Source of the DNA: Lasiosphaeris hirsuta
Lineage: Eukaryota; Ascomycota; Sordariomycetes; Sordariales; Lasiosphaeriaceae
DNA length: 64,000 nucleotides
Reading direction: 5' to 3'
Assembly (NCBI GenBank): GCA_030549175.1
Contig: JAUKUA010000007.1
Location: 2,604,001 to 2,668,000 of the forward strand
How positions within the stretch are numbered: position 1 is the stretch's first letter; each line of letters starts with the position of its first letter. This document shows positions 1 to 64,000 of the stretch, piece after piece. The position numbers were made by a program, and so were the translations under genes. The notes beneath the pieces were generated by a model. That model had not been told where the DNA came from, searched no databases, and saw only the letters and a program-made list of their open reading frames with translations.

Positions 1-2233
1 CCTTTCGGTTGACCCACCAAGTGAAGTTCAAGAGAAGCTTTTGGAATACCCTCTCGAGGAAATCAAGATCTTGTCTTCCGTATAGCTTGCGCTCGATTTT
101 GAAGACACGGAAAGTTGCCCAGGCGTGAACGGGAGGGTTCACATCGCTAAAGTTCCACTCGTAACTATTTTGTGTTAATACCAGCCCATGCTTGCTAGAA
201 TGTGAAACTTACGCGGGAAGCTGTCCATTGGGATGGCAGTACCACTCCCGAGTGAAGAGATCAAGCTGCTTCTTCGCGAAGTCGGGGTCGATCATGGCCA
301 GTGTGATGCAGTGGAAACTCGTGTCCCATGCTGCAAAGAAGGGGTATTCCCACGAGTCTGGCATTGAGAGGATATCGTCGCAGTGAAGATGCCTCCAAGC
401 AGAGTTGCGTAACCCTTTGCGGCCAGGGGGTGGTGGTGGCTGGCTGGGGTCGCCATTTGCCCATTCGTCCCATATAAAAAGGTAATGCTGTTTACACCAC
501 ATCATACCAGCGAACGCCTGCCTCTGGACATTGCGAAGATCGTCAGCCATAGGCAAGGGGCTGATGTGGTAGTAGAAGTCATCGGCTTCTTCTCGCTTCC
601 TCTCAATGACCTCGTCGAATTCTTCTTCGTCCAGGAAGGTGTCAGGCCTTTTCGAGATGCGGAATCGAACAACTAGTGCGATTAGCCCTAACCTTAGGTA
701 GTACAAGACTGGGTACTGTACCTGCACACTCGCCGGGATTGACGCCGCCGGCTTCATTGAAAGAAAACCACGCGGCCGTCTTGGTTCCGGTCTTAGCGGG
801 GTTCACTGCCTCCTTCTCGCCCCCGACAATGTAGCGATGGAAGGCATCCTTCACGTATGGCTGCTCATTTTTCCCATCATACAGAAGCTTGTAGTTGGTG
901 TCGTTTTCGGTGAACAGGAGCTCCGGCTGTACGTCCTCGCCGCTTGGGCCGACGCCGGGTGAGGGGGAAAGGAGGAAGTACCGGTCGCCCAAGATATGAT
1001 GCTTCGTTTTAACCAGATTCTCTGTCTCGGCTTCGAGGGAAGGCTTCTTTTCCGCAGCTTCCCGTCCCCAAGACCAGGTGTTTCGGAACCAAACATGCGG
1101 GACGATGTGGAGCGGGGCGGGCTCTGGTCCTCTGTTCCAAGCAGTTACACGGAAAAGAAGCTCATCGGGGTCGTCATCTTCCTTGGCGGTTTCGATGAAG
1201 ATGTCCCAGTACCGATCCTCTTCGAAGACGCCAGTATCAAGAAGCTGGTATTCGTTGTCCGCCTTTGTCCGCCTGGCGTTTTCTGTGAGGAGGTCCTCGT
1301 ACGGGAACGCCTTCTGGGGGTATTTGTAGAGATATTTCATGTAAGAGTGCTATCACAAGTAAGCTTCAGGACGTGTATAGTCCCGTAAGGATCCTACCGT
1401 CTATACGAGAAAAAGAAGTTAGCCAAAGCCCAGCTGCGGTATCTTTGATTCAGTCGAAAAAAAAACTCACAGGTGTATTATCTAGGTGGAAGTGCGCCTC
1501 CTTGAGACTCTCGCCGTGGTTCCCCTGGGGATTCGACAAGCCGAACAACCTCTCCTTGAGAAAGGGGCTGGAGCTAGTTAACGATCTGGCAGGCTAGACG
1601 GATTGAGGGGGAAGCAATTGGCCATACTCCTTCTCGTTCCAGAAGGCAAATGCAATGTTCTGAAGGCCGTGTGTATCACAGACACCGGCAATGCCGTCTT
1701 CACCCCATCGGTACGCGCGGGCCCGGGCATGGTCGTGTGGAAAGTCTACCAGATAAACATGTGAGTGAGCCGTTGTCGGCTGCAGCAGCGGGCGTCTGCG
1801 GAGCAGGTAGGGACAAACTTACGACTCCATGCGTCGCCGTCCTCACTGTAGTCCTCTCTCACTGCAATTGACTCGTTAGAATTGCATTTTCTCCTTGGTA
1901 AGGGGGCTTTAGCAACTTGCCAGTAGCCCATTGCCTCTCCGATACATAGGGGCCCCACTTCTTCCAGTACTTCTCACGGCGGCGGTCTTCTTTGAGTCTT
2001 TTCTCCTCCTCAGTGTTATACTCATGGCCATCGAAGACGACCATTTTGGCTCCCAATTGCGATGCGTCCTCTGGGGACTTATTGGAGCTCTGTGGGGGTT
2101 GGACGACGTCGGATGCCGATGTCGCGGAGAGGGGAGCGCTACTTCGAGAGGTGCAACTGAAAGCTGGACAAGAATAAGAAGATCGGCAGCACAGCAGCCG
2201 GAAGGATAGGCAAAACGTCGCAATGAGCAACAA
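1..2233 (-). CDS. GH63-family glucosidase (mannosyl-oligosaccharide glucosidase-like), 3' end outside window
   Basis: Likely an alpha-glucosidase of glycoside hydrolase family 63, the form with the N-terminal signature '[18 protein letters not shown]' followed by '[17 protein letters not shown]', '[19 protein letters not shown]' and '[12 protein letters not shown]'. I assemble seven exons on the minus strand: 2233-1921, 1861-1823, 1745-1628, 1567-1471, 1349-722, 672-213 and 164-1. All junctions keep frame and give at least 606 residues, with the catalytic C-terminal part beyond position 1. Aromatic-rich (alpha/alpha)6-type sequence such as '[14 protein letters not shown]' supports a carbohydrate-active enzyme. 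The first ATG at 2233 adds a hydrophobic, Cys/Ser-rich stretch that could be a signal; the internal ATG at 2044 (MVVFDGHEY) is an alternative start. It is the cytosolic/secreted GH63-like relative rather than a clear ER Cwh41. The first intron has a GC donor. Confidence 0.85.
1862..1920 (-). other. GC-AG intron in the GH63 gene
   Basis: 59-nt intron whose donor reads GCAAGT instead of GTAAGT and whose acceptor is TTGCAG. Removing it joins ACT-G to TG-AGA and restores the family sequence '[19 protein letters not shown]'. No GT donor nearby restores the frame. Confidence 0.75.
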
Positions 2234-3258
2234 TCAAGCTTTTACCGCAAATCCTAGCCAGACAGTCACATACAATCTAGAACGCAGGAACACGGCAAAA
2301 GGATGGCCCCCCAGTTAAAGTGCTCTCCTTCAAACCAAAATGGCGCCCTGAGCTAAGCGCAGAGCGAGCTTCGGGGGGCGGGGAGCTGTGGGTGTGGTGG
2401 GGTTTTCTCGCAGCCTGACCTGCCCCAAGCTTGCCAAGCTTGCTCTCTTGGACGCTGACAATGCTGACTGACGTCACGATATGCCAGCAAGCTCAGTGCC
2501 CCCTTGTCCTAGAACTTTATAAACAGGGGCTTGCCTGCGATAACAAGCCCCTTGGGTATGATGTGTTTTCCGTTGTGTTGTTCGTAATGACTACCTGGTA
2601 TCAATGCCACGGCGAGACTGCTGCCTTACTTAGCAGCGAAAAAAAAATCATGTCCGAAGCAAGAGGCTGCAGATTGCGAAACTGCAGCTCCATCGATTGG
2701 GCTTCCATTTCCAATTCCCAATAGCTAAGGTAGCTGTCGACATATTGGGCTTGGTTGGCTACGCCTGATGAGCACCGTTGGGAGAAATATCCAACCAAAC
2801 TCGCGCCTCAGCGTTTATCTTGCAGCAACAGCACGAGGCTCCACTCCTCCACGTCTGCCGCAAGGGCAGCCTCATTCTTTTCAATCGGACCTACATGCAT
2901 GTGTGTGCAACGCGACGAGTTATTGCCCTGGTTGCAAACTCATCCAGGCATCATTCACATGAGAGGTGGCGATAAGCGGACTGTTCACCAACGTCGCAGC
3001 AAGATTGGCTACCGCGAAAAGCCCAATTTTCATGAAATTACGCTCAATTTGAGAGCGTGGTTTCTTACCCGGTGTATGCCGAAACCCGTATCCGCTGTAC
3101 ACCAACAAATAAACGTGATCCAACCGCCAACCGCTGCTGGTATTTCAACCAATGCGCCAAACGCACCCTTAAAACAAAATGTCAACAGCCCACATGCGAG
3201 AGCCATCACTGGTCTACCCAACGCTCCAATATGGGGGCTCCTCGTCAATCGGCCTCCG
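2234..3258. other. Intergenic, about 1.0 kb
   Basis: Lies between the 5' end of the GH63 gene and the 3' end of the PP2C gene, both on the minus strand, so it should hold the GH63 promoter and PP2C 3' UTR. A 7-bp inverted repeat (GCTGCAG ... CTGCAGC) sits near 2665-2690. Open frames here lack coding character. Confidence 0.6.
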
Positions 3259-5174
3259 CTAGAGCTTCGGTTTGACAGGACTGGAAGACTTTGCATCTGC
3301 AGTTGCCTCTTTGTTCACAACGATCTCGCCTGTCTTTTCACCAAAGCCAAAGAAGATGACCTGAACTGTCAAGTCGTCGCGGTACCGCCTTGATGTTGGT
3401 GCAGGTAGCGTCAAGAGGGCGGATACCTGCTCTTGATTGGATCCGCCAAGGGCATTCCGAACGATGTGGGTCGCAACATTCTTGTCTTCTACCACAAAGC
3501 GGCTCTTATCCGGCGAGAGGCCCCGCCGCTTAAGGCGGGCTTCCGGGGTCTTTTGGCCGTCGACGTCGTCCAACTGGCTGGACTTGCTTGCCTCGACTGG
3601 TAGATCACCCTTTGCCCCCTTGGAGCCAAACACTGTTGTCCATACCGAGTCGAATTTCGGGCTGCTGGTGCTGCTGGCCTGGCTCTCAATCCACTTTCCA
3701 ACGAGCCCAATAACCTCCTCGTTGGTCAACATCTCCCACAGGCCATCCGTCGCCATCACGACAAAATCACCCTTCTCAGGCTCAATTTTGGTGGTAGTGA
3801 CGACAGGCTCTGCGGTGACGTAGGGTGGCGTCTTCGACAGAGTAGGAGGGCTGCGTCCAAAGAACTTCTCCCTCAGCTTGTCCGAGATCTCCCGGCTCCA
3901 TTTGTAGTGGGCGTCGCCAAAAGCCCGGCTCGGTTCCAGTCCGCCCAGAACACGTCCGTTGCGCATGACTTGCTCGCCAGGGTGCTCTGCCTGGACGCGT
4001 GCAACCTCGTCGGGATTGCTACCTGTTTGATCAACTGACAACGGCGTGGCTGTCCACTTGCCAGAGTCGGAGCGGCGTCCCAAAACAGCCCGAGAGTCGC
4101 CAGTGCAGGCAACACGCAGCAGCTTAGATTTGCTATCATAGAAGGAGAGAAGAGCACATGATCCCGAGTTTGCGGGTGCCAGTGTCTCTGCGGCAACCGC
4201 CTTGTTATTGGCCTGCAGGACTTTTTGCACGCTCTGATGAACAATCTCATGATCGAGGCGCAGGAAGCCGTTCTTGATCGCAGCCTCAACCGCCTCCGGT
4301 GGAGGTGCAAGACCGCTTGCTGCTTTGTATGTCTCGTTCAATTCTCCAGCAACGACGCTGATCAGCGTCTGCCGTAATTTCGCAGAGGTGGACCAGCCTC
4401 TATAAAATGATGTGAGCAGGGTACCAGAGCATATCAGACGTAGTAGACTTACGAGTGACCGTCAAAGACACCCCAAAACATCCAATCACTAGACTCGCCG
4501 ACTCCAGCCTTGGCAGGAATCTCAACGATCTTTTCTGCGTGGTCATCCTCAATTGGGTTGTTGCTCGGCAGCTGAGCTAGATCGTAGCGAACAACGCCCT
4601 GGCCGCGGTTGACAAAGTAAGACTCTTCCATCTTGCGCATCTTAGTTGTTGACTGCTCAGGTGTCAACATCTCGATCACCATCCGCCCATCCCCGCCTGT
4701 AGCCTTCGAGATTGGGCCCTCGCCGACGAATGTACCAGTGTGCAACTCATCAGCGCCGATGACGAGCACTGATCGCGTCGGGATTGTGGGGTCGACTGTA
4801 TTCGTTGTGCTGGGTTGTCTGGTCTTGGAGTAGCCACGGGCAATCATGTCGGGACTGGTGCCACTGTACGTGTACCAGGCACCGTAGCCCACAAGGGCGG
4901 AGACGAGGGCGATTGAGGTGCGACGGATATACATCGAGGACCGAAGGGGCTCACCCAGAACATTCGGGTGCTCGAGTCGGGCACGGCTGGGGCTGAGGGC
5001 AGCGCGGGCGGGCGACGAGGTCAAGTGTCTTCGGGCAGCTCCGAGCTGGCTGAATGAAGGGCTGCGGGTGCCGGTCTGCAGGAAGGAGAAGGACGAGCCC
5101 CTGCGGCTAGTTCGAAAGCCCCGGATGGTACATTGCAACGTAGTCCGGAAGGCTTTGACGGCGGCACGGCGCAT
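3259..5174 (-). CDS. ptc5: Mitochondrial protein phosphatase 2C (Ptc5 / pyruvate dehydrogenase phosphatase type)
   Basis: PP2C-family Ser/Thr phosphatase, metal (Mg/Mn) dependent. Two exons, 5174-4453 and 4399-3259, joined in phase 2 at DGHS|GWS, give 620 residues. Residues 1-60 are Arg/Ser-rich without acidic residues, typical of a mitochondrial presequence; about 87-104 (SIALVSALVGYGAWYTYSG) form one membrane segment, giving an inner-membrane or intermembrane-space enzyme. PP2C motifs follow: 'WGVFDGHSGW' (metal-binding Asp), 'ACTGDSRAVLG', 'LEPSRAFGDAHYKW' and 'VMATDGLWEML'. Known Ptc5 dephosphorylates the E1 alpha subunit of pyruvate dehydrogenase; that substrate is inferred from family resemblance. 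I chose the ATG at 5174 (MRRAAVKAF) because it begins the presequence; an in-frame ATG at 5261 would add 29 residues. The C-terminal Lys/Ser tail is low complexity. Confidence 0.9.
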
Positions 5175-6238
5175 TTTGCAATAGTGTCCCCCGAAACGAC
5201 AAGCCGTGTTGTCGAGACAGGCCTGAAGATTGAAGGAGGTAATGAGGAGAATGCCAATCAATCAACGACGCAAGGCGATTGGAGGTGGTGTGCCTAGAGT
5301 TGGTGTCTTGCTGCTGGGGTGAGATGGCCAGAGAGTTGAGACGCAAAGAATTATCCCACAACCTTGATTCTCAACTAAAATAAAAAGAGGGCCAAAGAAC
5401 TGTTTTATTGCAGAGGCACGAACGTTATCGTCTGAGAGACACCTTTATCCCTGTCTCCCTTAGGAATAGGAAGGAGCGCCTTTCTCCAGCCCGTAGCGCA
5501 GTGTTCAGATGCCTCGAGCTCTCTTGAGGCAGATTGGAGCCCGTGCGCAAGCTCGTACTGGGTTAGGGTTGATATGGCGGTGGCCGAGCTGAGAACCAGG
5601 AAAGCAACCTGAAAATGTGATACCCGACCGACCTAACGCACTCCCACCAAAAGTCCTCCTCCCGTCAGGACTACCTACCTGACTCCATATGTATACTCAT
5701 CAAGGTAGACTACTAGTTCGCGCAAAACATTCTGCCTGGCCTTGGTCAATGCCACAACGGCTCTGCTGGTCCATTCGATCTTGCAGATATCAGTGGAGAC
5801 TTCTGGCCACATCTGCTTCCCAAGCATTCAAGTTCAAGTCCCTTCCATCTCCCCGCTCAACCCTGGTAAACTCAGCTAGGTCAAACAAATTGAAGACAAA
5901 GAAGTCGGGACATGACGCGTGTGAATGCTGACCGCGAGATCACGTGCTGGAGTACAAAGTACTCCGCAGCGGTTATCCCAGTGGCTCACATGTGATTTCT
6001 GTTTGTTATTGCCCGTATGCCTGTCAACCATAGTTCTGCAATTACAGCCCAAGACTTACACGAATTAGGCCTTGAAGCATTCCTTTTCTTTTAACTCTCC
6101 TCTCTCCAACAACACCTAGCCCTACAACCCTAGACTTTCCAAAGTGTTTTTATCTCACTGAGAGAGTTAGATGCACTGATTTATCCCAACAATTTCCCTC
6201 CCTTCCCCCCCCCCCCCGAATCACCCCTCTCTATCCAG
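5175..6238. other. Divergent intergenic region (PP2C / KPWE gene)
   Basis: About 1.06 kb separating two divergently transcribed genes, so presumably both promoters. It contains a telobox-like GGTTAGGGTT at 5561-5570 and, just before the plus-strand start codon, a C/T-rich leader with a run of 13 C at 6205-6217. No supported gene. Confidence 0.6.
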
Positions 6239-7150
6239 ATGGCCACCCCCACATCCCGCAGCGATGCCGTCTTCAAGAAGTTCGACGACTACCCCTGGGT
6301 TCGGGACCGCCCGTTTCTCGTAAGTTGTAAACACCATGAACCTCGTAGAAATCAAACCCAGCGCGCAAAACAATGACCATGCCAACTAACACCCTGCCCC
6401 GCGCCCTCTTGCCCCCGCATCCAGCAAGGCCTAGTCGCAATGCTCGGCCCCCTGACAACCGGCTTCGAGCGGCAAAAGGCCCTGGGCATCACGCTCCAGG
6501 CGCGCATCTGGTGGTACCAGAGTCGGCTGAACATCTCCATTGACCGTGCGGCCTACGAGGCCTACCTGGGCTCGGCCCCGACGGCCGCCAGCCCCGACCC
6601 GACGCTGCTCATCAAGATCGAGGATATCCAGCGGCGCATGGGCATCGTGTCGGCGTCGGGGGCGCTCGGGTCGGGGCCGTCACCCGGCGACCTGCCCGCG
6701 TGGATGGTCGATGCGCCGCAAAAGGTCGATCTCAATAAGAAGGCCGACGACGGCGTGGCCCACGGCGCGGGTGCCGACGCCCCGTACCCCGCCCACTTCC
6801 AGGCCATCATCGAGGCCGTGACGACGGGCAAGCCGGTGCCCGGTGTGAGAGAGATTCCGAATACCGTGGTCAGGCAGGCGGTTAGTCTCCCGTTTCCAAT
6901 CTGTGACCAAGTCGAGCAATACGCATGATATGACCGTTCGAGAATCATGCAGCTTGCTAAAGCTCCTTTTCAGGGTATCGCCCCCGTTGGCAAGATGCAG
7001 GCGCCTCGCAAGCCCTGGGAGAGGCAGCAGCAACAGACGCCAAGCAACGAGGCGGGCGTATCTAGCAGCGGGAATCTCCTGGACCAGGAGTTTCCTCCGG
7101 TATCTGATGATCATCATAACGATGGTAGGACAGAGGCAGTGCAAGTTTGA
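6239..7150 (+). CDS. PEX39: KPWE-motif peroxisomal import factor, probable Pex39
   Basis: Three exons (6239-6319, 6425-6880, 6974-7150), all phase-0 junctions, give 237 residues. The N-terminus 'FKKFDDYPWVRDRPFL' and the C-terminal pair 'GKPVPGVREIPNTVV' (around 160-176) and 'QAPRKPWERQ' (KPWE at 192-195) are the conserved blocks of the fungal/metazoan KPWE-domain family. Members in yeast (Yjr012c) and human (C6ORF226) have been described as Pex39, which helps the Pex7 receptor carry PTS2 cargo into peroxisomes. The middle is Gly/Pro/Ala-rich and probably disordered. No membrane segment or signal is visible, consistent with a soluble cytosolic/peroxisomal cycling factor. Assignment rests on the two short motifs and overall layout. 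The start is fixed by the family-like N-terminus directly after the C/T-rich leader. Confidence 0.75.
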
Positions 7151-7645
7151 AATTGAGATCCCCCGTTTTCAGAACAGGCTTCTGGCGATAATATTGGATA
7201 TACAAATTTGAACATATGCATCTACCATGTCAAGAGGGGTTGCGTTATCGCAAGACAGCAAAGCAACTAGCCCACACATGTCGGACATAATTAGTAGCAT
7301 CACCAAGGGGACCTCAATCGAAACAAACGAATACCATATTTACTTCGCCTCCCCACACCACTCATCACTCCCATATATGTACAAAATGTCGCAGCAACGG
7401 AACCACAAAATAGAAACGGAAGCCGTGGCAAGGGCTATAAACAATCTCTCTATTGCTTACAGCAGTCACTGGTTGTTGTTTTGTTTCTCTTCGCTTTTGT
7501 CTACGCGCCGTACGCAACCTGTCCCATCGGCCGGCCTTCCTCCATTCCTGGGGCCATAAGGTTGGTCCGTGGGTCGCCAGTCTCCTTGGCTGCTGAGCAG
7601 CGAGCCATGGTTGGGGAGCTAGTCAGGATTTGTTAGCCGCGGAAA
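7151..7645. other. Convergent 3' region
   Basis: About 500 nt between the ends of the KPWE gene (+) and the complex I gene (-). A/T-richer than the flanking coding sequence and presumably two 3' UTRs. No gene seen. Confidence 0.6.
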
Positions 7646-10039
7646 TTACAGCATATGCGGGAGGGGGGGTATAAACCTTCTGGAAATAACATCTGTAAAG
7701 TAGAAATTCTCGATAACCTTAGTCAGGGGTTCCCCAGTAGACTTGGCACCCTTGTTCTGGTCAACGAGCTGCACCTTGCTCAATTGCTTGAGTGCGACGG
7801 GCTCAACAACGTCGTACACCGCTAGCGCAGGGCTGATCTCAGCCATGCGGTCTCTGAGCTGAGCAACATCATCGTAAGGCAGGGGAACGCCAAGGAACTC
7901 GCTCACAGCCCGGATAATCTTCCAGTCTGTGCGCGCGGCGCCGGGAAGAGATGTCGCTGCCCTGGTCATTTGTACACGGCCTTCTGTGTTGATGTAGGTA
8001 CCAGCCTTCTCCGTGTACGCAGCACCAGGGAGGACAATGTCAGCAATCTCGGCGCCCTTGTCACCATGATGGCCCTGGTAGACGATGAATGCATCCTTGG
8101 GAACATCCGCAGGGTTGAACTCATCGGCTCCAAGAAGCCAGACGAACTTGGGCTTTGTCTCAGCAACGGCGGTTGAGGGTGTGACAAAGCCGACTTCGAA
8201 TGCGCCAACTCTTGATGCCGCGCGCTGGAGAACATTGAAGCCATTCCACTCCTCTGTCAGGAAGCTGGCGGCGTTCTTGTCGACAAAGCCACCGACAAGC
8301 TCGTAGAAGGCCTTGGCATCAGCATGATCAGTGACACCGGAGCCTACAATGATGAGGGGCCTCTTGGCGGATTGAAGCTTCTTCCCAAAGGGGCCGGCAA
8401 GGGCCTTCTTGAGGGCTGCTAGATCTGTGCCAAGGTGCTCAAACTCGAAGGTGGAGTCCCATGTCTCGCCAACAACACCAACCTCGAGGTCAGAGCGGAG
8501 CCACTGTTTCCTGATACGGGCGTTCAGGACAGCAGCCTCGTGTCTCGGGTTGGTGCCGATGAGGAGAATAGCGTCAGCAGACTCAATGCCCCAAATCTTG
8601 GAGTTGAAAAGATAGTTGGACCGCACATCAACACCATGGGCAATCGGCTGACTACCTGACGGCATGTCCAGAGCCAGGTTCTCAGATCCCAGCTTGTTGG
8701 CAAGGTCTTTCATGGCGACCAGCGACTCCACCTCGGTGAGCTGGCCGGCGATAGCCTTGAACTCGTCGCCCTTTGGTGCCAGTGTTTGGTAAGCATGCGA
8801 GATTTCGGTGAGAGCCTGCTCCCAGGATACCGGTTCGAACTTTCCGTCTCTGCGGGCCAGTGGGATGGTAAGTCGCTGTGTCTTGAGGCCATCGCAGGAA
8901 AACCGAGTCTTGTCGTTGATCCACTCCTCATTCACATCGTCGTTGAGCCGGGGAATGATGCGCATGACCTCGAGGCCGCGGGAGTCGACGCGAATATTGG
9001 AGCCAAGGCCGTCCAAAACATCAATAGACTCTGTGCGCTTCAGCTCCCATGGTCGTGCCCGGAATGCGTAAGGTTTGGAGGTGAGAGCTCCGACAGGGCA
9101 GAGATCGATGACGTTGCCAGACATCTCCGAGTCGAGGTTCTGCTCAAGATAGGTGCCGATTTGCAGGTCGTTACCACGTCCGGCGGAGCCAAGTTCGGGA
9201 GCGCCAGCAATATCGTTTGCAAACCGTACGCATCGTGTGCAGTGAATACACCTGTTCATTGATGTCTTGATCAGGGGTCCGATGTTCTTGTCCTCCACTG
9301 CACGCTTTCCGCCAATCTCGTGGAACCGGCCGCGGTCGGCGCCGTAGCGCATTGACTGGTCCTGGAGATCGCATTCACCTCCCTGGTCGCAAATAGGACA
9401 GTCCAAAGGATGGTTCGCTAGGAGGAACTCCATCACGCCTTCTCGTGCCTTGTGGGTCAAGGGGGTGTTGGTCTTCACGACCATGCCGGGTTGTACGGGC
9501 CATGCGCACGATGCGACGGGCTTCGGGGATCGCTCGACTTCGACAAGGCACATTCGGCAGTTTCCGGCAATCATGAGTTTTCTGTTGAGGCATATCGTTA
9601 GCGGAGGTGCTTATGGCACCGGATCTCGGGGCGGCCACAATTGACATACTCATGGTAGCAGTATCTATGAAGCAGTTAGCAAAAGCTTGGGCCAGTCGTC
9701 GCAGACGTGTCCGGAATTCCTCTCACCTGGGGATAACGGCGCCAGCCTTCTCGCAAGCTTGGATCAGCGCCGAACCAGCTATGATGCGGTCAGCGACGGG
9801 AATGCGAAATCAGTGTCACGTCACGGCAGTGCTCACCCTCAATCGAGATCTTCTTTCCATCTATGGCAACTAGTCAGCACAATGCGGGAGGTCAATGGCA
9901 GCGCGGGGAGTGGATGCACACCGATTGTGAGCTCGACCTCGGCGGGCCGCTGAGCTGTCGCCGAAAAGGCTCGGTTGGCCAAACTGGCCTGCTGCTTGCC
10001 AGTCCGCCAAGCCGAGCGAACCAATGTCTGCCTCAACAT
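7646..10039 (-). CDS. nuo78: NADH:ubiquinone oxidoreductase 75/78-kDa iron-sulfur subunit (complex I)
   Basis: Largest peripheral-arm subunit of mitochondrial complex I (NDUFS1/NuoG), carrying one 2Fe-2S and two 4Fe-4S clusters on the electron path from NADH. Exons: 10039-9922, 9860-9837, 9778-9727, 9664-9650 and 9581-7646, giving 714 residues. The start MLRQTLVRSAW begins an Arg-rich presequence. Cluster ligands are visible in order: 'QACEKAG', 'RYCYHEKL', 'GNCRMCLVEVE' (2Fe-2S); 'CPICDQGGECDLQDQSM'; 'HCTRCVRFANDIAG' and 'DLCPVGALTSKP' (4Fe-4S); then the molybdopterin-oxidoreductase-like fold, with no Mo cofactor expected. Length fits fungal orthologues (about 740). The 5' part is split into very small exons, including 24-nt and 15-nt ones, but every splice restores conserved sequence. 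Confidence 0.96.
9650..9664 (-). other. nuo78: 15-nt microexon of the complex I gene
   Basis: Exon of 15 nt encoding the middle of R-YCYHE-K, including a Cys ligand of the 2Fe-2S cluster. It is flanked by CATAG acceptor and GTATGT donor. Skipping it would delete five residues (frame kept) and the ligand. Confidence 0.85.
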
Positions 10040-10707
10040 CGTGCCGTCTTGACGGAGGGTAGAGGGGAGATGGCGGCGGGGGAGGTGTTGGACACGGAGG
10101 TGGCCGCAAGCTACCGTAGCTGGAGCTCTTGCCAATTGACGATTGACGTTTGAGTGGTGGTGAAGCGTCGATGACCGTCGTCCGGAATATCCATGAGCTA
10201 GCGTCGCCTAGCCGGCCAATCACGGCCCAAAGTTTGTAAGCGTGCCACCAAATTCCTGCCTTTAAAAGCCTACCAGCTTCACCCTTCTCCTCTTCTTGAT
10301 TTTTTCTTCTTCAAATTGTACCTGAGCACGTATTGTAGGAAAACCTCGTATGCAGCAATGCGCCTTTCCCCGAGTTATCCTCTATCAAGTGCCCTAGATT
10401 AAAAATTTTTTTTTTTTTGGCTCCGTTATGGATTCGTGCTAGATGCCTTTACGGTCTCGATGAGCAATGGTTCTTACCGCCGGTAGCCACATCTCTTCCT
10501 CGACAGCTTTTAGGCTGCTTTACGTAGCATCTGGAACGGCGTGTGATCGTAATTTTCTCGCGTAAAACTAGCGTGTGAGAGAGCTACTTCAGTTCCGATA
10601 TCCTCTAAACACTGGTTTGCACTTCTGCATTCCATGCACAGGTGGACCTTTGCTTTGGGGCGCAACCTTGCTTTATGTGCTCTGTCTAGCCTGGTTGCTA
10701 TCTTCGG
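10040..10707. other. Complex I promoter and 3' region of the next gene
   Basis: About 670 nt between two minus-strand genes. Contains a CCAAT box at 10216-10220, 177 nt upstream of the nuo78 start, and an A/T-rich stretch around 10400. No gene seen. Confidence 0.6.
10216..10220 (+). promoter_or_regulatory. CCAAT box upstream of nuo78
   Basis: GGCCAATCACG matches the HAP-complex site (CCAAT), which activates respiratory genes in fungi. Location about 180 nt before the start codon is appropriate; function is inferred. Confidence 0.4.
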
Positions 10708-11406
10708 TTACATGCCCGCCTCAAGTGCTTGGTCGACGGACAGCCGCTCCTCGGGTCGCAAACCCGCTGCCTCGACCCTTCCTAGCTCTTTCTCGAGACA
10801 ATCGAGGTAGTATTTTTTTATATCTGCTATGTGAGTTCCGTAGCCCGTCAAGTTAAGAATGCCAGCTTCCATCACGTTTAGAATATCGTCAAGTGCTCTG
10901 TCTCGAACTGAGAGTGTATCCGGCAACGGTCTCCGGGTGTTGATGGAGGGCATGTCCTTGATGTTGTAGTCGTAGCTAGACTCCGCCGGTGCCTCCATGT
11001 TCTGGATGATCCAGTCTGCCTCGCGCGGGTCCAATCCAGGGTTGATTCTGGGTTGTCCTTCACTCTCCAAATTTTCGGTAGCCACCAGGATGACGCGCTC
11101 CTTTTCTCTCTCAAACATGTACATGAGGTTCTCTTTGACCCCCTCCCGCTGGTAGTCGATGCTCTCAAGGATGCGTCGTAGGCGTTCGACCCTGTCCCGA
11201 GGTACGGCCGCATCCTCCCAGTCGCTGTTTCGGAGAGGAACAAATATGCTCGGGGCGACGTTGGTGAGAGCTGGGATGTTGTCGGAAGGTTTGGGCTCTC
11301 TGGGCGGTGGAATTGCTGCTGGAGCTGCTGCTGGCTGCGGTACCGATGGCTTGGATAGACGTCTCGGCGGCAGTCCTGGACGGAGAGCATACGGATTGTC
11401 TGCCAT
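10708..11406 (-). CDS. Unrecognised 232-aa protein, Pro-rich N-terminus and helical C-terminus
   Basis: Uninterrupted frame, 232 residues, with G/C-biased third positions. Residues 1-45 are Pro/Ala-rich (PPRRLSKPSVPQPAAAPAAI) and probably disordered. Residues 55-125 contain charged helix-forming sequence 'RDRVERLRRILESIDYQRE' and 'ENLMYMFEREKERVILVA', which look coiled-coil capable. The C-terminus 'IKKYYLDCLEKELGRVEAAG' is again helical. No signal peptide, membrane segment or catalytic motif. I do not recognise a family and propose no function. The start at 11406 (MADNPYALRPGLPPRRL) follows a plausible leader. Confidence 0.65.
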   Translation of the reverse strand: MADNPYALRPGLPPRRLSKPSVPQPAAAPAAIPPPREPKPSDNIPALTNVAPSIFVPLRNSDWEDAAVPRDRVERLRRILESIDYQREGVKENLMYMFEREKERVILVATENLESEGQPRINPGLDPREADWIIQNMEAPAESSYDYNIKDMPSINTRRPLPDTLSVRDRALDDILNVMEAGILNLTGYGTHIADIKKYYLDCLEKELGRVEAAGLRPEERLSVDQALEAGM

Positions 11407-11620
11407 GGCTGCACAGCTTAATTTGGGGTGTTTTCACAGATGGCTCCCTTGGTTAAACCACCCAGGCTCGTAAACTAGCCGTCTTGCATGAAGGCCCTAA
11501 AGGTGGGCGGCAACCTGAGTTAGTCCAAGGTCACAGTTTTGGTTTAATTCTTAGCGCAACACACCTGTGCCAATCCCAGGTCGGCTTCAAAAGGGTGGGT
11601 CACTCCCGTTTGTCAATGTA

Positions 11621-11720
11621 AGGAAACTTTTTGTTGTCGTTGAACGGAAAGTCACGGTCTAAGCTAGTAGCATTTGGAGGATGCAGACGCTCCCCAGATT
11701 ACCCCACCACTTCAGGTTTT
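11621..11720 (+). repeat. Direct repeat copy 1 (about 100 nt)
   Basis: Begins AGGAAACTTTTTGTTG and contains 'GCATTTGGAGGATGCAGACG'. Matches copy 2 at 11792-11893 over its whole length, with mostly transition differences and a few small indels. Confidence 0.75.
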
Positions 11721-11791
11721 GGAGGAATGTGGCTTGCCGAGAACTGTGTTCCCCATGAACTAGGAATGTAAGTTGGGTGACAGGACGATGA

Positions 11792-11893
11792 AGGAAACTT
11801 TTTGTTGGCGTTGAAGACAAAAATTCACGGTCCAAGCCGGGGTAGCATTTGGAAAATGCAAACGCTCCTCATTTTACCATCCCTTCAAGTTTT
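11792..11893 (+). repeat. Direct repeat copy 2 (about 100 nt)
   Basis: Begins AGGAAACTTTTTGTTG and contains 'GCATTTGGAAAATGCAAACG', where copy 1 has GG and GA in place of AA and AA. The pattern of G-to-A and C-to-T differences is what repeat-induced point mutation would leave. Confidence 0.75.
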
Positions 11894-12789
11894 GTCAATT
11901 CGCTTTACATTGCACTTGTCACAACTCAAGGGCGGGACATCTCATATCTGCAATCACACTCCCAGATATGTCCCGATATTTCCAAACAAACCAAGACATT
12001 CGTAATACGAAATTACAAAACAAGGTATATACATTAGTACGCGCCTAACACGAGTTTCAATGACCCAGTCAGACAAAGTATGAACAATATCTACAGCAGA
12101 ACAGTAGGAGCCCCAACCCAATATGTCTTGACCCTTAGGCACACTGAATAGGTCTCAAAAGCTCTCGGTGTATCAGACCCGCCCCTTACTACTGAACCGA
12201 TGAAACTCATCTCCGAGCAAAGCTCTAGCAAGTCAGCACCAAAGAGTCCGCCAGCACCAGCCTGAGAGCGTTAATTGCGATACATATACCTCCGAGTCCC
12301 TGGGCAGTATAAAGGCATAGCCATTTCGAGCACTTGGATCCTAGAGGTGGTCGTTAAATAACCCTGGAGAAGGCACGGCTACTCAAATTCCGCCTCAAGC
12401 TCCCGAGCCGACAAAGAAAGTGGTACCTATCGGCAGGAAAGGAGAAACTGTCGAATCCCCGACGCTCCAGGCCCTTATCTTATCAGACTCGTAGCTTTTG
12501 ATAACATCAAAGAGCTAAAGCTGCTGCCAAGCCACTGGGAAGGAAACCGGACCTCCTTTCTCGTCGCGGCTCGGCCATAATTATGGAAAACCCCGATTCT
12601 GGTGATATACTCCTTTCTCAAGTGTTTCCAATTCCGTGGCCGATATTAGCTTGAGCCCGGCATGTCGGCGATATGCTGGAGACTGCCGATGGAGTCTGGG
12701 TTCACGAATATTGCTGAAGTAGTGTCGTAGCTCGAATCGTCGTCCTGAGAAGCGGAGTGGTGTGGGAGAGCCTAATTATCGTTTTGGCT

Positions 12790-13881
12790 TCATCGTGCCG
12801 GGAGTACCTTTCGGATGTACTCTCGAGCAATCCTGACGACTCCCCTGACATGATCTTCCAACCTCTTATCCTTTCTCCTCCTCATCCACAGAATTAGAAA
12901 AAATATGACAGCAATATTTATAGCAAAGTGCTTCGCAATCAGCCAGAAGCTCCATCCCACCCACGCATTCAGGCTTCTCTCCCTTCGAGACCTCCATTCA
13001 CGACCGGTCGCAATTTGCTCCCGTAGCGCTGCGATCTCTGCTGATAACCTGACAATCGCGCGCTCCATACGCTTTGTCCGCTTATCATTCCGCTTGACGT
13101 ACTCGCCGTGGCTATCATCGTCAGCTAACTCAGCCTCCTCGACCAGCCGCCTCTCCGACTCGTCCTCCTCGCTCATCGGGCTCAACACCCTCATGGGGCC
13201 ATCGGCACCACTCAGTGGCGTTTGAAACCGGCGCAGCCCCTCGCGCCCGCTGTCACCACTTCCGCTGTGGCTATGGCTTTGACTGTGTGCTGACACACTG
13301 GACCCCTCGGCCGAGCTCGACGGACTGTTGCTCTTGACCTGGTTCCAGACAAACTCAAGCTCAGCAACAAGCTCGAGCGCGTTGGGCGTGTTGGCGTAGC
13401 GGTGCATCGTCTCGATTAGAGCCTCGACGTAGCGCCGCTTAGCCTCGGTGCGGCTGATGCCCTTTTGCGAATTCCACGCGTCCCACTTGTCCTGCTCGCG
13501 CGCCACCTCGTCGCTGCTGATGCTGCTGCTGGCTGTGTTGTTGCTGTTCACACTGCTGATGATACTCGCGCTGCCGATCGTCGTGCCGGCTGCTGCTGCC
13601 GCCATAGAGGCAGCCGTGGGCCGCTCCATCACCCCGTCCACGTCACCTTCCATCGCCTGTTTGTAGAGCCCATACAGGCGCATTCGGTCGCCAGCGGGGG
13701 GCCGGGTCGCCCCCGTCTTGGGAATCTTTTTGACGGTGTTGAGGGCATGGACGAAGACGCGGTCTGGGAGCAGGAATACGCGTTAGTTTAGATTTCTAGG
13801 CTGATAAGCCGTACGTCCCTGGGGTGTGGAAAAGGGAAGCGCGGTTGGAGTTGTCGGGCTCTCACCGATTGAGTCCGCCAT
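12790..13881 (-). CDS. ATG37: Acyl-CoA-binding tail-anchored protein (Atg37/ACBD5-like)
   Basis: Two exons, 13881-13866 (16 nt, MADSI) and 13763-12790, joined in phase 1, give 329 residues. The N-terminal acyl-CoA-binding domain shows 'RVFVHALNTVKKIP', 'RMRLYGLYKQAMEGDV' and, after an Ala/Ser/Asn-rich insertion, 'DKWDAWNSQKGISRTEAK' plus 'RYVEALIETMHRY'. These are the core ACBP motifs (YGLYKQA, KWDAW). A long Ser/Glu-rich linker follows, then a coiled coil (ERAIVRLSAEIAALREQIAT) and one C-terminal membrane helix (WVGWSFWLIAKHFAINIAVI) before an RRRKDKR tail. This order, ACBP - linker - coiled coil - tail anchor, matches fungal Atg37 and animal ACBD5, peroxisomal membrane proteins that bind acyl-CoA and act in pexophagy. 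The role is inferred from architecture. Confidence 0.85.
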
Positions 13882-14832
13882 TGTGAATTATTTGAATTAA
13901 ACCTCTCCCCCCTAACTCAGCCCACTCCGTCACTAGCGTGACGAATCCGTTGTCAATATACGCAATTGCGTAGCTTCCTCGATGGGTTTAACACCAGCAG
14001 CGCCTTGTCAGGCTCAGTTACGCGTCGGAGCTTGGCGCATTCGGGGGTTCGTGATATATCAAGGTACTTTCGTCGTGTTCAAGGATAAGGAGCCAACCAA
14101 CAGCATTAGCAAAATGGCCAGCCGACGATCCAAACTGCATGTAATCGATCTCTTGCAACCATTATTAGGTATTGCCGAGCAAGTTGAAGAACGGAAGTGC
14201 GGTTCGTCGCGTAGAAAACAGGTAGCTAGTGTATCGATGGAATGTCTACTAAGGTCGCAGATGAGGTGATGCCCTCCCCCCAACGCCAGCGCGGGCCCTC
14301 TGTCAAACGAACAAGTTGCCCTGGACCTGGACCTCGGCACAAACTAACGTGAGTCGTTGGGCGGGTCCACATCCCCCATTTTGGGGGGCAGCCCCCTGCC
14401 CTGAACGACCTAAGCCCGGGGAAATGTTGTGCAGGGGCTAGCTTCCAATCGTCGGCATATGAAAAACGTCGGAACGCAACCAGAGAAGCACAACGCAGAA
14501 TTGATCGCCCCTGGCGAACAAACAAATCGCAAAGTGATCTTGGATTATCCGCCTCCAACCCCTTAGCCTCGAGTGTCTAGTGTGAGCGCGACGGAGCCTT
14601 TTCCGACCTACTTTCGGCGTTCCAACTGGTTTCAGCGTCACAGTCAAGTGTTGCAAATGATGGGTTACCACGCTGCGTGTAAAGCTCAATGCCTCGGTGC
14701 TGCATCAAATATCTATCTACTCTGCCAACCACTCAAATCCCGGGGAGACAACTAAATAGGTATACGCTATGTCTATTTGCGCCACCTGCAGACCGTACGA
14801 TGCATTGTTCTCGAAAGCTTAGAGACCGCCGA
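13882..14832. other. Intergenic, about 950 nt
   Basis: Between the Atg37-like start and the RNase III stop (both minus strand). No gene, repeat or RNA seen. Confidence 0.55.
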
Positions 14833-16062
14833 TTACGATTTCTCTCCGTCCTTGAGCTGCTGTGCTCTTGCTGCGAGGAACTGCGACTTCTTCTCCCGAT
14901 ACACCTTCATCAGCTTCTTGTTATTCAGTGCCATCTGCGCGGCCTTCTGGCCAGCTTCCTTCTTGCCAAGAGCACTTCCGAACCCTATCTGTTTGTCGAC
15001 CTCGCCCCACCCGGTGAGAAAGCAGCCTATGGTGAAAAGGACTAGATCGTGATCCCTATCCTTCTTGGCGGGTCCAATCTCTTTGTATTCGAGCTTGATG
15101 CTCTTACCACCGATAGCAGCCTCCAGGTCTGTTTTGGGCAGAGTTTTGCGTTCGGGTACGGGTGCCGAGGCTAAGGCCTCCTCTTTCAAGATATGCCTCT
15201 CCATCATGGGAGCCCATAAAGCCTTGAGCCAGTCCGCCGTGCGCTGGACTCCATCCTTGGGGTCCGACAGGATAATAGCTCCCACATAAGACTCAAATAT
15301 ATCTCCGAGTGCCTTGACACGGTGCTTTTGGCTGACTTGTGTCCCGCCGGAACGCCCTCCAAGATCGAACTCATCGGGGAAATTGGCGCGCTTGTTCAGG
15401 CCGTAATACAGTGAGAACTGTGACAGGGTGGAGTTGCGAATGCACATTTCCCGCAGCTGCGAGGACTTGCCTGGAGGAAGAGTAGGAAAGGTTTGGTAGA
15501 TCAGTGCAGAGACGATGACTTCAAGATAGGCATCACCCATCCACTCCAGTCTCTCGTAGCTCATTTCGTCCGTGGGTAAGTCAAGCTTTCCAGAATGCGT
15601 CAGGGCTGCGGTTTCCAGTTTAGGATCCAGGACGGCAGGAAGTGGCGGGTATCGCTTGCTGATGTCTGCCGCAGTCCATTTAGTAACAACCGAAGGCGGG
15701 AAGACTGGGGTTAGGTATTCTTTTGCGGTCGGGGCTTTTGATTTCGCTTCTTCCACAGGCTGCTTTCCCAGCACTTCGAAGGCAGAGACGAGTTTGCTGC
15801 TCAATGAAGAAAGACGCCGCGTTGTCGTTGGCACCTCCGCCTCCTCAGCCTCCGCTAACCCTGTTGCCTTCAGAGATTGCAGGCAGTCGATAAGCTCATC
15901 TGCATTCTCCAGGAGCAGAGCAATGGCTTTTGACTTCGGGTCGCTCTTTTGCGTATTTTTTTCGACTTTTTTGGTGGCCGTTTTTGCGCGCTTCGGACTC
16001 GAGAAAGCGTTGGCTACTTCAAGTTGAGGCTGGATAGCCTCACTGTGCGAGCGCTTTCCCAT
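14833..16062 (-). CDS. Ribonuclease III with dsRNA-binding domain (Rnt1-like)
   Basis: Single exon, 409 residues. A basic, Lys/Ser-rich N-terminus (KRAKTATKKVEKNTQKS) could be a nuclear localisation signal. The RNase III domain spans about 150-275: the signature helix reads 'ERLEWMGDAYLEVIVSALIY' against the usual ERLEFLGDAVLE, retaining the catalytic acidic residues. The second catalytic block is 'KALGDIFESYVGAIILS'. A C-terminal double-stranded RNA-binding fold (about 320-390) ends in 'FGSALGKKEAGQKAAQMAL'. Only one RNase III domain is present and no helicase or PAZ, so it is not Dicer. It resembles yeast Rnt1, which processes pre-rRNA, snRNA and snoRNA precursors in the nucleus. It shares a 333-nt divergent promoter region with mS33. 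Confidence 0.9.
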   Translation of the reverse strand: MGKRSHSEAIQPQLEVANAFSSPKRAKTATKKVEKNTQKSDPKSKAIALLLENADELIDCLQSLKATGLAEAEEAEVPTTTRRLSSLSSKLVSAFEVLGKQPVEEAKSKAPTAKEYLTPVFPPSVVTKWTAADISKRYPPLPAVLDPKLETAALTHSGKLDLPTDEMSYERLEWMGDAYLEVIVSALIYQTFPTLPPGKSSQLREMCIRNSTLSQFSLYYGLNKRANFPDEFDLGGRSGGTQVSQKHRVKALGDIFESYVGAIILSDPKDGVQRTADWLKALWAPMMERHILKEEALASAPVPERKTLPKTDLEAAIGGKSIKLEYKEIGPAKKDRDHDLVLFTIGCFLTGWGEVDKQIGFGSALGKKEAGQKAAQMALNNKKLMKVYREKKSQFLAARAQQLKDGEKS

Positions 16063-16395
16063 TGTAAGTTGTTGTTGATGTGAAAGGCAACTTGAGACTG
16101 AGCGTCAAATATGAAGATGAAAAGGAAATCATAGGGTAAGCAGGGCAGATATCTGGAACTAAAAGAATTTTGAGCCCGCGCTGGCGAAGGTGGGTCCACG
16201 CCCACTTTTACCGACAGCTGGTGGCGGGCCTGTTTAACGGATTAGATTGCGGCTGAACAGGGGTCGACAATCGCCCCACGTAAACGGTTCTGATTGGCGG
16301 CGCATAGGAAAGCTGAGAGATCTTTGAACCTCTTGCAGTTCGCAATTCTTGTCCAGTCAAGAACCCACCGACGGCCAACCCTATGTAGTGTCGAG
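16063..16395. promoter_or_regulatory. Bidirectional promoter, RNase III / mS33
   Basis: 333 nt separate the two divergent start codons. A CCAAT box (inverted, ATTGG at 16293-16297) lies about 100 nt from the mS33 start. No other recognised element. Confidence 0.5.
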
Positions 16396-16872
16396 ATGTC
16401 GGTCCCACGCGCACGGCTGCTGGCTCTTATGAAGGTAGGGATGCCAATTGGCATATGGTATACACGCGAGGCTAACCTGCGGTGTCTAGGCTCGATGCGA
16501 GCTCTTCTCGACAACATTCAATCCCGAAGGTCTCCGAACCGGTAACAAGATCCTACGACAGAGGCTACGAGGCCCAGCCCTTGCCGCGTACTATCCCCGG
16601 AAGCTCGTGACATTGCGCGACCTTCAGAAGGAGTTTGCTCCTCTGGAGTTGATGATCGACGACGAGATAGACGATGACCGGCTGGAACACATTGCAGGGT
16701 TCGTCTCCCTGCCCGGCGGCCCTGTCCCTCCTGAACCTGACACAATGCAGTTTGAAAGCCCGTGGAAAGAGTGCGCCAAAGAAGAAGAAGGGGCCTCCTA
16801 CGAGTATGCATGTCCCTTCTATAACCAGCAACAAAATGCTAACCGTTTGCAGACAAGGAGAAGAAGAAATAA
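16396..16872 (+). CDS. RSM27: Mitochondrial small ribosomal subunit protein mS33 (Rsm27/MRPS33)
   Basis: Four exons, 16396-16434, 16490-16698, 16751-16803 and 16853-16872, give 106 residues. The family core is clear: 'MSVPRARLLALMKARCELF', 'FNPEGLRTGNKILRQRLRGP' and 'AAYYPRKLVTLRDLQKEF'. The last two introns (52 and 49 nt) are needed to reach the conserved basic tail 'LKARGKSAPKKKKGPPTNKE', ending EKKK. Without splicing, the frame runs into unrelated sequence. mS33 is a component of the head of the mitochondrial small ribosomal subunit, encoded in the nucleus and imported; no cleavable presequence is obvious. The short final exon of 20 nt encodes only NKEKKK and the stop. Confidence 0.93.
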
Positions 16873-18382
16873 GCTACGGCGTATATCTCCTGTACCATTC
16901 CTGTATGGAGGCCGGATTAGAATACAGCCCGATTACTCGAGGCTAATTTGTAGACTCATTCCATAACCTAATATGTCACTCCGCAGCCTTGCTGTCTTCG
17001 GTTGATGGTATTTCTGTCCTTTCATTGGTATCCCCGGTGTCCTCGGGTATTCTGCCAGCTCTTGTCCACAGCCCGACAGCCAAGACATCCGCCTCGCACT
17101 GAATGTTACTTCTCATCCCACGCTGTAGGATAGTAAATCAACCATCCAGTACTTTGCCTCCCCGACGGTACCCGCTGTGGAATGTATAATGCGGCGTGGC
17201 AACTCGAAACTCCAATTGCTACTCTAAGTTATCCTGCCGTGTCGGTATCTTCACCCAAGGGCGAAGCCTACTGCTCGACGTAGCTCTGCTCGATTTCAGT
17301 TCTCATAAACCGAAGTTAAATGGCAAAACTAATACATAATCAATTGCTAGGTAGGTGCCCTTTTCTGCAGCGGTCAATCGCACAATACATGTCAAAATAG
17401 CACACCCGCGTTCCCGGCCCCCAGTATTTTAGAACCCCGGGTTCCTTGGTTGCCTCCCTTCAGCTGAGAATACAAATAGATATTAAATCAAGTCTTTGTT
17501 TCATACCCCCCCGTGGAACTTGTCGGGCACTACTCGGGTCCCGGTTGCCATTCACAGCAGCTTTCTGGCGACGCTTCTTCCTCCGTGTAAGCCAAGGATA
17601 ATGGGCACAGCGCATCAATCAGCGGCCTCGGACTCCAGACGAGGCCACATGACGTCTGCAGGATATAGAGGTGGGGAGGAGCAATTCTTCTTCGGGTGTA
17701 AACATGGAAACTACTACCTACCTTACCCAGCCTTGCAACAGCCGACCAGTCATGCTAGCCTGGGTAGTGTCGGGTAGACAGCGGCTGATAGAGGCCCTGG
17801 GCAAACATACCAGTGTGTACCTTCCTTCTTTACTTCGGCTGCAGCCTGGCTTCGATCAGACTTTGGGGACGTCGGAGCAGGATCAGGACATAAAGTTAGC
17901 CTGTTCAGCTGAACTCGCCCCGCCGATCTGTCCCTCGTGTGCTCCTGACGGGAGCTGCCTTCCAGAAAGTCTGCATGGCCCTCCTTCTTGAAAGAGACCT
18001 GCTTCCTCTCGCCAGCCTCCGATCCTGATCTCAGGACCTCGGGACCGGGATCAATGGGGCCCGACTGCCTCCCAGCACCACTCCAGGTACCTTAACTCTG
18101 ACCTAGCCTGTCACTTTCTGTGCCGGGCACCGCAGCTTGCCCTCTTGTTCTTAGGGCGCCTGCCATTTTTCTCGGCGTCTTTTCTTCCTTTTTTACCCGC
18201 ATTGACGTGCCCGTCTACAATCTCGCACCACATTCACCTCACAACTCGGGAAAAAATCTACTTCTCTTCTTTACTACCAACATCTTGACCATCTTCTCAC
18301 TTTGTGAAACCACCCGTCCAACCACTGCCTTTTTTCTAGTCGGCTTACTATACTATCCTACCCCAGTGTCAGGGGCGACACC
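16873..18382. other. Long leader/promoter region of the Pumilio gene
   Basis: About 1.5 kb with no supported gene. From about 18100 it becomes C/T-rich, as expected of a fungal promoter and 5' leader. Short ATG frames near 17496-17990 lack coding character. Confidence 0.55.
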
Positions 18383-21300
18383 ATGTCTGCAACAGCATCC
18401 ACCGGCTCTCCCAGTGAGCGCCGCGCATCGGCCTCCCGGAGCTTCTCCCAGGACGAGAACGTGAAGCACTCGGACGAGTTCTCACCCCGCGCTGCACAGG
18501 TAAGCTGTACTTCTGTGGGATTTTGTTTTGTTTGTGAGGCGACCAAATGGATCGCGAGCTGTTCCTTGTCCCCTGGCATCATTTGATAGGCGAAACAATG
18601 CTGTTCTAGCCGCATGACTGTTCTCCTGTGGGATGCCTTGGTTTCAGTTACAACAAGCTGGTGCATATTCTGGCGCAACCCTGGGCACTCGTTGAGGGAA
18701 ACCGGCTCCCTGAACTGCCCTGGACCAGCTTGCCCCTATTCTAGCCCTTCCATCCGAACTACCAGACGATTCATTTCCGCTCTATACAATAACTGGTCTT
18801 TGAAAAGACCTCATTTCCGAACCACTACAGCACGGCCTGTGAGGTCGGATCGGTCTTTCCCCATGGATCCAGCCGACGTCAAGAAGACTTCATGCCCCTC
18901 TGAGACGGACGCCCCGCAATGGCGCCGGTCAAACCATCTACTCATTGCCATTCAGATTTATTCTTCTTCTCTTTCACCTATAAATACCACCCACACTTTC
19001 TTCTCAGCTAACTGAGCCATCATCAGGACAACCTCACGAGCTTGTCCCTCAAGAAGTCCGTGGCCGCTCTATCAACTTCCAAGAACGCAAACCAAAGCCA
19101 GCCCAAGGTACTTGATGCTGTCATCACCTAACATGAGATATTGGACTGATAATGACAGAAGTTGAAGGTCAACCACGAACCTCCTTCGCCCACAGACTCA
19201 TATCCGATGGACAAACTCTACGCCAAACTGTCCGAGCAGCAGCATGCTCTCATGATGCAGCGAAAGGACACTTTCAAGTCTGCCGACGACGAGGGTCTGT
19301 TTTCTCGTGGAGGTCTCGACCACCAGTCGTCAAGCAGCTCGCTTCCGATTACACCAATCCCCGAAACACTTCCTACGACTGCGCCGACGACCAGATCCGC
19401 GAGTGTCACGCCCAACGATAACAAAGCTGATACCGAAGTCATGCGTCTCAAGCACGAGCTAGCTCAGGCCCAATCCAAAATCTCAATACTGGACCATGAG
19501 CTAGCGCAGACTCGCCTCGCCACCCAAGACAGCGGGCGTATCACGCCAGTTTTTGTCACCGAGCCGGAGTATCGGGCCATCATTGGAACGACCGTGTCTC
19601 CAGTCGCGCCCCGCGTCCCAGTAGGCCCGGCCTTCAGTGCTTCGATCAAACCTCCTTTCTCTCGTGAGCACAGTTGGATGGTTCAGGATGATGCTCGGTC
19701 GGATACTAGTGATACTTTGTCGGCTGGGGTTCCTAACCGCGTTCGTGGAATCTGGAGCAACAAGCCCGCCTTCACGCCGAGCTGCCCTCATCCTTCGTCC
19801 TCAATGCCGATTACGGACGACACCAGAGGTGGACCGTGGGCTAGCAGCCGTCCCATGCATCTCCCTACCAACTTCGAGCAATCGTTTGTCGCTCCGTCTG
19901 TAGAGCCTTACCGGCCAGAGCGGATTTCCCCGGACCACGAGATGGCGCGGCCGGCCGGACGTAGGGGAAACAGATACGACACTCGTTTCGGGCAGGCGAA
20001 TAACTTTGGCGGTGGTTTCAATGCGTACAACATCGGCCCCGCTCAGTACGAATCGGGCACTGGCTTTGCCGGTGGCCCTCCTGGAGCAATGTCGGGCGGT
20101 ATGGGACTGGGCTTGTATCCTCCCTTCCAGCAGCAATCGGCCGGAACGCCGCTGTCTCCCCATGCTACCGAGTTTACCTCAGCGGGAGTGCCATGGAAGA
20201 CAGAGGTATGTTTCATTGACAATCAAAACAGGACTTTCCAAGCTAATTCTTCCGTGTCTTTTAGTCTCTGACCTCCGAGGGTCAAACCTATTTACCAGCG
20301 ACAGAGCCTCTGAACTACCGTCGCCTCCTCGATCGTAATGTTACCTGCGACTGGAAGTATATCGTTGACAAGATTGTGTGCAACAATGACCAGCAAGCCT
20401 CGATTTTCCTGCAGCAAAAGCTCAAGGTCGGAACTCCGGAGCAAAAGTACGACATTGTCGAGGCAATTGTCGCGCAGGCTTACCCCTTGATGGTCAATCG
20501 CTTCGGTAACTTCCTGGTCCAGCGATGCTTTGAGCATGGCACTCCGGAACAGGTCATCAAAATCGCGGAGGCGATTCGTGGCAACACTCTCAACCTTTCG
20601 ATGGACCCCTTTGGCTGCCATGTGGTCCAAAAGGCATTTGATTCTGTGCCCGAGGACTACAAGGCAATCATGGTTCATGAACTACTTCGTCGGATCCCGG
20701 AGACGGTCATCCACCGCTACGCCTGCCATGTCTGGCAGAAACTATTCGAGCTGAGATGGACCGAGTCACCTCCACAGATCATGAAGTACGTCAACGAAGC
20801 CCTTCGGGGCATGTGGCATGAGGTCGCCCTGGGCGAGACGGGAAGTTTGGTTGTGCAGAACATTTTTGAGAACTGTCTGGAGGAAGACAAGGTGGGCCTC
20901 TTATACCTAAGTAAACCACGAAGGGGGACTAACACGAAGATATCTAGCGGCCCTGCATCGAGGAAGTTCTGGCCAACATTGACATTGTCGCTCACGGCCA
21001 GTTCGGAAATTGGTGCATTCAGCACATCTGCGAACATGGCGCTCCTGCAGACCGAAGCCGGGCTGTCGACCATGTGATTCGCTATGCTGCCGAGTATAGC
21101 ATGGACCAGTTCGCCTCGAAGGTTGTCGAGAAGTGTCTCAAGATTAGTGGTTCCGACTTCCTCGGCCGTTACCTTGACAGAGTCTGCGAGGGTAGGGTTG
21201 ACCGTCCCCGGATCCCTCTGATTGACATTGCCAGCGACCAGTACGGCAACTACCTTATCCAGTACATTCTCACCCATGCCTCACCTCAGCATCGTGAGAT

Positions 21301-21478
21301 CGTTGCCGCGCACATCCGGAAGCACATGGTCTCCCTCCGCGGATCCAAGTTCGGTTCCCGTGTTGGCATGCTATGCACAAACCACGCCGTTGCCACCCGC
21401 CCCGGACCCGGCGTCGGCCCAGTCATGGGTGGCGCCCGTATGGGTCCCGGCGCTCGGTATGGTGGCCCTTACCGTTGA
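18383..21478 (+). CDS. Pumilio (PUF) family RNA-binding protein, Mpt5/Puf-like
   Basis: Five exons, 18383-18499, 19027-19107, 19159-20205, 20265-20891 and 20948-21478, all joined in phase 0, give 800 residues. The first intron is long (527 nt) for this genome. Residues 1-420 are Ser/Pro/Gly-rich, with a short coiled coil 'VMRLKHELAQAQSKISILDH'. The PUF domain (about 450-760) shows successive repeats with typical cores: 'RFGNFLVQRCFEHG', 'PFGCHVVQKAFDSV', 'RYACHVWQKLFELR', 'ETGSLVVQNIFENC', 'QFGNWCIQHICEHG', 'QFASKVVEKCLKIS' and 'QYGNYLIQYILTHA', ending 'SKFGSRVGML'. These positions contact RNA bases in known PUF proteins. Such proteins bind 3' UTR elements and regulate mRNA stability and translation in the cytoplasm. 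A Gly/Arg-rich tail ends the protein. Confidence 0.93.
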
Positions 21479-22295
21479 GGATTGGGACATGGTTTCGATG
21501 AGAAGTGTTCGCAAAGTCAACGAGCGAGCAATGCTCGTCCCCTATGTCATCGTCCAGGCTTACCCCCACTCCTTTTCAACTGAATGATTTTCGCAATCGG
21601 TTCTCGACGAAAGCTCAACCTTACCATATGAGACTCGGTTTCACGAACATCTTCGTCAGCAGCTAATTTTACAAATCACCCGACATCCTACGCTCGGGAG
21701 GCTACTGCCCATTCGAGTGCGTTGGACACATTATGTTTATGGTTTTTGCAATATCAAACGGTTGGGTGGGCGACCTCGAAGGGAGGCTAATATGTCTTGT
21801 CCAGATCTAATGGGGACAGCGACCAACCTCTTCTTCCAGGCGCCCTCTCAACAGGCTCACGCTACCCCCACCCTAATATAGTTGCGAGGAATTGATTTTG
21901 GCAGAAAGGCCAGTTTTTAGCTGCGCGTTGAGGGAGTGAGTGATGGTGTTGATCAGAGTGAGGAAATTGACCGAGAGTTACTTTTTTGTGCTATTGAGAA
22001 GAAAAGAAGACGGGAGAAAATGCACGGCCTGAAATGGATTACTTGGCCTTGGGCATGTACCAGAGATAGTTATGAGTCCGATAGTCGCTCCTTTAATGCC
22101 ACCAATAGACTGTTACTCGCGGCGTCTGGGCCTTACGTGATGGTGGAGCGCTCCAGGCAGTGGAGACGGGCTAGTCCATATGGCCAACAAAGGTATAGTA
22201 ACACAATGGGCTGGCATTAAGTAGTTTGCTGGTAAGCTGTGTGCGTCTGACCTCATCAACAGTCGCCGTCTCCCGTTCAAATCAGGTACACTACG
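21479..22295. other. Convergent 3' region, Pumilio / SelO
   Basis: About 820 nt of non-coding sequence between two converging genes. A long Pumilio 3' UTR is likely. No gene seen. Confidence 0.55.
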
Positions 22296-24380
22296 CTACG
22301 AGCTACAACTACATTGCATCGCCCTGGCTGTCCTTGGCACATCCGCCGTCCACCTCAGCTCCTCCTCCGCATCTCCCTCATACACCACCCCGTCTTCAAA
22401 CTCCCGCCCCGCCCAACTATCCTCAAACGGGTGCAGCGCCAGGTGCATCACGCGCTTCAGCACATCCCGCTCCCCCTCCTTTTCGACGCGTCGGATCACC
22501 TCGTCGAGAATCCAGCCGCGCGGCACAAAGTTGGGGTTGACGGCCTTCATGGCCGCGATGCGCGCGTCCTCAGCGGCGGCGGAGACAGGGGACGATGCAG
22601 GGCCGGTGCCCCAGTCTGTCAATGTTCCCCAGTCGGCAACGACGCGGGCGCGCCAGAGGGCGAGCCACTCGCCGAGGCGCTCGCGAGCGGCGGCTTCCTC
22701 GGCGGGGGTGGAGGTGATGGTGAGACCCTCCTTGTAGAAGAAGCGAGTGGCGGCAGCGGCGCGGGCCTCGTCGGTGGCAATGTCGGCGATGCGAAGGGCG
22801 CTGATACGACGGAAGAAGAGGTTGAAGTCGAGCGAGAGGGCCTCGAGAGTGTCGAGGAGGGTGCTGAAGAGGGTGTCGAAGTCGGACTCGCGGAAGACGC
22901 GGAGTCCCAGGCGCGCTGTCATGAGTTGCTTGTATTCAGTGAGGAAGACGGCTTTGTACTCCTCGCCAGCCTGGGTGATGAGGGTCTCGGCGCGGGCGAT
23001 GAGAGGGATGGCGGCATCTTCGGACACAACGCCCGAGGTGATGAAGGTCGGGTCGTCGACTGAGGCGCCGGCACCCATCAGCTCGCCGAGGGCTTCGGCG
23101 AGACGGACGAGGTTCCACCAAATGATGGTGGGCTGGTTACGGTAGCTGTAACGGAGGAAATGGTCGTCGTGATTTGGAGTGTACGCTGGGTCAAAGTTAT
23201 CCATGAAGGCGAAAGGACCAAAGTCGATGGACAGGCCAAGGATAGACGTGTTATCGGTGTTGAGCACGCCGTTCATGAAGCCGTAGGCCTGCCACTTCGC
23301 AACCGTAGCAGCATTGCGCCGAACAATCTCACGGTACAGACGTGTGAAGCGGTTTTCTTCGGTACCCTCGGGGCCTTGAATCTCCTTCTCGGAAACACCC
23401 CTTTTCGGCTCGAGGGAGTTGGTTGGCTTGTCCGGGTCGTCTAGGCGACCAGGGAGCTTTTCCCAGCCACCGAAAACGTCTTCTGCGATGTACGTCGCCA
23501 GACGGCGCATATTCTCCCGGTCGCCCCGGGCACGCAGAAGATCAAAGTTGCCAAACCTCAGCCAGCTTTGGGCCATCCGCACCACGATTGCGCCGGGCTC
23601 CATGGTTTCCCGCCTCACACGGCTGTGTGGTAATAGGGTGAGAGCTACTGCGCGCGTAGTAGGGATACGCAGCGCGTTGAGCGCCTCGCTCACAACGAAC
23701 TCGCGGATGCTGCTTCGCAAGACGGCCTTCCCGTCGGCGAAGCGGCTGTAAGGCGTCAGGCCAGCACCCTTGAGCTGGACCTCATATTGGACCCCCGTCT
23801 GTGGATTCTTCGCCTCGAAGAGGCTGATAGCGCGCCCATCCCCAAGCTGGCCGGCCCAGTCACCAAACTGAAAGCCTCCATAGCATTGTGCCCAGGGGTA
23901 GCCCTCGCCCGAGAGCGTCTCCTCATCCCAGCCGAAGATCTTGTTGCCTGCCGCCATCTGCTTGAAGTCGTCGGTTTCTGCCTCTGACAGCGCAAGGCCG
24001 AGGTCGCGCAAAGCAGTGGGTGAGACAGCAAGGAGCTCGGGATCCTTTTGCGTTTCCGGACGCACCCATGAGAACAAGGCGTTGCGCACCTGGCGCGGGC
24101 CGATCTCATCGCGAGGTGTCTTGTGGCTGTCGGCGGGGGTAGGGAAGAGGGGGTCAGGGGGAAGAGAGGAGGTGAAGTGCCATGACTTGGGGAGGTCTCT
24201 AAGGGTAGTCCCCTTCTCTAATGGCGAAGAGCCACTTGTGGTTGTGGTTGTGGCAGCGGCCATGGCTGCGGATGTGTTGGTGGTGAAGGATAAGGACAAA
24301 AACGGCTGGTTTGGAAACGGTGATAGGGGTCGCAGGCGCTGGGCAAGGGCGAGACACCGGGCTGCGGGGGGGAAGCGCAT
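22296..24380 (-). CDS. FMP40: SelO pseudokinase-fold protein AMPylase, mitochondrial (Fmp40/YdiU/UPF0061)
   Basis: Single exon, 694 residues. Residues 1-38 (MRFPPAARCLALAQRLRPLS...) form an Arg-rich, acid-free mitochondrial presequence; ATG at residue 40 could give a shorter form. SelO motifs: 'WAQCYGGFQFGDWAGQLGDG', 'EVQLKGAGLTPYSRFADGKA' (Lys about 204), 'RSSIREFVVSEALNALRIPT', 'GFMNGVLNTDNTSILGLSID' followed by FGPFAFMD (metal/nucleotide site), and 'NPNFVPRG' near the C-terminus. SelO uses ATP to AMPylate Ser/Thr/Tyr of redox proteins; in yeast Fmp40 responds to oxidative stress. The protein ends Cys-Ser-Cys-Ser-Ser: the penultimate-region Cys corresponds to the selenocysteine of animal SelO. 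Codons are strongly G/C-ending. Confidence 0.95.
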   Translation of the reverse strand: MRFPPAARCLALAQRLRPLSPFPNQPFLSLSFTTNTSAAMAAATTTTTSGSSPLEKGTTLRDLPKSWHFTSSLPPDPLFPTPADSHKTPRDEIGPRQVRNALFSWVRPETQKDPELLAVSPTALRDLGLALSEAETDDFKQMAAGNKIFGWDEETLSGEGYPWAQCYGGFQFGDWAGQLGDGRAISLFEAKNPQTGVQYEVQLKGAGLTPYSRFADGKAVLRSSIREFVVSEALNALRIPTTRAVALTLLPHSRVRRETMEPGAIVVRMAQSWLRFGNFDLLRARGDRENMRRLATYIAEDVFGGWEKLPGRLDDPDKPTNSLEPKRGVSEKEIQGPEGTEENRFTRLYREIVRRNAATVAKWQAYGFMNGVLNTDNTSILGLSIDFGPFAFMDNFDPAYTPNHDDHFLRYSYRNQPTIIWWNLVRLAEALGELMGAGASVDDPTFITSGVVSEDAAIPLIARAETLITQAGEEYKAVFLTEYKQLMTARLGLRVFRESDFDTLFSTLLDTLEALSLDFNLFFRRISALRIADIATDEARAAAATRFFYKEGLTITSTPAEEAAARERLGEWLALWRARVVADWGTLTDWGTGPASSPVSAAAEDARIAAMKAVNPNFVPRGWILDEVIRRVEKEGERDVLKRVMHLALHPFEDSWAGREFEDGVVYEGDAEEELRWTADVPRTARAMQCSCSS

Positions 24381-25337
24381 GAGGACGAGCAGTGTGTTCC
24401 TTGACTCGGCTCGGCACGCACCGGATACGAAGGTCGGGATGGGATATTAATGAGCGGAGATATGGCGCAGAGACTTCGCTTTAAGCCCGGTTTGCTATTT
24501 CAATTGGACACTATTGACATGCAATATACAGAGAAAGGGGAAATCCAGGGGCAAAGTTCAACATGTCACGACTCCCGTCCGAGGTGCGTTTTCGGGGACG
24601 CTCAAGGATCTTGTAGCAGGAGTTGTGGCGGAGATAAGATAAAAGAGCAGCGCTGGACGTTGAAACGTCATCGGCTGCACGACATCACACCTTGAGTAAG
24701 AATGGCGGGGCGGGGCCCGGGCGTCCCAGCGGGGCCGGCCCGAACGCGTTGGGATGCTGACAGTACTTCGTACCTCCCCAATCCCTCACAGGGGTAACTC
24801 CTCTTGCGGCAACACCATTGCAACATCAAGATATGAAAATGGCTAGTTTCGAGGCAATAGTCCCTTTTCCCCGCGCAGAGAAAGCTGCTACCTTTGAAGC
24901 TACCGATGTCGTGCGAACGCTCCCGAAGCCTATTGCAGAGAGAGCAGTCTGTGGTGGTGTACTTACTGTACTGCTGCACTGCCAATGGCGTCATGGGCTG
25001 CGTCGATGATGCCCCCCGCCCATGTGCCCCCGTGCTCCCTTGAAGCTACTATGTGAGAACATGGGACGGCCGGCCAGCTGTATACCCGTTTGAGAAATGG
25101 CACCCGCGACAAGCGAGGACCATTGGAGCCCGGTGCCGTATCGGACACGGGCCCGGCACCGTGTGGTGCGTTGTGTTTGTATAAAGAGAGGGTAACATTC
25201 TGCTTCCACGGGGCTCGGGAAATCTCGCAATCCCTATGTTCGCAGTTGGCAGGCGCATTAGTAAACATATTCGCATTACCTCAGGGCCGCAAATTCTTCT
25301 CACGAGCAGTGTCCCATCCGGGCGCAAATTCAACGCA
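24381..25337. other. Divergent intergenic region, SelO / aldo-keto reductase
   Basis: About 960 nt holding both promoters. A very G/C-rich block lies near 24703-24745. An upstream in-frame ATG at 25236 could extend the reductase. No other gene seen. Confidence 0.55.
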
Positions 25338-26395
25338 ATGAACTCTATCACCTCAGCCTTCGTGCCAAACGCTGCCGGCGATGCCCCAAAGCAGTTGGAG
25401 TACATCCCTAACCTCAAATTAAACGACAGGAATGAGATCCCACTGGTATGCAATCATGAATGATTGTAGCCCCCACTCAACAACAGTGCTCAGCTTACAG
25501 AATGCAACAGCTCGGCTATGGCCTAGGCACAGCAAACTTCAAACGCAAAGGCGGGCCCGCGTTTGACGAGAAGGTCGTGAACAACACCATCACAGCCATC
25601 AGGACAGGATTCTACCACCTTGACGGCGCCGAAGGTATCCCCTCTCTCTACCCCTTCCTCTAGTCGTCTTGCTAACCCCCCAAAGCCTACGGCAATGAAG
25701 CCGAGCTCGGCGCCGCCATCAAGCGCGCCGGCGTCCCACGCGAGAAGCTCTTCGTCGTGACCAAAACCAGCGTCCTTCCCGGTGAGACGATCGAGCTCGC
25801 TTTTTCACGCTCCCTGGAGAAGCTGGGTGTCGACTACGTTGATTTGTATTTGATCCACCACCCCTTCTGGGCCTCTTCGCCCGAGGACCAGTCGGCGAAG
25901 TGGGCCGAGATGGAGGCCCTTAAGGAGAGCGGGCGCGCACGCTCCATCGGCGTGTCCAACTACATAGAGAAGAACCTCGCGCCCATCCTGGCCACGGCCA
26001 AGTACCCGCCGGCTATCAACCAGATCGAATTCCACCCGTACCTACAGCACGGGGATCTGTTGGAGTACCACAGGAAGAACGGCATCGCGGTGTCCGCGTT
26101 CGGGTCCTTGACAGCGATTACCAAGGCGGCGCCGGGGCCGGTGGATCTTATCTATGAGAAACTGGCGAAGAAGTACGGGGTTGGGCCAGGCGAGATTGCC
26201 CTCCGCTGGGTCCTAGATCAGGGCGTTGTGGCGTTGACGACAAGTGGGAGCGAGGAGAGGCTCCATGGGTATCTGACAAAGCTTCCAGCGTTCAAGCTGA
26301 CGCCGAGGGAGGTGGAGGAGATTTCGGAGGCGGGCAAACAGAAGCACTTCAGGGGATTTTGGAACCATAAGATTGCTGCCAACGATCATCGATGA
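25338..26395 (+). CDS. Aldo-keto reductase
   Basis: NAD(P)H-dependent oxidoreductase of the aldo-keto reductase superfamily, a (beta/alpha)8 barrel. Three exons, 25338-25445, 25511-25634 and 25686-26395, give 313 residues. The catalytic tetrad is intact: Asp74 and Tyr79 in '[14 protein letters not shown]', Lys104 in 'LFVVTKTS', and His135 in '[10 protein letters not shown]'. Cofactor-site sequence 'IGVSNY' and '[10 protein letters not shown]' follow at the usual spacing. The N-terminal beta-hairpin reads '[18 protein letters not shown]'. The start at 25338 gives a normal family length; an ATG at 25236 would add 34 residues with no family match. It resembles fungal D-xylose/glycerol-type reductases only at superfamily level, so the substrate is unknown. 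No neighbouring biosynthetic genes suggest a cluster role. Confidence 0.93.
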
Positions 26396-26661
26396 GGAGA
26401 GGCGACAATCTAGACTACATGGTCAGTCATGCGGCTGATGAGGTGCATCGCTATGTAATTATTCTCGGTGCTGAAGTCGAATGGCGCAAAATAACGACGC
26501 AGGTAGAGAATATCCATGCGCTTCATTCTGATGACTATCCAGTATCACAACCTTCTGCAACATTAAGACCGACATCAAGTATTCAACTAATTGCTTTTGG
26601 TGGCACGGCTGTTACACAACGGTTGCATAGGTAGTTTTTCCATGCAACTGATCCCGACAGT

Positions 26662-28036
26662 TTACAACTCGTCATCCGACTCAGTCTCGCTCCCTTCAGA
26701 AGGTACAGCGGCACGGTGTGTGGCAGCCGCCTTGGGGGGCAGTGGACTCGGACTTACACGCGCCGCTACCCGCTTAGGGCGTGTTGTTAGTGATTCCTTG
26801 GCCTTCCCCTTCCCCTTATCCACCCCCGGTTTCTTTGGCTGGGGAGGCGAAGGCTCTTCTTCCTCCTCGACTTCGCTAGTAGTCTCATCATCATCATCGT
26901 CTGGCGTTCTCTGCCCGTCTTCCAAATCAGAGTCATCTTTCTCGGCAGTTGCTGGAGGTGGTAGCTCCTCCTTGTCAACATCCATCTTCTCGAACCCGTC
27001 GTCAGAGGACTCATCACTGTCATCTCCGCGGGTCTTTCGCTTCGAAGCTCGTGAGGCCTTTGGGACGTACCCTGCCGCGCGGGCGGATGGGCTCGGTCTC
27101 GAGGCGAGGACCGCAGCGAGTTTGGACGGGTCGACATTGGCCGTGGCGAGTAGGCGCTGCTGCTCGCGGATCTTGACCTTCTTCTCGTTGAGCAGGCCGC
27201 AGAGCTTCTCCAGCATCTCGGCCTCGCTCGCCTTCTTAGACTGCGTGAGCTCCTCCACCTGACTCCGCAACTCGGCAACGCGGGCATCTAGGTCTTCGAC
27301 CTTGGCCGCCTCGGCTGCTAGGTCCAGCTTGAGCTTCTCCAGCTCCTGGGCGGCGGCCCCGCACCAGTCGAAGAGTTGGATCCCTTCATCGGCCCTGTGA
27401 TAGAGGGTTATAGCGCCCAGGCGTTGCTATTGACGGGTTTGTTGATTACTATTAGGGACTGCTATTTTGGGAGAGGCGGGCTTACGTTGATTCCGGCTAC
27501 ACGTCGCCGTATGGTGATGATGATGGACTTGCCGACGTGGGCTTCGGCACCTGCCTCAATGCCCTCGACTGGCTCGCCCTTGAGGAGCAGTGACTTGAGG
27601 ATGGCCTCCCACTCATCCGGCGTGCACGGGCTGCTGCTCGCTCGGAGCTCGCCAATACGGTCATGTCTCACTACGCACCCGAGCAAACAAATATCGCGTT
27701 GGTTAGCCACGGTCTAGACGATCTACGAGATATAGGGTATATCGTAGAAGATGCGCGTCATCCGACCCATGCCAGATGACTGGCCCACCTTGGATGGGAG
27801 GCAGGGCGGGAGCGACGGCTCAAGGATCTGAAAGGGGGTAGGGGATAGGGGTGGAGAGGGGGAAGAGGAGAGGGGGGGATTAAAGACTTACGTTTGACCA
27901 CATATGGCTCCTCGCCTTCGGTGGCAACAAGCTTCAGGTTCAGGGGCTTGGAGCCGGCGGGAGTGACCTGGCCCAAAATGAAGGCGCTATCCTCGTCTGC
28001 GTCAGTGCGGGGGATGCGTATGATCTGGGGAGCCAT
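26662..28036 (-). CDS. XRCC4: XRCC4-family DNA double-strand-break repair protein (Lif1 orthologue)
   Basis: Three exons, 28036-27892, 27670-27486 and 27426-26662, give 364 residues. The globular head (1-135) ends 'ALGAITLYHRADEGIQLFDW', the start of the XRCC4 stalk. A long coiled coil follows (about 137-205), including 'LEKLKLDLAAEAAKVEDLDA' and the family-typical 'LCGLLNEKKVKIREQQRLL'. The C-terminal 150 residues are acidic and Ser/Pro/Lys-rich, unstructured, with basic patches (RASKRKTRG, RPKRVAAR) suited to nuclear import. XRCC4 dimers stabilise DNA ligase IV in non-homologous end joining in the nucleus. The assignment rests on head-stalk layout and the stalk motifs. The start at 28036 (MAPQIIRIPR) has a good context. 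Confidence 0.85.
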
Positions 28037-30001
28037 GGCGGCGGTCGGAGGTCTGCTGAGTCGCTGGAGGTGGGGTGGTATAACGAGAAGTTTGGGTTTG
28101 ATTGCACTCCTCTGCTTGTTTCTGCCAGGTGTTTGCAAAAACTGGCTGCACTGGCACCGGCCCAGGTGAAACGAGGCGGGAGATTGCAAGGACGGACGTG
28201 CTAAGATTCTCGAAGCAATACTCCAAGGACTTGACGGCGCGGACGGGGAAAAGAAAAGGACCTCATTGACGGGCCGGGCCCCAGGGAGCCCGGCAAAGAT
28301 GCGGGGGAGCCTTGGAGGGAAGGCGGAAACAGAATGGAAGGGATTGTGGAAGCCAATGCGGTGCTGCTATTTTTGTTTGATCCGTGCTCCGTCCCGGATG
28401 AAGGACTATTGCTCATCAATGAATCAATGGAGGTGAGCAGCCGAAACAGCCAGGAGATTGCAAAGCGGACTCGAATTTTCTTTCTCTGCTGTCTCTATGT
28501 TGCGGGAGGAGATGGCAAAAGATGACGGAGATTTCGCTTCATATGGAATATTCCTGGTGCGTGGAGAGAGCAAATACGCAGGCAGCCAGGCAACAGACAA
28601 TTGTGATTGTTTGGAGGGCAGGTTAGGCAGGCACGCAGGCAGCGGAGCGTTGAACATCAAAATGGACACATGGAGTACCGTGATAATGTCTAGCGCTGGC
28701 TATGAACGAAATCATCGATCCTGGTCACCCTCTGATCCCCCGAGGCTCACCAAGAAACGCCAAATACTAAGTGGCAATGGATGGCAGCCTGGCGATGAGA
28801 TCAGAGGTGAAGGGCAGCACACGCACTAAAAGTTGGCAGAACGCGAACATCGGAAAAGGCGGGGAAGGTAAACGCGTTCGCGTCACCTACGCGTTTCGGG
28901 AAAACACTTGGCGCACATGGGCCGCTACGATATTCAGACCATGGATGGGTGCTATAGTATCCTTGACGGGTGCTGTCATGGGCCGCTGGATGATGGATCC
29001 TCGCGAGCCAAGCATTTCAGGCCTTCGGGCCGTGGAGGATTGCCTGTGCCTTTAGCTACCAGAAAGGCCCTCTAGGGTACACCCTGATGAAGATGCTGAC
29101 ATCACAAACAGTTGGAATCAAGAAGTAGAAAGTATTCGTGTTAAAATCTCGTGTCTTGTTTGCTGTTCTCGTGATTCAGAGAGTTGAAGCGAACCTGGAG
29201 GGGCGGCTGGTTTCCTACTGCAGCCGGCTGGGGCCGGCTGGCTTCCATGTGTGACTAGCGCCTACCCCAGCAGCTCCAGCGCAACAGCGGCGCACTTTGG
29301 CTCTCCGCCATTCCATTTCTCCCCCCCCCCCCCCGACTTTTTCCAGCCACACCATTGTTCACCTTTCCCGCCCGCCTTCTCAATTTCTATTCACAGACCT
29401 CAAACCTCGCTGCCAACGTCACCCTCAGTTTTCAACCCACACTCCATATCACAAATTACTGCATCCTTGCAATTATCCTACTCGCCCTCTCCCCTCTGGC
29501 GAGCTTGAGCTTGTTGCGCGACCTATCAGGCATACACCCCCGACCGGTCGCGAACGTCGCAAACTCTCTGCACGTTTGTATCGCTGCAGCATACAAAGCA
29601 TACAGCTACTTTTCTCCGCCTTTTGTCCCTCAACCCGACGTCGCGGCATTGGGTAAAACTCAACCACCCACATTCGCTTCCCGGAACCGCACCTCCGGAC
29701 TCTCGACTCTACTTTACCTCGACGTTCGACACCGCTGCTACCTGCCGACTGTCGCGTGCCCTCAAAGAACGGAAGAAAAAAAAGACGAGAACCGCGAAGG
29801 AAAAGAAAAGCGATCGGTGGCCTGTGGGGTCAGTGCTGTCGACTATGAATCCTCACCACTAACCAGTTTGCCCACCGTCGCCTCGCGTCGCAAGTGTGCC
29901 CCGACACACCGAGAAGCTTCCCGTCGTGACGACGCACCCCAAAATTCAATACACCTACGCGCTGCGAGCCCCGCAGAGTATCACTGCGCGCAACCATCAA
30001 C
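28037..30001. other. Divergent region, XRCC4 / Byr4, with long leader
   Basis: Almost 2 kb without a supported gene. Holds a run of 14 C at 29321-29334. An ATG-initiated frame from 29355 runs 240 codons and overlaps the Byr4 start in another frame; it is better read as an upstream ORF in the leader than as a protein gene. Confidence 0.5.
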
Positions 30002-33000
30002 ATGGAAACCTTACGACTCAAACCTCGCCAGCCGGTCGAGGACCCGATTGAGAATTGGGACGATGACGACTTTATGATTGAGGGTGATGACCTTACCATC
30101 GCAAGCCATTCCGCGTCGGCCAGCGTTGTGCCCCATCGCCGAGATTCCCATTCCTCATTCCGCTCCGATTTCGAGTCTATCCACGGGGAGGAAGAGAGAC
30201 AGCTTCATTTGCCCGGAGATGACGAGAAGTCAACCTTGGATGCCATTGCCCAGGCTACCAAGGCTGGCATCCCAATTCCAAAGAACGTTCCGCCTTCGGC
30301 CCTCATGGGCGGTACTATAAAGCGACTCGGCGGCCGAAAGATCAAGAAGATCATCCAGGAGGATTGGGTCGACGACCTCGAGTTTCCGGATGCTGGCCAG
30401 ATTCTGCAGTTCAAGCAGCAGGACAGCTCGCAGTTTCCGGACATTCTACGCCAAGTTAGCAGCTCGGCGTTCCCCAGTCCCACCAAGCCGACGAAGCCAT
30501 TGCCTGTGATTGCTCCCGAGGAGCGCAAAGAGCCCACCATCCCCCTCGCCCCAGCTGGTCTTATTAACCTAGACCGCTTCCGGGACACCGATGATGACGA
30601 CGACTTTTTCGGTGACGGCGCTGCAACTATCAAGGTGCCAAAGAGACGTGAGGTCATCAAGCCCGTCTCCATGATCACACCCCCAACCCCCCAGAAGAAC
30701 ACAGTCGGTGACGACGATTTTGAGCACGATTTCGAGCTTCCAATGGACGGCAAGCTGAGACTGTCAACGCGGAGAGAGATCCCCAAGACTCCATCCCTGA
30801 ACACTCTCGAAGATCTTGACTGGGCAGAGGGAAGTCTCGGAACTAGGTTTGGTGGCACCCGACGTGATGCGCGCTCGAACCGGAGCTCGTCCGCCTCTGC
30901 CCTCAGCCCCAGCATCGCAAGCTCTATTACTGCTGAGAGCGAGGATGAGACATTTGACGGCCTGGTTCTCCCCCACGGGCCTCTCGACTTTGAGAAGCGG
31001 CTGAGCCGACACTGGCATAGCCGCTCGCCGCACTCGCCACAATCGCCGCGCTCACCACAGCGGATCATCGAAGAGCCCGCAAAGGAGGAGAAGGCCGAGA
31101 AAGAAGACTTCCTCGCCGGCCTGGACATTGGTGATGGAGAGGTTTTTGACTCCAAGAAGCTGACCCTGCATCGGAATATTCAACTCAAAGAGACCAGACC
31201 CGCAAGCCCGTCTCGTCCCAAGACGTCTGTGGCTCTCAAGTTCACTAGCAAGCCTACTGTTGCATCCCGTCTCCCTCGGCCTATGGGGCCACCTGTGGTG
31301 AGCCACGAGCGATCGCACACGCAGTCATCGCTTGAGCCTGTGTCTGAGAGCGGAGGACCAATTACTCATACTAGGCGTTCTCTGTCGCGTCTGGGTCACT
31401 CGGCACAGTCCTCTATCAACAGTATTACAACACCTACCACACCCTCTTCACTCCAATCTATCCCGCCTTCAACCCCGCGTAGAAAGGAGCTTGGCCAGAA
31501 GACTTCCACAGTCTCTCTTCGAAATGAGCCCACCACCACAAGTGCACAGCTTCTTAGGCTGAAGCGGTCACTGCCTGCGATGCGTGGGCCCCAATCTCCG
31601 GCTCGCCCGGTGACAGCTAGAGGATTTGATCGGCCACCGTCCCGGTCGGAAATGGCGCCGCGCCCCGGATCGTCCATGCGGCCCAAAACTCCGGTTGAAC
31701 GTATGCGCACCGTGGAGAGTGCCGCATCACAAGCTCGCAAGGCTCCTCTTCCTTTCTTGCCGGCTGGCGCCTCGGCATCTCAGTCACATAACATTCTCGC
31801 AAAGACGTCTCGCGTCTTCCGCCGTCATGACTCTGAGAACAGCATCGATTATCGGCCCAACTCACGCGCGGTCTCTCGCTCAACCGTGCGTTCGCCTAGT
31901 CCACGAAAGTATCGTCCCGCAGAGAAGTTGGCGTCGGAGGGGGCCTGGCATCAGCTCCACAAGCCCCGGCGCATGCGGCAGTTTGGTGATGGCCACGAAT
32001 TGGACGGATTTGACGACCTTCCTACCTCGAGCCATGCTGAATCTAGATACATGAAGCAGCCTATCGGTGTCGGCCCTCCTAAGTCCCACGTGCGGAGCAG
32101 AATGTATCAAAACATCCTGCCTGATCGGATGATGACCCCATCGCCCTCAATTCCCTACTCGCCGCGCATTGACAACGTGCCGAGTTTTGCTCGCGATACC
32201 GCCGCGAGCCGAATCGCTCGGGAGACGAGTCTCGCTCAGCGCGTCCCATCTGGCCCGCTCGCGCCTCTGACCGCTCACCGCGTCGCCCAGCTTTCCGCGC
32301 GAAGCAACTACAGCAATTACACTTCTCAGACGTCCCAGTCAGCCGTCAAGCAGAAGAAGCTGCGGCGGGCCCCGCAGATCAAGCCGCATCTGATTTCCAA
32401 TTTGAATCCTCCAAAGGACACAAAGAGTACGTCTATTTTTCTTCCTCTTATTTCCTCTTCTAACTTTTTTTGTGCAGTGGTCAAGGGCATGTGCTATAAC
32501 CCAGAGACTTTCCGTTGGGAAGGTAATGACAACGTTCTGAGTGCATTTGAGGCACCCGCTTCTTCACCATCGACAGCATCCGTTCCTCAGTATCTCGTGC
32601 GAGAGCGCGAGAATGCTACGCCGCGTCCAGCCTTAATCACCAATATCGGCACAACCAAAGGCGTCCAGGTCGTGGGTGGCATGGTTTTCGACCCGCAGAA
32701 CATGTGCTGGCTTAAACTCGGTCCCCAAACTGGCAAGCCGGAGCAGAGCGACCCCATGGACGGATTCAACGCCCTCGACGATGACGAGGATGTGTTCAAG
32801 GACATCCCCGACCTCGAGGATCGTACCATGGAGTCCAGCGAAGCTGGTCAAGGTCGTGTCAGCGACATCAAGGACGACTGGCTGGTGGGCGAGGAGTTTG
32901 ACGTCGGACCCGAGTTCATCCGCCGGCAACGCGAGGAGGAGGATCGCTGGAGAAAGAAGTGTGGTGCCTGGGTCACAGGCGTAGGCCAGCGCGACCGGGG

Positions 33001-33055
33001 TGATGCCTGGAAGTGGGCCATTCGCGACATTGTCAACCAGACCACAGAAGACTAA
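30002..33055 (+). CDS. byr4: Byr4/Bfa1-type cytokinesis regulator (GAP subunit for Spg1/Tem1)
   Basis: Two exons, 30002-32426 and 32478-33055, give 1000 residues. The N-terminus 'ENWDDDDFMIEGDD' and 'GRKIKKIIQEDWVDDLEFPD', the middle Ser/Pro/Arg-rich disordered part, and the C-terminal blocks 'PHLISNLNPPKDTKMVKGMC' with YNPETFRWEGN and 'PALITNIGTTKGVQVVGGMV' with FDPQNMCW are those of fungal Byr4/Bfa1. With Cdc16/Bub2 this protein forms the two-component GAP that holds the GTPase Spg1/Tem1 inactive at spindle poles, restraining septation or mitotic exit. The tail 'GEEFDVGPEFIRRQREEEDR' with WRKKCGAWV is also typical. The 51-nt intron is a multiple of three and stop-free, so its retention would add 17 residues exactly between two conserved blocks. 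Confidence 0.88.
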   Translation: METLRLKPRQPVEDPIENWDDDDFMIEGDDLTIASHSASASVVPHRRDSHSSFRSDFESIHGEEERQLHLPGDDEKSTLDAIAQATKAGIPIPKNVPPSALMGGTIKRLGGRKIKKIIQEDWVDDLEFPDAGQILQFKQQDSSQFPDILRQVSSSAFPSPTKPTKPLPVIAPEERKEPTIPLAPAGLINLDRFRDTDDDDDFFGDGAATIKVPKRREVIKPVSMITPPTPQKNTVGDDDFEHDFELPMDGKLRLSTRREIPKTPSLNTLEDLDWAEGSLGTRFGGTRRDARSNRSSSASALSPSIASSITAESEDETFDGLVLPHGPLDFEKRLSRHWHSRSPHSPQSPRSPQRIIEEPAKEEKAEKEDFLAGLDIGDGEVFDSKKLTLHRNIQLKETRPASPSRPKTSVALKFTSKPTVASRLPRPMGPPVVSHERSHTQSSLEPVSESGGPITHTRRSLSRLGHSAQSSINSITTPTTPSSLQSIPPSTPRRKELGQKTSTVSLRNEPTTTSAQLLRLKRSLPAMRGPQSPARPVTARGFDRPPSRSEMAPRPGSSMRPKTPVERMRTVESAASQARKAPLPFLPAGASASQSHNILAKTSRVFRRHDSENSIDYRPNSRAVSRSTVRSPSPRKYRPAEKLASEGAWHQLHKPRRMRQFGDGHELDGFDDLPTSSHAESRYMKQPIGVGPPKSHVRSRMYQNILPDRMMTPSPSIPYSPRIDNVPSFARDTAASRIARETSLAQRVPSGPLAPLTAHRVAQLSARSNYSNYTSQTSQSAVKQKKLRRAPQIKPHLISNLNPPKDTKSTSIFLPLISSSNFFCAVVKGMCYNPETFRWEGNDNVLSAFEAPASSPSTASVPQYLVRERENATPRPALITNIGTTKGVQVVGGMVFDPQNMCWLKLGPQTGKPEQSDPMDGFNALDDDEDVFKDIPDLEDRTMESSEAGQGRVSDIKDDWLVGEEFDVGPEFIRRQREEEDRWRKKCGAWVTGVGQRDRGDAWKWAIRDIVNQTTED
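32427..32477 (+). other. byr4: 51-nt stopless intron in byr4
   Basis: Donor GTACGT, branch-like TCTAAC, polypyrimidine run, acceptor TGCAG. Splicing gives 'PPKDTKMVKGMCYNPE', the conserved join. The intron is 3n and open in frame. Confidence 0.8.
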
Positions 33056-34125
33056 GCTCGGACCAATTTTTGCTTTGCTGATGGGCGATTCGGAAGAGCG
33101 CTGCCGGATTTCACTTCTTGCCATGATTACTTTATCTTGGTCGCTACTACAACATTTTATTGACAAACAGCCATCTGTCACCGGTGGCTCGCAAATGAAA
33201 AGGGACGGTATATGGAGGACGGCTCGGAAATACAGCACATGCATACCTCGGTGGTTGGTATACGTACGCACGTCACAAAAAAAGGCGAACAGGATCGGGG
33301 TTCGCATCATGCATACCGGACGGGGCAACAAAAATGATGAAACATACGGACTTGGGACACGGGATGTTTGATTTTGTCCACGCATGGCTGGATACTGGTG
33401 TTTTGGGCACTGATGAAGGGTGGCCACATTTGCCACTCTCGGCTCAGTTTTATGGGCACGGTTTTGGCCCTACACTGGATGGTGGATGCGTAGGACCTGT
33501 GGGACATTCATGGTAGACTTGCTGGTGTTTTCGCATCTTGCTTGGCTTTTGGGTTGTGCGCGGCGTAGTTCTCCTTTGGGCTTACACGGCGAGGCAACTC
33601 ACGGCTGATCAAGTTGAGCTTGACATTGGCTCTTGATCTCTTGGTGCTGATAAACAGCCCAGAATGACGATGATGATTATGATAGACGATGGGTTCTAGA
33701 TGAGTGGGACATGAAGAGAAGCAAGGCACACAAGTCTACTTCGCACGTAACGATGAATGCATTTAATAGCTACTCAGCCTCTCCTATTTCCTCCTTCTCT
33801 GTGAATAACCGTGTCCATGGCAAGCTGTGTGATGTCAGCCTTGGCCTTGGGGTTCGGGTTGTGTATGCGATAAGATAGCAACCCCGCCACGAGATGAACC
33901 TATGTACCCCCCCCCCCCCCCCCCCCCCCCACTTGTTTGCGCGTGCAGCGTCCGAAAGCCAGACTGACGTTGGAAGAAACAAGGATACCACCGGGGCGCA
34001 GGTCAAGCATCACCATCCCAAACTCCAACGAACTTGTCCACGACCTGCCAAAGCACCAACCTCACAGACACCCTCTCGGGACGCAACAGTTTCCCGACGT
34101 GAAGCAAGGCACCACCACCGCAGCC
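33056..34125. other. Intergenic, about 1.07 kb, with 24-nt poly-C
   Basis: Between the Byr4 stop and the Get5 start, both plus strand. Contains a pure run of 24 C at 33907-33930. No gene seen. Confidence 0.6.
33907..33930 (+). repeat. Poly-C tract (24 nt)
   Basis: Uninterrupted C run about 200 nt upstream of the Get5 start codon; on the other strand, poly-G able to form quadruplex. Confidence 0.9.
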
Positions 34126-34867
34126 ATGGCGACCGAAATCTCCTTCGCCAAGTCCTTCCTCACCCTCCTCGATACCAAGCCCGCCAAAATCACCCCCGAC
34201 CACATTGAAGACCCACGCAACTACCCCTCCGGCACACCGGTATGTCGTCTCCCCCCCCCCCCCCCCGATATCCCCTCTATATGTAGAAACTAACCCTCCG
34301 GGAAAACAGTACATCCTCCCCCGCCTCCCCTCGCAACCCCCACTCCCCAAACCCACCCGCGCCTCGCCCACGACGTCATCCACGCCCGCCGCGGACCCGA
34401 CGGCCTCGGTGCGCGTGCGCTCGCTGCGCAACCCGCCGCTGGACGTGGCGCTGGGCGTGCTACCGCTGACGACCTCGGTGCTCGACGTCAAGACGGCCGT
34501 GGCCGCGCGGGTAGGCACCGACGTGGCCAAGCTGCGGCTGCTGTACGCCAAGAAGGTGGTGGCCGACAGCAAGTCGCTCCGGGATATACTCGGTGGTGGG
34601 GCGGAGGCTGCTGCTGTCGGAGAGGTGGAGTTTAGCGTCATGGTGATGGGCGGGGCGGCGGCGCTGGCTAAGAAGCCTCAGGCCGCGGCGGAGGAGGAGG
34701 AGACGTCTGCTGAGCTGGTCGCGCAGGGTCTGAGTGGGACGGTAGTGTTGGAGACGGAGGAGTTCTGGGGGGATCTGAAGGGGTTCCTGCAGCAGCGAGT
34801 GCGGGATGAGAAGACGGCCGAGGAGACGGTCGGGTTGTTTAGGGGGGCATGGGCTGGACGGGCATGA
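34126..34867 (+). CDS. GET5: Get5/Mdy2-like ubiquitin-like protein of the GET pathway
   Basis: Two exons, 34126-34239 and 34310-34867, joined in phase 0, give 223 residues. N-terminal helix 'EISFAKSFLTLLDTKPAKI' with DPRNYPSGTPYILPRLP resembles the Get4-binding part of Get5. A ubiquitin-like domain lies about 75-155 (VRVRSLRNPPLDVALGVL, 'KLRLLYAKKVVADSKSLRDI'). The C-terminus 'FWGDLKGFLQQRVRDEKTAE' with TVGLFRGAW matches the Get5 homodimerisation domain. In yeast, Get5 with Get4 and Sgt2 hands tail-anchored proteins to Get3 for insertion into the ER membrane. The gene is Ala/Gly-rich and strongly G/C-biased. The intron carries a run of 16 C (34251-34266). Confidence 0.83.
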
Positions 34868-35342
34868 GGGGACACTCTTCGATGTTGATGGCATGGAAAA
34901 AATAGATGGCGAGAAGCCATTGGTTGGCAGGATTACAGATATCAGTTCTTTGTGCAGGACGAATAAATCACATCCTGCGATTCCTATCCCATGACGGTAT
35001 CAAAATTCATCGTTCTCATCTTTTCGCTGGCTGAATGTCCAGAGAACCTCTGTCTATTCATTCCCTTCGGCCGCTCGCCGCCTGAATCTTTCACCGTGAG
35101 CCGTGGCCATCCCTAGCCCACACAGTCCACCACAAAGACGAAGAAGACCTGCAAGAGTCCCAGATTCCCAGCATGCGGATTGCTTTCCTCTACTCTGCTG
35201 CTCAAATCCCCCATTATATCGCAAACCGAGAGACAGAGAGTGTGAGACGAGAAGGTCGCTGGAAATCCGCCCACGAAAAAGGTCCCGACAGAAGAAAAGC
35301 AACAACCAAAACGACAGCGCAAGCACTAGACGGGGGCATCGT
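34868..35342. other. Convergent 3' region, Get5 / cofilin
   Basis: 475 nt between two converging stop codons. Presumably 3' UTRs; nothing else seen. Confidence 0.55.
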
Positions 35343-36298
35343 CTATGCGGCGGTGCCCTTGCTGACCGTCTTAATCACCGACTCGTACTCGATATCATCA
35401 GCGTCGTTGGCCTGGACCTCGGTGGCGATGCCCGAGAGCGTGCGCTTCAGGGCCTCTTTGGACGAGGCGTAGACCATCTTGGCCTGGTGGGGGGGGTATT
35501 AGCTTGGCACGTCATCACAAGAAGCGGATAGCGGGACCAACCTTGATGCCAGCATCATCCGGCGACCAGGCGATAAAGGTGATCTTGTTCCTGCAGCGAC
35601 TGTCAATTTTCGCTCCTGACCGCGGACGGCAACAACAACAAAATAGTCTCGGGAACCTACCGGGTGCCTTCCCCAGAAGCCAGCTGGTACTCAAAGTCGA
35701 AGACGGCGAATCGGGGACCCTTGCCAACGGCGCCCTGCATGATAAGAAACGAACAAATCAGCGACCCCAACAACAAACATGGGGAGGACCCCGCGATTTT
35801 TGTTGAATCGAGGGGCAAAAGAAAGGGGCGAGGCAGGGCAGGTAGGGACGTACGGTCTTGGTCGTCGTCTTGGCATTGATCAGCTTCTCGCGGAAGTCAT
35901 CGTAGCTCGGGCCATCCTCGCTGGTGCTGTCGACGACAATCTCCTTGTTATCGTCCGAGAGCTTGAAGATGATGTACTTGTACTTCTTGCTCAGCTTGAG
36001 GTCGTTGTAGGCCGTTATGCACTGCTGGTTGACGCTAGCTCTGCAGTCACGAAAAAGAAAAACATGTCAGCGTTGTTTCCCTCAGTCCGCATTGGCGGTT
36101 GCCCTATTTTAGCGTGCGAGGGGGTTTCCTCATCGTGTATCCGCTCGCTCGGTCGCAAGATCAGAAGCCTCGGGCGCGAAGGGGGGAGAAGGGCGAGTAC
36201 TGACCCGGATTGAGACTGTGGCCGCCTCCTCGTTAGCAAGTGGAGATAGTATGTGCGCAGGCGCGCGGGAGGGCGAGGGCGGCGGGGAACATTACCAT
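35343..36298 (-). CDS. cof1: Cofilin / actin-depolymerising factor
   Basis: Actin filament-severing ADF-H protein. Six exons on the minus strand: 36298-36296 (ATG only), 36215-36205 (11 nt), 36040-35854, 35734-35661, 35590-35542 and 35483-35343; total 154 residues. Splicing yields 'MSQSGASVNQQCITAYNDLK' and 'KKYKYIIFKLSDDNKEIVVD', then 'GPRFAVFDFEYQLASGEGTR', 'NKITFIAWSPDDAGIKAKMV' and 'YASSKEALKRTLSGIATEVQ', the standard cofilin sequence including the N-terminal Ser region (regulatory in animals) and the long actin-binding helix. Length agrees with fungal cofilins (about 145-155). The intron directly behind the start codon and the 11-nt exon are unusual but both are needed to give the conserved MSxSG start. 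Acts in the cytoplasm at actin patches and hyphal tips. Confidence 0.95.
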
Positions 36299-37374
36299 GA
36301 TTGCGGCTGGTATCGACGCTGTGTGGCTTCTCGTGAAAGGGGGGTTGAGCAAAAAATTTGGGAGTCAACAGATGTCAAAGGGAGCTATGACCGGTAGGTT
36401 CGTCAGCGGGGAGGGGGAGGAAAAGGTCTCGGCGGGCGGTAGAGGGCAAAAAGGGAGTGTCGGTGTCGGGCAAGGCGGGCACTGATGATGAGAGAGATCA
36501 AAGGAAAGCACGCGGGGTAGGTTCTTTGCAAAGCGGAGACGACGGTGCATGAGCGCATGGATGGCAGCTGTTAAATACGCGTTTGAACATTGCTTCGTTT
36601 ACTTACAATCGGTATCCCAGGGGCGCTTCTCGTTGCTGTGGAAAAAAAGAGTTGCGGTGGTGTCTTGACCTAAGAGAGCTCCCCAAAAAGCAAGGCAATG
36701 CGAAGACGGTGATAATGAAACCTGAATGGAGGGGGAGGGGACGCCTGAAAAACAACAGCGACTGAGGCGTGGTGGGGTTGGTGGTGTTATGGTTGTCTGT
36801 GAGACATTGCAGCTCTCCCACCTTCCTCAGGCTTACGTGATAAAGCGCGGGGTTTCCATACAAAAAAAAAGCAAGCGCTCTATGCACATGACGGTGTGCA
36901 CGAGACGATATTTTTGTCCCATCGTTGCTGAAACTGCGACGCCCTAACGACGGTTGTCAGTTGGCCCTGGTGGCTGAGTCGCCGTGCAACGTAAGCACCC
37001 TCCCCAACCCAAGCAGGCTTCAGTATCAGTCTCGAAACCAAACTACACCCTTGGAGTGTTTTATTCACCGCAAGCAAGGCAGCAACTGTTCTGCCTGATG
37101 GCTTCCTTCGTAACGCGTAATGATTTGATATACAGATTCAGATCCACAGATTCGTTGTCTGTTTTCTCTACTCTAACCCGCTCGTGGTCGTATTGTACAA
37201 TGCCAGATGCCGTCGGGAATATGGAGCTATAAAACACAGAGAGGAAAGGGTAGAGAGGGGAGATTAGCATGGCACATTGTACAAACAGCCCATAACACCA
37301 AAGCCAAATGCCCCCAAGCCGTGTCGCCATAAATCAATGAAGCCCGTGTTGATCGCACGATCGTTTTCAGCCTT
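36299..37374. other. Intergenic, about 1.08 kb
   Basis: Between the cofilin start and the Hsp60 stop (both minus strand). G-rich near 36400-36480. Expected to hold the cofilin promoter and Hsp60 3' UTR. No gene seen. Confidence 0.55.
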
Positions 37375-39267
<1,893 letters not shown>

Positions 39268-39449
39268 TGTTGTGATGTGTATTAAATGAATGTATCACAA
39301 GTACAAAGATTAATGGGCAAAGGGGGTATCACGGCCGGCTTGGAGGTAGGATATTCGTATTAAAGGTGGTGACAGCCGAGTGAGAAACAAAGTATTGTTG
39401 GAGAAAAAAGTTCGATACTGATGACCGAGCATAAAAAAAACCAAAAATT

Positions 39450-39455
39450 CACCAA
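39450..39455 (+). promoter_or_regulatory. CCAAT box upstream of hsp60
   Basis: ACCAATGG about 185 nt upstream of the Hsp60 start codon, a normal location for HAP-complex binding. Function inferred. Confidence 0.35.
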
Positions 39456-39519
39456 TGGCTGGCCCGAGCTCCCGTCGGCGCTAGGCAGTATACGTCTTAG
39501 CGTTTGTTTATGCAGCAGT

Positions 39520-39527
39520 TTCTGGAA
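39520..39527 (+). promoter_or_regulatory. Possible heat-shock element upstream of hsp60
   Basis: TTCTGGAA matches two inverted HSE units (TTCnnGAA) about 250 nt upstream of the start codon. A third unit is not clear, so this is only a candidate Hsf1 site. Confidence 0.35.
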
Positions 39528-39989
39528 TCATCGACTCTCTCGAGTCTCCGAAACCCAGAGAGACAACTAAACTTTCTTGCAACAGTTCAACACAGAACCG
39601 GGAGCAATCGACTTTGGTCAAGATGGAGACTCACGAACCCACATCCTGTCTACACTATCTGCGGACAAACAATTGGAGACTTGAAACGTCGATACGCTGC
39701 AATGACACAACTTGTAAGCGCTTTTTAAAGGCCTTGGCACACGGCACAGTGGAGCCAAACCCCCTTTTGACCTCATCGTCCTCAACATCGGGGATCCACA
39801 GCAGGAGCATCGGCTACGTCTGCTCGATCCGCTTCCCCTTGTCCCGAGGATGGTTTCCGAGGATAGGACCCCGAGTTAGCATCACCATCACCATGGCCAC
39901 GAGATTAAGCAAATTCATGCTTGAAAGGGGTAATGTGAGAGTGATGGTGTCAACAAAAGAAATGATACCGCCGCGAAGGCAAAAAGTTG

Positions 39990-40075
39990 TGGATGTACCG
40001 CGGATCGAACGCGGGACCGTCTGTATGTGCGGTACAACTGAGGCATTGCAAAACAGAAATCTAGACTACACACCC
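39990..40075 (-). other. tRNA-like segment with B box (probable pseudo-tRNA or SINE-like)
   Basis: On the minus strand, an 86-nt segment starts GGGTGTGTAGTCTAG (A-box-like TAGTCTAG) and ends with a perfect 5-bp T arm CCGCG-TTCGATC-CGCGG followed by TACATCCA. The two ends can pair as a 7-bp acceptor stem with two G-U pairs. I cannot fold an acceptable D arm or anticodon arm, so a functional tRNA is not claimed. Confidence 0.3.
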
Positions 40076-40490
40076 TATTTCGATGTAAGCCTATGGCTTA
40101 CTTTCCTTGATGGGTGGGCTCACGTGGGTAGGTGCAGCAGGTACAGGTGGATATTGTATCTTTGGTAGTAACAGTTATTATCCACCTTGGTGGAGATTTC
40201 CTTGGATAACATCACCGCTCCTCAAAGAGCCTCGCCCCGAGTTTCAACGAAGCTAAGAAAAAGCAGAGCCTCAAAGAATCCAAACTGGTTGACTGAAGAT
40301 AGTCCAGAAGAAACTTGGCCAGAAAGCAAAGGACCAAACCCGCGATACCCTGGGAAGTGAGAACAAGCATGTTATACACTCTGGTGACCCTCGATCGTCC
40401 TCCAGAGCCCCATTGACCGAACCAAGCTACACAAAAGAAGCACACAAACTGACAAGCGACCTCACCCCCATCCCCATCCCAACCTCACAT

Positions 40491-41158
40491 CTACCCGCGC
40501 CTGAAACCGAAAGTGTAGCCAGCCTGCCCGAAACTACGACCAAAGGTATGATACTCATCGGGCTGCGCCTGGTAGACAACGACACACGGCCGCGCCTCGC
40601 GGGGGGCAGCATAGGTCGGCACAATCTCGGCGTGCGTCTGCGCCCCCGCCTCCGCCACGTAGTAGATAGAAGGAACCGTGTCGTCGGCGGCGGGGGACGT
40701 GGCGGCCGCGTGGATCGGGAAGAGCTGGTGGGGCACGTGCGGGAATGCCTGGGAGGCTGCGGCAGCGGAGGGCGGGGGTGAGGAGTAGTAGTAAGAGTCG
40801 GGCCGGGTGTGACGGGGGGAGTGGTGCCGGCGGGCGCGGTCGCTGCGGGAGGAGGCGGCGCCGCTGAGCTCGCTGTCGGTGTCGGCTTCGGGGTCGGCGT
40901 CCGGGAAGAACTCGTTGCGGAGCGCCGCGAGATAGCCGATGAGGTCGAGGTCCGACCCGGCCTCGGCACCCGCGGTGGGGTGGTAGTGGCGGGCGATCCG
41001 CTCCCAGTTGACGCCCTCGCGGACGAAGGACGACGCGTGGATCATGCTGGCGATGAGCCGCTTGTGCATGCGCAAGGTCTGCGCGTCCGCCGGCCGGCGG
41101 GTGAGTTCGGACAGGATGTCGTCCGGGTCGGTGGGGACTTGGCTCGGCGAGGTGGGTG

Positions 41159-41207
<49 letters not shown>

Positions 41208-41327
41208 GCTGGCGGGGGTGCCGTGAATGCCGTCGTGCCTGTCCTGATGGCCGTCATGGGTATGGCTGGCGGGAGCGCTGGCTTCGTGTTCAGCGGCTTG
41301 GGCCGGCTCGTATGTTGACGATGACAT
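40491..41327 (-). CDS. Unrecognised 278-aa protein with poly-Asn tract
   Basis: Single exon frame with strong G/C third-position bias apart from the repeat. Residues 1-40 are Ala/His/Ser-rich; a run of 16 Asn, encoded by a perfect (AAC)n tract (TTG on the plus strand at about 41161-41208), follows. A folded-looking part spans about 65-140: 'PDDILSELTRRPADAQTLRM', 'HKRLIASMIHASSFVREGVN' with WERIARHYHP, and 'DLDLIGYLAALRNEFFPDAD'. The segment 'LIASMIHA..REGVNWERIA' vaguely resembles the helix pattern of the Myb-like genes further along (hydrophobic helix, then VxW..IA), but not closely enough to classify. The remainder is Ser/Pro/Tyr/Ala-rich. An upstream in-frame ATG at 41474 would add 49 residues with a hydrophobic start. 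No function proposed. Confidence 0.6.
41161..41208 (+). repeat. (TTG)16 microsatellite, coding for poly-Asn
   Basis: Perfect trinucleotide repeat inside the 278-aa gene; read on the minus strand it encodes 16 consecutive Asn. Confidence 0.9.
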
Positions 41328-42161
41328 TTTCGGCAAGGTTTGATTTTTTTTTTTTTGACTGATAGATGCAGAGGTTGCGAGATGAATGGCAAGTCTGTGG
41401 CGAGTGAAGGCAATGTCTTGGATTGTGTAGATACATGAGGGGATCAGGATCAGAAGCAAGTCCAAGACCGGCAATGTAAATAGGAATATATATACTCACT
41501 CTGGGCTACGTCGGTCCAGCACTTGGTACAGCGGAGAGTGGCGAGACAGGCGGTGGAATCCCATCCCGACAAGCGGTCATCACGCTGTGGATAGGCCTCA
41601 TGATATCCCATCATGTCCCACAATTTTGGCCGGCCAAACCAAAACCACCATGCACCATGCACCATACACGCTGCCTTGTGGAGATTTATGGTCGGGAGGC
41701 GTTCGCATGGTCAAGCATGGGAGTGCTTGACAGCCACGGATTGTGTGGACTTGTGGATGGGGAGAAATGTAGCAAACACCAGGGCATCGAGAGGTCTGGC
41801 CTCGGCGTCACCAACCACATTTGACATGGAGCAATCACGGTGGACATTCAAATGAGAAGCCGCAAGATCAGTGTTCCTCAAAGACTAAAGAGCCTTATCA
41901 AGGTCAGGCAAATTCCCGTTTTCTGTTATGAAAGCAAAAAGCACTCAAGGCAAGTTCCCCAGCAGCAAATACTCCATCCCCAAATCCATCCTAGCTCCCA
42001 TGCCTCAAGCAAAGCCAGCTATTGAAAAACGCCCCGAGAGATGTGTGAGAGAAAAATGCCGAAAAGAAGCAGCCATGTCGGCCAAGCCACGATGATGGCG
42101 AACTGCTGGCCCAGTGTTAGCTGAAGGAAACAAACATGGAGTGCTGAAGTGATGCTCACCT
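41328..42161. other. Intergenic, about 830 nt
   Basis: Between two minus-strand genes. Contains a T-run of 14 near 41346. No gene seen. Confidence 0.55.
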
Positions 42162-43245
42162 CTACTGCGCAAGATCGTGATGATGCTCGTGGCAGAGGTG
42201 GTCCGGGTGTGCCTCACAGGGAGGGTAGACCCAATCCGCCATGCTGCGAGCGCCAGCAGTGACTGAGTTAGACGCCGTAGTCCTCGTCTTCGGAGTCGTC
42301 GGCATAACTCTGCACGGCTGCGCGGGAAATCCAGTATTAGTAGGTGCGTAATCATAAGAGTAGTGGGCGCTCGCGACCGGTGTCGAGGACACGGCGTGGA
42401 GACTGGAAATCCCGCCGGCGAAGGACGACGAGAGGAAGCCGCTGGCACCCGTGGGTTCCGGCTTGCAGACGACCCATGGGCCCTCGTCGTCATCGTCGTC
42501 GGCGATCTCGACAATCTCGGTGACCATGGCCCCGCCACGAGTCTTGAGCGCCGCTGGGGTGGAATGTTGCGCTAGCGAACCATCCAGAAGGCAGTCGGAA
42601 TCGAACGAAGTCCAACTCTCGGCCGCGAGCATAGCCTCGAACGACGAGAGTGATGTGGTTCCGCCGTCTCCCGCTTCCTCGGATGGCTTCTCGCTCTTGA
42701 TGGGGTTCTCACTTTTCTCACTTTTCTCACTTTTCTCACTTTTGACAGCAGACTCTTTCTTGATGGCCGCCTTGGGCTCCTCCTTCACTTTCTCGGCCTT
42801 GACGGGCTCATCATCGTCGACACCAGTCGTAATCTTGTCCACCTTGCGCTTTTTGGCGGGGGTTGTCTTGGTTGCAGCCTTGCTGGAGCCCGAAGCAGCG
42901 CCCGAAGAAGCAGCGCCCTTCGAGTCCTGATCCAGGGGCGGATACTGCTTCTGGAGACGCTCAAAGCGCTTGGCACTGGACAAGGAATAAGCACTTGTCC
43001 ACAAGCGACTAGAGAGGGAGGATGGGAACTTACGCGGCAGCCTTGGACACAATGCCGAGCTCGGTGGCAACGGCCTGAAAGTCAACCTGTAAGACGGGCG
43101 ACGTGAGCGTTTGGTTTCATCATCGCAAGAAAGGGATCCAAAAACAGAGGGGGCCTACTTTGCCTGCGTTCGCGTTTCTAATGCAGGTCATCAAGAACCG
43201 GACGTGGGCCTCCGAGACCGAATCAGGTGTGCTGCTGCCGCCCAT
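42162..43245 (-). CDS. Myb-like DNA-binding protein (fungal Myb_DNA-bind_8 type)
   Basis: Three exons, 43245-43159, 43086-43034 and 42975-42162, give 317 residues. The N-terminal Myb/SANT-like domain is split across all three: 'SEAHVRFLMTCIRNANAGKV', 'DFQAVATELGIVSKAAAAKR' and FERLQKQ. This is the common ascomycete pattern of hydrophobic helix, V/I-D-W/F, then a recognition helix ending in KR. The rest is Lys/Glu/Ser-rich, with a possible nuclear signal (TPAKKRKVDK), four tandem SEK repeats coded by a 9-nt repeat at 42706-42741, and a His-rich C-terminus. Probably nuclear; target genes unknown. The start codon lies only 10 nt beyond the stop codon of the upstream gene on the same strand. Confidence 0.85.
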
Positions 43246-43255
43246 TTTGAGGTTT

Positions 43256-43693
43256 CTAGACAGTTCTCTGTTTCTTCCTGACGGGTTGGTCCTCGGCGGA
43301 TTCCTCTTCCTGGCGAAGGCGGGCTCTCTCCTTCTGGCGAACGAGGGCTTTCTCTTTCTGGCGAAGGCGAACGAGGGCTTTCGCTTTCTCGCGGGCGAGG
43401 ATTTTCTCTTCCCGGAGAGCGCGGACTTCCTCGTCTTCTTCGTCGAGAAGGTCGGCTACCTCCTTCTCGTAACAGTCTGGGCGCTTCTCCTTGATTTTCT
43501 CGACCAAGCCCTTCTTGTTCAGCTTGAGAACCGCGCGGCGGCGGGCGGATGCGCTATCCTTGGGACGCGGCAGTTGCTGGGGTGGATTGACTCCGGCCGA
43601 TGCCAATGCAGGCACTTCGGCTTTGGCGTGGAGAATCTGAGAGATATCCCACTTGGACTGTTTCGTAGCGTCGCTACGGTATGGGTTAACCAT
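43256..43693 (-). CDS. Unrecognised 145-aa highly charged coiled-coil protein
   Basis: Single exon with codon choice like its neighbours. N-terminus 'MVNPYRSDATKQSKWDISQI' then Pro/Ala linker; residues about 45-140 are almost continuous charged helix: 'RRRAVLKLNKKGLVEKIKEK', 'EVADLLDEEDEEVRALREEK', and near-repeats 'KALVRLRQKEKALVRQKERA'. It ends in a basic stretch (VRKKQRTV) that could act as a nuclear signal. No family recognised. The stop codon is 10 nt before the ATG of the Myb-like gene on the same strand, so the two are either transcribed together or the second promoter lies in this coding sequence. The opposite strand is also open here but encodes a Leu/Phe-rich mirror of this sequence and is rejected. 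Confidence 0.65.
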   Translation of the reverse strand: MVNPYRSDATKQSKWDISQILHAKAEVPALASAGVNPPQQLPRPKDSASARRRAVLKLNKKGLVEKIKEKRPDCYEKEVADLLDEEDEEVRALREEKILAREKAKALVRLRQKEKALVRQKERARLRQEEESAEDQPVRKKQRTV

Positions 43694-46363
43694 TACAACG
43701 CAGGTTGAAGGTGGATGAGGGGATCATAAGTTGGGCCACAGAAACCTTGAAATTGGAAATGAAATGCGAGGGGCAGGTGCAGGTGTAGTTTCCACGACGC
43801 CTTATTGAGCTAGCGGAGCCATGATTGACTGGCGACCGGCTGGCAAAGCCGCGGTGGGCAGGCGGGGCAGGCGGAGCCGGCGGGGGCCATGCGGGACCCG
43901 ATCAAGCCCCGGTCACCTCCTCGGCGCCGAGCCACGCGGCTGACACAGGAGTAACCGGGCAGGCTCAGCACAGCTGCCAACCTTAACTTCCAGCGACATG
44001 ATGCATGGTGTAGTGTGTAAGGTAAGTGGTGTGTGCGTGATGTGTATGTGATGTATCATGAACTTACCTTGGGGTGAGAATGCGTGAAAGAGTAGTCAGA
44101 GCCGAGAACAGAGTGGTGATGCTATGCCGTCCGTCCGAGCTGGGCGGGTGGATGTTGCAAGAAGAAGCGAAGAAGTGGCCGTTTGGAAGACGCTTTATAC
44201 CTTTTTTTTCCCGCCGATTTTTGGCTAGCCAACAAGATGATCAGCGAAGCCCTGGAAGAGAGATGATATGGAGATCACGGGATCAGTAGGTTAGGGAAGA
44301 ATCAGAGAATCAGGGAATCAGGGAACCAGGGCACCAGGGCACCGGGGCACCACAGGAACCAGACTAGCCGCATGTCACAGACACCACAAGCCTCGTCGAC
44401 TTTTTCAAGGCCCATCTCAAGCAGGAAAATATATGTTGGAAATCACCAGCAGCCAGCCGCGATGCTCAAGCCAATGTCGGGGCAGATGGGGAGACAGCAC
44501 TCGCTGCCTAGTCTGGCCGTCTTGATGGTTATCGGGCGTTCAATGCTTGTCTCGGACGAGGTAGAGACAATGTCAACGTACCTTGTTTCATTGCCCAGAG
44601 CAGGTCGATGTCCGAAGCCTGTCCAGCTCTGAGAGTGCTGGGGGACGGAATTCAGGAGTGTGTGTGTGTGTGGAAAAGTCGGCCTGATATAGGGAATGGC
44701 GCTTTATTTGTGCCATGCAGATATGTCATTTAGCTATACACGGCATGTCGACTGGAGTTCTTTGCCGTCTCGTTCCTTCCCAATGGGCAAAGGGCCACTT
44801 GATAAAGATGCAGACGGTCAAAGACAAGACCGTCCAAGGCAAGTACGACTTAGCGTGCATGTTGACAATGCCTCCCAAATCAAGACTCAGAACGGGTGAG
44901 GGCGAGATATATCCTGTTTCTCGCAGCCTGATGTTGATGCTGCTGTCAACCAATGGCATTGCTCAACTTTGACCTTCTGGTGAAAACCCCTACAAAGAAG
45001 TGTGGCCCGACTCAGCCTGATTCTCTCTCTGTGCGTCTTTGACACTCAATTTGCCTCCTATGTACTTACTTTACTTTGCCTACTCCAGGCACCTTGGATA
45101 CCTTAGTTTTTCAAAGCCTGGAATGTGGCCGATTGAGACTGGAATCAAGTTTTATATCTCTCTCTCATCCCATCATGTAAGTGGTGGTAGGTGGTTCCTG
45201 GGGTGGATGGAAGATGCCAAGCCTAAGATATGGAGACGCAGGGGGTTTGAATTTCCTGCCAACATATCTGGTCAGCGACTCAAAACTCCCTGACCAGAGG
45301 CTGCGAACTGTTCGCGGCTTCAAATTGGTCGCAATCATCACACGATCTGCGGCGGTTTTGAGCGTGTGGTCATCGGCACGTCCTCCCACCAAGCCCCTGA
45401 CGCTCACCCCTCGACGATACAACCACTCTATCCTCCAGGCAAGCATAGCATCAAGAAAATATACCAATTCATCGGGATAATGGGCCCATCTCGGCAGCTA
45501 TAGAGCTCAAAGGAGCTGTGAAGCAGAAGCCACTGTTGGACGCCGTCTTGCGCGCCATTGTGGTCGTGGATCGTGTTCATGCTGGCTTTGAGGGGGAGAT
45601 GCGCAGACTCTTGTCGAGCTGGTGCTCGGCTTCTCGCAGCATGCTGAATATCATGTTGAATCGCAAAGTCTGCTGGTGGCGCTCGGCCTTCGTTGACGGG
45701 ATGGAAACTTTTATAGTGGTAACGTTGGTGGTCGGCGATGAATGCCTGTTTGCCGTTGGGGCGAATGACTCGGACTGCCAGCTGAGCGGCCCGGAGGGGC
45801 TGAGAGTCGTCGATGCCTAAATGCTCATACAGAAATGGAGTCAGTATTTGAAAAGCTTCTGGGTGGGCTGGTGGGTATGGGGGCGAGGGAAACAGAAGAG
45901 CAGAGGTGTACTCAGGCCTTGGCAGAATGGGGGGGATTACGTTGGGACATCACGGCAACCACGCGAGTTGAGATTTGGAGAGCAGAGTTGTGAATAGACC
46001 GCGAGATTTCCTTATTGACTAGGCTAGGCCTGTCCCGAAATGCAAGCATGTGCCGAACTAGAGGCAATCATGATGTAGAAGAGCCCAGATAGATGACTTG
46101 CGAGAAAGCAAGCCCGACAAATGGTAATGCTGGGAGATGCCAATACCAGAGTTTGCAAATGACCGACCAGCCTGCCCCCGAAGCAAACCCAGCCTCCAAA
46201 TCATATCCATTGCCTCCTCCAATACATCCTCCTTCCTAGATGCCGAGCAACCCCCACCAGCATCGTGATGCTTTTCCTTTTCCCCACTTTGCCGAACGAA
46301 AATCAGAATGCGAGAATGCGAGATGATTAGATCAGTGTCTGTCATTGAGGGCGAGCACTTGAT
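43694..46363. other. Gene-poor stretch, about 2.7 kb
   Basis: No supported gene. Holds an 8-nt tandem repeat at 44300-44356 and a short (TG)n near 44659. A frame without ATG is open on the minus strand from about 45945 to 45425 and could be an exon, but I could not join it to anything. Confidence 0.5.
44300..44356 (+). repeat. 8-nt tandem repeat (AATCAGGG-like, about 7 copies)
   Basis: Units drift from AATCAGAG through AATCAGGG and AACCAGGG to CACCAGGG and CACCGGGG, a graded degeneration typical of slippage expansion. Confidence 0.8.
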
Positions 46364-47017
46364 TCAGACGGCAGGGCCGACGTTCTCATCATCATCCTGC
46401 TCCTCCTTCTTAACAGGCCTGCTTGGAAGTAAAGAGGTATGGTTAGACGTGGGCCGCACAGAGAAGGATGGGGGATGCAGCCCCAATGGTGTACTTACTG
46501 CTCGTCGCCGGACTCTTCTTTCTTAACACCCTTGCCCTTTCTGGCCTTCTCAGTCTTGACGCGCTTGCTGGGTGACTCCATGTCAGGCTCCGAGTCGTCC
46601 TGGGGGTCGCTGAGCTTGGCGGCAGCAGCCTTTTTAGCAGAGGCGGTCTTCTTTCCCGAAGCGGGAGCAGGGCGTTTCTTGGCGCTCTTCGGGGTCGAGG
46701 AACCCTCTCCGCCGTCGGACTTGGCAGCCGGGCCACTACCCTCCTTGCGGCGCAGCTTCTGCAAGTGCTGTCTGTAGAGAGAAGAGATGTTAGCAATCCG
46801 AATGTTTTCCAAATGCAAAGCGAAATTGTGCTATGCTGGCTGTGTGTCCAAAAATTTACGTAATAGCCTTCACGGTGCAAGTGTAGCCAAAGCTATGCAT
46901 GCGCGCCATGACGCTGCGAAGCTGTTCTTGGCTGGGTTGGAACTCTTGGGTCATGGCTGTGAGGAGATCATGGTCCGCCTTGTGGTCCCATGTCATCCGA
47001 GTATCCGTGCTTGCCAT
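46364..47017 (-). CDS. Myb/SANT-like module A with the Lys-rich tail exons (complete gene)
   Basis: Three exons, 47017-46860, 46771-46499 and 46418-46364, give 161 residues. Exon 1 (158 nt, phase-2 donor AC|GTAAAT) encodes a Myb-like helical domain: 'MTWDHKADHDLLTAMTQEF', 'QEQLRSVMARMHSFGYTCTV' and KAIT. Exon 2 opens 'QHLQKLRRKEGSG', completing the third helix in the manner of fungal Myb/AT-hook proteins, then becomes Lys/Ala/Ser-rich with basic patches (SAKKRPAPASGKK, SPSKRVKTEKARK). Exon 3 encodes an acidic tail. Probably a nuclear DNA- or chromatin-binding protein. It is the only member of the seven-module array with downstream exons. Unspliced RNA would stop at the donor (ACG TAA). Confidence 0.8.
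46499..46771 (-). other. Candidate shared (constant) tail exon of the Myb-like array
   Basis: Begins after a TCTCTACAG acceptor with a single nucleotide A followed by CAG CAC TTG CAG. This phase fits every one of the seven upstream phase-2 donors, and each join gives a plausible x-QHLQKLRR sequence. Sharing is inferred. Confidence 0.5.
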
Positions 47018-47231
47018 TGTTGCTGGTCGAGGATGGCGAGGTCTGAAAGAGGTGTTGTGGTGGAAGAGACTTCTTCGTTGCTGGGTGAAATGTTTGGGAA
47101 GAGCGAGGAAGGGGAAGGAAGAGGGCGGTGGGAAACTGGGAAATGGAAATGGGAAATGGGAAACGGAAAAGCAGCGAGGGGCAGAATTTTCAGATTTTTT
47201 CAAAATGGGAAGGAGTGGGAAGGTTGCATAC

Positions 47232-47383
47232 AAGGCGGCACTCGCTGTGTACAAGTATCCTTTCTCCTCAACCCGTTCTAAGATTTTCTCCCACTCGGAC
47301 GGAGCGGGTGGCGCCTCCAGCACGATTGCCTGGAGGAGCGCTAGATGAGCGCCATGGTCCCAGACTGTAGCTTTGGCTGCCAT
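47232..47383 (-). CDS. Myb/SANT-like module B (first exon only)
   Basis: ATG-initiated 152-nt exon, 50 codons plus 2 nt, ending TT|GTATGC. Encodes 'KATVWDHGAHLALLQAIVLE', 'PSEWEKILERVEEKGYLYTA' and SAA. No tail exon fits in the 214 nt before module A. Joining to the tail at 46771 gives ...SAALQHLQKLRR. Homologous in layout to module A but with few identical residues. Confidence 0.6.
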
Positions 47384-47527
47384 TTTTGCGAGGTTGTGGT
47401 GGTTGCTGTTGCGACGAGAGCAAACTTTTGCGAGAGGAAAAAGACAATGGACTGGGACAAGAGGCTGGGTGAGGTTTGTGCAAGCTCAAAAAGAAATCTC
47501 GGGAGATGGATTGGGGGGCCCAAGAGG

Positions 47528-47566
47528 AGGACCTGCGAGAGGGACCTGCGAGAGGGACCTGCGAGA
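47528..47566 (+). repeat. 13-nt tandem repeat, 3 copies, between modules C and B
   Basis: Unit GGGACCTGCGAGA repeated three times in the spacer downstream of the module C donor. Confidence 0.85.
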
Positions 47567-47590
47567 GGACCCACAAAGTGCGAGACGTAC

Positions 47591-47742
47591 TGAAGTGCCG
47601 ACTCGCTGAATGTGTATCCTTGAGCCTGCAAAGTGGCCATAACCGCTCGCCAGTCATCTGGCCTCGGCGCCCAGTGCTTGACCAGAGCCAAGAGGATGTC
47701 CTCATGGACCTCTGAGTCCCACTTCTGGAGAATGCGTGGCAT
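47591..47742 (-). CDS. Myb/SANT-like module C (first exon only)
   Basis: 152-nt exon from ATG to donor CA|GTACGT, phase 2. Encodes 'LQKWDSEVHEDILLALVKHW', 'PDDWRAVMATLQAQGYTFSE' and SAL. The W-D...LL and GYTF positions align with the AT-hook gene exon at 51651-51500. Joining to the tail at 46771 gives ...SALQQHLQKLRR. No own tail in the 207 nt to module B. Confidence 0.65.
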
Positions 47743-47903
47743 GGCGATTTGCGGGACTTGGGTTACTTGTGTGACTTGCTGTTTTCGGGATTTGCGCGCT
47801 GGCGTGCTTGCGAGGAGCGGGAAAGAAGGAAAAAAAAACTTGAAGTAGGTGAAACAGTTTGGGTTATGGTGGGGAGTGCTGAGGAAGGAGGCGGGGACCA
47901 TAC

Positions 47904-48064
47904 AGAAGAGCATTATCGCTGAATGTGTGGCCCTTTTCACGCAAACCAGCGATCATTTGGTAGCAGTCCATGGCATTTGGCCGAAAATGGTTGTTCATAG
48001 CTTTGAGAACATCGAGCAGAACCTGGTCGTCCCAGGTGGCTGGCTTGGATGACTTGGGCGCCAT
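47904..48064 (-). CDS. Myb/SANT-like module D (first exon only)
   Basis: 161-nt exon, ATG to donor CT|GTATGG, phase 2. Encodes 'ATWDDQVLLDVLKAMNNHF', 'MDCYQMIAGLREKGHTFSDN' and AL. Possible join: ...DNALLQHLQKLRR. The 161 nt to module C hold no acceptor-plus-tail. Confidence 0.62.
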
Positions 48065-48115
48065 TTTGTGGAGTGCGTAAATGGTGGTGGTGGTGAAGGT
48101 GTGAAGGTGATGCTG

Positions 48116-48168
48116 AGGAAAGCGAAGAAGATGAGGAGGATGAGGAAGATGAGGAAGATGGGAGGGAA
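48116..48168 (+). repeat. Purine-rich GAGGAAGAT-type repeat before module D
   Basis: Degenerate 9-nt units (GATGAGGAA) on the plus strand; read in the coding direction this is a C/T-rich tract just upstream of the module D ATG, as in fungal core promoters. Confidence 0.7.
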
Positions 48169-48252
48169 AGTAGGCATTGGGAAGGGAGGGCACTGGCCGC
48201 TTGGCCCACGCTCTTTCCCCTCGTCCTCTCCAAACTGCGTGTTATCACGAAC

Positions 48253-48392
48253 CTGATGGCATTCCAGTTGGTCTGGTGGCCGCGCTCGTTCATGAAGCGA
48301 ACAATGTCCTCCTGCTGCTCCTTGGTGAGAGGTAGTAGCACGGTGAGGGTGGCCTCAAAGAGGTCCTCGCGGATGTCTTCCCACTTCACCAT
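48253..48392 (-). CDS. Myb/SANT-like module E (first exon only)
   Basis: 140-nt exon, the shortest, ATG to AG|GTTCGT, phase 2; the donor is weaker than the others. Encodes 'MVKWEDIREDLFEATLTVLL', 'KEQQEDIVRFMNERGHQTNW' and NAI. Possible join: ...NWNAIRQHLQKLRR. Confidence 0.58.
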
Positions 48393-48729
48393 TATGATGA
48401 TTATGTATGGGTTTATTCGGCGTGGTAGTGGTGTTGAGAGATGTGCAAAATTGAAGGCGTGAGCAGCGATTGCTGTGAAGTGTGTGCTTTGTGTGTTTTG
48501 TGAAGCTGCGAAGAAGTGGGCAAAGCGAGGAAATTGTTCCTCCTTCAGGAAAACGACCGGGCGCTATGACCTCCACAGCGGCCAGAACAACGAGTAACGA
48601 GAAATCAGAACAGAACTGGGGAGCAGCCCGACCGCTCTCACTTAAGGTGCCGGATTGAGTCGAGGGGCGAGGGCATCCAGATGTTTGTGGTCCGTGCGTA
48701 GGAAAAGGGGTAGACACCAAGGGACGTAC

Positions 48730-48884
48730 AGAAACTGCCGCCAGTTGTAGTCTTTGTGGCCCATATCATGCATGTTTTGCAGGAACCTGTCCTTGAACTT
48801 TGGGAGGTGTGGCTTGGCAGCTTCGAAAAGACACACTACCATGTCATACTCTCGCTCACGCATCTCTTCGAGAGTGGGTGACAT
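48730..48884 (-). CDS. Myb/SANT-like module F (first exon only)
   Basis: 155-nt exon, ATG to CT|GTACGT, phase 2. Encodes 'LEEMREREYDMVVCLFEAAK', 'KDRFLQNMHDMGHKDYNWRQ' and F. The usual first Trp is replaced by Tyr, the most diverged module. Preceded by a long C/T-rich tract in the coding direction. Possible join: ...NWRQFLQHLQKLRR. Confidence 0.55.
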
Positions 48885-48934
48885 CTCGAGTTCAAGTTGT
48901 GGTGTAGTAGACGAGTTGACGAAGGTGGTTGTGG

Positions 48935-49015
48935 GAAGAGAGAGAACAAAAAGCAGAAAGCAGAAAAGCAGAAAGAAGAAAGGCAGAAAGGCAGAAAGGC
49001 AAAAAGGCAGAGAGA
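48935..49015 (+). repeat. Purine-rich (GCAGAAAG)n-like tract upstream of module F
   Basis: Degenerate 8-nt repeats; in the coding direction it is an AG-free pyrimidine tract 50-130 nt before the module F ATG. Confidence 0.75.
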
Positions 49016-49082
49016 ACGGGGGACGGGCTCGGGTACGAGACAACATGCGGCAAAGCAGCGTAGAATAGCAAACTGGACTTAC

Positions 49083-49255
49083 CTGATGGCATCCCAAGTG
49101 TAGGTGAATCCTCTGTCCTTCATGGACTGGACGATTTCATCCTTCGTGAGATTGACAGTCTCCATCGAGATCGAATCGATCATGGCTAACAACAGGGCTT
49201 CATGTGTCTCGGATGACCATCTGGCCAACACACGAGCGGGACCAGGGCTAGCCAT
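49083..49255 (-). CDS. Myb/SANT-like module G (first exon only)
   Basis: 173-nt exon, the longest and most 5' of the array, ATG to AG|GTAAGT (consensus donor), phase 2. Encodes 'VLARWSSETHEALLLAMIDS', 'KDEIVQSMKDRGFTYTWDAI'. Unspliced RNA stops at the donor (AGG TAA). Possible join: ...TWDAIRQHLQKLRR. Confidence 0.65.
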
Positions 49256-50543
49256 TGTCGTGATATCGTTTCAGTTGAGATTTGTGGTGTTCAGGTAATA
49301 ACCTGGTGAGGCTGGCAGGAAGTGGTGATGCCAGCTAGAAGGTTGTGACGTCGAGAAGATGGTCGTATTTTTTTTTGTTGGTTGTGCGGAAACAAGGAAA
49401 GAGGTGGGAGCGAATTTTTTCCCTTGACATGAGAACACACACACACACACACACATACACACACTTGGACCGGCACTTGGCCGACGCTTCGGAAGGCGGG
49501 TTCCCATGGGGAGTTGGAGAAGCCCGAGAAAATCGGGGTAGAAGTCGGAGTAGGAGTCGGAGGAGTCGGAGTAAGAGCCGGAGGTGCTGGCGTGGACCGG
49601 GCGAGCCTGGGCGGGAAGGAAGTGACAAAAAAAACCCTGCAACAACCGTGATACATGCATGCATGATGGGTCGCTTTCGGGCCTCGTCTCCTTCAATAGT
49701 AGGAATGATCGAGGCCTCTTAACGCCCTTCACAGAGTCCAGCTTCAATTCGTACGCTACACAGACCTCCCTCACCTTCCCACTCAGGAATCATGTTCAAA
49801 TGTGGCAAGCAATGCTTGAACCACTGGTCGGGAGGCCGAATGACCCTAGAGGGAGAGCTACAGCAATGAGTTAGCATCCGTAGTTTATGAGAGGGCAGGT
49901 TGAAAACTCCGGTAATGCCTACAAGGAATCGCCATGGCATATTACAAGACACGCTGGCGAGGGAAGAGAGACCAGAGCATGATAGCCCTGGTCAAGGCTA
50001 CCCACACTTTGAAATAAGCGCAATGAATTTTCCTGAACTGCCAAGTGACCTCACTATCTCTTTGCCAAATGCCCCTGGAATAGTCTGAGGCATATGCCTG
50101 GCAGATTCAGGAGTAGTGGTAGAAATATTCCTCCCCCTTCCCTCTCCTAGGCGAAGGCACCGCGCTCGTGAGACGAACAGCCGCCTGGTTAGTTGACCGC
50201 GTTGCGCTGCGAGTAGGGATTTTTCACTCTCGTGCCCTCGCCGATGTCTCGGACCAACGGGACTATCACGCCCGAAAACCGAATCCAGAACTCCAAATTC
50301 GTGCCCAAACAGATCTTACATCAACCACCATCGACGTGACCATCGACGGCAGACAAGCCCCGAGCGCGGAATCGACGAGACCGATCCCCCTAAAGCGACC
50401 CAGGATCCCCCTCAAACTCCAACCGCACCGACCTACATGAGAACTACTACTACTATACTTCGCTGTAGCTGTAACTTGCGATTATATTAGTCATGATACA
50501 CTCACTGGGAGCGGGCACAAGAGATCTGAAGGGGGATAGCTAC
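49256..50543. other. Intergenic, about 1.3 kb, upstream of the module array
   Basis: Separates module G from the AT-hook gene. Contains (CA)n at 49434-49464 and TCGGAG-type repeats near 49545-49580. Plus-strand sequence 50230-50440 is open in all three frames but gives no recognisable protein. Confidence 0.5.
49434..49464 (+). repeat. (CA)n microsatellite
   Basis: Thirty-one nucleotides of nearly perfect CA dinucleotide repeat in the region upstream of module G. Confidence 0.9.
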
Positions 50544-51651
50544 TCACTCAGGCACATACGGATTCCCAGACGACGGGTCGTTGTGAGCGGCGAGGGCATT
50601 CATCACTGCCTCGTCATCCAAGGACGGGTTCTCATCCAGCCTGGGCCGTTTTGCGGCGTGTTCATCGTCGGCATCAGCATCCTCTAGACTGGGGTCGACA
50701 GCGAGGTCGTCGGCCACCGGCGTGTCTGCTTGAGTGGAGAGCGATGATGCGATAGGAGGTGGCGGCTGGGATCCGCTCTGGCCAGTCTCAATACCCTGAG
50801 TGTCGGAAAGACCCGAGATATCAGAGCCACCGGCCACGCCAGAGAGATCCGGTATGCCGGGGACACCGACGAGGCTAGGATCTCCGGGAGTGCCGCCCTC
50901 TACGGGGGCAACGGCAGGTTGCTTCCTCGGCCGCCCGCGACCGGGACCAGGCCGGCGGGTGATGGGGTTCTGGGTGGGATCAGCCTTCCGCGGATTGTTC
51001 TCATTGGAGACCCCGTTGGCTTCGGCTTTGTTCTGGGCTCGACGGAGCCCCTGAAAGTGTTGGCTGGAACAAGTTAGTGCGAGATACGAGGAGGCACATG
51101 TGACACGAGAAGCAGGAAGAAGGGTCAATTGGGCATTGTGAGCTTATAGCAGCCCCTATGCATGATGTGTGTGGTATATATATGGCCATGCATGCGTGCA
51201 TCTGTCTGTCTGTATGCGCGGGTGGGGACCCGCAGGCATGCGACGGACATCTGCTGCTTCGACATTGATTCTCGATATCGTAATCCGTCGCCCCCGTTTG
51301 GAACGGAACTGGATTGGCGGGCGGGGCGGCAGGCAGAGCAACTTGTTCTTGATTGAGAGCGATTTACACGCTCGAGGAGCGGCAGAGATATAAATACACG
51401 CAAGACTTGAAGGAAAAGAAAGGCGGGCAGCTACGAGAATATTGGAGGGGAGATATCGACATGATGATGGGGATGAGGATGAGATGGAAGCGCACTCACC
51501 GACATCCCTCATTGGTGAAGCCGTAGCCCAGGGTGCGCATGTGGTTGCCTATCGTGGTCCATTCGGAGCCGCTGATGACGCCAATGTTCTTGACCGACAG
51601 GATGGTAAAGAACAGGTCCTTGTCGGCCCGGTCATTCCAGTTCTTGTTCAT
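50544..51651 (-). CDS. Myb/SANT-like AT-hook protein (complete two-exon paralogue of the array)
   Basis: Two exons, 51651-51500 (152 nt) and 51063-50544, give 223 residues. Exon 1 encodes 'NKNWNDRADKDLFFTILSVK', 'SEWTTIGNHMRTLGYGFTNE' and GC; it ends in phase 2 (CG|GTGAGT). Exon 2 opens 'RQHFQGLRRAQNKAEANG', completing the Myb-like domain, then carries an AT-hook, 'RRPGPGRGRPRKQP', that binds the minor groove of A/T DNA. The remainder is Pro/Gly/Asp-rich, with a basic patch AAKRPRL. Its exon-1 length, phase-2 junction and QHxQxLRR start are the same as in modules A-G, so it shows the ancestral layout. An ATG at 51744 would extend the N-terminus by 31 residues. Nuclear regulator by inference. 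Confidence 0.85.
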
Positions 51652-54235
51652 TGCGGACGACGACGTCGCGGAGGGTATGAGTCCAGCCAGGGCTGCTATA
51701 GGGTGGTCGACCGAGTCAACCGTGGCGAAGTGGATAGGCTGCAAAATTGCTAAGAACTGCTAAGGAGAGATGGTTTTGCACCGCGAAGAGACGAGCTGCT
51801 CAAACAGATGGGCAGCAGGCTCAACATTTAACCGAGTCCCGACCTGACCAGTGGCCTTTTGCTGTGTGAGCAGTTGTAGGCCGACCCAGTGCCAATCAGA
51901 AATGCCGAAGGCTGGCGTCCCCGCATGGAGAAGCACCAAAGCCAGCAGCTAGCAGCGGGGAAAGCAGGCGTTGGGTGACGCCCAGGCATGAACGCCCTGA
52001 GTCCGGGACTGCCTGATTGCCTGAGGCTGCTACATGGGCTAAGCTGCACGCCACTAATCCCACGCCCCAGTCGTCGCATCAGCATCCATGGACGTATGTA
52101 TGTACGTACACCGCCGAAGTCAAGTGATTTGGCGCCAGCAACGCGACTACCAGTCACACAGTGTCGATTGCGACGCGGTGCTAGCCCGGCTTGAACTTTT
52201 TTTAACCACCCGACTCCAACCACCTCATTTTGCAGCAGCCGTTAAGCGGTTCCCGTCCACCACCTGCGCCCCAAAGTCGCTAGAAGTCAATTGCGTGCCC
52301 GACAGAGCGGCCTCTGTGGCCCCCTTTCCCCCATCTCAAAGAATAAAGACAATTATAACTCCAGGCTCTTCTGCTCACAACTCAGCAACATATCAGCAAG
52401 ATGGCAGCCTCTTCTTCTTTTTTTCCCAGCCTTGCAGAAGGCCTGTAGTTGTCTTGCTCGGCTGTCAAAGGGTGGGGTGCTGATGGAGGGGTATCTGATA
52501 CCTGACCGCTACATCCCCAGATAAGGCGGCCAAGGCAACTCGCAACTGACATGCCATCTACCGCATCCCCATGGCGTTCTATGTCGCTCCATGTCGCTGC
52601 TGTTGGGGCCACGTACTCTCCGCTGCCTCAGTCCATCCGCACAAAATGACCGTCGTACCAGGCGAGTACTGCCTTCCTGACACCACGGAACCGTCTCGCA
52701 GCTCCGTCATCGCCAATGAGACGCCCCCTCTCCCTCCCCAACCACCTGAATAACCCCCCCCTAAAGCCCAAGAACACACTATGGTGACTCGAATGACTCA
52801 CAAGTCTCACGGCAGCTATCACACCGTTCCTGAATGGATTTCGCAATTGATCCCGATCTTGCATGGCCTTCAGGGATGCCCCTCCGCCGTTGGCGCATGG
52901 TTCGCCTGCCTCGACGCGGCCAGTTGTCCCGCCAAAGCGGCCGTGTATTTTGTTTCCTTCCGGCATCATTGCAGTTGCCATTGTCAGACTTCCCAAGCAG
53001 AGATAGCAATGGACCTGGACGCGGCCAAAAGAGAGACGACGCCACCCAAATCGCGAAGCTTGCATGTCGCCGATTGGGAGCTCGCCACTGGATGAGGGGG
53101 ATTGCCGTCGCTCGCCGCTAGCAATTGGAAGATTCGCAGAAAACTTGCAAGACTCGGCGGTGCCACATCGCTCAACAGGGGGGGGGGGAGGGGACAAGGG
53201 CGACAGGCGGCAGGGATGCGCATGCATGTCTTGGAAAACCACTTTACGCGGTAGCCCCGCGGCGCCGCGTCTCCTCGTCGCTCCCTCCCACCATCCACAC
53301 CACTATCACAACTTGGAAGTCATCTATTTGGTCGTGCCCTTGCTTCCGGTCCCATTTTTTTGTTGAGTCCTCCCACCCACCCAGCAGCAAGCTGACGAAC
53401 GGGCAACCATTTCCGCCGCTGTAGGAGTACTCCGACCAGAAGTAGCTTACCAAGGACTAGCTGCTTGATTGAAAGCAAATGTCCGCACTGGTGCCGCTCC
53501 CGACCAAATGAGACCAAATCGGGGTGGCCTCGCAAAGAGAACTGCGTCCTTTGGCACCCTTTCTTTGGACGTGGCGCTTTAAACCCTGCCGGCCTCCCAC
53601 AATGACTGCTCGCACCTGAGCAAACAAGTCTTCTTTCCTGCATCCTTCGTCTCTTTGGTCATGGTGTCTTTCTCAACAACGCCTCTTATCTCAGTGTCCG
53701 CGCCGAAGGACTGGGCGTGTCTTTTGCCCCGAAAGGCAAGGCCGCCCACTCGGCTTGCTGCCGGTCCATCAAGGGGAAGGGGGGAGCGGATCACCCGTAG
53801 CGTAGACGAATAATGGGGGCCTACTTCTTCCCCCGGCCTGCTGCCAAAGGCGGTCCCGGTCCGTCTATGGCGCTTCCTTGTGTCTTTTTATGGTGAAACA
53901 TCCATATAATCCCACAATCCCGCCAGCCTCACTTCTCTCTGTTCACACCCAGCTCGTCAGTGACTCACTCCCCCACACTCGAGCGGCCGGATTCGGTCAG
54001 TGTGATCCTTGCCACTGCCTATGCTCCAGGTAGTCCACCTCTGCTGTTCAGGTTCATATTGGACCACCACCCCCTCTCACCTCTAGTAATTCTCTCCTCT
54101 TGCTGTGGTCGGCTGGCTTTCGACCTGCTCTCTCGCTCTCTCTCTCTTTCGCTCTCTCCATCTCTCTCCTTACCACCATCAGGATACGCCAGAGCAAGTC
54201 CCCCGCCAGACCGAACGAGCAAGACATCGCCCCCC
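51652..54235. other. Gene-poor stretch, about 2.6 kb
   Basis: No supported gene. Holds an 11-nt G run at 53178-53188 and, from 54125 to 54175, a (CT)n-rich leader directly before the next Myb-like gene. Minus-strand frame 52628-53242 is open but lacks coding character. Confidence 0.5.
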
Positions 54236-55330
54236 ATGTCGGCCAACGATAATGCCATGACCAGATTCCTGTTCGCCATCCTCCAACAAAAGTGTTTGAA
54301 GGATGTAAGTCCAGGAATACCAAACCCCGCTGCTGCCTGGTCAGGTTGGTATCCGGACTGACAGGCGGTAACCCACCAGATCGACTGGAACAAGGTCGCC
54401 CACGACCCGATCCTCGCGCAAGAAATCACCAACGGCCATGCGGCCCGCATGCGGTACTCGCGCTTCAAGGCCGCGATGCTAGGGCTCGAGCCGCAGCGGC
54501 GAAACCGCACAAACCCGAACCGGAGCCGCGTCTCCAAGAAGAAGAAGGACGACGGAAAGTCCGCCAGCAGCGGCAGCGGCACCAAACCGAAAGACAGAGC
54601 TGGAGACGACGGCAGCGACTTCAAACCCGAAGGCGGCGTCAAACCCGAGCCCCGCGATACCGAGCCCGCCTCCTCTCCCCAATCCCGGGATATCGGCTTC
54701 CACGACATGGTCATGACACCCAAGATCAAGGAGGAGCGCTTGTTCATGCCCTCGGCCTCGCCCTCGGAACACAGCTACACCCAGCAGCTGCACCTCGGCG
54801 GCAGCCCGGCACCGAACAGCCTATCAAACCTCCAGCACCATATCCAGCAGCAGCAGCAGCAGCAGCAGCAGTCGCGCCTGCACATGCGGCTACTCACGCC
54901 CTGCAGCGACTCGGACGTGCTGGCGGGCTTCGGTGGCGGCGCGGCGGCCAGCCCGTCGACCAGCGACATGTTGCAGCACGACGCCGCTTCGTTTGATTTC
55001 TCGCCGGTGCCGAGGCTGTCGCCGGGGCCAGTGGTCGGCGCGGACCACGACGGTGCGGGCCACCTGTCGTCGTGGCACCACCACCACCACGCTGCTGCGC
55101 ACCCGCAGAATGGGTATTCGGCCGGGTTCGGGATGGGGATGCACGGCGGGTACGGCGCCGGGCTGGATGGGGCATGTTATGGGGCGTTTTGCGACCATGG
55201 CGATGATCATCACCAGCATCAGCACCAGCAGGCCCTGGAGGATGAGCTCGGCGTGCATGTGGCCTTGCTGGAGGAGGGGAGTCAGGTCATGGTCAAGCAC
55301 GAGGACTGGGATACGCAGTCGTACCATTAG
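54236..55330 (+). CDS. Myb-like DNA-binding protein with poly-Gln and His-rich tail
   Basis: Two exons, 54236-54304 and 54380-55330, phase 0, give 339 residues. The N-terminal domain reads 'MTRFLFAILQQKCLKDIDWN' then 'KVAHDPILAQEITNGHAARM', RYSRFKAAMLG: the fungal Myb pattern of hydrophobic helix, IDW..VA, and a recognition helix ending in a basic RYSRFK motif. A basic segment 'RNRTNPNRSRVSKKKKDDGK' follows, likely nuclear import. The rest is low-complexity: nine Gln (CAG repeat 54845-54871), 'SSWHHHHHAAAHPQ' and 'DHHQHQHQQ'. Such Gln/His-rich tails are common in fungal transcription regulators. The leader is a (CT)n tract. Target unknown. Confidence 0.85.
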
Positions 55331-56810
55331 ATGGCAGCGATGGTTCCACGGCGGGAGTAATGGAGTTGTTGGGTACGGGGTGGAGGGAACGGGCTGGAGG
55401 GCTTCTGATATCCTGCTTGATGCTTGTGGCCTTGGGAGTCAATGATCCAATGCTGGCCTCTAATTATTGGTGCCGTTGGTGGGTATGGGCCGGGTTGGGT
55501 TAGGTTGCCATTGGAAGGACTGAGCCGGGTCCTCGGTTTTGGTTTGCAGTCCCTTTGGAAAATGGACGCCGTTTCTTTTGGAGTGAGCATCTCCTATCTC
55601 CACTTCTGCTGTTTCCGTCGGCTGGCAAAATTGGGCTGGCTTGTTGATGGCACGGCGTTGTAGCCATAGAATATCAATGATGACGTGACATGACTTACCA
55701 CTTGCCCAGCCTTGGGCGATGTGATTGATGTCTTTGATGTAACTGAAGGACCACCACATCATCATGTGCCCATTACCTCCCGTGATATAAGAGCGCTCTG
55801 ATATAAAGGCAACAACCCCGAAGGAGAGACGTGGTGTTTTTGCTCTTCACACCAAGCAGCCGTATACATACATATATGCTCTAGCCCAACGCTACCAAAC
55901 TCTTGGGTTCACACTATGGTAGACTACCTTACTATGGAAGGGACGAAGGGTTCGGGACGCATCAAGACTTGTCGACTGGGAGAGGAATCTTGCATCTATG
56001 TACCTGCCCCGTGTGCCTCCCTCGTACCTGCCCAGGTTGATATCACAGGTTCGATCCTTCCTTGTGATCTCGGTGTAGTTTTCAAACAATCGCGTGTAGC
56101 ACGCTCTAGCTGCATGTAAAGTGCTTGCACACCCCATCTCCTAGCCGCTGGAACTATTTGCATTTCTTGGCGACTGGTGAAGTAGTCCTGAGCTACTTTC
56201 TGATTATCACGGACCGCCGAAACTTCGGAGTGATATCCCGGCGTGCTTCATCACCGCCGCATCACTCATCGACATATGTGGTCCACCGCCGGCTTCATCA
56301 CCTTTGATCTTTGAAACTGAATGCTGCCGCTCACTCTCCACGATCTCGGCCGCCATCCTCGGCGGCTTTTCGTGCGTATAAATTCCTTGTCCCAATTCTG
56401 ATTTTCCTCTTCTCTCAAACTTTTCTTCTTCCTTTGCTACGTTGATCTCCCATCTTGGCTTGCTGTTCAGCTTGATTCCCACCTACCTAACATCAACTGG
56501 GCAGCTCCGACAAGCAAGAATCATTTCAGGCCTCATTGTCCTATCCACTCACCCACTCACCCACCCACTCACTCCTCCGCGTCTTCCCAAGCCGTCAGTT
56601 TTACCTCTAAGCGCCTTGCAACTCCCACTTCATCTCCATCTCCTTTGCTAATTGAGGCAAAGGCACCTGAAGTGAGCTGAAAGAACAATCAGTCAGTACA
56701 TCCCGCCTCGTACTACCGCGACCGTTCGATTCCCCATTGTGAATAAATGCGGAATATGTAAGCAATGAATAGCTAACAACTTCCCTTAGCTCATTTCACT
56801 CGCAAACAGG
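55331..56810. other. Intergenic, about 1.5 kb
   Basis: Between two plus-strand Myb-like genes. Contains an isolated GGTTCGATCC B-box-like string at 56048-56057 within a near-palindrome (ATCACAGG ... CCTTGTGAT) and C/T-rich leader DNA from 56540. No gene seen. Confidence 0.5.
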
Positions 56811-57846
56811 ATGCCTTCCAAGGCCACTGTCGCCGATGGCGGCGTTGACGCCCAGGGCAGAAAGCAGCCCACTGCGGCCGAGGCTTTCTTGTTCTACACT
56901 ATCATCAAGAACATGAAGGAGAAGCCCGCCATTGACTGGGACGGCGTTGCGAGAGACAACAATTTCAAGAATGCCGATACCGCCAAGGTAAGTCCAGTGG
57001 TGGCGCACTTTCCATACGTGGCCCAGGTGGCACTAACCCTCTTCCCTCAAGGTTCGCTTCGGCCAGGTCAGACGCAAGCTTGGTGTTGATATGATGAACA
57101 ATGGCGACGGCGGCTCTTCCGCTGGTAATACTCCAACCAAGGCTGATTTCGTTGGCGACTCTGCCACTGCCGGCTCGGCCGCCACTGGCGCGGGTGTCAA
57201 GAAGCGAGCACCGGCGAAGCCTAGAGCCACCAAACCGAAGGCTGCTCCGAAGGATAACATTACCCCTAAGAAGCCGTCTGCTAGAGGCAAAAAGATTGCT
57301 GCAGCCGCCGAGTCTGACAAGTTCAACACTCCTCCCGTTGTTGTCGAGGACGACTCGTCTGATGAGATGAAGGCTGCTACCAACGATGATTTTCTTACTC
57401 CCATCAAAGGCGAGGTTTCGGCCGACGAGAAGCCTATCGAGGAGGGAAAGGTGATCAAGAATGAGAAGGAGGACATGCCTTTGACCAATTTGAAGTTTGC
57501 TCCCAAACCCCCCGCCAACTCCGTGTACGCCCGGAACGACCACTCGGCTAATCTGGGTGGTCTCCCCACACACCCTTCCCGGAACATGGGCCAGCAGTAC
57601 GATGGCTTCAACGTGGCTCAACACGACGGTCAGGATGACCAGCATGGCCTTCCCAACGTCAATCTCTTCGGCAACCCGTTCAGCTTCGCAAATGACCCGG
57701 GCAACATCGCCGGCTTCCCCGTGGGCTCTAGCCTCTTCACTGACGGTGAGCTCTTCGCTGGTGATGACAGCTTGATTGGTGGGCAGCACTCTCTCTTCGG
57801 CGGTTCGGCTCCTTGGAACGCCAATAACGGCAACGGCGATATTTGA
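56811..57846 (+). CDS. Myb-like DNA-binding protein (fungal Myb_DNA-bind_8 type)
   Basis: Two exons, 56811-56987 and 57052-57846, phase 0, give 323 residues. Domain at 20-75: 'AAEAFLFYTIIKNMKEKPAI', 'DWDGVARDNNFKNADTAKVR' and FGQVRRKLGV, with the usual IDWDGVA core and a basic recognition helix. The middle is Lys/Ala/Pro-rich (KKRAPAKPRATKPKAAPK, histone H1-like), suggesting chromatin binding; the C-terminus is Asn/Gly/Phe-rich and acidic, ending in GNGDI. It resembles the neighbouring gene at 54236 in domain but not in tail. Probably nuclear; function unknown. Confidence 0.87.
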
Positions 57847-59543
57847 GCTATATCGACATTGGGCAGATGGACTTGGGTCGGACGTGATGATGATGGGTGG
57901 CTTTCTATTCTACTTGGTTCCTCGCACGGCTGGTTATCGATGATGAATGATGGCATCATGATGGCAAGGATACCAGGCATTTTCTCTTGTGCTACATTTG
58001 CTCATTTTTCGGATGGGTTCCGATCTCGCTTTGCAATGACTTTTACAATACTTCTCCTCGGCAGGTTGTAGGCAGATACACAAGGTAGATATGGTCTCGT
58101 GCATTTATTTGGTCTCACGACCTTGGAAATGCATGGACGCTTTTACTGGGATTGCGTCTTTTGGCCCACTCCTGCGGAGGTATCATAGGAATGCAACATA
58201 CTGACTTCTAAACTGATCTTATGCTCGTGACCGTCACGTCCAAGACATACCATTCTGCTTGGCCGGCTAGGTAACATGAGACAGTGTATATAACTGCCCC
58301 AACCATGGCGCTTGAAACGAGACAAAAGGGAGCCAGTTTCACAATATCCGAAGCCACACCCTAAAGTGACGCCTTCACACCTCCTCATCCTCTCCTCTTG
58401 CAACCACACTCACGAGACACTAGTTGCAGAATGTCAAGGTATTCAACCATCTTGTTTTGATCGCCTCCCTAGCTTTCTCCGCCTTCTACCGCACTGACAT
58501 CAAGTGTAGCCCAGAACATACAAAAATGCCCCTCGCGCCTCCCATGAACTTTCCATAGTGCAGTCACCCCTTCCCCATCCATGAAACCAACCACACTCCC
58601 CAAAAAGCCAGCCGGGCCGAAGATAAAAGGCCCACAACCCAAGCAAGACCACGCCCCCCACTCCGGATAAGAAAATAAAAACAGCAGTAACAACAGCGCC
58701 GTTGCCCTCTTCCAGTCGAGGCAACCGGGGCCGGGGATATCATCATGTGTAACATGTCAAAAAAAGAAAAAGGAAAAAAAAAGGAGAAAACTATCCGCAC
58801 AAAACGATGAAAAGTCCACATCAAGACTTTGTACAACAAGGCTGATCCTTCATTTCTCGGGAGAAACGAAAGCGACTCCTTATCTCTTCCCAACCTCAAA
58901 ACAAGTACCTTCCCTGTCCGGTTGTGTTGCACATGCCCGTCGTCCGCAGTTCAACAACAAGCGAGACAGCGATAGCAACACGAAAAACAGAAGCTGATCA
59001 TAAGCCCCTTTTCCAACCTACCACCACAGCTGCCCTAATCTCCAGTAAGCAGTCCACATGCCGTTTGCGGCCGCGAGGTTCCATAATTAACCAGGGGAAG
59101 GCCGGTGACGCAACTATTGGGGTGTCATCTCTCTTCGTGCTCTTCCAGAGCAGAGGGCCAGCTTTGCTAGAAAAAAAAAATAAGAAGAAAACAAAACAGA
59201 AGGCACACCCCTAAAACGCCCAAATCCTGCAAGCGGGGCTATCCCATCGGATTTGCCTTCCCGGGCCCTTGACGAGGGGTGAAGATGATGAGTTGCCTTT
59301 TCCTATCCAGCGAGAAACCCGCGAGATATCCCCTTCCGATATCATAATACATTGGTGGGCGGGCATATTTTGGTGCCGGTATATACGCCACCCCCGTTTC
59401 CATTCGCTTATGGCGCGCGAGCGAATTGTGCTGCGTAAGGAGCACCGTGCCGCCGTCGTAGAGAATCCTCGTCGTCTGAAGGGCCACCAATCACACACTT
59501 CTCAATTTGAGTGCAGACGAATGTCCCCGATGCGGCCGGTCGA
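57847..59543. other. Convergent 3' region, about 1.7 kb
   Basis: Between the last Myb-like gene (+) and the 874-aa gene (-). Mixed composition with A-rich runs near 58760-58790 and 59170-59195. No gene, RNA or mobile element recognised. Confidence 0.5.
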
Positions 59544-62227
59544 TCAATCCCTCGCCCCATTAACCCGGTCCCTTTCCCTCCCAACCGCCTTCTCCGCCGC
59601 CCTATCTTTCATGATTACCGGCCGCCAATCGACTTTGTCGAGATCTGCCCATCTCTTCATAATTCCCAGCACCGCCGCAACCGCGTCCTCGACCCGTGTC
59701 CAAGGGCCCATTAGAGTCTTCATCCGCCTATCCTCAACCCCATCGCACACGTTGACGGCCTCAACCCACATCGGCACCCGTCCTTTTTCCAACTTGGCCC
59801 ACTGAGCGAACCCACTCGTCGCGGCGACGGAGTTGAGGGTATTGTACGACGCCGTGATCTGCTCCAGACAAACGGCGTGCATCTGCAGTGCAAGCGCGCG
59901 GAGAGCCCTGTTGTTGACCACGCGCCGCTTGAGCTCGTGGAGGTGCGGCAACAGCGACTCCCAGGCGGCTGGGTCGCACATCTTTCGATCGAGCATGCGT
60001 GCCTGGTTGAGGGAGTGAAAGGCGACCATGTAAGCTAGGATCATTTCAAAGTGCAGCGCCGTTACGCGCCTCTCGTCGGCCGCCGATAGGGTTGCGCCCT
60101 GGTGCTTGCTACGCAGAATGGCATCGCGCTTGTGCTTTAGGTCCGTACCCATCAGACGGTACTCGTCGTGCCGCTCTCTGAGCGACTCGCCGTTCGCTCG
60201 AGCACGCCCAGGTTCTACGCTGTCTGAGCGAGTGGGCGGACGCTCCAGTGTGCCCGGCGTCAGTCCCGTCGAATTCCCCGGGGTCCCTTGAGATTGGCTC
60301 GATGTGACGCGTGACATGGCCGTGGCACTCTGCTTGAGGGGGGTTGATGGGCGGACGGGCTTTGCTACCACGGAATCACCCGTCAGTCTCGTTCGTTTGG
60401 GCGCTGCCAAAGGTTCTGATGGTATGTCGTCCAGGGCTATCGGTCGAGGACGCTTTCTCGCAGGCGGTGGCGTGCCTTCCACGCTCATGGACCTTTCCTT
60501 CCTCAGAGCATCCTTTGCTGATCTCGAAGGAAGCGTCAAGAGGTCCTTTACCCTCTTCGCATTAGCCTTCTTGAATTTCAGCGTTACGATTTTGGAGGAG
60601 CGGCTGGGCTCCGCTTCCTCCGCCGAGGGATCGGCGACTGCCTTGGTCTTCTTCGAGCTGGTCGGTGATTCCGGGGCCTGGCTGCTCTGCTGGCTCGTCT
60701 CGCTCTTGGGCGTTGACAACTTCTTAAGTCGCGCAAGCTCTGCCTCGATTACTGGGGGGAGTGTGGGTGAAAGAAGTGGTGGTAGTTTGAGGGCTGGCTT
60801 GGACCGTTTTGTTGGTGGAGGGACCTCCAGCTTCTGTGGTTTTGGTAGCGCCTTTGACGCCGTCTTCTTTTTGCCCACGTCTTGCTGGCTCAACTGCCCT
60901 AGCTCGGCGTCGAATGATGGGTGTAGAGGGGAAAGCAGCTCTGGGAGAGCCGGCTTCCGTGGTGTCGACATGCCACTTTCGGAACGAGGCCGCGTCCCGT
61001 TGACCTGAATTGTAGATTTCGGTGACGTGGTATTCTCCCGCTCCCTGTCAGCCGCAGATGGTGCTAGGCCATTAACCGTCGGGTGCAGCGTTTCGTTCCG
61101 CCCTTCTCGTTGTGGTTTCTCGTTCGCGCGGACTCGGGCCCGGAGGGGATCGGGCTTGGCCGTCAGGTTTTCACTCCTGATCCGTTTTTGCGGAGGCGGG
61201 TTTCCGTCTGTGTCCGCGTTTCGTTTGCGACTGTCCGTCTCGGGTGGCGCTTTTGGTTGAGAACTCTTGATTCTTGGAACAGGGTTAGGGACAAACTGCC
61301 GCTGCCAATCCATCACATAGAGTGCACATACCTCTCTCCGTTCAGCTCCTGCCGCGGCTTGTCCGCCCGTGGGGGATCTTGCCGCAGATCTGCCTTCTCC
61401 TTCGGCTTCGCATCCTCTTTCCTGTCTTCCTCCTTGGGTGCTTTGGCGTGGGCAACAATGCCGTTTGGTCTCGTGTCCGCCTTCACCAACGGGTCGGGCT
61501 CTGTTGGCGAGGCCGACTTCTTTTTGTTCTGGTAGTCTTTGAAGGAGAGCTTCTTCTTCACCTCGCCCTTGGCGAGCACCTTGGCAGGCATCAGAAGGGG
61601 AGCGCTCTCGTGCTCTTGGCGGATCTCGTACGAGGGGCGGGTTATCAGGATGCCGCGATGCGCATCTGAGAGGAAGGTCATGTACTGTAGTGGACTGCTT
61701 GCGCCGGTAAACCAGAACCCATCTGGGCTGGGGAACTTGCGATCCAGGGACAGGGTAAGATGGTGGGGACTGCGTGGGAGGATGTCTTTGACCACTTTGT
61801 CTATTCTCTTCGCCGCTCCATCCATCGTTTCTTTCATTGCTGCTGCGACATCGGACTCGTCAAAGGGAGGTTCTCGTGCTATTTGAGTCAAAATCGAGCC
61901 CCGGGCCCCAAGAAATGCTATCGGCTGGGGGGGAGATGCTCGTGGAATCGATATCGGTGGGCGAATTATCGGCCGAGGCGCGCGCGCGCAAGTAGGAATT
62001 CGTGCGGACGGTTGCTGACTCTGCTGGCTATCGAGGCAGGACACGCATGTAGCTGGATGCGAAAGACAGGCTCTCTCAGCGCGCAATTGTCTGTTAGGTC
62101 GCGCCGTTAGTGTCGGTTCTAGGTTCGCTGTGCTGAAAGCGGGTGCCCTTTGTCGCGGCAGCAATCCAGGGCAATCAATCGCAGGTGCCAGGTCAGGTTT
62201 GCGGGGCAATTGGACCGCCAAAAACAA
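59544..62227 (-). CDS. Unrecognised large, Lys/Ser/Pro-rich, probably nuclear protein
   Basis: Two exons, 62227-61332 and 61272-59544, joined in phase 2 at GER|IKSS by a 59-nt intron with a CTAAC branch site; up to 874 residues. About 155-215 forms a compact domain: 'SPHHLTLSLDRKFPSPDGFW', 'SSPLQYMTFLSDAHRGILI', and later the motif 'KKKLSFKDYQNKKK'. A long disordered, basic middle follows (RKRNADTD, KKRIRSEN, KKTKAVADP). The C-terminal 200 residues are helical: 'EYRLMGTDLKHKRDAILRSK', 'LHFEMILAYMVAFHSLNQAR' and 'LHELKRRVVNNRALRALALQ'. I do not recognise the family securely; the LSFKDYxxKKK plus C-terminal helical layout may relate to ELL-binding (super elongation complex) proteins of ascomycetes, a weak guess. 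The start is uncertain: the ATG at 61837 or an upstream exon spliced at the CTAACAG near 62090 are alternatives. Confidence 0.75.
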
Positions 62228-64000
62228 ATCAACATAAGAAAAGCCTACGCACCCAATCGAGGACGGCGCCGATGGGCGACTCTGATGCGCCAGCCGGCGG
62301 CGAAAGGCAGGTTACCAAAAAGGCAGTGGGAAGTTCTGCAGCCCGTCGTCTTCACGATGTGTCGTGTCGAAATGGCGGGGCGTGGAAAGACGGACCCAGT
62401 CTTTTGCAACTAGCTTTGGGCTGTCGAGAGCTCTGTCCCAACCTCGGAGCAGCTGCCGTTATCTTTGCGCAGAAGACACGGGCACATCTCTTGGGCGAAG
62501 AAGGACGCGATAGTGCCCGGATGCAATGGTCGACGATAGAGGCAGCGACGGCGAAGATGATGGCAGTCGATGGGCGAGGTCGGATTTTTTTTTTTTGGCT
62601 TCGCTTGTTTGGTTGGGCAAGGGTGCGACGGTCGGTTCGGGGAGGTGCTCACTCGACGGAGGATGCAGAGCCGGGGAGGGTGGTGACAGTGGCAGTGGTG
62701 ATGCGCATCAGGTCGGTGTCGGGTGGTGTGTGGTGCGTTGGTCCTGGTGCGTGGTAGGTATGGTTTGCAGGGCTCGCAGGGTGCCGAGGTGGGATTGCTT
62801 GCCGGCGCGATGATGGGTGGAGAGCAAACAGGGTCACCCACTGGTGATCTCCGGACGGAGGGTTCTTGGGCGACCTGGGCTTGGCTCCTTGGGTCGGTCC
62901 TGGGGGGGGGGGGGGGGGGGGCGGACGGTGCAGCGAGTGCGGGTCACGGTGCGATTGAGTACTCCAAGCTGCACTCTGACTGCTGGTTTGCCAGCCTGCC
63001 TGCCTGCCTGTCGGGCTACGGTAGAGGCCACGGAGGTGCTACAGTATAGGTAATCAATGAATCAATAATCCGTAGCCAAAGCGTTGCTTTTTTTTCTTCG
63101 CATTTGTTATTTGTTTCCCTCCCCTGGTTCTCTTCTGCCTCTCCCCCTTCTGCAGTGCTCTTTGGCCTTGTTGGTTTTGGGTTCCAGCCAAAACTTGATC
63201 GGGCTTCCAAGCTCCCCAGCTTTACCCGGGTGGATTGGCAAACGCCCACCCGGTCGTATTAGCGCTGTCAGGCACTTTTGGTCAACTGCGAGCAGGTAGG
63301 AGTGCGGCCCGGGCTTGGGCTTGCCGCCCACCTGCCACCCACCGCAGCAGAACCAGCCAGGCCAAGTCACAACCAGCCTCTTGGCCGCATTCCGAGCGGG
63401 AGCTCGCAACACGCGACATGCGATTGGGCAGGCCTGGGGCTGACGCAAGGTCCAGATGGTCCATATCCTGCTCCGTACTCGTCTCTCGCTTGCACTCAGG
63501 TAGCACAGCGAACGTCACGCTTGCTCCGATCGAGTTGACAAGTACTCAAGTACTCCGTACATTCAGCGCTTTAAACATATGCTGGGGAGCAAGGGACCAT
63601 TGAGAACCACAGCTACGTACTATATTCTTATGAGCTTCTAGTGGCTGTGAGATATCCTCCCCACCATCCCACAAGCCCTTGGCACCCCCGCCACTATGAA
63701 AGGAAGAAAAGAAGCTTCGGTGTGGGATCCAAGAATGCAGCACCTTTCCGGTAGAACCGCTCCGGTGCGTTTAAAAAGGCTTGGCCCGCACCTCCTAGGC
63801 TAGTATTTATATGCCACAATACTACGTACATCGAAGAAGCCTAGCAGCCTACAAATTGAACTTTGCCAACCTCTCATAAGATGCCCGTCCTCGAGCTGCT
63901 TCCCAACGCCAAATGACCGCGCCTTCCCAATGTCCACAGCCAAAAAAGAAACTAGCAACCACATGATTGCACATGGCAGTACGTACTCCCGATGATACCC
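62228..64000. other. Terminal non-coding stretch, about 1.8 kb
   Basis: No supported gene. Includes a T run near 62585, 20 consecutive G at 62902-62921, and G/C-rich short repeats. Probably the promoter of the 874-aa gene and more intergenic DNA running off the window. Confidence 0.5.
62902..62921 (+). repeat. Poly-G tract (20 nt)
   Basis: Uninterrupted G run in the region upstream of the 874-aa gene; one of several long G/C homopolymers in this window. Confidence 0.9.

What the first reader, a model, noticed from the sequence alone, without database searches (positions are those of the whole stretch)
46364..49255. Seven tandem ATG-initiated Myb-like exons with identical splice phase and one shared tail
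On the minus strand, exons at 49255-49083, 48884-48730, 48392-48253, 48064-47904, 47742-47591, 47383-47232 and 47017-46860 each start with ATG, encode one 46-57-residue Myb/SANT-like unit, and end at a GT donor in phase 2. Only the last is followed by a tail exon (46771, QHLQKLRR plus Lys-rich region). Each of the other six donors would join that tail in frame, giving ...AIR/ALL/ALQ-QHLQKLRR, exactly as the complete paralogue at 51651-50544 does (GCR-QHFQGLRR). Spacers of 160-345 nt are too short for separate tails. All seven are open although their sequences are highly diverged, which argues against dead duplicates. The layout resembles a variable-first-exon / constant-tail locus (as in clustered protocadherins), here for DNA-binding specificity. 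I know of no such fungal locus.
Basis: partly seen in the sequence, partly recalled or inferred. Interest (0 to 1): 0.88.

Follow-up and report, generated by a model that had tools for sequence, protein, structure and literature searches.

The report
Fungal seven-head, one-tail transcription-factor locus
A fungal gene carries seven interchangeable start pieces, each most of a probable DNA-binding domain, that appear to be joined one at a time to a single shared end piece, an arrangement best known from vertebrate protocadherin and UGT1 genes and here kept in a fixed order in related fungi.

Summary
On the minus strand, seven ATG-initiated exons (A–G) each stop at a phase-2 GT donor, and all read in frame into one tail exon (46771-46499), then a last exon (46418-46364). 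The organism is Lasiosphaeris hirsuta; the only protein of it that my searches returned is G+tail. The tail is single-copy.

In 29 of 29 database proteins with two or more heads (of 100) the order is A→G; 83 of 83 heads but 0 of 31 linkers of such models are conserved. Heads of types A, C, E, F and G, and by weaker assignment B and D, occur joined directly to the homologous tail in some species. In the Podospora anserina group four different heads sit on a 97-98% identical tail, one from a source of unspliced ORFs, so probably cDNA.

Predicted structures show a three-helix, Myb/trihelix-like domain whose third helix is cut by the junction. Best reading: a multiple-variable-first-exon locus making up to seven isoforms with different heads and one basic tail. 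Separate promoters, transcription and DNA targets are unproven here. My searches found no report of such a fungal locus.

The parts
49083..49255 (-). Variable first exon A (57 codons + 2 nt; donor GTAAGT)
   Evidence: A-type head joined to tail in P0036 (Thermocarpiscus; 32 bits) and, by tree only, P0083 (Sporothrix thermara)
48730..48884 (-). Variable first exon B (51 codons + 2 nt; donor GTACGT); the most diverged head
   Evidence: B-type head joined to tail in P0062 (B by tree; phmmer A 14 / B 12 bits)
48253..48392 (-). Variable first exon C (46 codons + 2 nt; donor GTTCGT)
   Evidence: C-type head joined to tail in P0053, P0063, P0059
47904..48064 (-). Variable first exon D (53 codons + 2 nt; donor GTATGG)
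   Evidence: D orthologue in P0043 (41/51 identical). Head-tail join only in P0071, whose head matches the second head of P0050 (46/51); that head is only weakly D (16 bits) and the tree puts it beside F
47591..47742 (-). Variable first exon E (50 codons + 2 nt; donor GTACGT)
   Evidence: E-type head joined to tail in P0056; P0054 and P0055 score E and D almost equally
47232..47383 (-). Variable first exon F (50 codons + 2 nt; donor GTATGC)
   Evidence: F-type head joined to tail in P0049, P0060, P0066, P0068
46860..47017 (-). Variable first exon G (52 codons + 2 nt; donor GTAAAT)
   Evidence: G+tail is protein P0001 of this species, identical
46772..46859 (-). Intron G-tail, with branch-point-like GCTAAC (46794) and acceptor CAG at 46772; the acceptor that every head would use
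   Evidence: the only strict branch+acceptor combination between 49400 and the tail start
46499..46771 (-). Constant tail exon 2: rest of helix 3 (QHLQKLRRKEG) plus Lys-rich region; single copy in the genome
46364..46418 (-). Constant tail exon 3 to the stop codon
   Evidence: matches P0001
47018..49082 (-). Stretch holding the six inter-head spacers (198, 337, 188, 161, 207, 214 nt), which would have to carry the promoters and 5' leaders of B-G
   Evidence: Pyrimidine-rich, ATG-poor leader-like sequence; no strict branch+acceptor
51500..51651 (-). Paralogue (complete single gene), exon 1: same type of head, same phase-2 donor
50544..51063 (-). Paralogue exon 2: its own tail (QHFQGLRR...)

Best explanation
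The region is one gene complex with seven mutually exclusive, ATG-containing first exons (A-G) and one constant tail (two exons). Each first exon encodes helices 1 and 2 and the first turn of helix 3 of a Myb/trihelix-like domain; the tail supplies the rest of helix 3 and a disordered Lys-rich, probably nuclear and DNA-contacting, C-terminus. Transcription starts in the leader before the chosen head; because the other heads have donors but no good acceptor of their own, the chosen head's donor pairs with the tail acceptor, and downstream heads are lost inside the intron (88 nt for G up to 2,311 nt for A). The result is up to seven 155-166-aa proteins with different DNA-binding heads and the same tail, chosen by promoter use. 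SHOWN here: anatomy, frame compatibility, single tail, ordered conservation of heads, and direct joins of several different heads to the same tail in relatives. INFERRED: one promoter per head, that all seven joins occur in L. hirsuta, and that the heads differ in DNA specificity.
For: Phase and frame. Single tail in genome. Collinear head arrays in 29 of 29 multi-head models: (best phmmer match; includes weak or duplicate assignments such as P0059 'CC' and P0072 'AA', and congeneric species). Head-tail joins. Podospora group: tails of P0050, P0060, P0062, P0071 97-98% identical; heads 16-26% in the four of six comparisons that aligned most of the head. P0060 and P0071 come from species annotated by a pipeline that used RNA-seq transcript models (PMC10936905, passages seen). 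Neurospora, Pseudoneurospora, Copromyces: C,E-tail and G-tail models on 89-97% identical tails (Sordaria brevicollis 70-75%). Junction inside helix 3. Heads conserved 83 of 83, linkers of 15 or more residues 0 of 31, P0046 left out as congeneric with P0044. Codon bias highest in frame 0 for all seven heads. YAG triplets are somewhat scarce in the spacers (21 against 27.5; 11 of 500 shuffles as low).
Against: No RNA reads were available. Most head-tail joins are gene models, which a predictor could make by itself because every donor is in frame. The B and D joins rest on weak head assignments. Absence of strict acceptors in the spacers is not statistically notable (0 against 1.25; 141 of 500 shuffles as low) and a looser pattern finds 5 sites, about as expected. 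No word is shared by all seven leaders; the best 8-mer, CACCACAA, is in 4 of 7. ATG scarcity in the leaders (2 against 17 at random) is largely explained by dinucleotide content (294 of 1000 dinucleotide shuffles as low; 19 of 1000 mononucleotide shuffles). Some spacer frames score as well in codon bias as heads A and F. Introns of 0.5-2.3 kb are long for a fungus (recalled). In P. anserina, a transcript survey reports little variation in transcript size (PMC9801653, passages). The one protein of this species found uses only G.
Confidence: 0.77

Rival explanations
1. Same head-to-tail splicing, but one upstream promoter (before A) and alternative splicing decide the head: a leader exon, or competition between donors in one long pre-mRNA, rather than a promoter per head. 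Long transcripts from A could also silence downstream heads.
For: A shared long pre-mRNA is unavoidable for A; loose branch+acceptor patterns exist in spacers B-C, C-D and E-F. No word shared by all seven leaders.
Against: No strict branch+acceptor before any head ATG. The leaders are on average pyrimidine-rich and poor in ATG. The proximal donor G would be expected to win in a shared pre-mRNA (inference).
Confidence: 0.13
2. One long protein with several Myb-like heads in series, as the fused database models (e.g. P0038, 674 aa) suggest.
For: 29 of 100 proteins found carry two or more heads; of the 15 new proteins all do, 14 of them named gene models and one (P0052) an ORF of an unnamed contig.
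Against: Linkers are not conserved (0 of 31) and different models drop different heads; each head alone lacks most of helix 3; 31 of 100 proteins are G+tail with no other head (counted).
Confidence: 0.04
3. Only G+tail is a gene; A-F are decaying tandem duplicates.
For: The one L. hirsuta protein found is G+tail; B is highly diverged (9/35 identical residues to the P0062 head).
Against: A-F have relatives in the same order across genera, no stops, and donors in one phase; between L. hirsuta and Lasiosphaeria hispida heads A, C, D are 58, 67 and 80% identical, G 92%, the tail 67%.
Confidence: 0.04
4. Each head makes its own short protein from an unspliced or separately ended transcript.
For: Unspliced A and G stop right at the donor (AIR*, AIT*).
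Against: Such proteins lack the conserved QHLQKLRR part of helix 3; unspliced B, C, D, E, F run on past the donor; direct joins of several heads to the tail exist in relatives.
Confidence: 0.02

Closest known systems
[quoted passage not shown]
   Different: Fungal; encodes a small probable DNA-binding domain; the junction cuts through helix 3; heads are far more diverged; about 2.9 kb in all; promoter per exon not shown; no motif common to all leaders found.
Fungal alternative transcription start use (e.g. Fusarium ZEB2, reviewed in PMC9604717, passages seen)
   Same: Different N-termini of a DNA-binding regulator from one gene.
   Different: The cases seen truncate or shift one N-terminus; none of the passages seen describes an array of alternative heads.
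Plant trihelix GT-1, Zeste and Myb/SANT/GARP DNA-binding domains
   Different: No Pfam Myb family reaches its cut-off in 18 proteins scanned; identity under 20% in these alignments; the P0001 model shows no clear neighbour.
Adjacent single gene 51651-50544 and the protein P0035 (Cadophora)
   Same: Same head + QHFQ.LRR / QHFQKIRK junction.
   Different: One head with its own tail; perhaps the single-gene form from which the array grew (inference).

Membership tests
Multiple-variable-first-exon cluster | Tandem array of homologous variable exons of similar length and identical reading frame | tested here: met
   Seven exons of 140-173 nt, all phase 2; homologous heads
Multiple-variable-first-exon cluster | One downstream constant exon set | tested here: met
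   Single tail, exons 46771-46499 and 46418-46364; single copy in genome
Multiple-variable-first-exon cluster | Each variable exon is spliced to the constant exons | tested here: inconclusive
   In this species only a G+tail protein was found. In relatives A, C, E, F, G and, by weaker assignment, B and D heads are joined to the tail, mostly gene models; P0062 probably cDNA
Multiple-variable-first-exon cluster | A distinct promoter before each variable exon | not testable with these tools
   Only proxies: pyrimidine-rich leaders (mean C+T 0.647 against 0.499, 0 of 5000 resamplings, though A, C, E alone are ordinary)
Multiple-variable-first-exon cluster | Conserved motif upstream of each variable exon (UGT1) | tested here: inconclusive
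   No 6-, 7- or 8-mer in all seven leaders. CACCAC is in 6 of 7 (shuffles reach 7) and CACCACAA in 4 of 7 (200 mononucleotide shuffles reach at most 3)
Myb/SANT DNA-binding domain | Pfam Myb-family match above gathering score | tested here: not met
   18 proteins scanned; best Myb_DNA-bind_4 16.9 bits in P0035 and 14.2 bits in A, cut-off 27
Myb/SANT DNA-binding domain | Three-helix fold with recognition helix 3 | tested here: inconclusive
Clr5 domain family (name given by UniRef to P0050 and P0082) | Pfam Clr5 match | tested here: not met
   P0050 scanned at E up to 1: no Clr5 match; P0082 not scanned

The most novel reading that the evidence does not exclude
An ancient fungal promoter-choice switchboard: one locus in Sordariomycetes encodes a repertoire of seven or more DNA-reading heads that share, by splicing in the middle of the recognition helix, one tail; choosing a promoter chooses which genomic sites the same effector tail is sent to, a protocadherin-like selector for transcription factors that evolved independently of animals.
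Probability: 0.5. Interest if true: 0.93.

Novelty: new variant of a known kind. Interest (0 to 1): 0.87.

Why it matters
Arrays of variable first exons with one constant tail are known from vertebrates, where they diversify cell-surface receptors and detoxifying enzymes. A conserved fungal example for a DNA-binding domain would show that this architecture evolved independently, give a compact (2.9 kb) model in genetically tractable moulds (Neurospora, Podospora), and explain why gene models at this locus are inconsistent between species. It also makes promoter choice in a small-intron genome directly testable.

Tried and rejected
Rejected readings: polyprotein with tandem heads (unconserved linkers); dead duplicates (ordered conservation); own short proteins (missing helix 3). 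Second loci: weak own-genome matches on contigs C1, C7, C8; I read 601 bases each of two of them (L004, L009), saw no comparable array by eye, and did not analyse L005 or L006. Rfam and tRNA scans of the window found nothing.

Weak or negative tests, kept: acceptor depletion in spacers not significant; ATG scarcity in leaders mostly compositional; no word common to all leaders; openness and codon bias alone are not decisive; no clear structural match for the P0001 model, and no Foldseek match at E 0.001 for either model.

Uncertain head classes: P0062 scores A 14 / B 12 by phmmer and is called B from the tree and its 26/50 identity to the second head of P0038, a head that phmmer itself called C. 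The 'D' heads of P0050 (16 bits) and P0071 (unclassified) sit beside F in the tree. P0054/P0055 score E and D almost equally. P0035 and P0064, nominally E, group with the paralogue; P0072, P0078, P0079 are weak; the E piece of P0040 is a fragment (10 bits). In one search, 26 of 100 proteins have a tail with no classified head abutting (retained introns, partial ORFs, and P0071 and P0083, which I assigned by identity or tree) and 11 have no tail motif. In the tree I kept one in three G heads, left out P0001 and heads under 38 residues, and read no support values. One search scored only the 7,991 candidates sharing most words. dN/dS could not be run: I reached no DNA of other fungi.

Literature: ten searches; in the listings shown none is about an array of variable first exons in a fungus. 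Passages were seen in PMC9801653, PMC10936905, PMC7608984, PMC9604717 and PMC1885805; no paper was read whole. Subscription journals and preprints are mostly not covered.
Full report
What is there. The window lies on contig C12 (4,543,247 bases) of a 44.4-Mb, 14-contig genome. A database protein identical to exons G+tail, P0001, is named Lasiosphaeris hirsuta B0H67DRAFT_649487 and sits on a contig of exactly that length, so the organism is the fungus L. hirsuta (Sordariales, recalled). Joined to the tail (46771-46499, then 46418-46364 after a small second intron) all seven give one open protein to the same stop. The tail acceptor has a branch-site-like GCTAAC 22 nt upstream. The neighbouring paralogue 51651-50544 has one head and its own tail with the same phase-2 junction.

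Is the tail really shared? In the whole genome the tail DNA matches once and the tail protein once below E 0.1. The F head, the paralogue head and a Cadophora relative find only heads of this array and the paralogue below E 0.01; the best head match elsewhere is E 0.048 and its DNA showed nothing comparable by eye. The other heads were not searched in the genome singly.

Conservation in other species. Three protein searches (the last scored a capped candidate list) returned 100 distinct proteins. I classified their heads by best phmmer match to the L. hirsuta heads and by a tree of 110 heads without support values. Of the 100, 29 carry two or more heads, and in 29 of 29 the order is A to G; examples are Podospora conica B-C-D-E-F-G-tail (B 16 and E 10 bits only), Diplogelasinospora A-(B)-C-C-E-F-G-tail, Thermothelomyces A-C-E-F, Lasiosphaeria hispida A-C-D. 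Some of the 29 are congeneric or weakly classified, so they are not 29 independent tests. These long models are probably prediction artefacts: leaving out P0046, which is congeneric with P0044, 83 of 83 heads but 0 of 31 linkers (15 residues or longer) have a match at E 0.001 in another model, and different models drop different heads. They are useful because they show linkage and order. In Thermothelomyces hinnuleus the A-C-E-F model (gene 2207) and the G+tail model (gene 2206) have consecutive ids and contigs of the same length. The tree mostly groups heads by class; exceptions are the 'D' heads of the Podospora group (beside F), Neurospora-type E heads (beside D), and P0035, P0064, P0072, P0078.

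Direct head-tail joins. In 46 of 100 proteins a G head abuts the tail; 31 of these have no other head. Other heads do so too: A in Thermocarpiscus (P0036); C in Staphylotrichum (P0053), Magnaporthiopsis (P0063), Ophiostoma (P0059); E in Lasiosphaeria miniovina (P0056), E or D in Pseudoneurospora and N. crassa (P0054, P0055); F in Naviculisporaceae PSN 640, Podospora bellae-mahoneyi, Gaeumannomyces and Corynascus sepedonium (P0049, P0060, P0066, P0068). Less surely classified: a probable A in Sporothrix thermara (P0083, by tree), a probable D in Podospora pseudopauciseta (P0071), a probable B in P0062. P0062 comes from the source marked 'lgn' (I take this to be assembled sequencing runs; recalled). 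Other proteins of that source that cross this junction (P0030, P0076, P0081, P0084) keep the intron in frame, so ORFs there are not spliced, and P0062, in which head and tail are seamless, is most simply a cDNA contig. A processed gene copy is not excluded.

The Podospora anserina group is the best single case, whatever the class names: P. comata P0050 shows four heads (C, D-like, F, G) and the tail in one model; P0060 has the F head, P0071 the D-like head and P0062 yet another head directly on the same tail. The four tails are 97-98% identical; the four of six head comparisons that aligned most of the head gave 16-26%. The F head of P0060 is 58/58 and the head of P0071 46/51 identical to those in P0050. 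The annotation of P. bellae-mahoneyi and P. pseudopauciseta used RNA-seq transcript models as evidence (PMC10936905, passages; that these locus tags belong to that annotation is my inference from the species). A transcript survey of P. anserina itself reports alternative starts or ends in over a third of genes but little variation in transcript size (PMC9801653, passages).

How it would work. A transcript begun before head X meets X's donor; the later heads have donors but no strict branch+acceptor before them, so the best partner is the tail acceptor and the later heads are lost in the intron. Introns would be 88 (G), 460 (F), 819 (E), 1,132 (D), 1,481 (C), 1,958 (B) and 2,311 nt (A), from the coordinates. 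The lack of strict acceptors is no more than chance allows (141 of 500 shuffles as low). The leaders look like 5' leaders: pyrimidine-rich on average (0.647 against 0.499 in random 100-mers, 0 of 5000 resamplings, though A, C and E alone are ordinary) and nearly free of ATG (2 in 1,120 nt against 17 at random, but 294 of 1000 dinucleotide shuffles are as low). CACCACAA occurs in 4 of 7 leaders (at most 3 in 200 mononucleotide shuffles). These are hints, not proof, of a promoter per head. If G's donor outcompetes the others in long pre-mRNAs, transcription from A could instead silence G; only cDNA can tell.

Compared with what is known. [quoted passage not shown] The first two are met, the third is met for several heads in relatives and untested in this species, the fourth is not testable here. 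My literature searches listed no fungal example; a review of alternative start sites in pathogenic fungi describes truncated or shifted N-termini and, in the passages seen, no first-exon arrays (PMC9604717).

Verdict. Observation confirmed; interpretation supported by other species. I rate it a new variant of a known kind: a known architecture, in a new kingdom and for a new kind of protein.

Noticed in passing
window 54362-55330 (+): A Myb_DNA-bind_8 protein (29.4 bits, cut-off 27) lies about 5 kb from the array on the other strand; the neighbourhood may hold several Myb-like genes (C-terminal exons near 42162-43154 and 57037-57846 look similar by eye but give no Myb match in Pfam).
   Followed up: partly
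window 48949-49014 and 47515-47566: Short tandem repeats inside two spacers: an 8-nt AAGGCAGA-type run in A-B and a 13-nt GGGACCTGCGAGA run in E-F, possible recent growth of the leaders.
   Followed up: no
window 49081-49096 and 48251-48266: The exon ends and donors of A and C share a 16-nt stretch at 94% although the heads are otherwise diverged.
   Followed up: no
database proteins P0038-P0051: Public gene models at this locus are fused or inconsistent in many species; they stitch unconserved sequence between heads and would mislead domain counts.
   Followed up: yes
P0059, P0061, P0063, P0066, P0072, P0078, P0083: Heads joined to a homologous tail also occur in Ophiostoma, Grosmannia, Magnaporthiopsis, Gaeumannomyces, a Xylariaceae species and Sporothrix, outside Sordariales (orders recalled), so the arrangement may be older than that order.
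   Followed up: partly
P0038 residues 141-276: Diplogelasinospora has two C-type heads and no head classified D, so heads seem to be gained and lost while order is kept.
   Followed up: no
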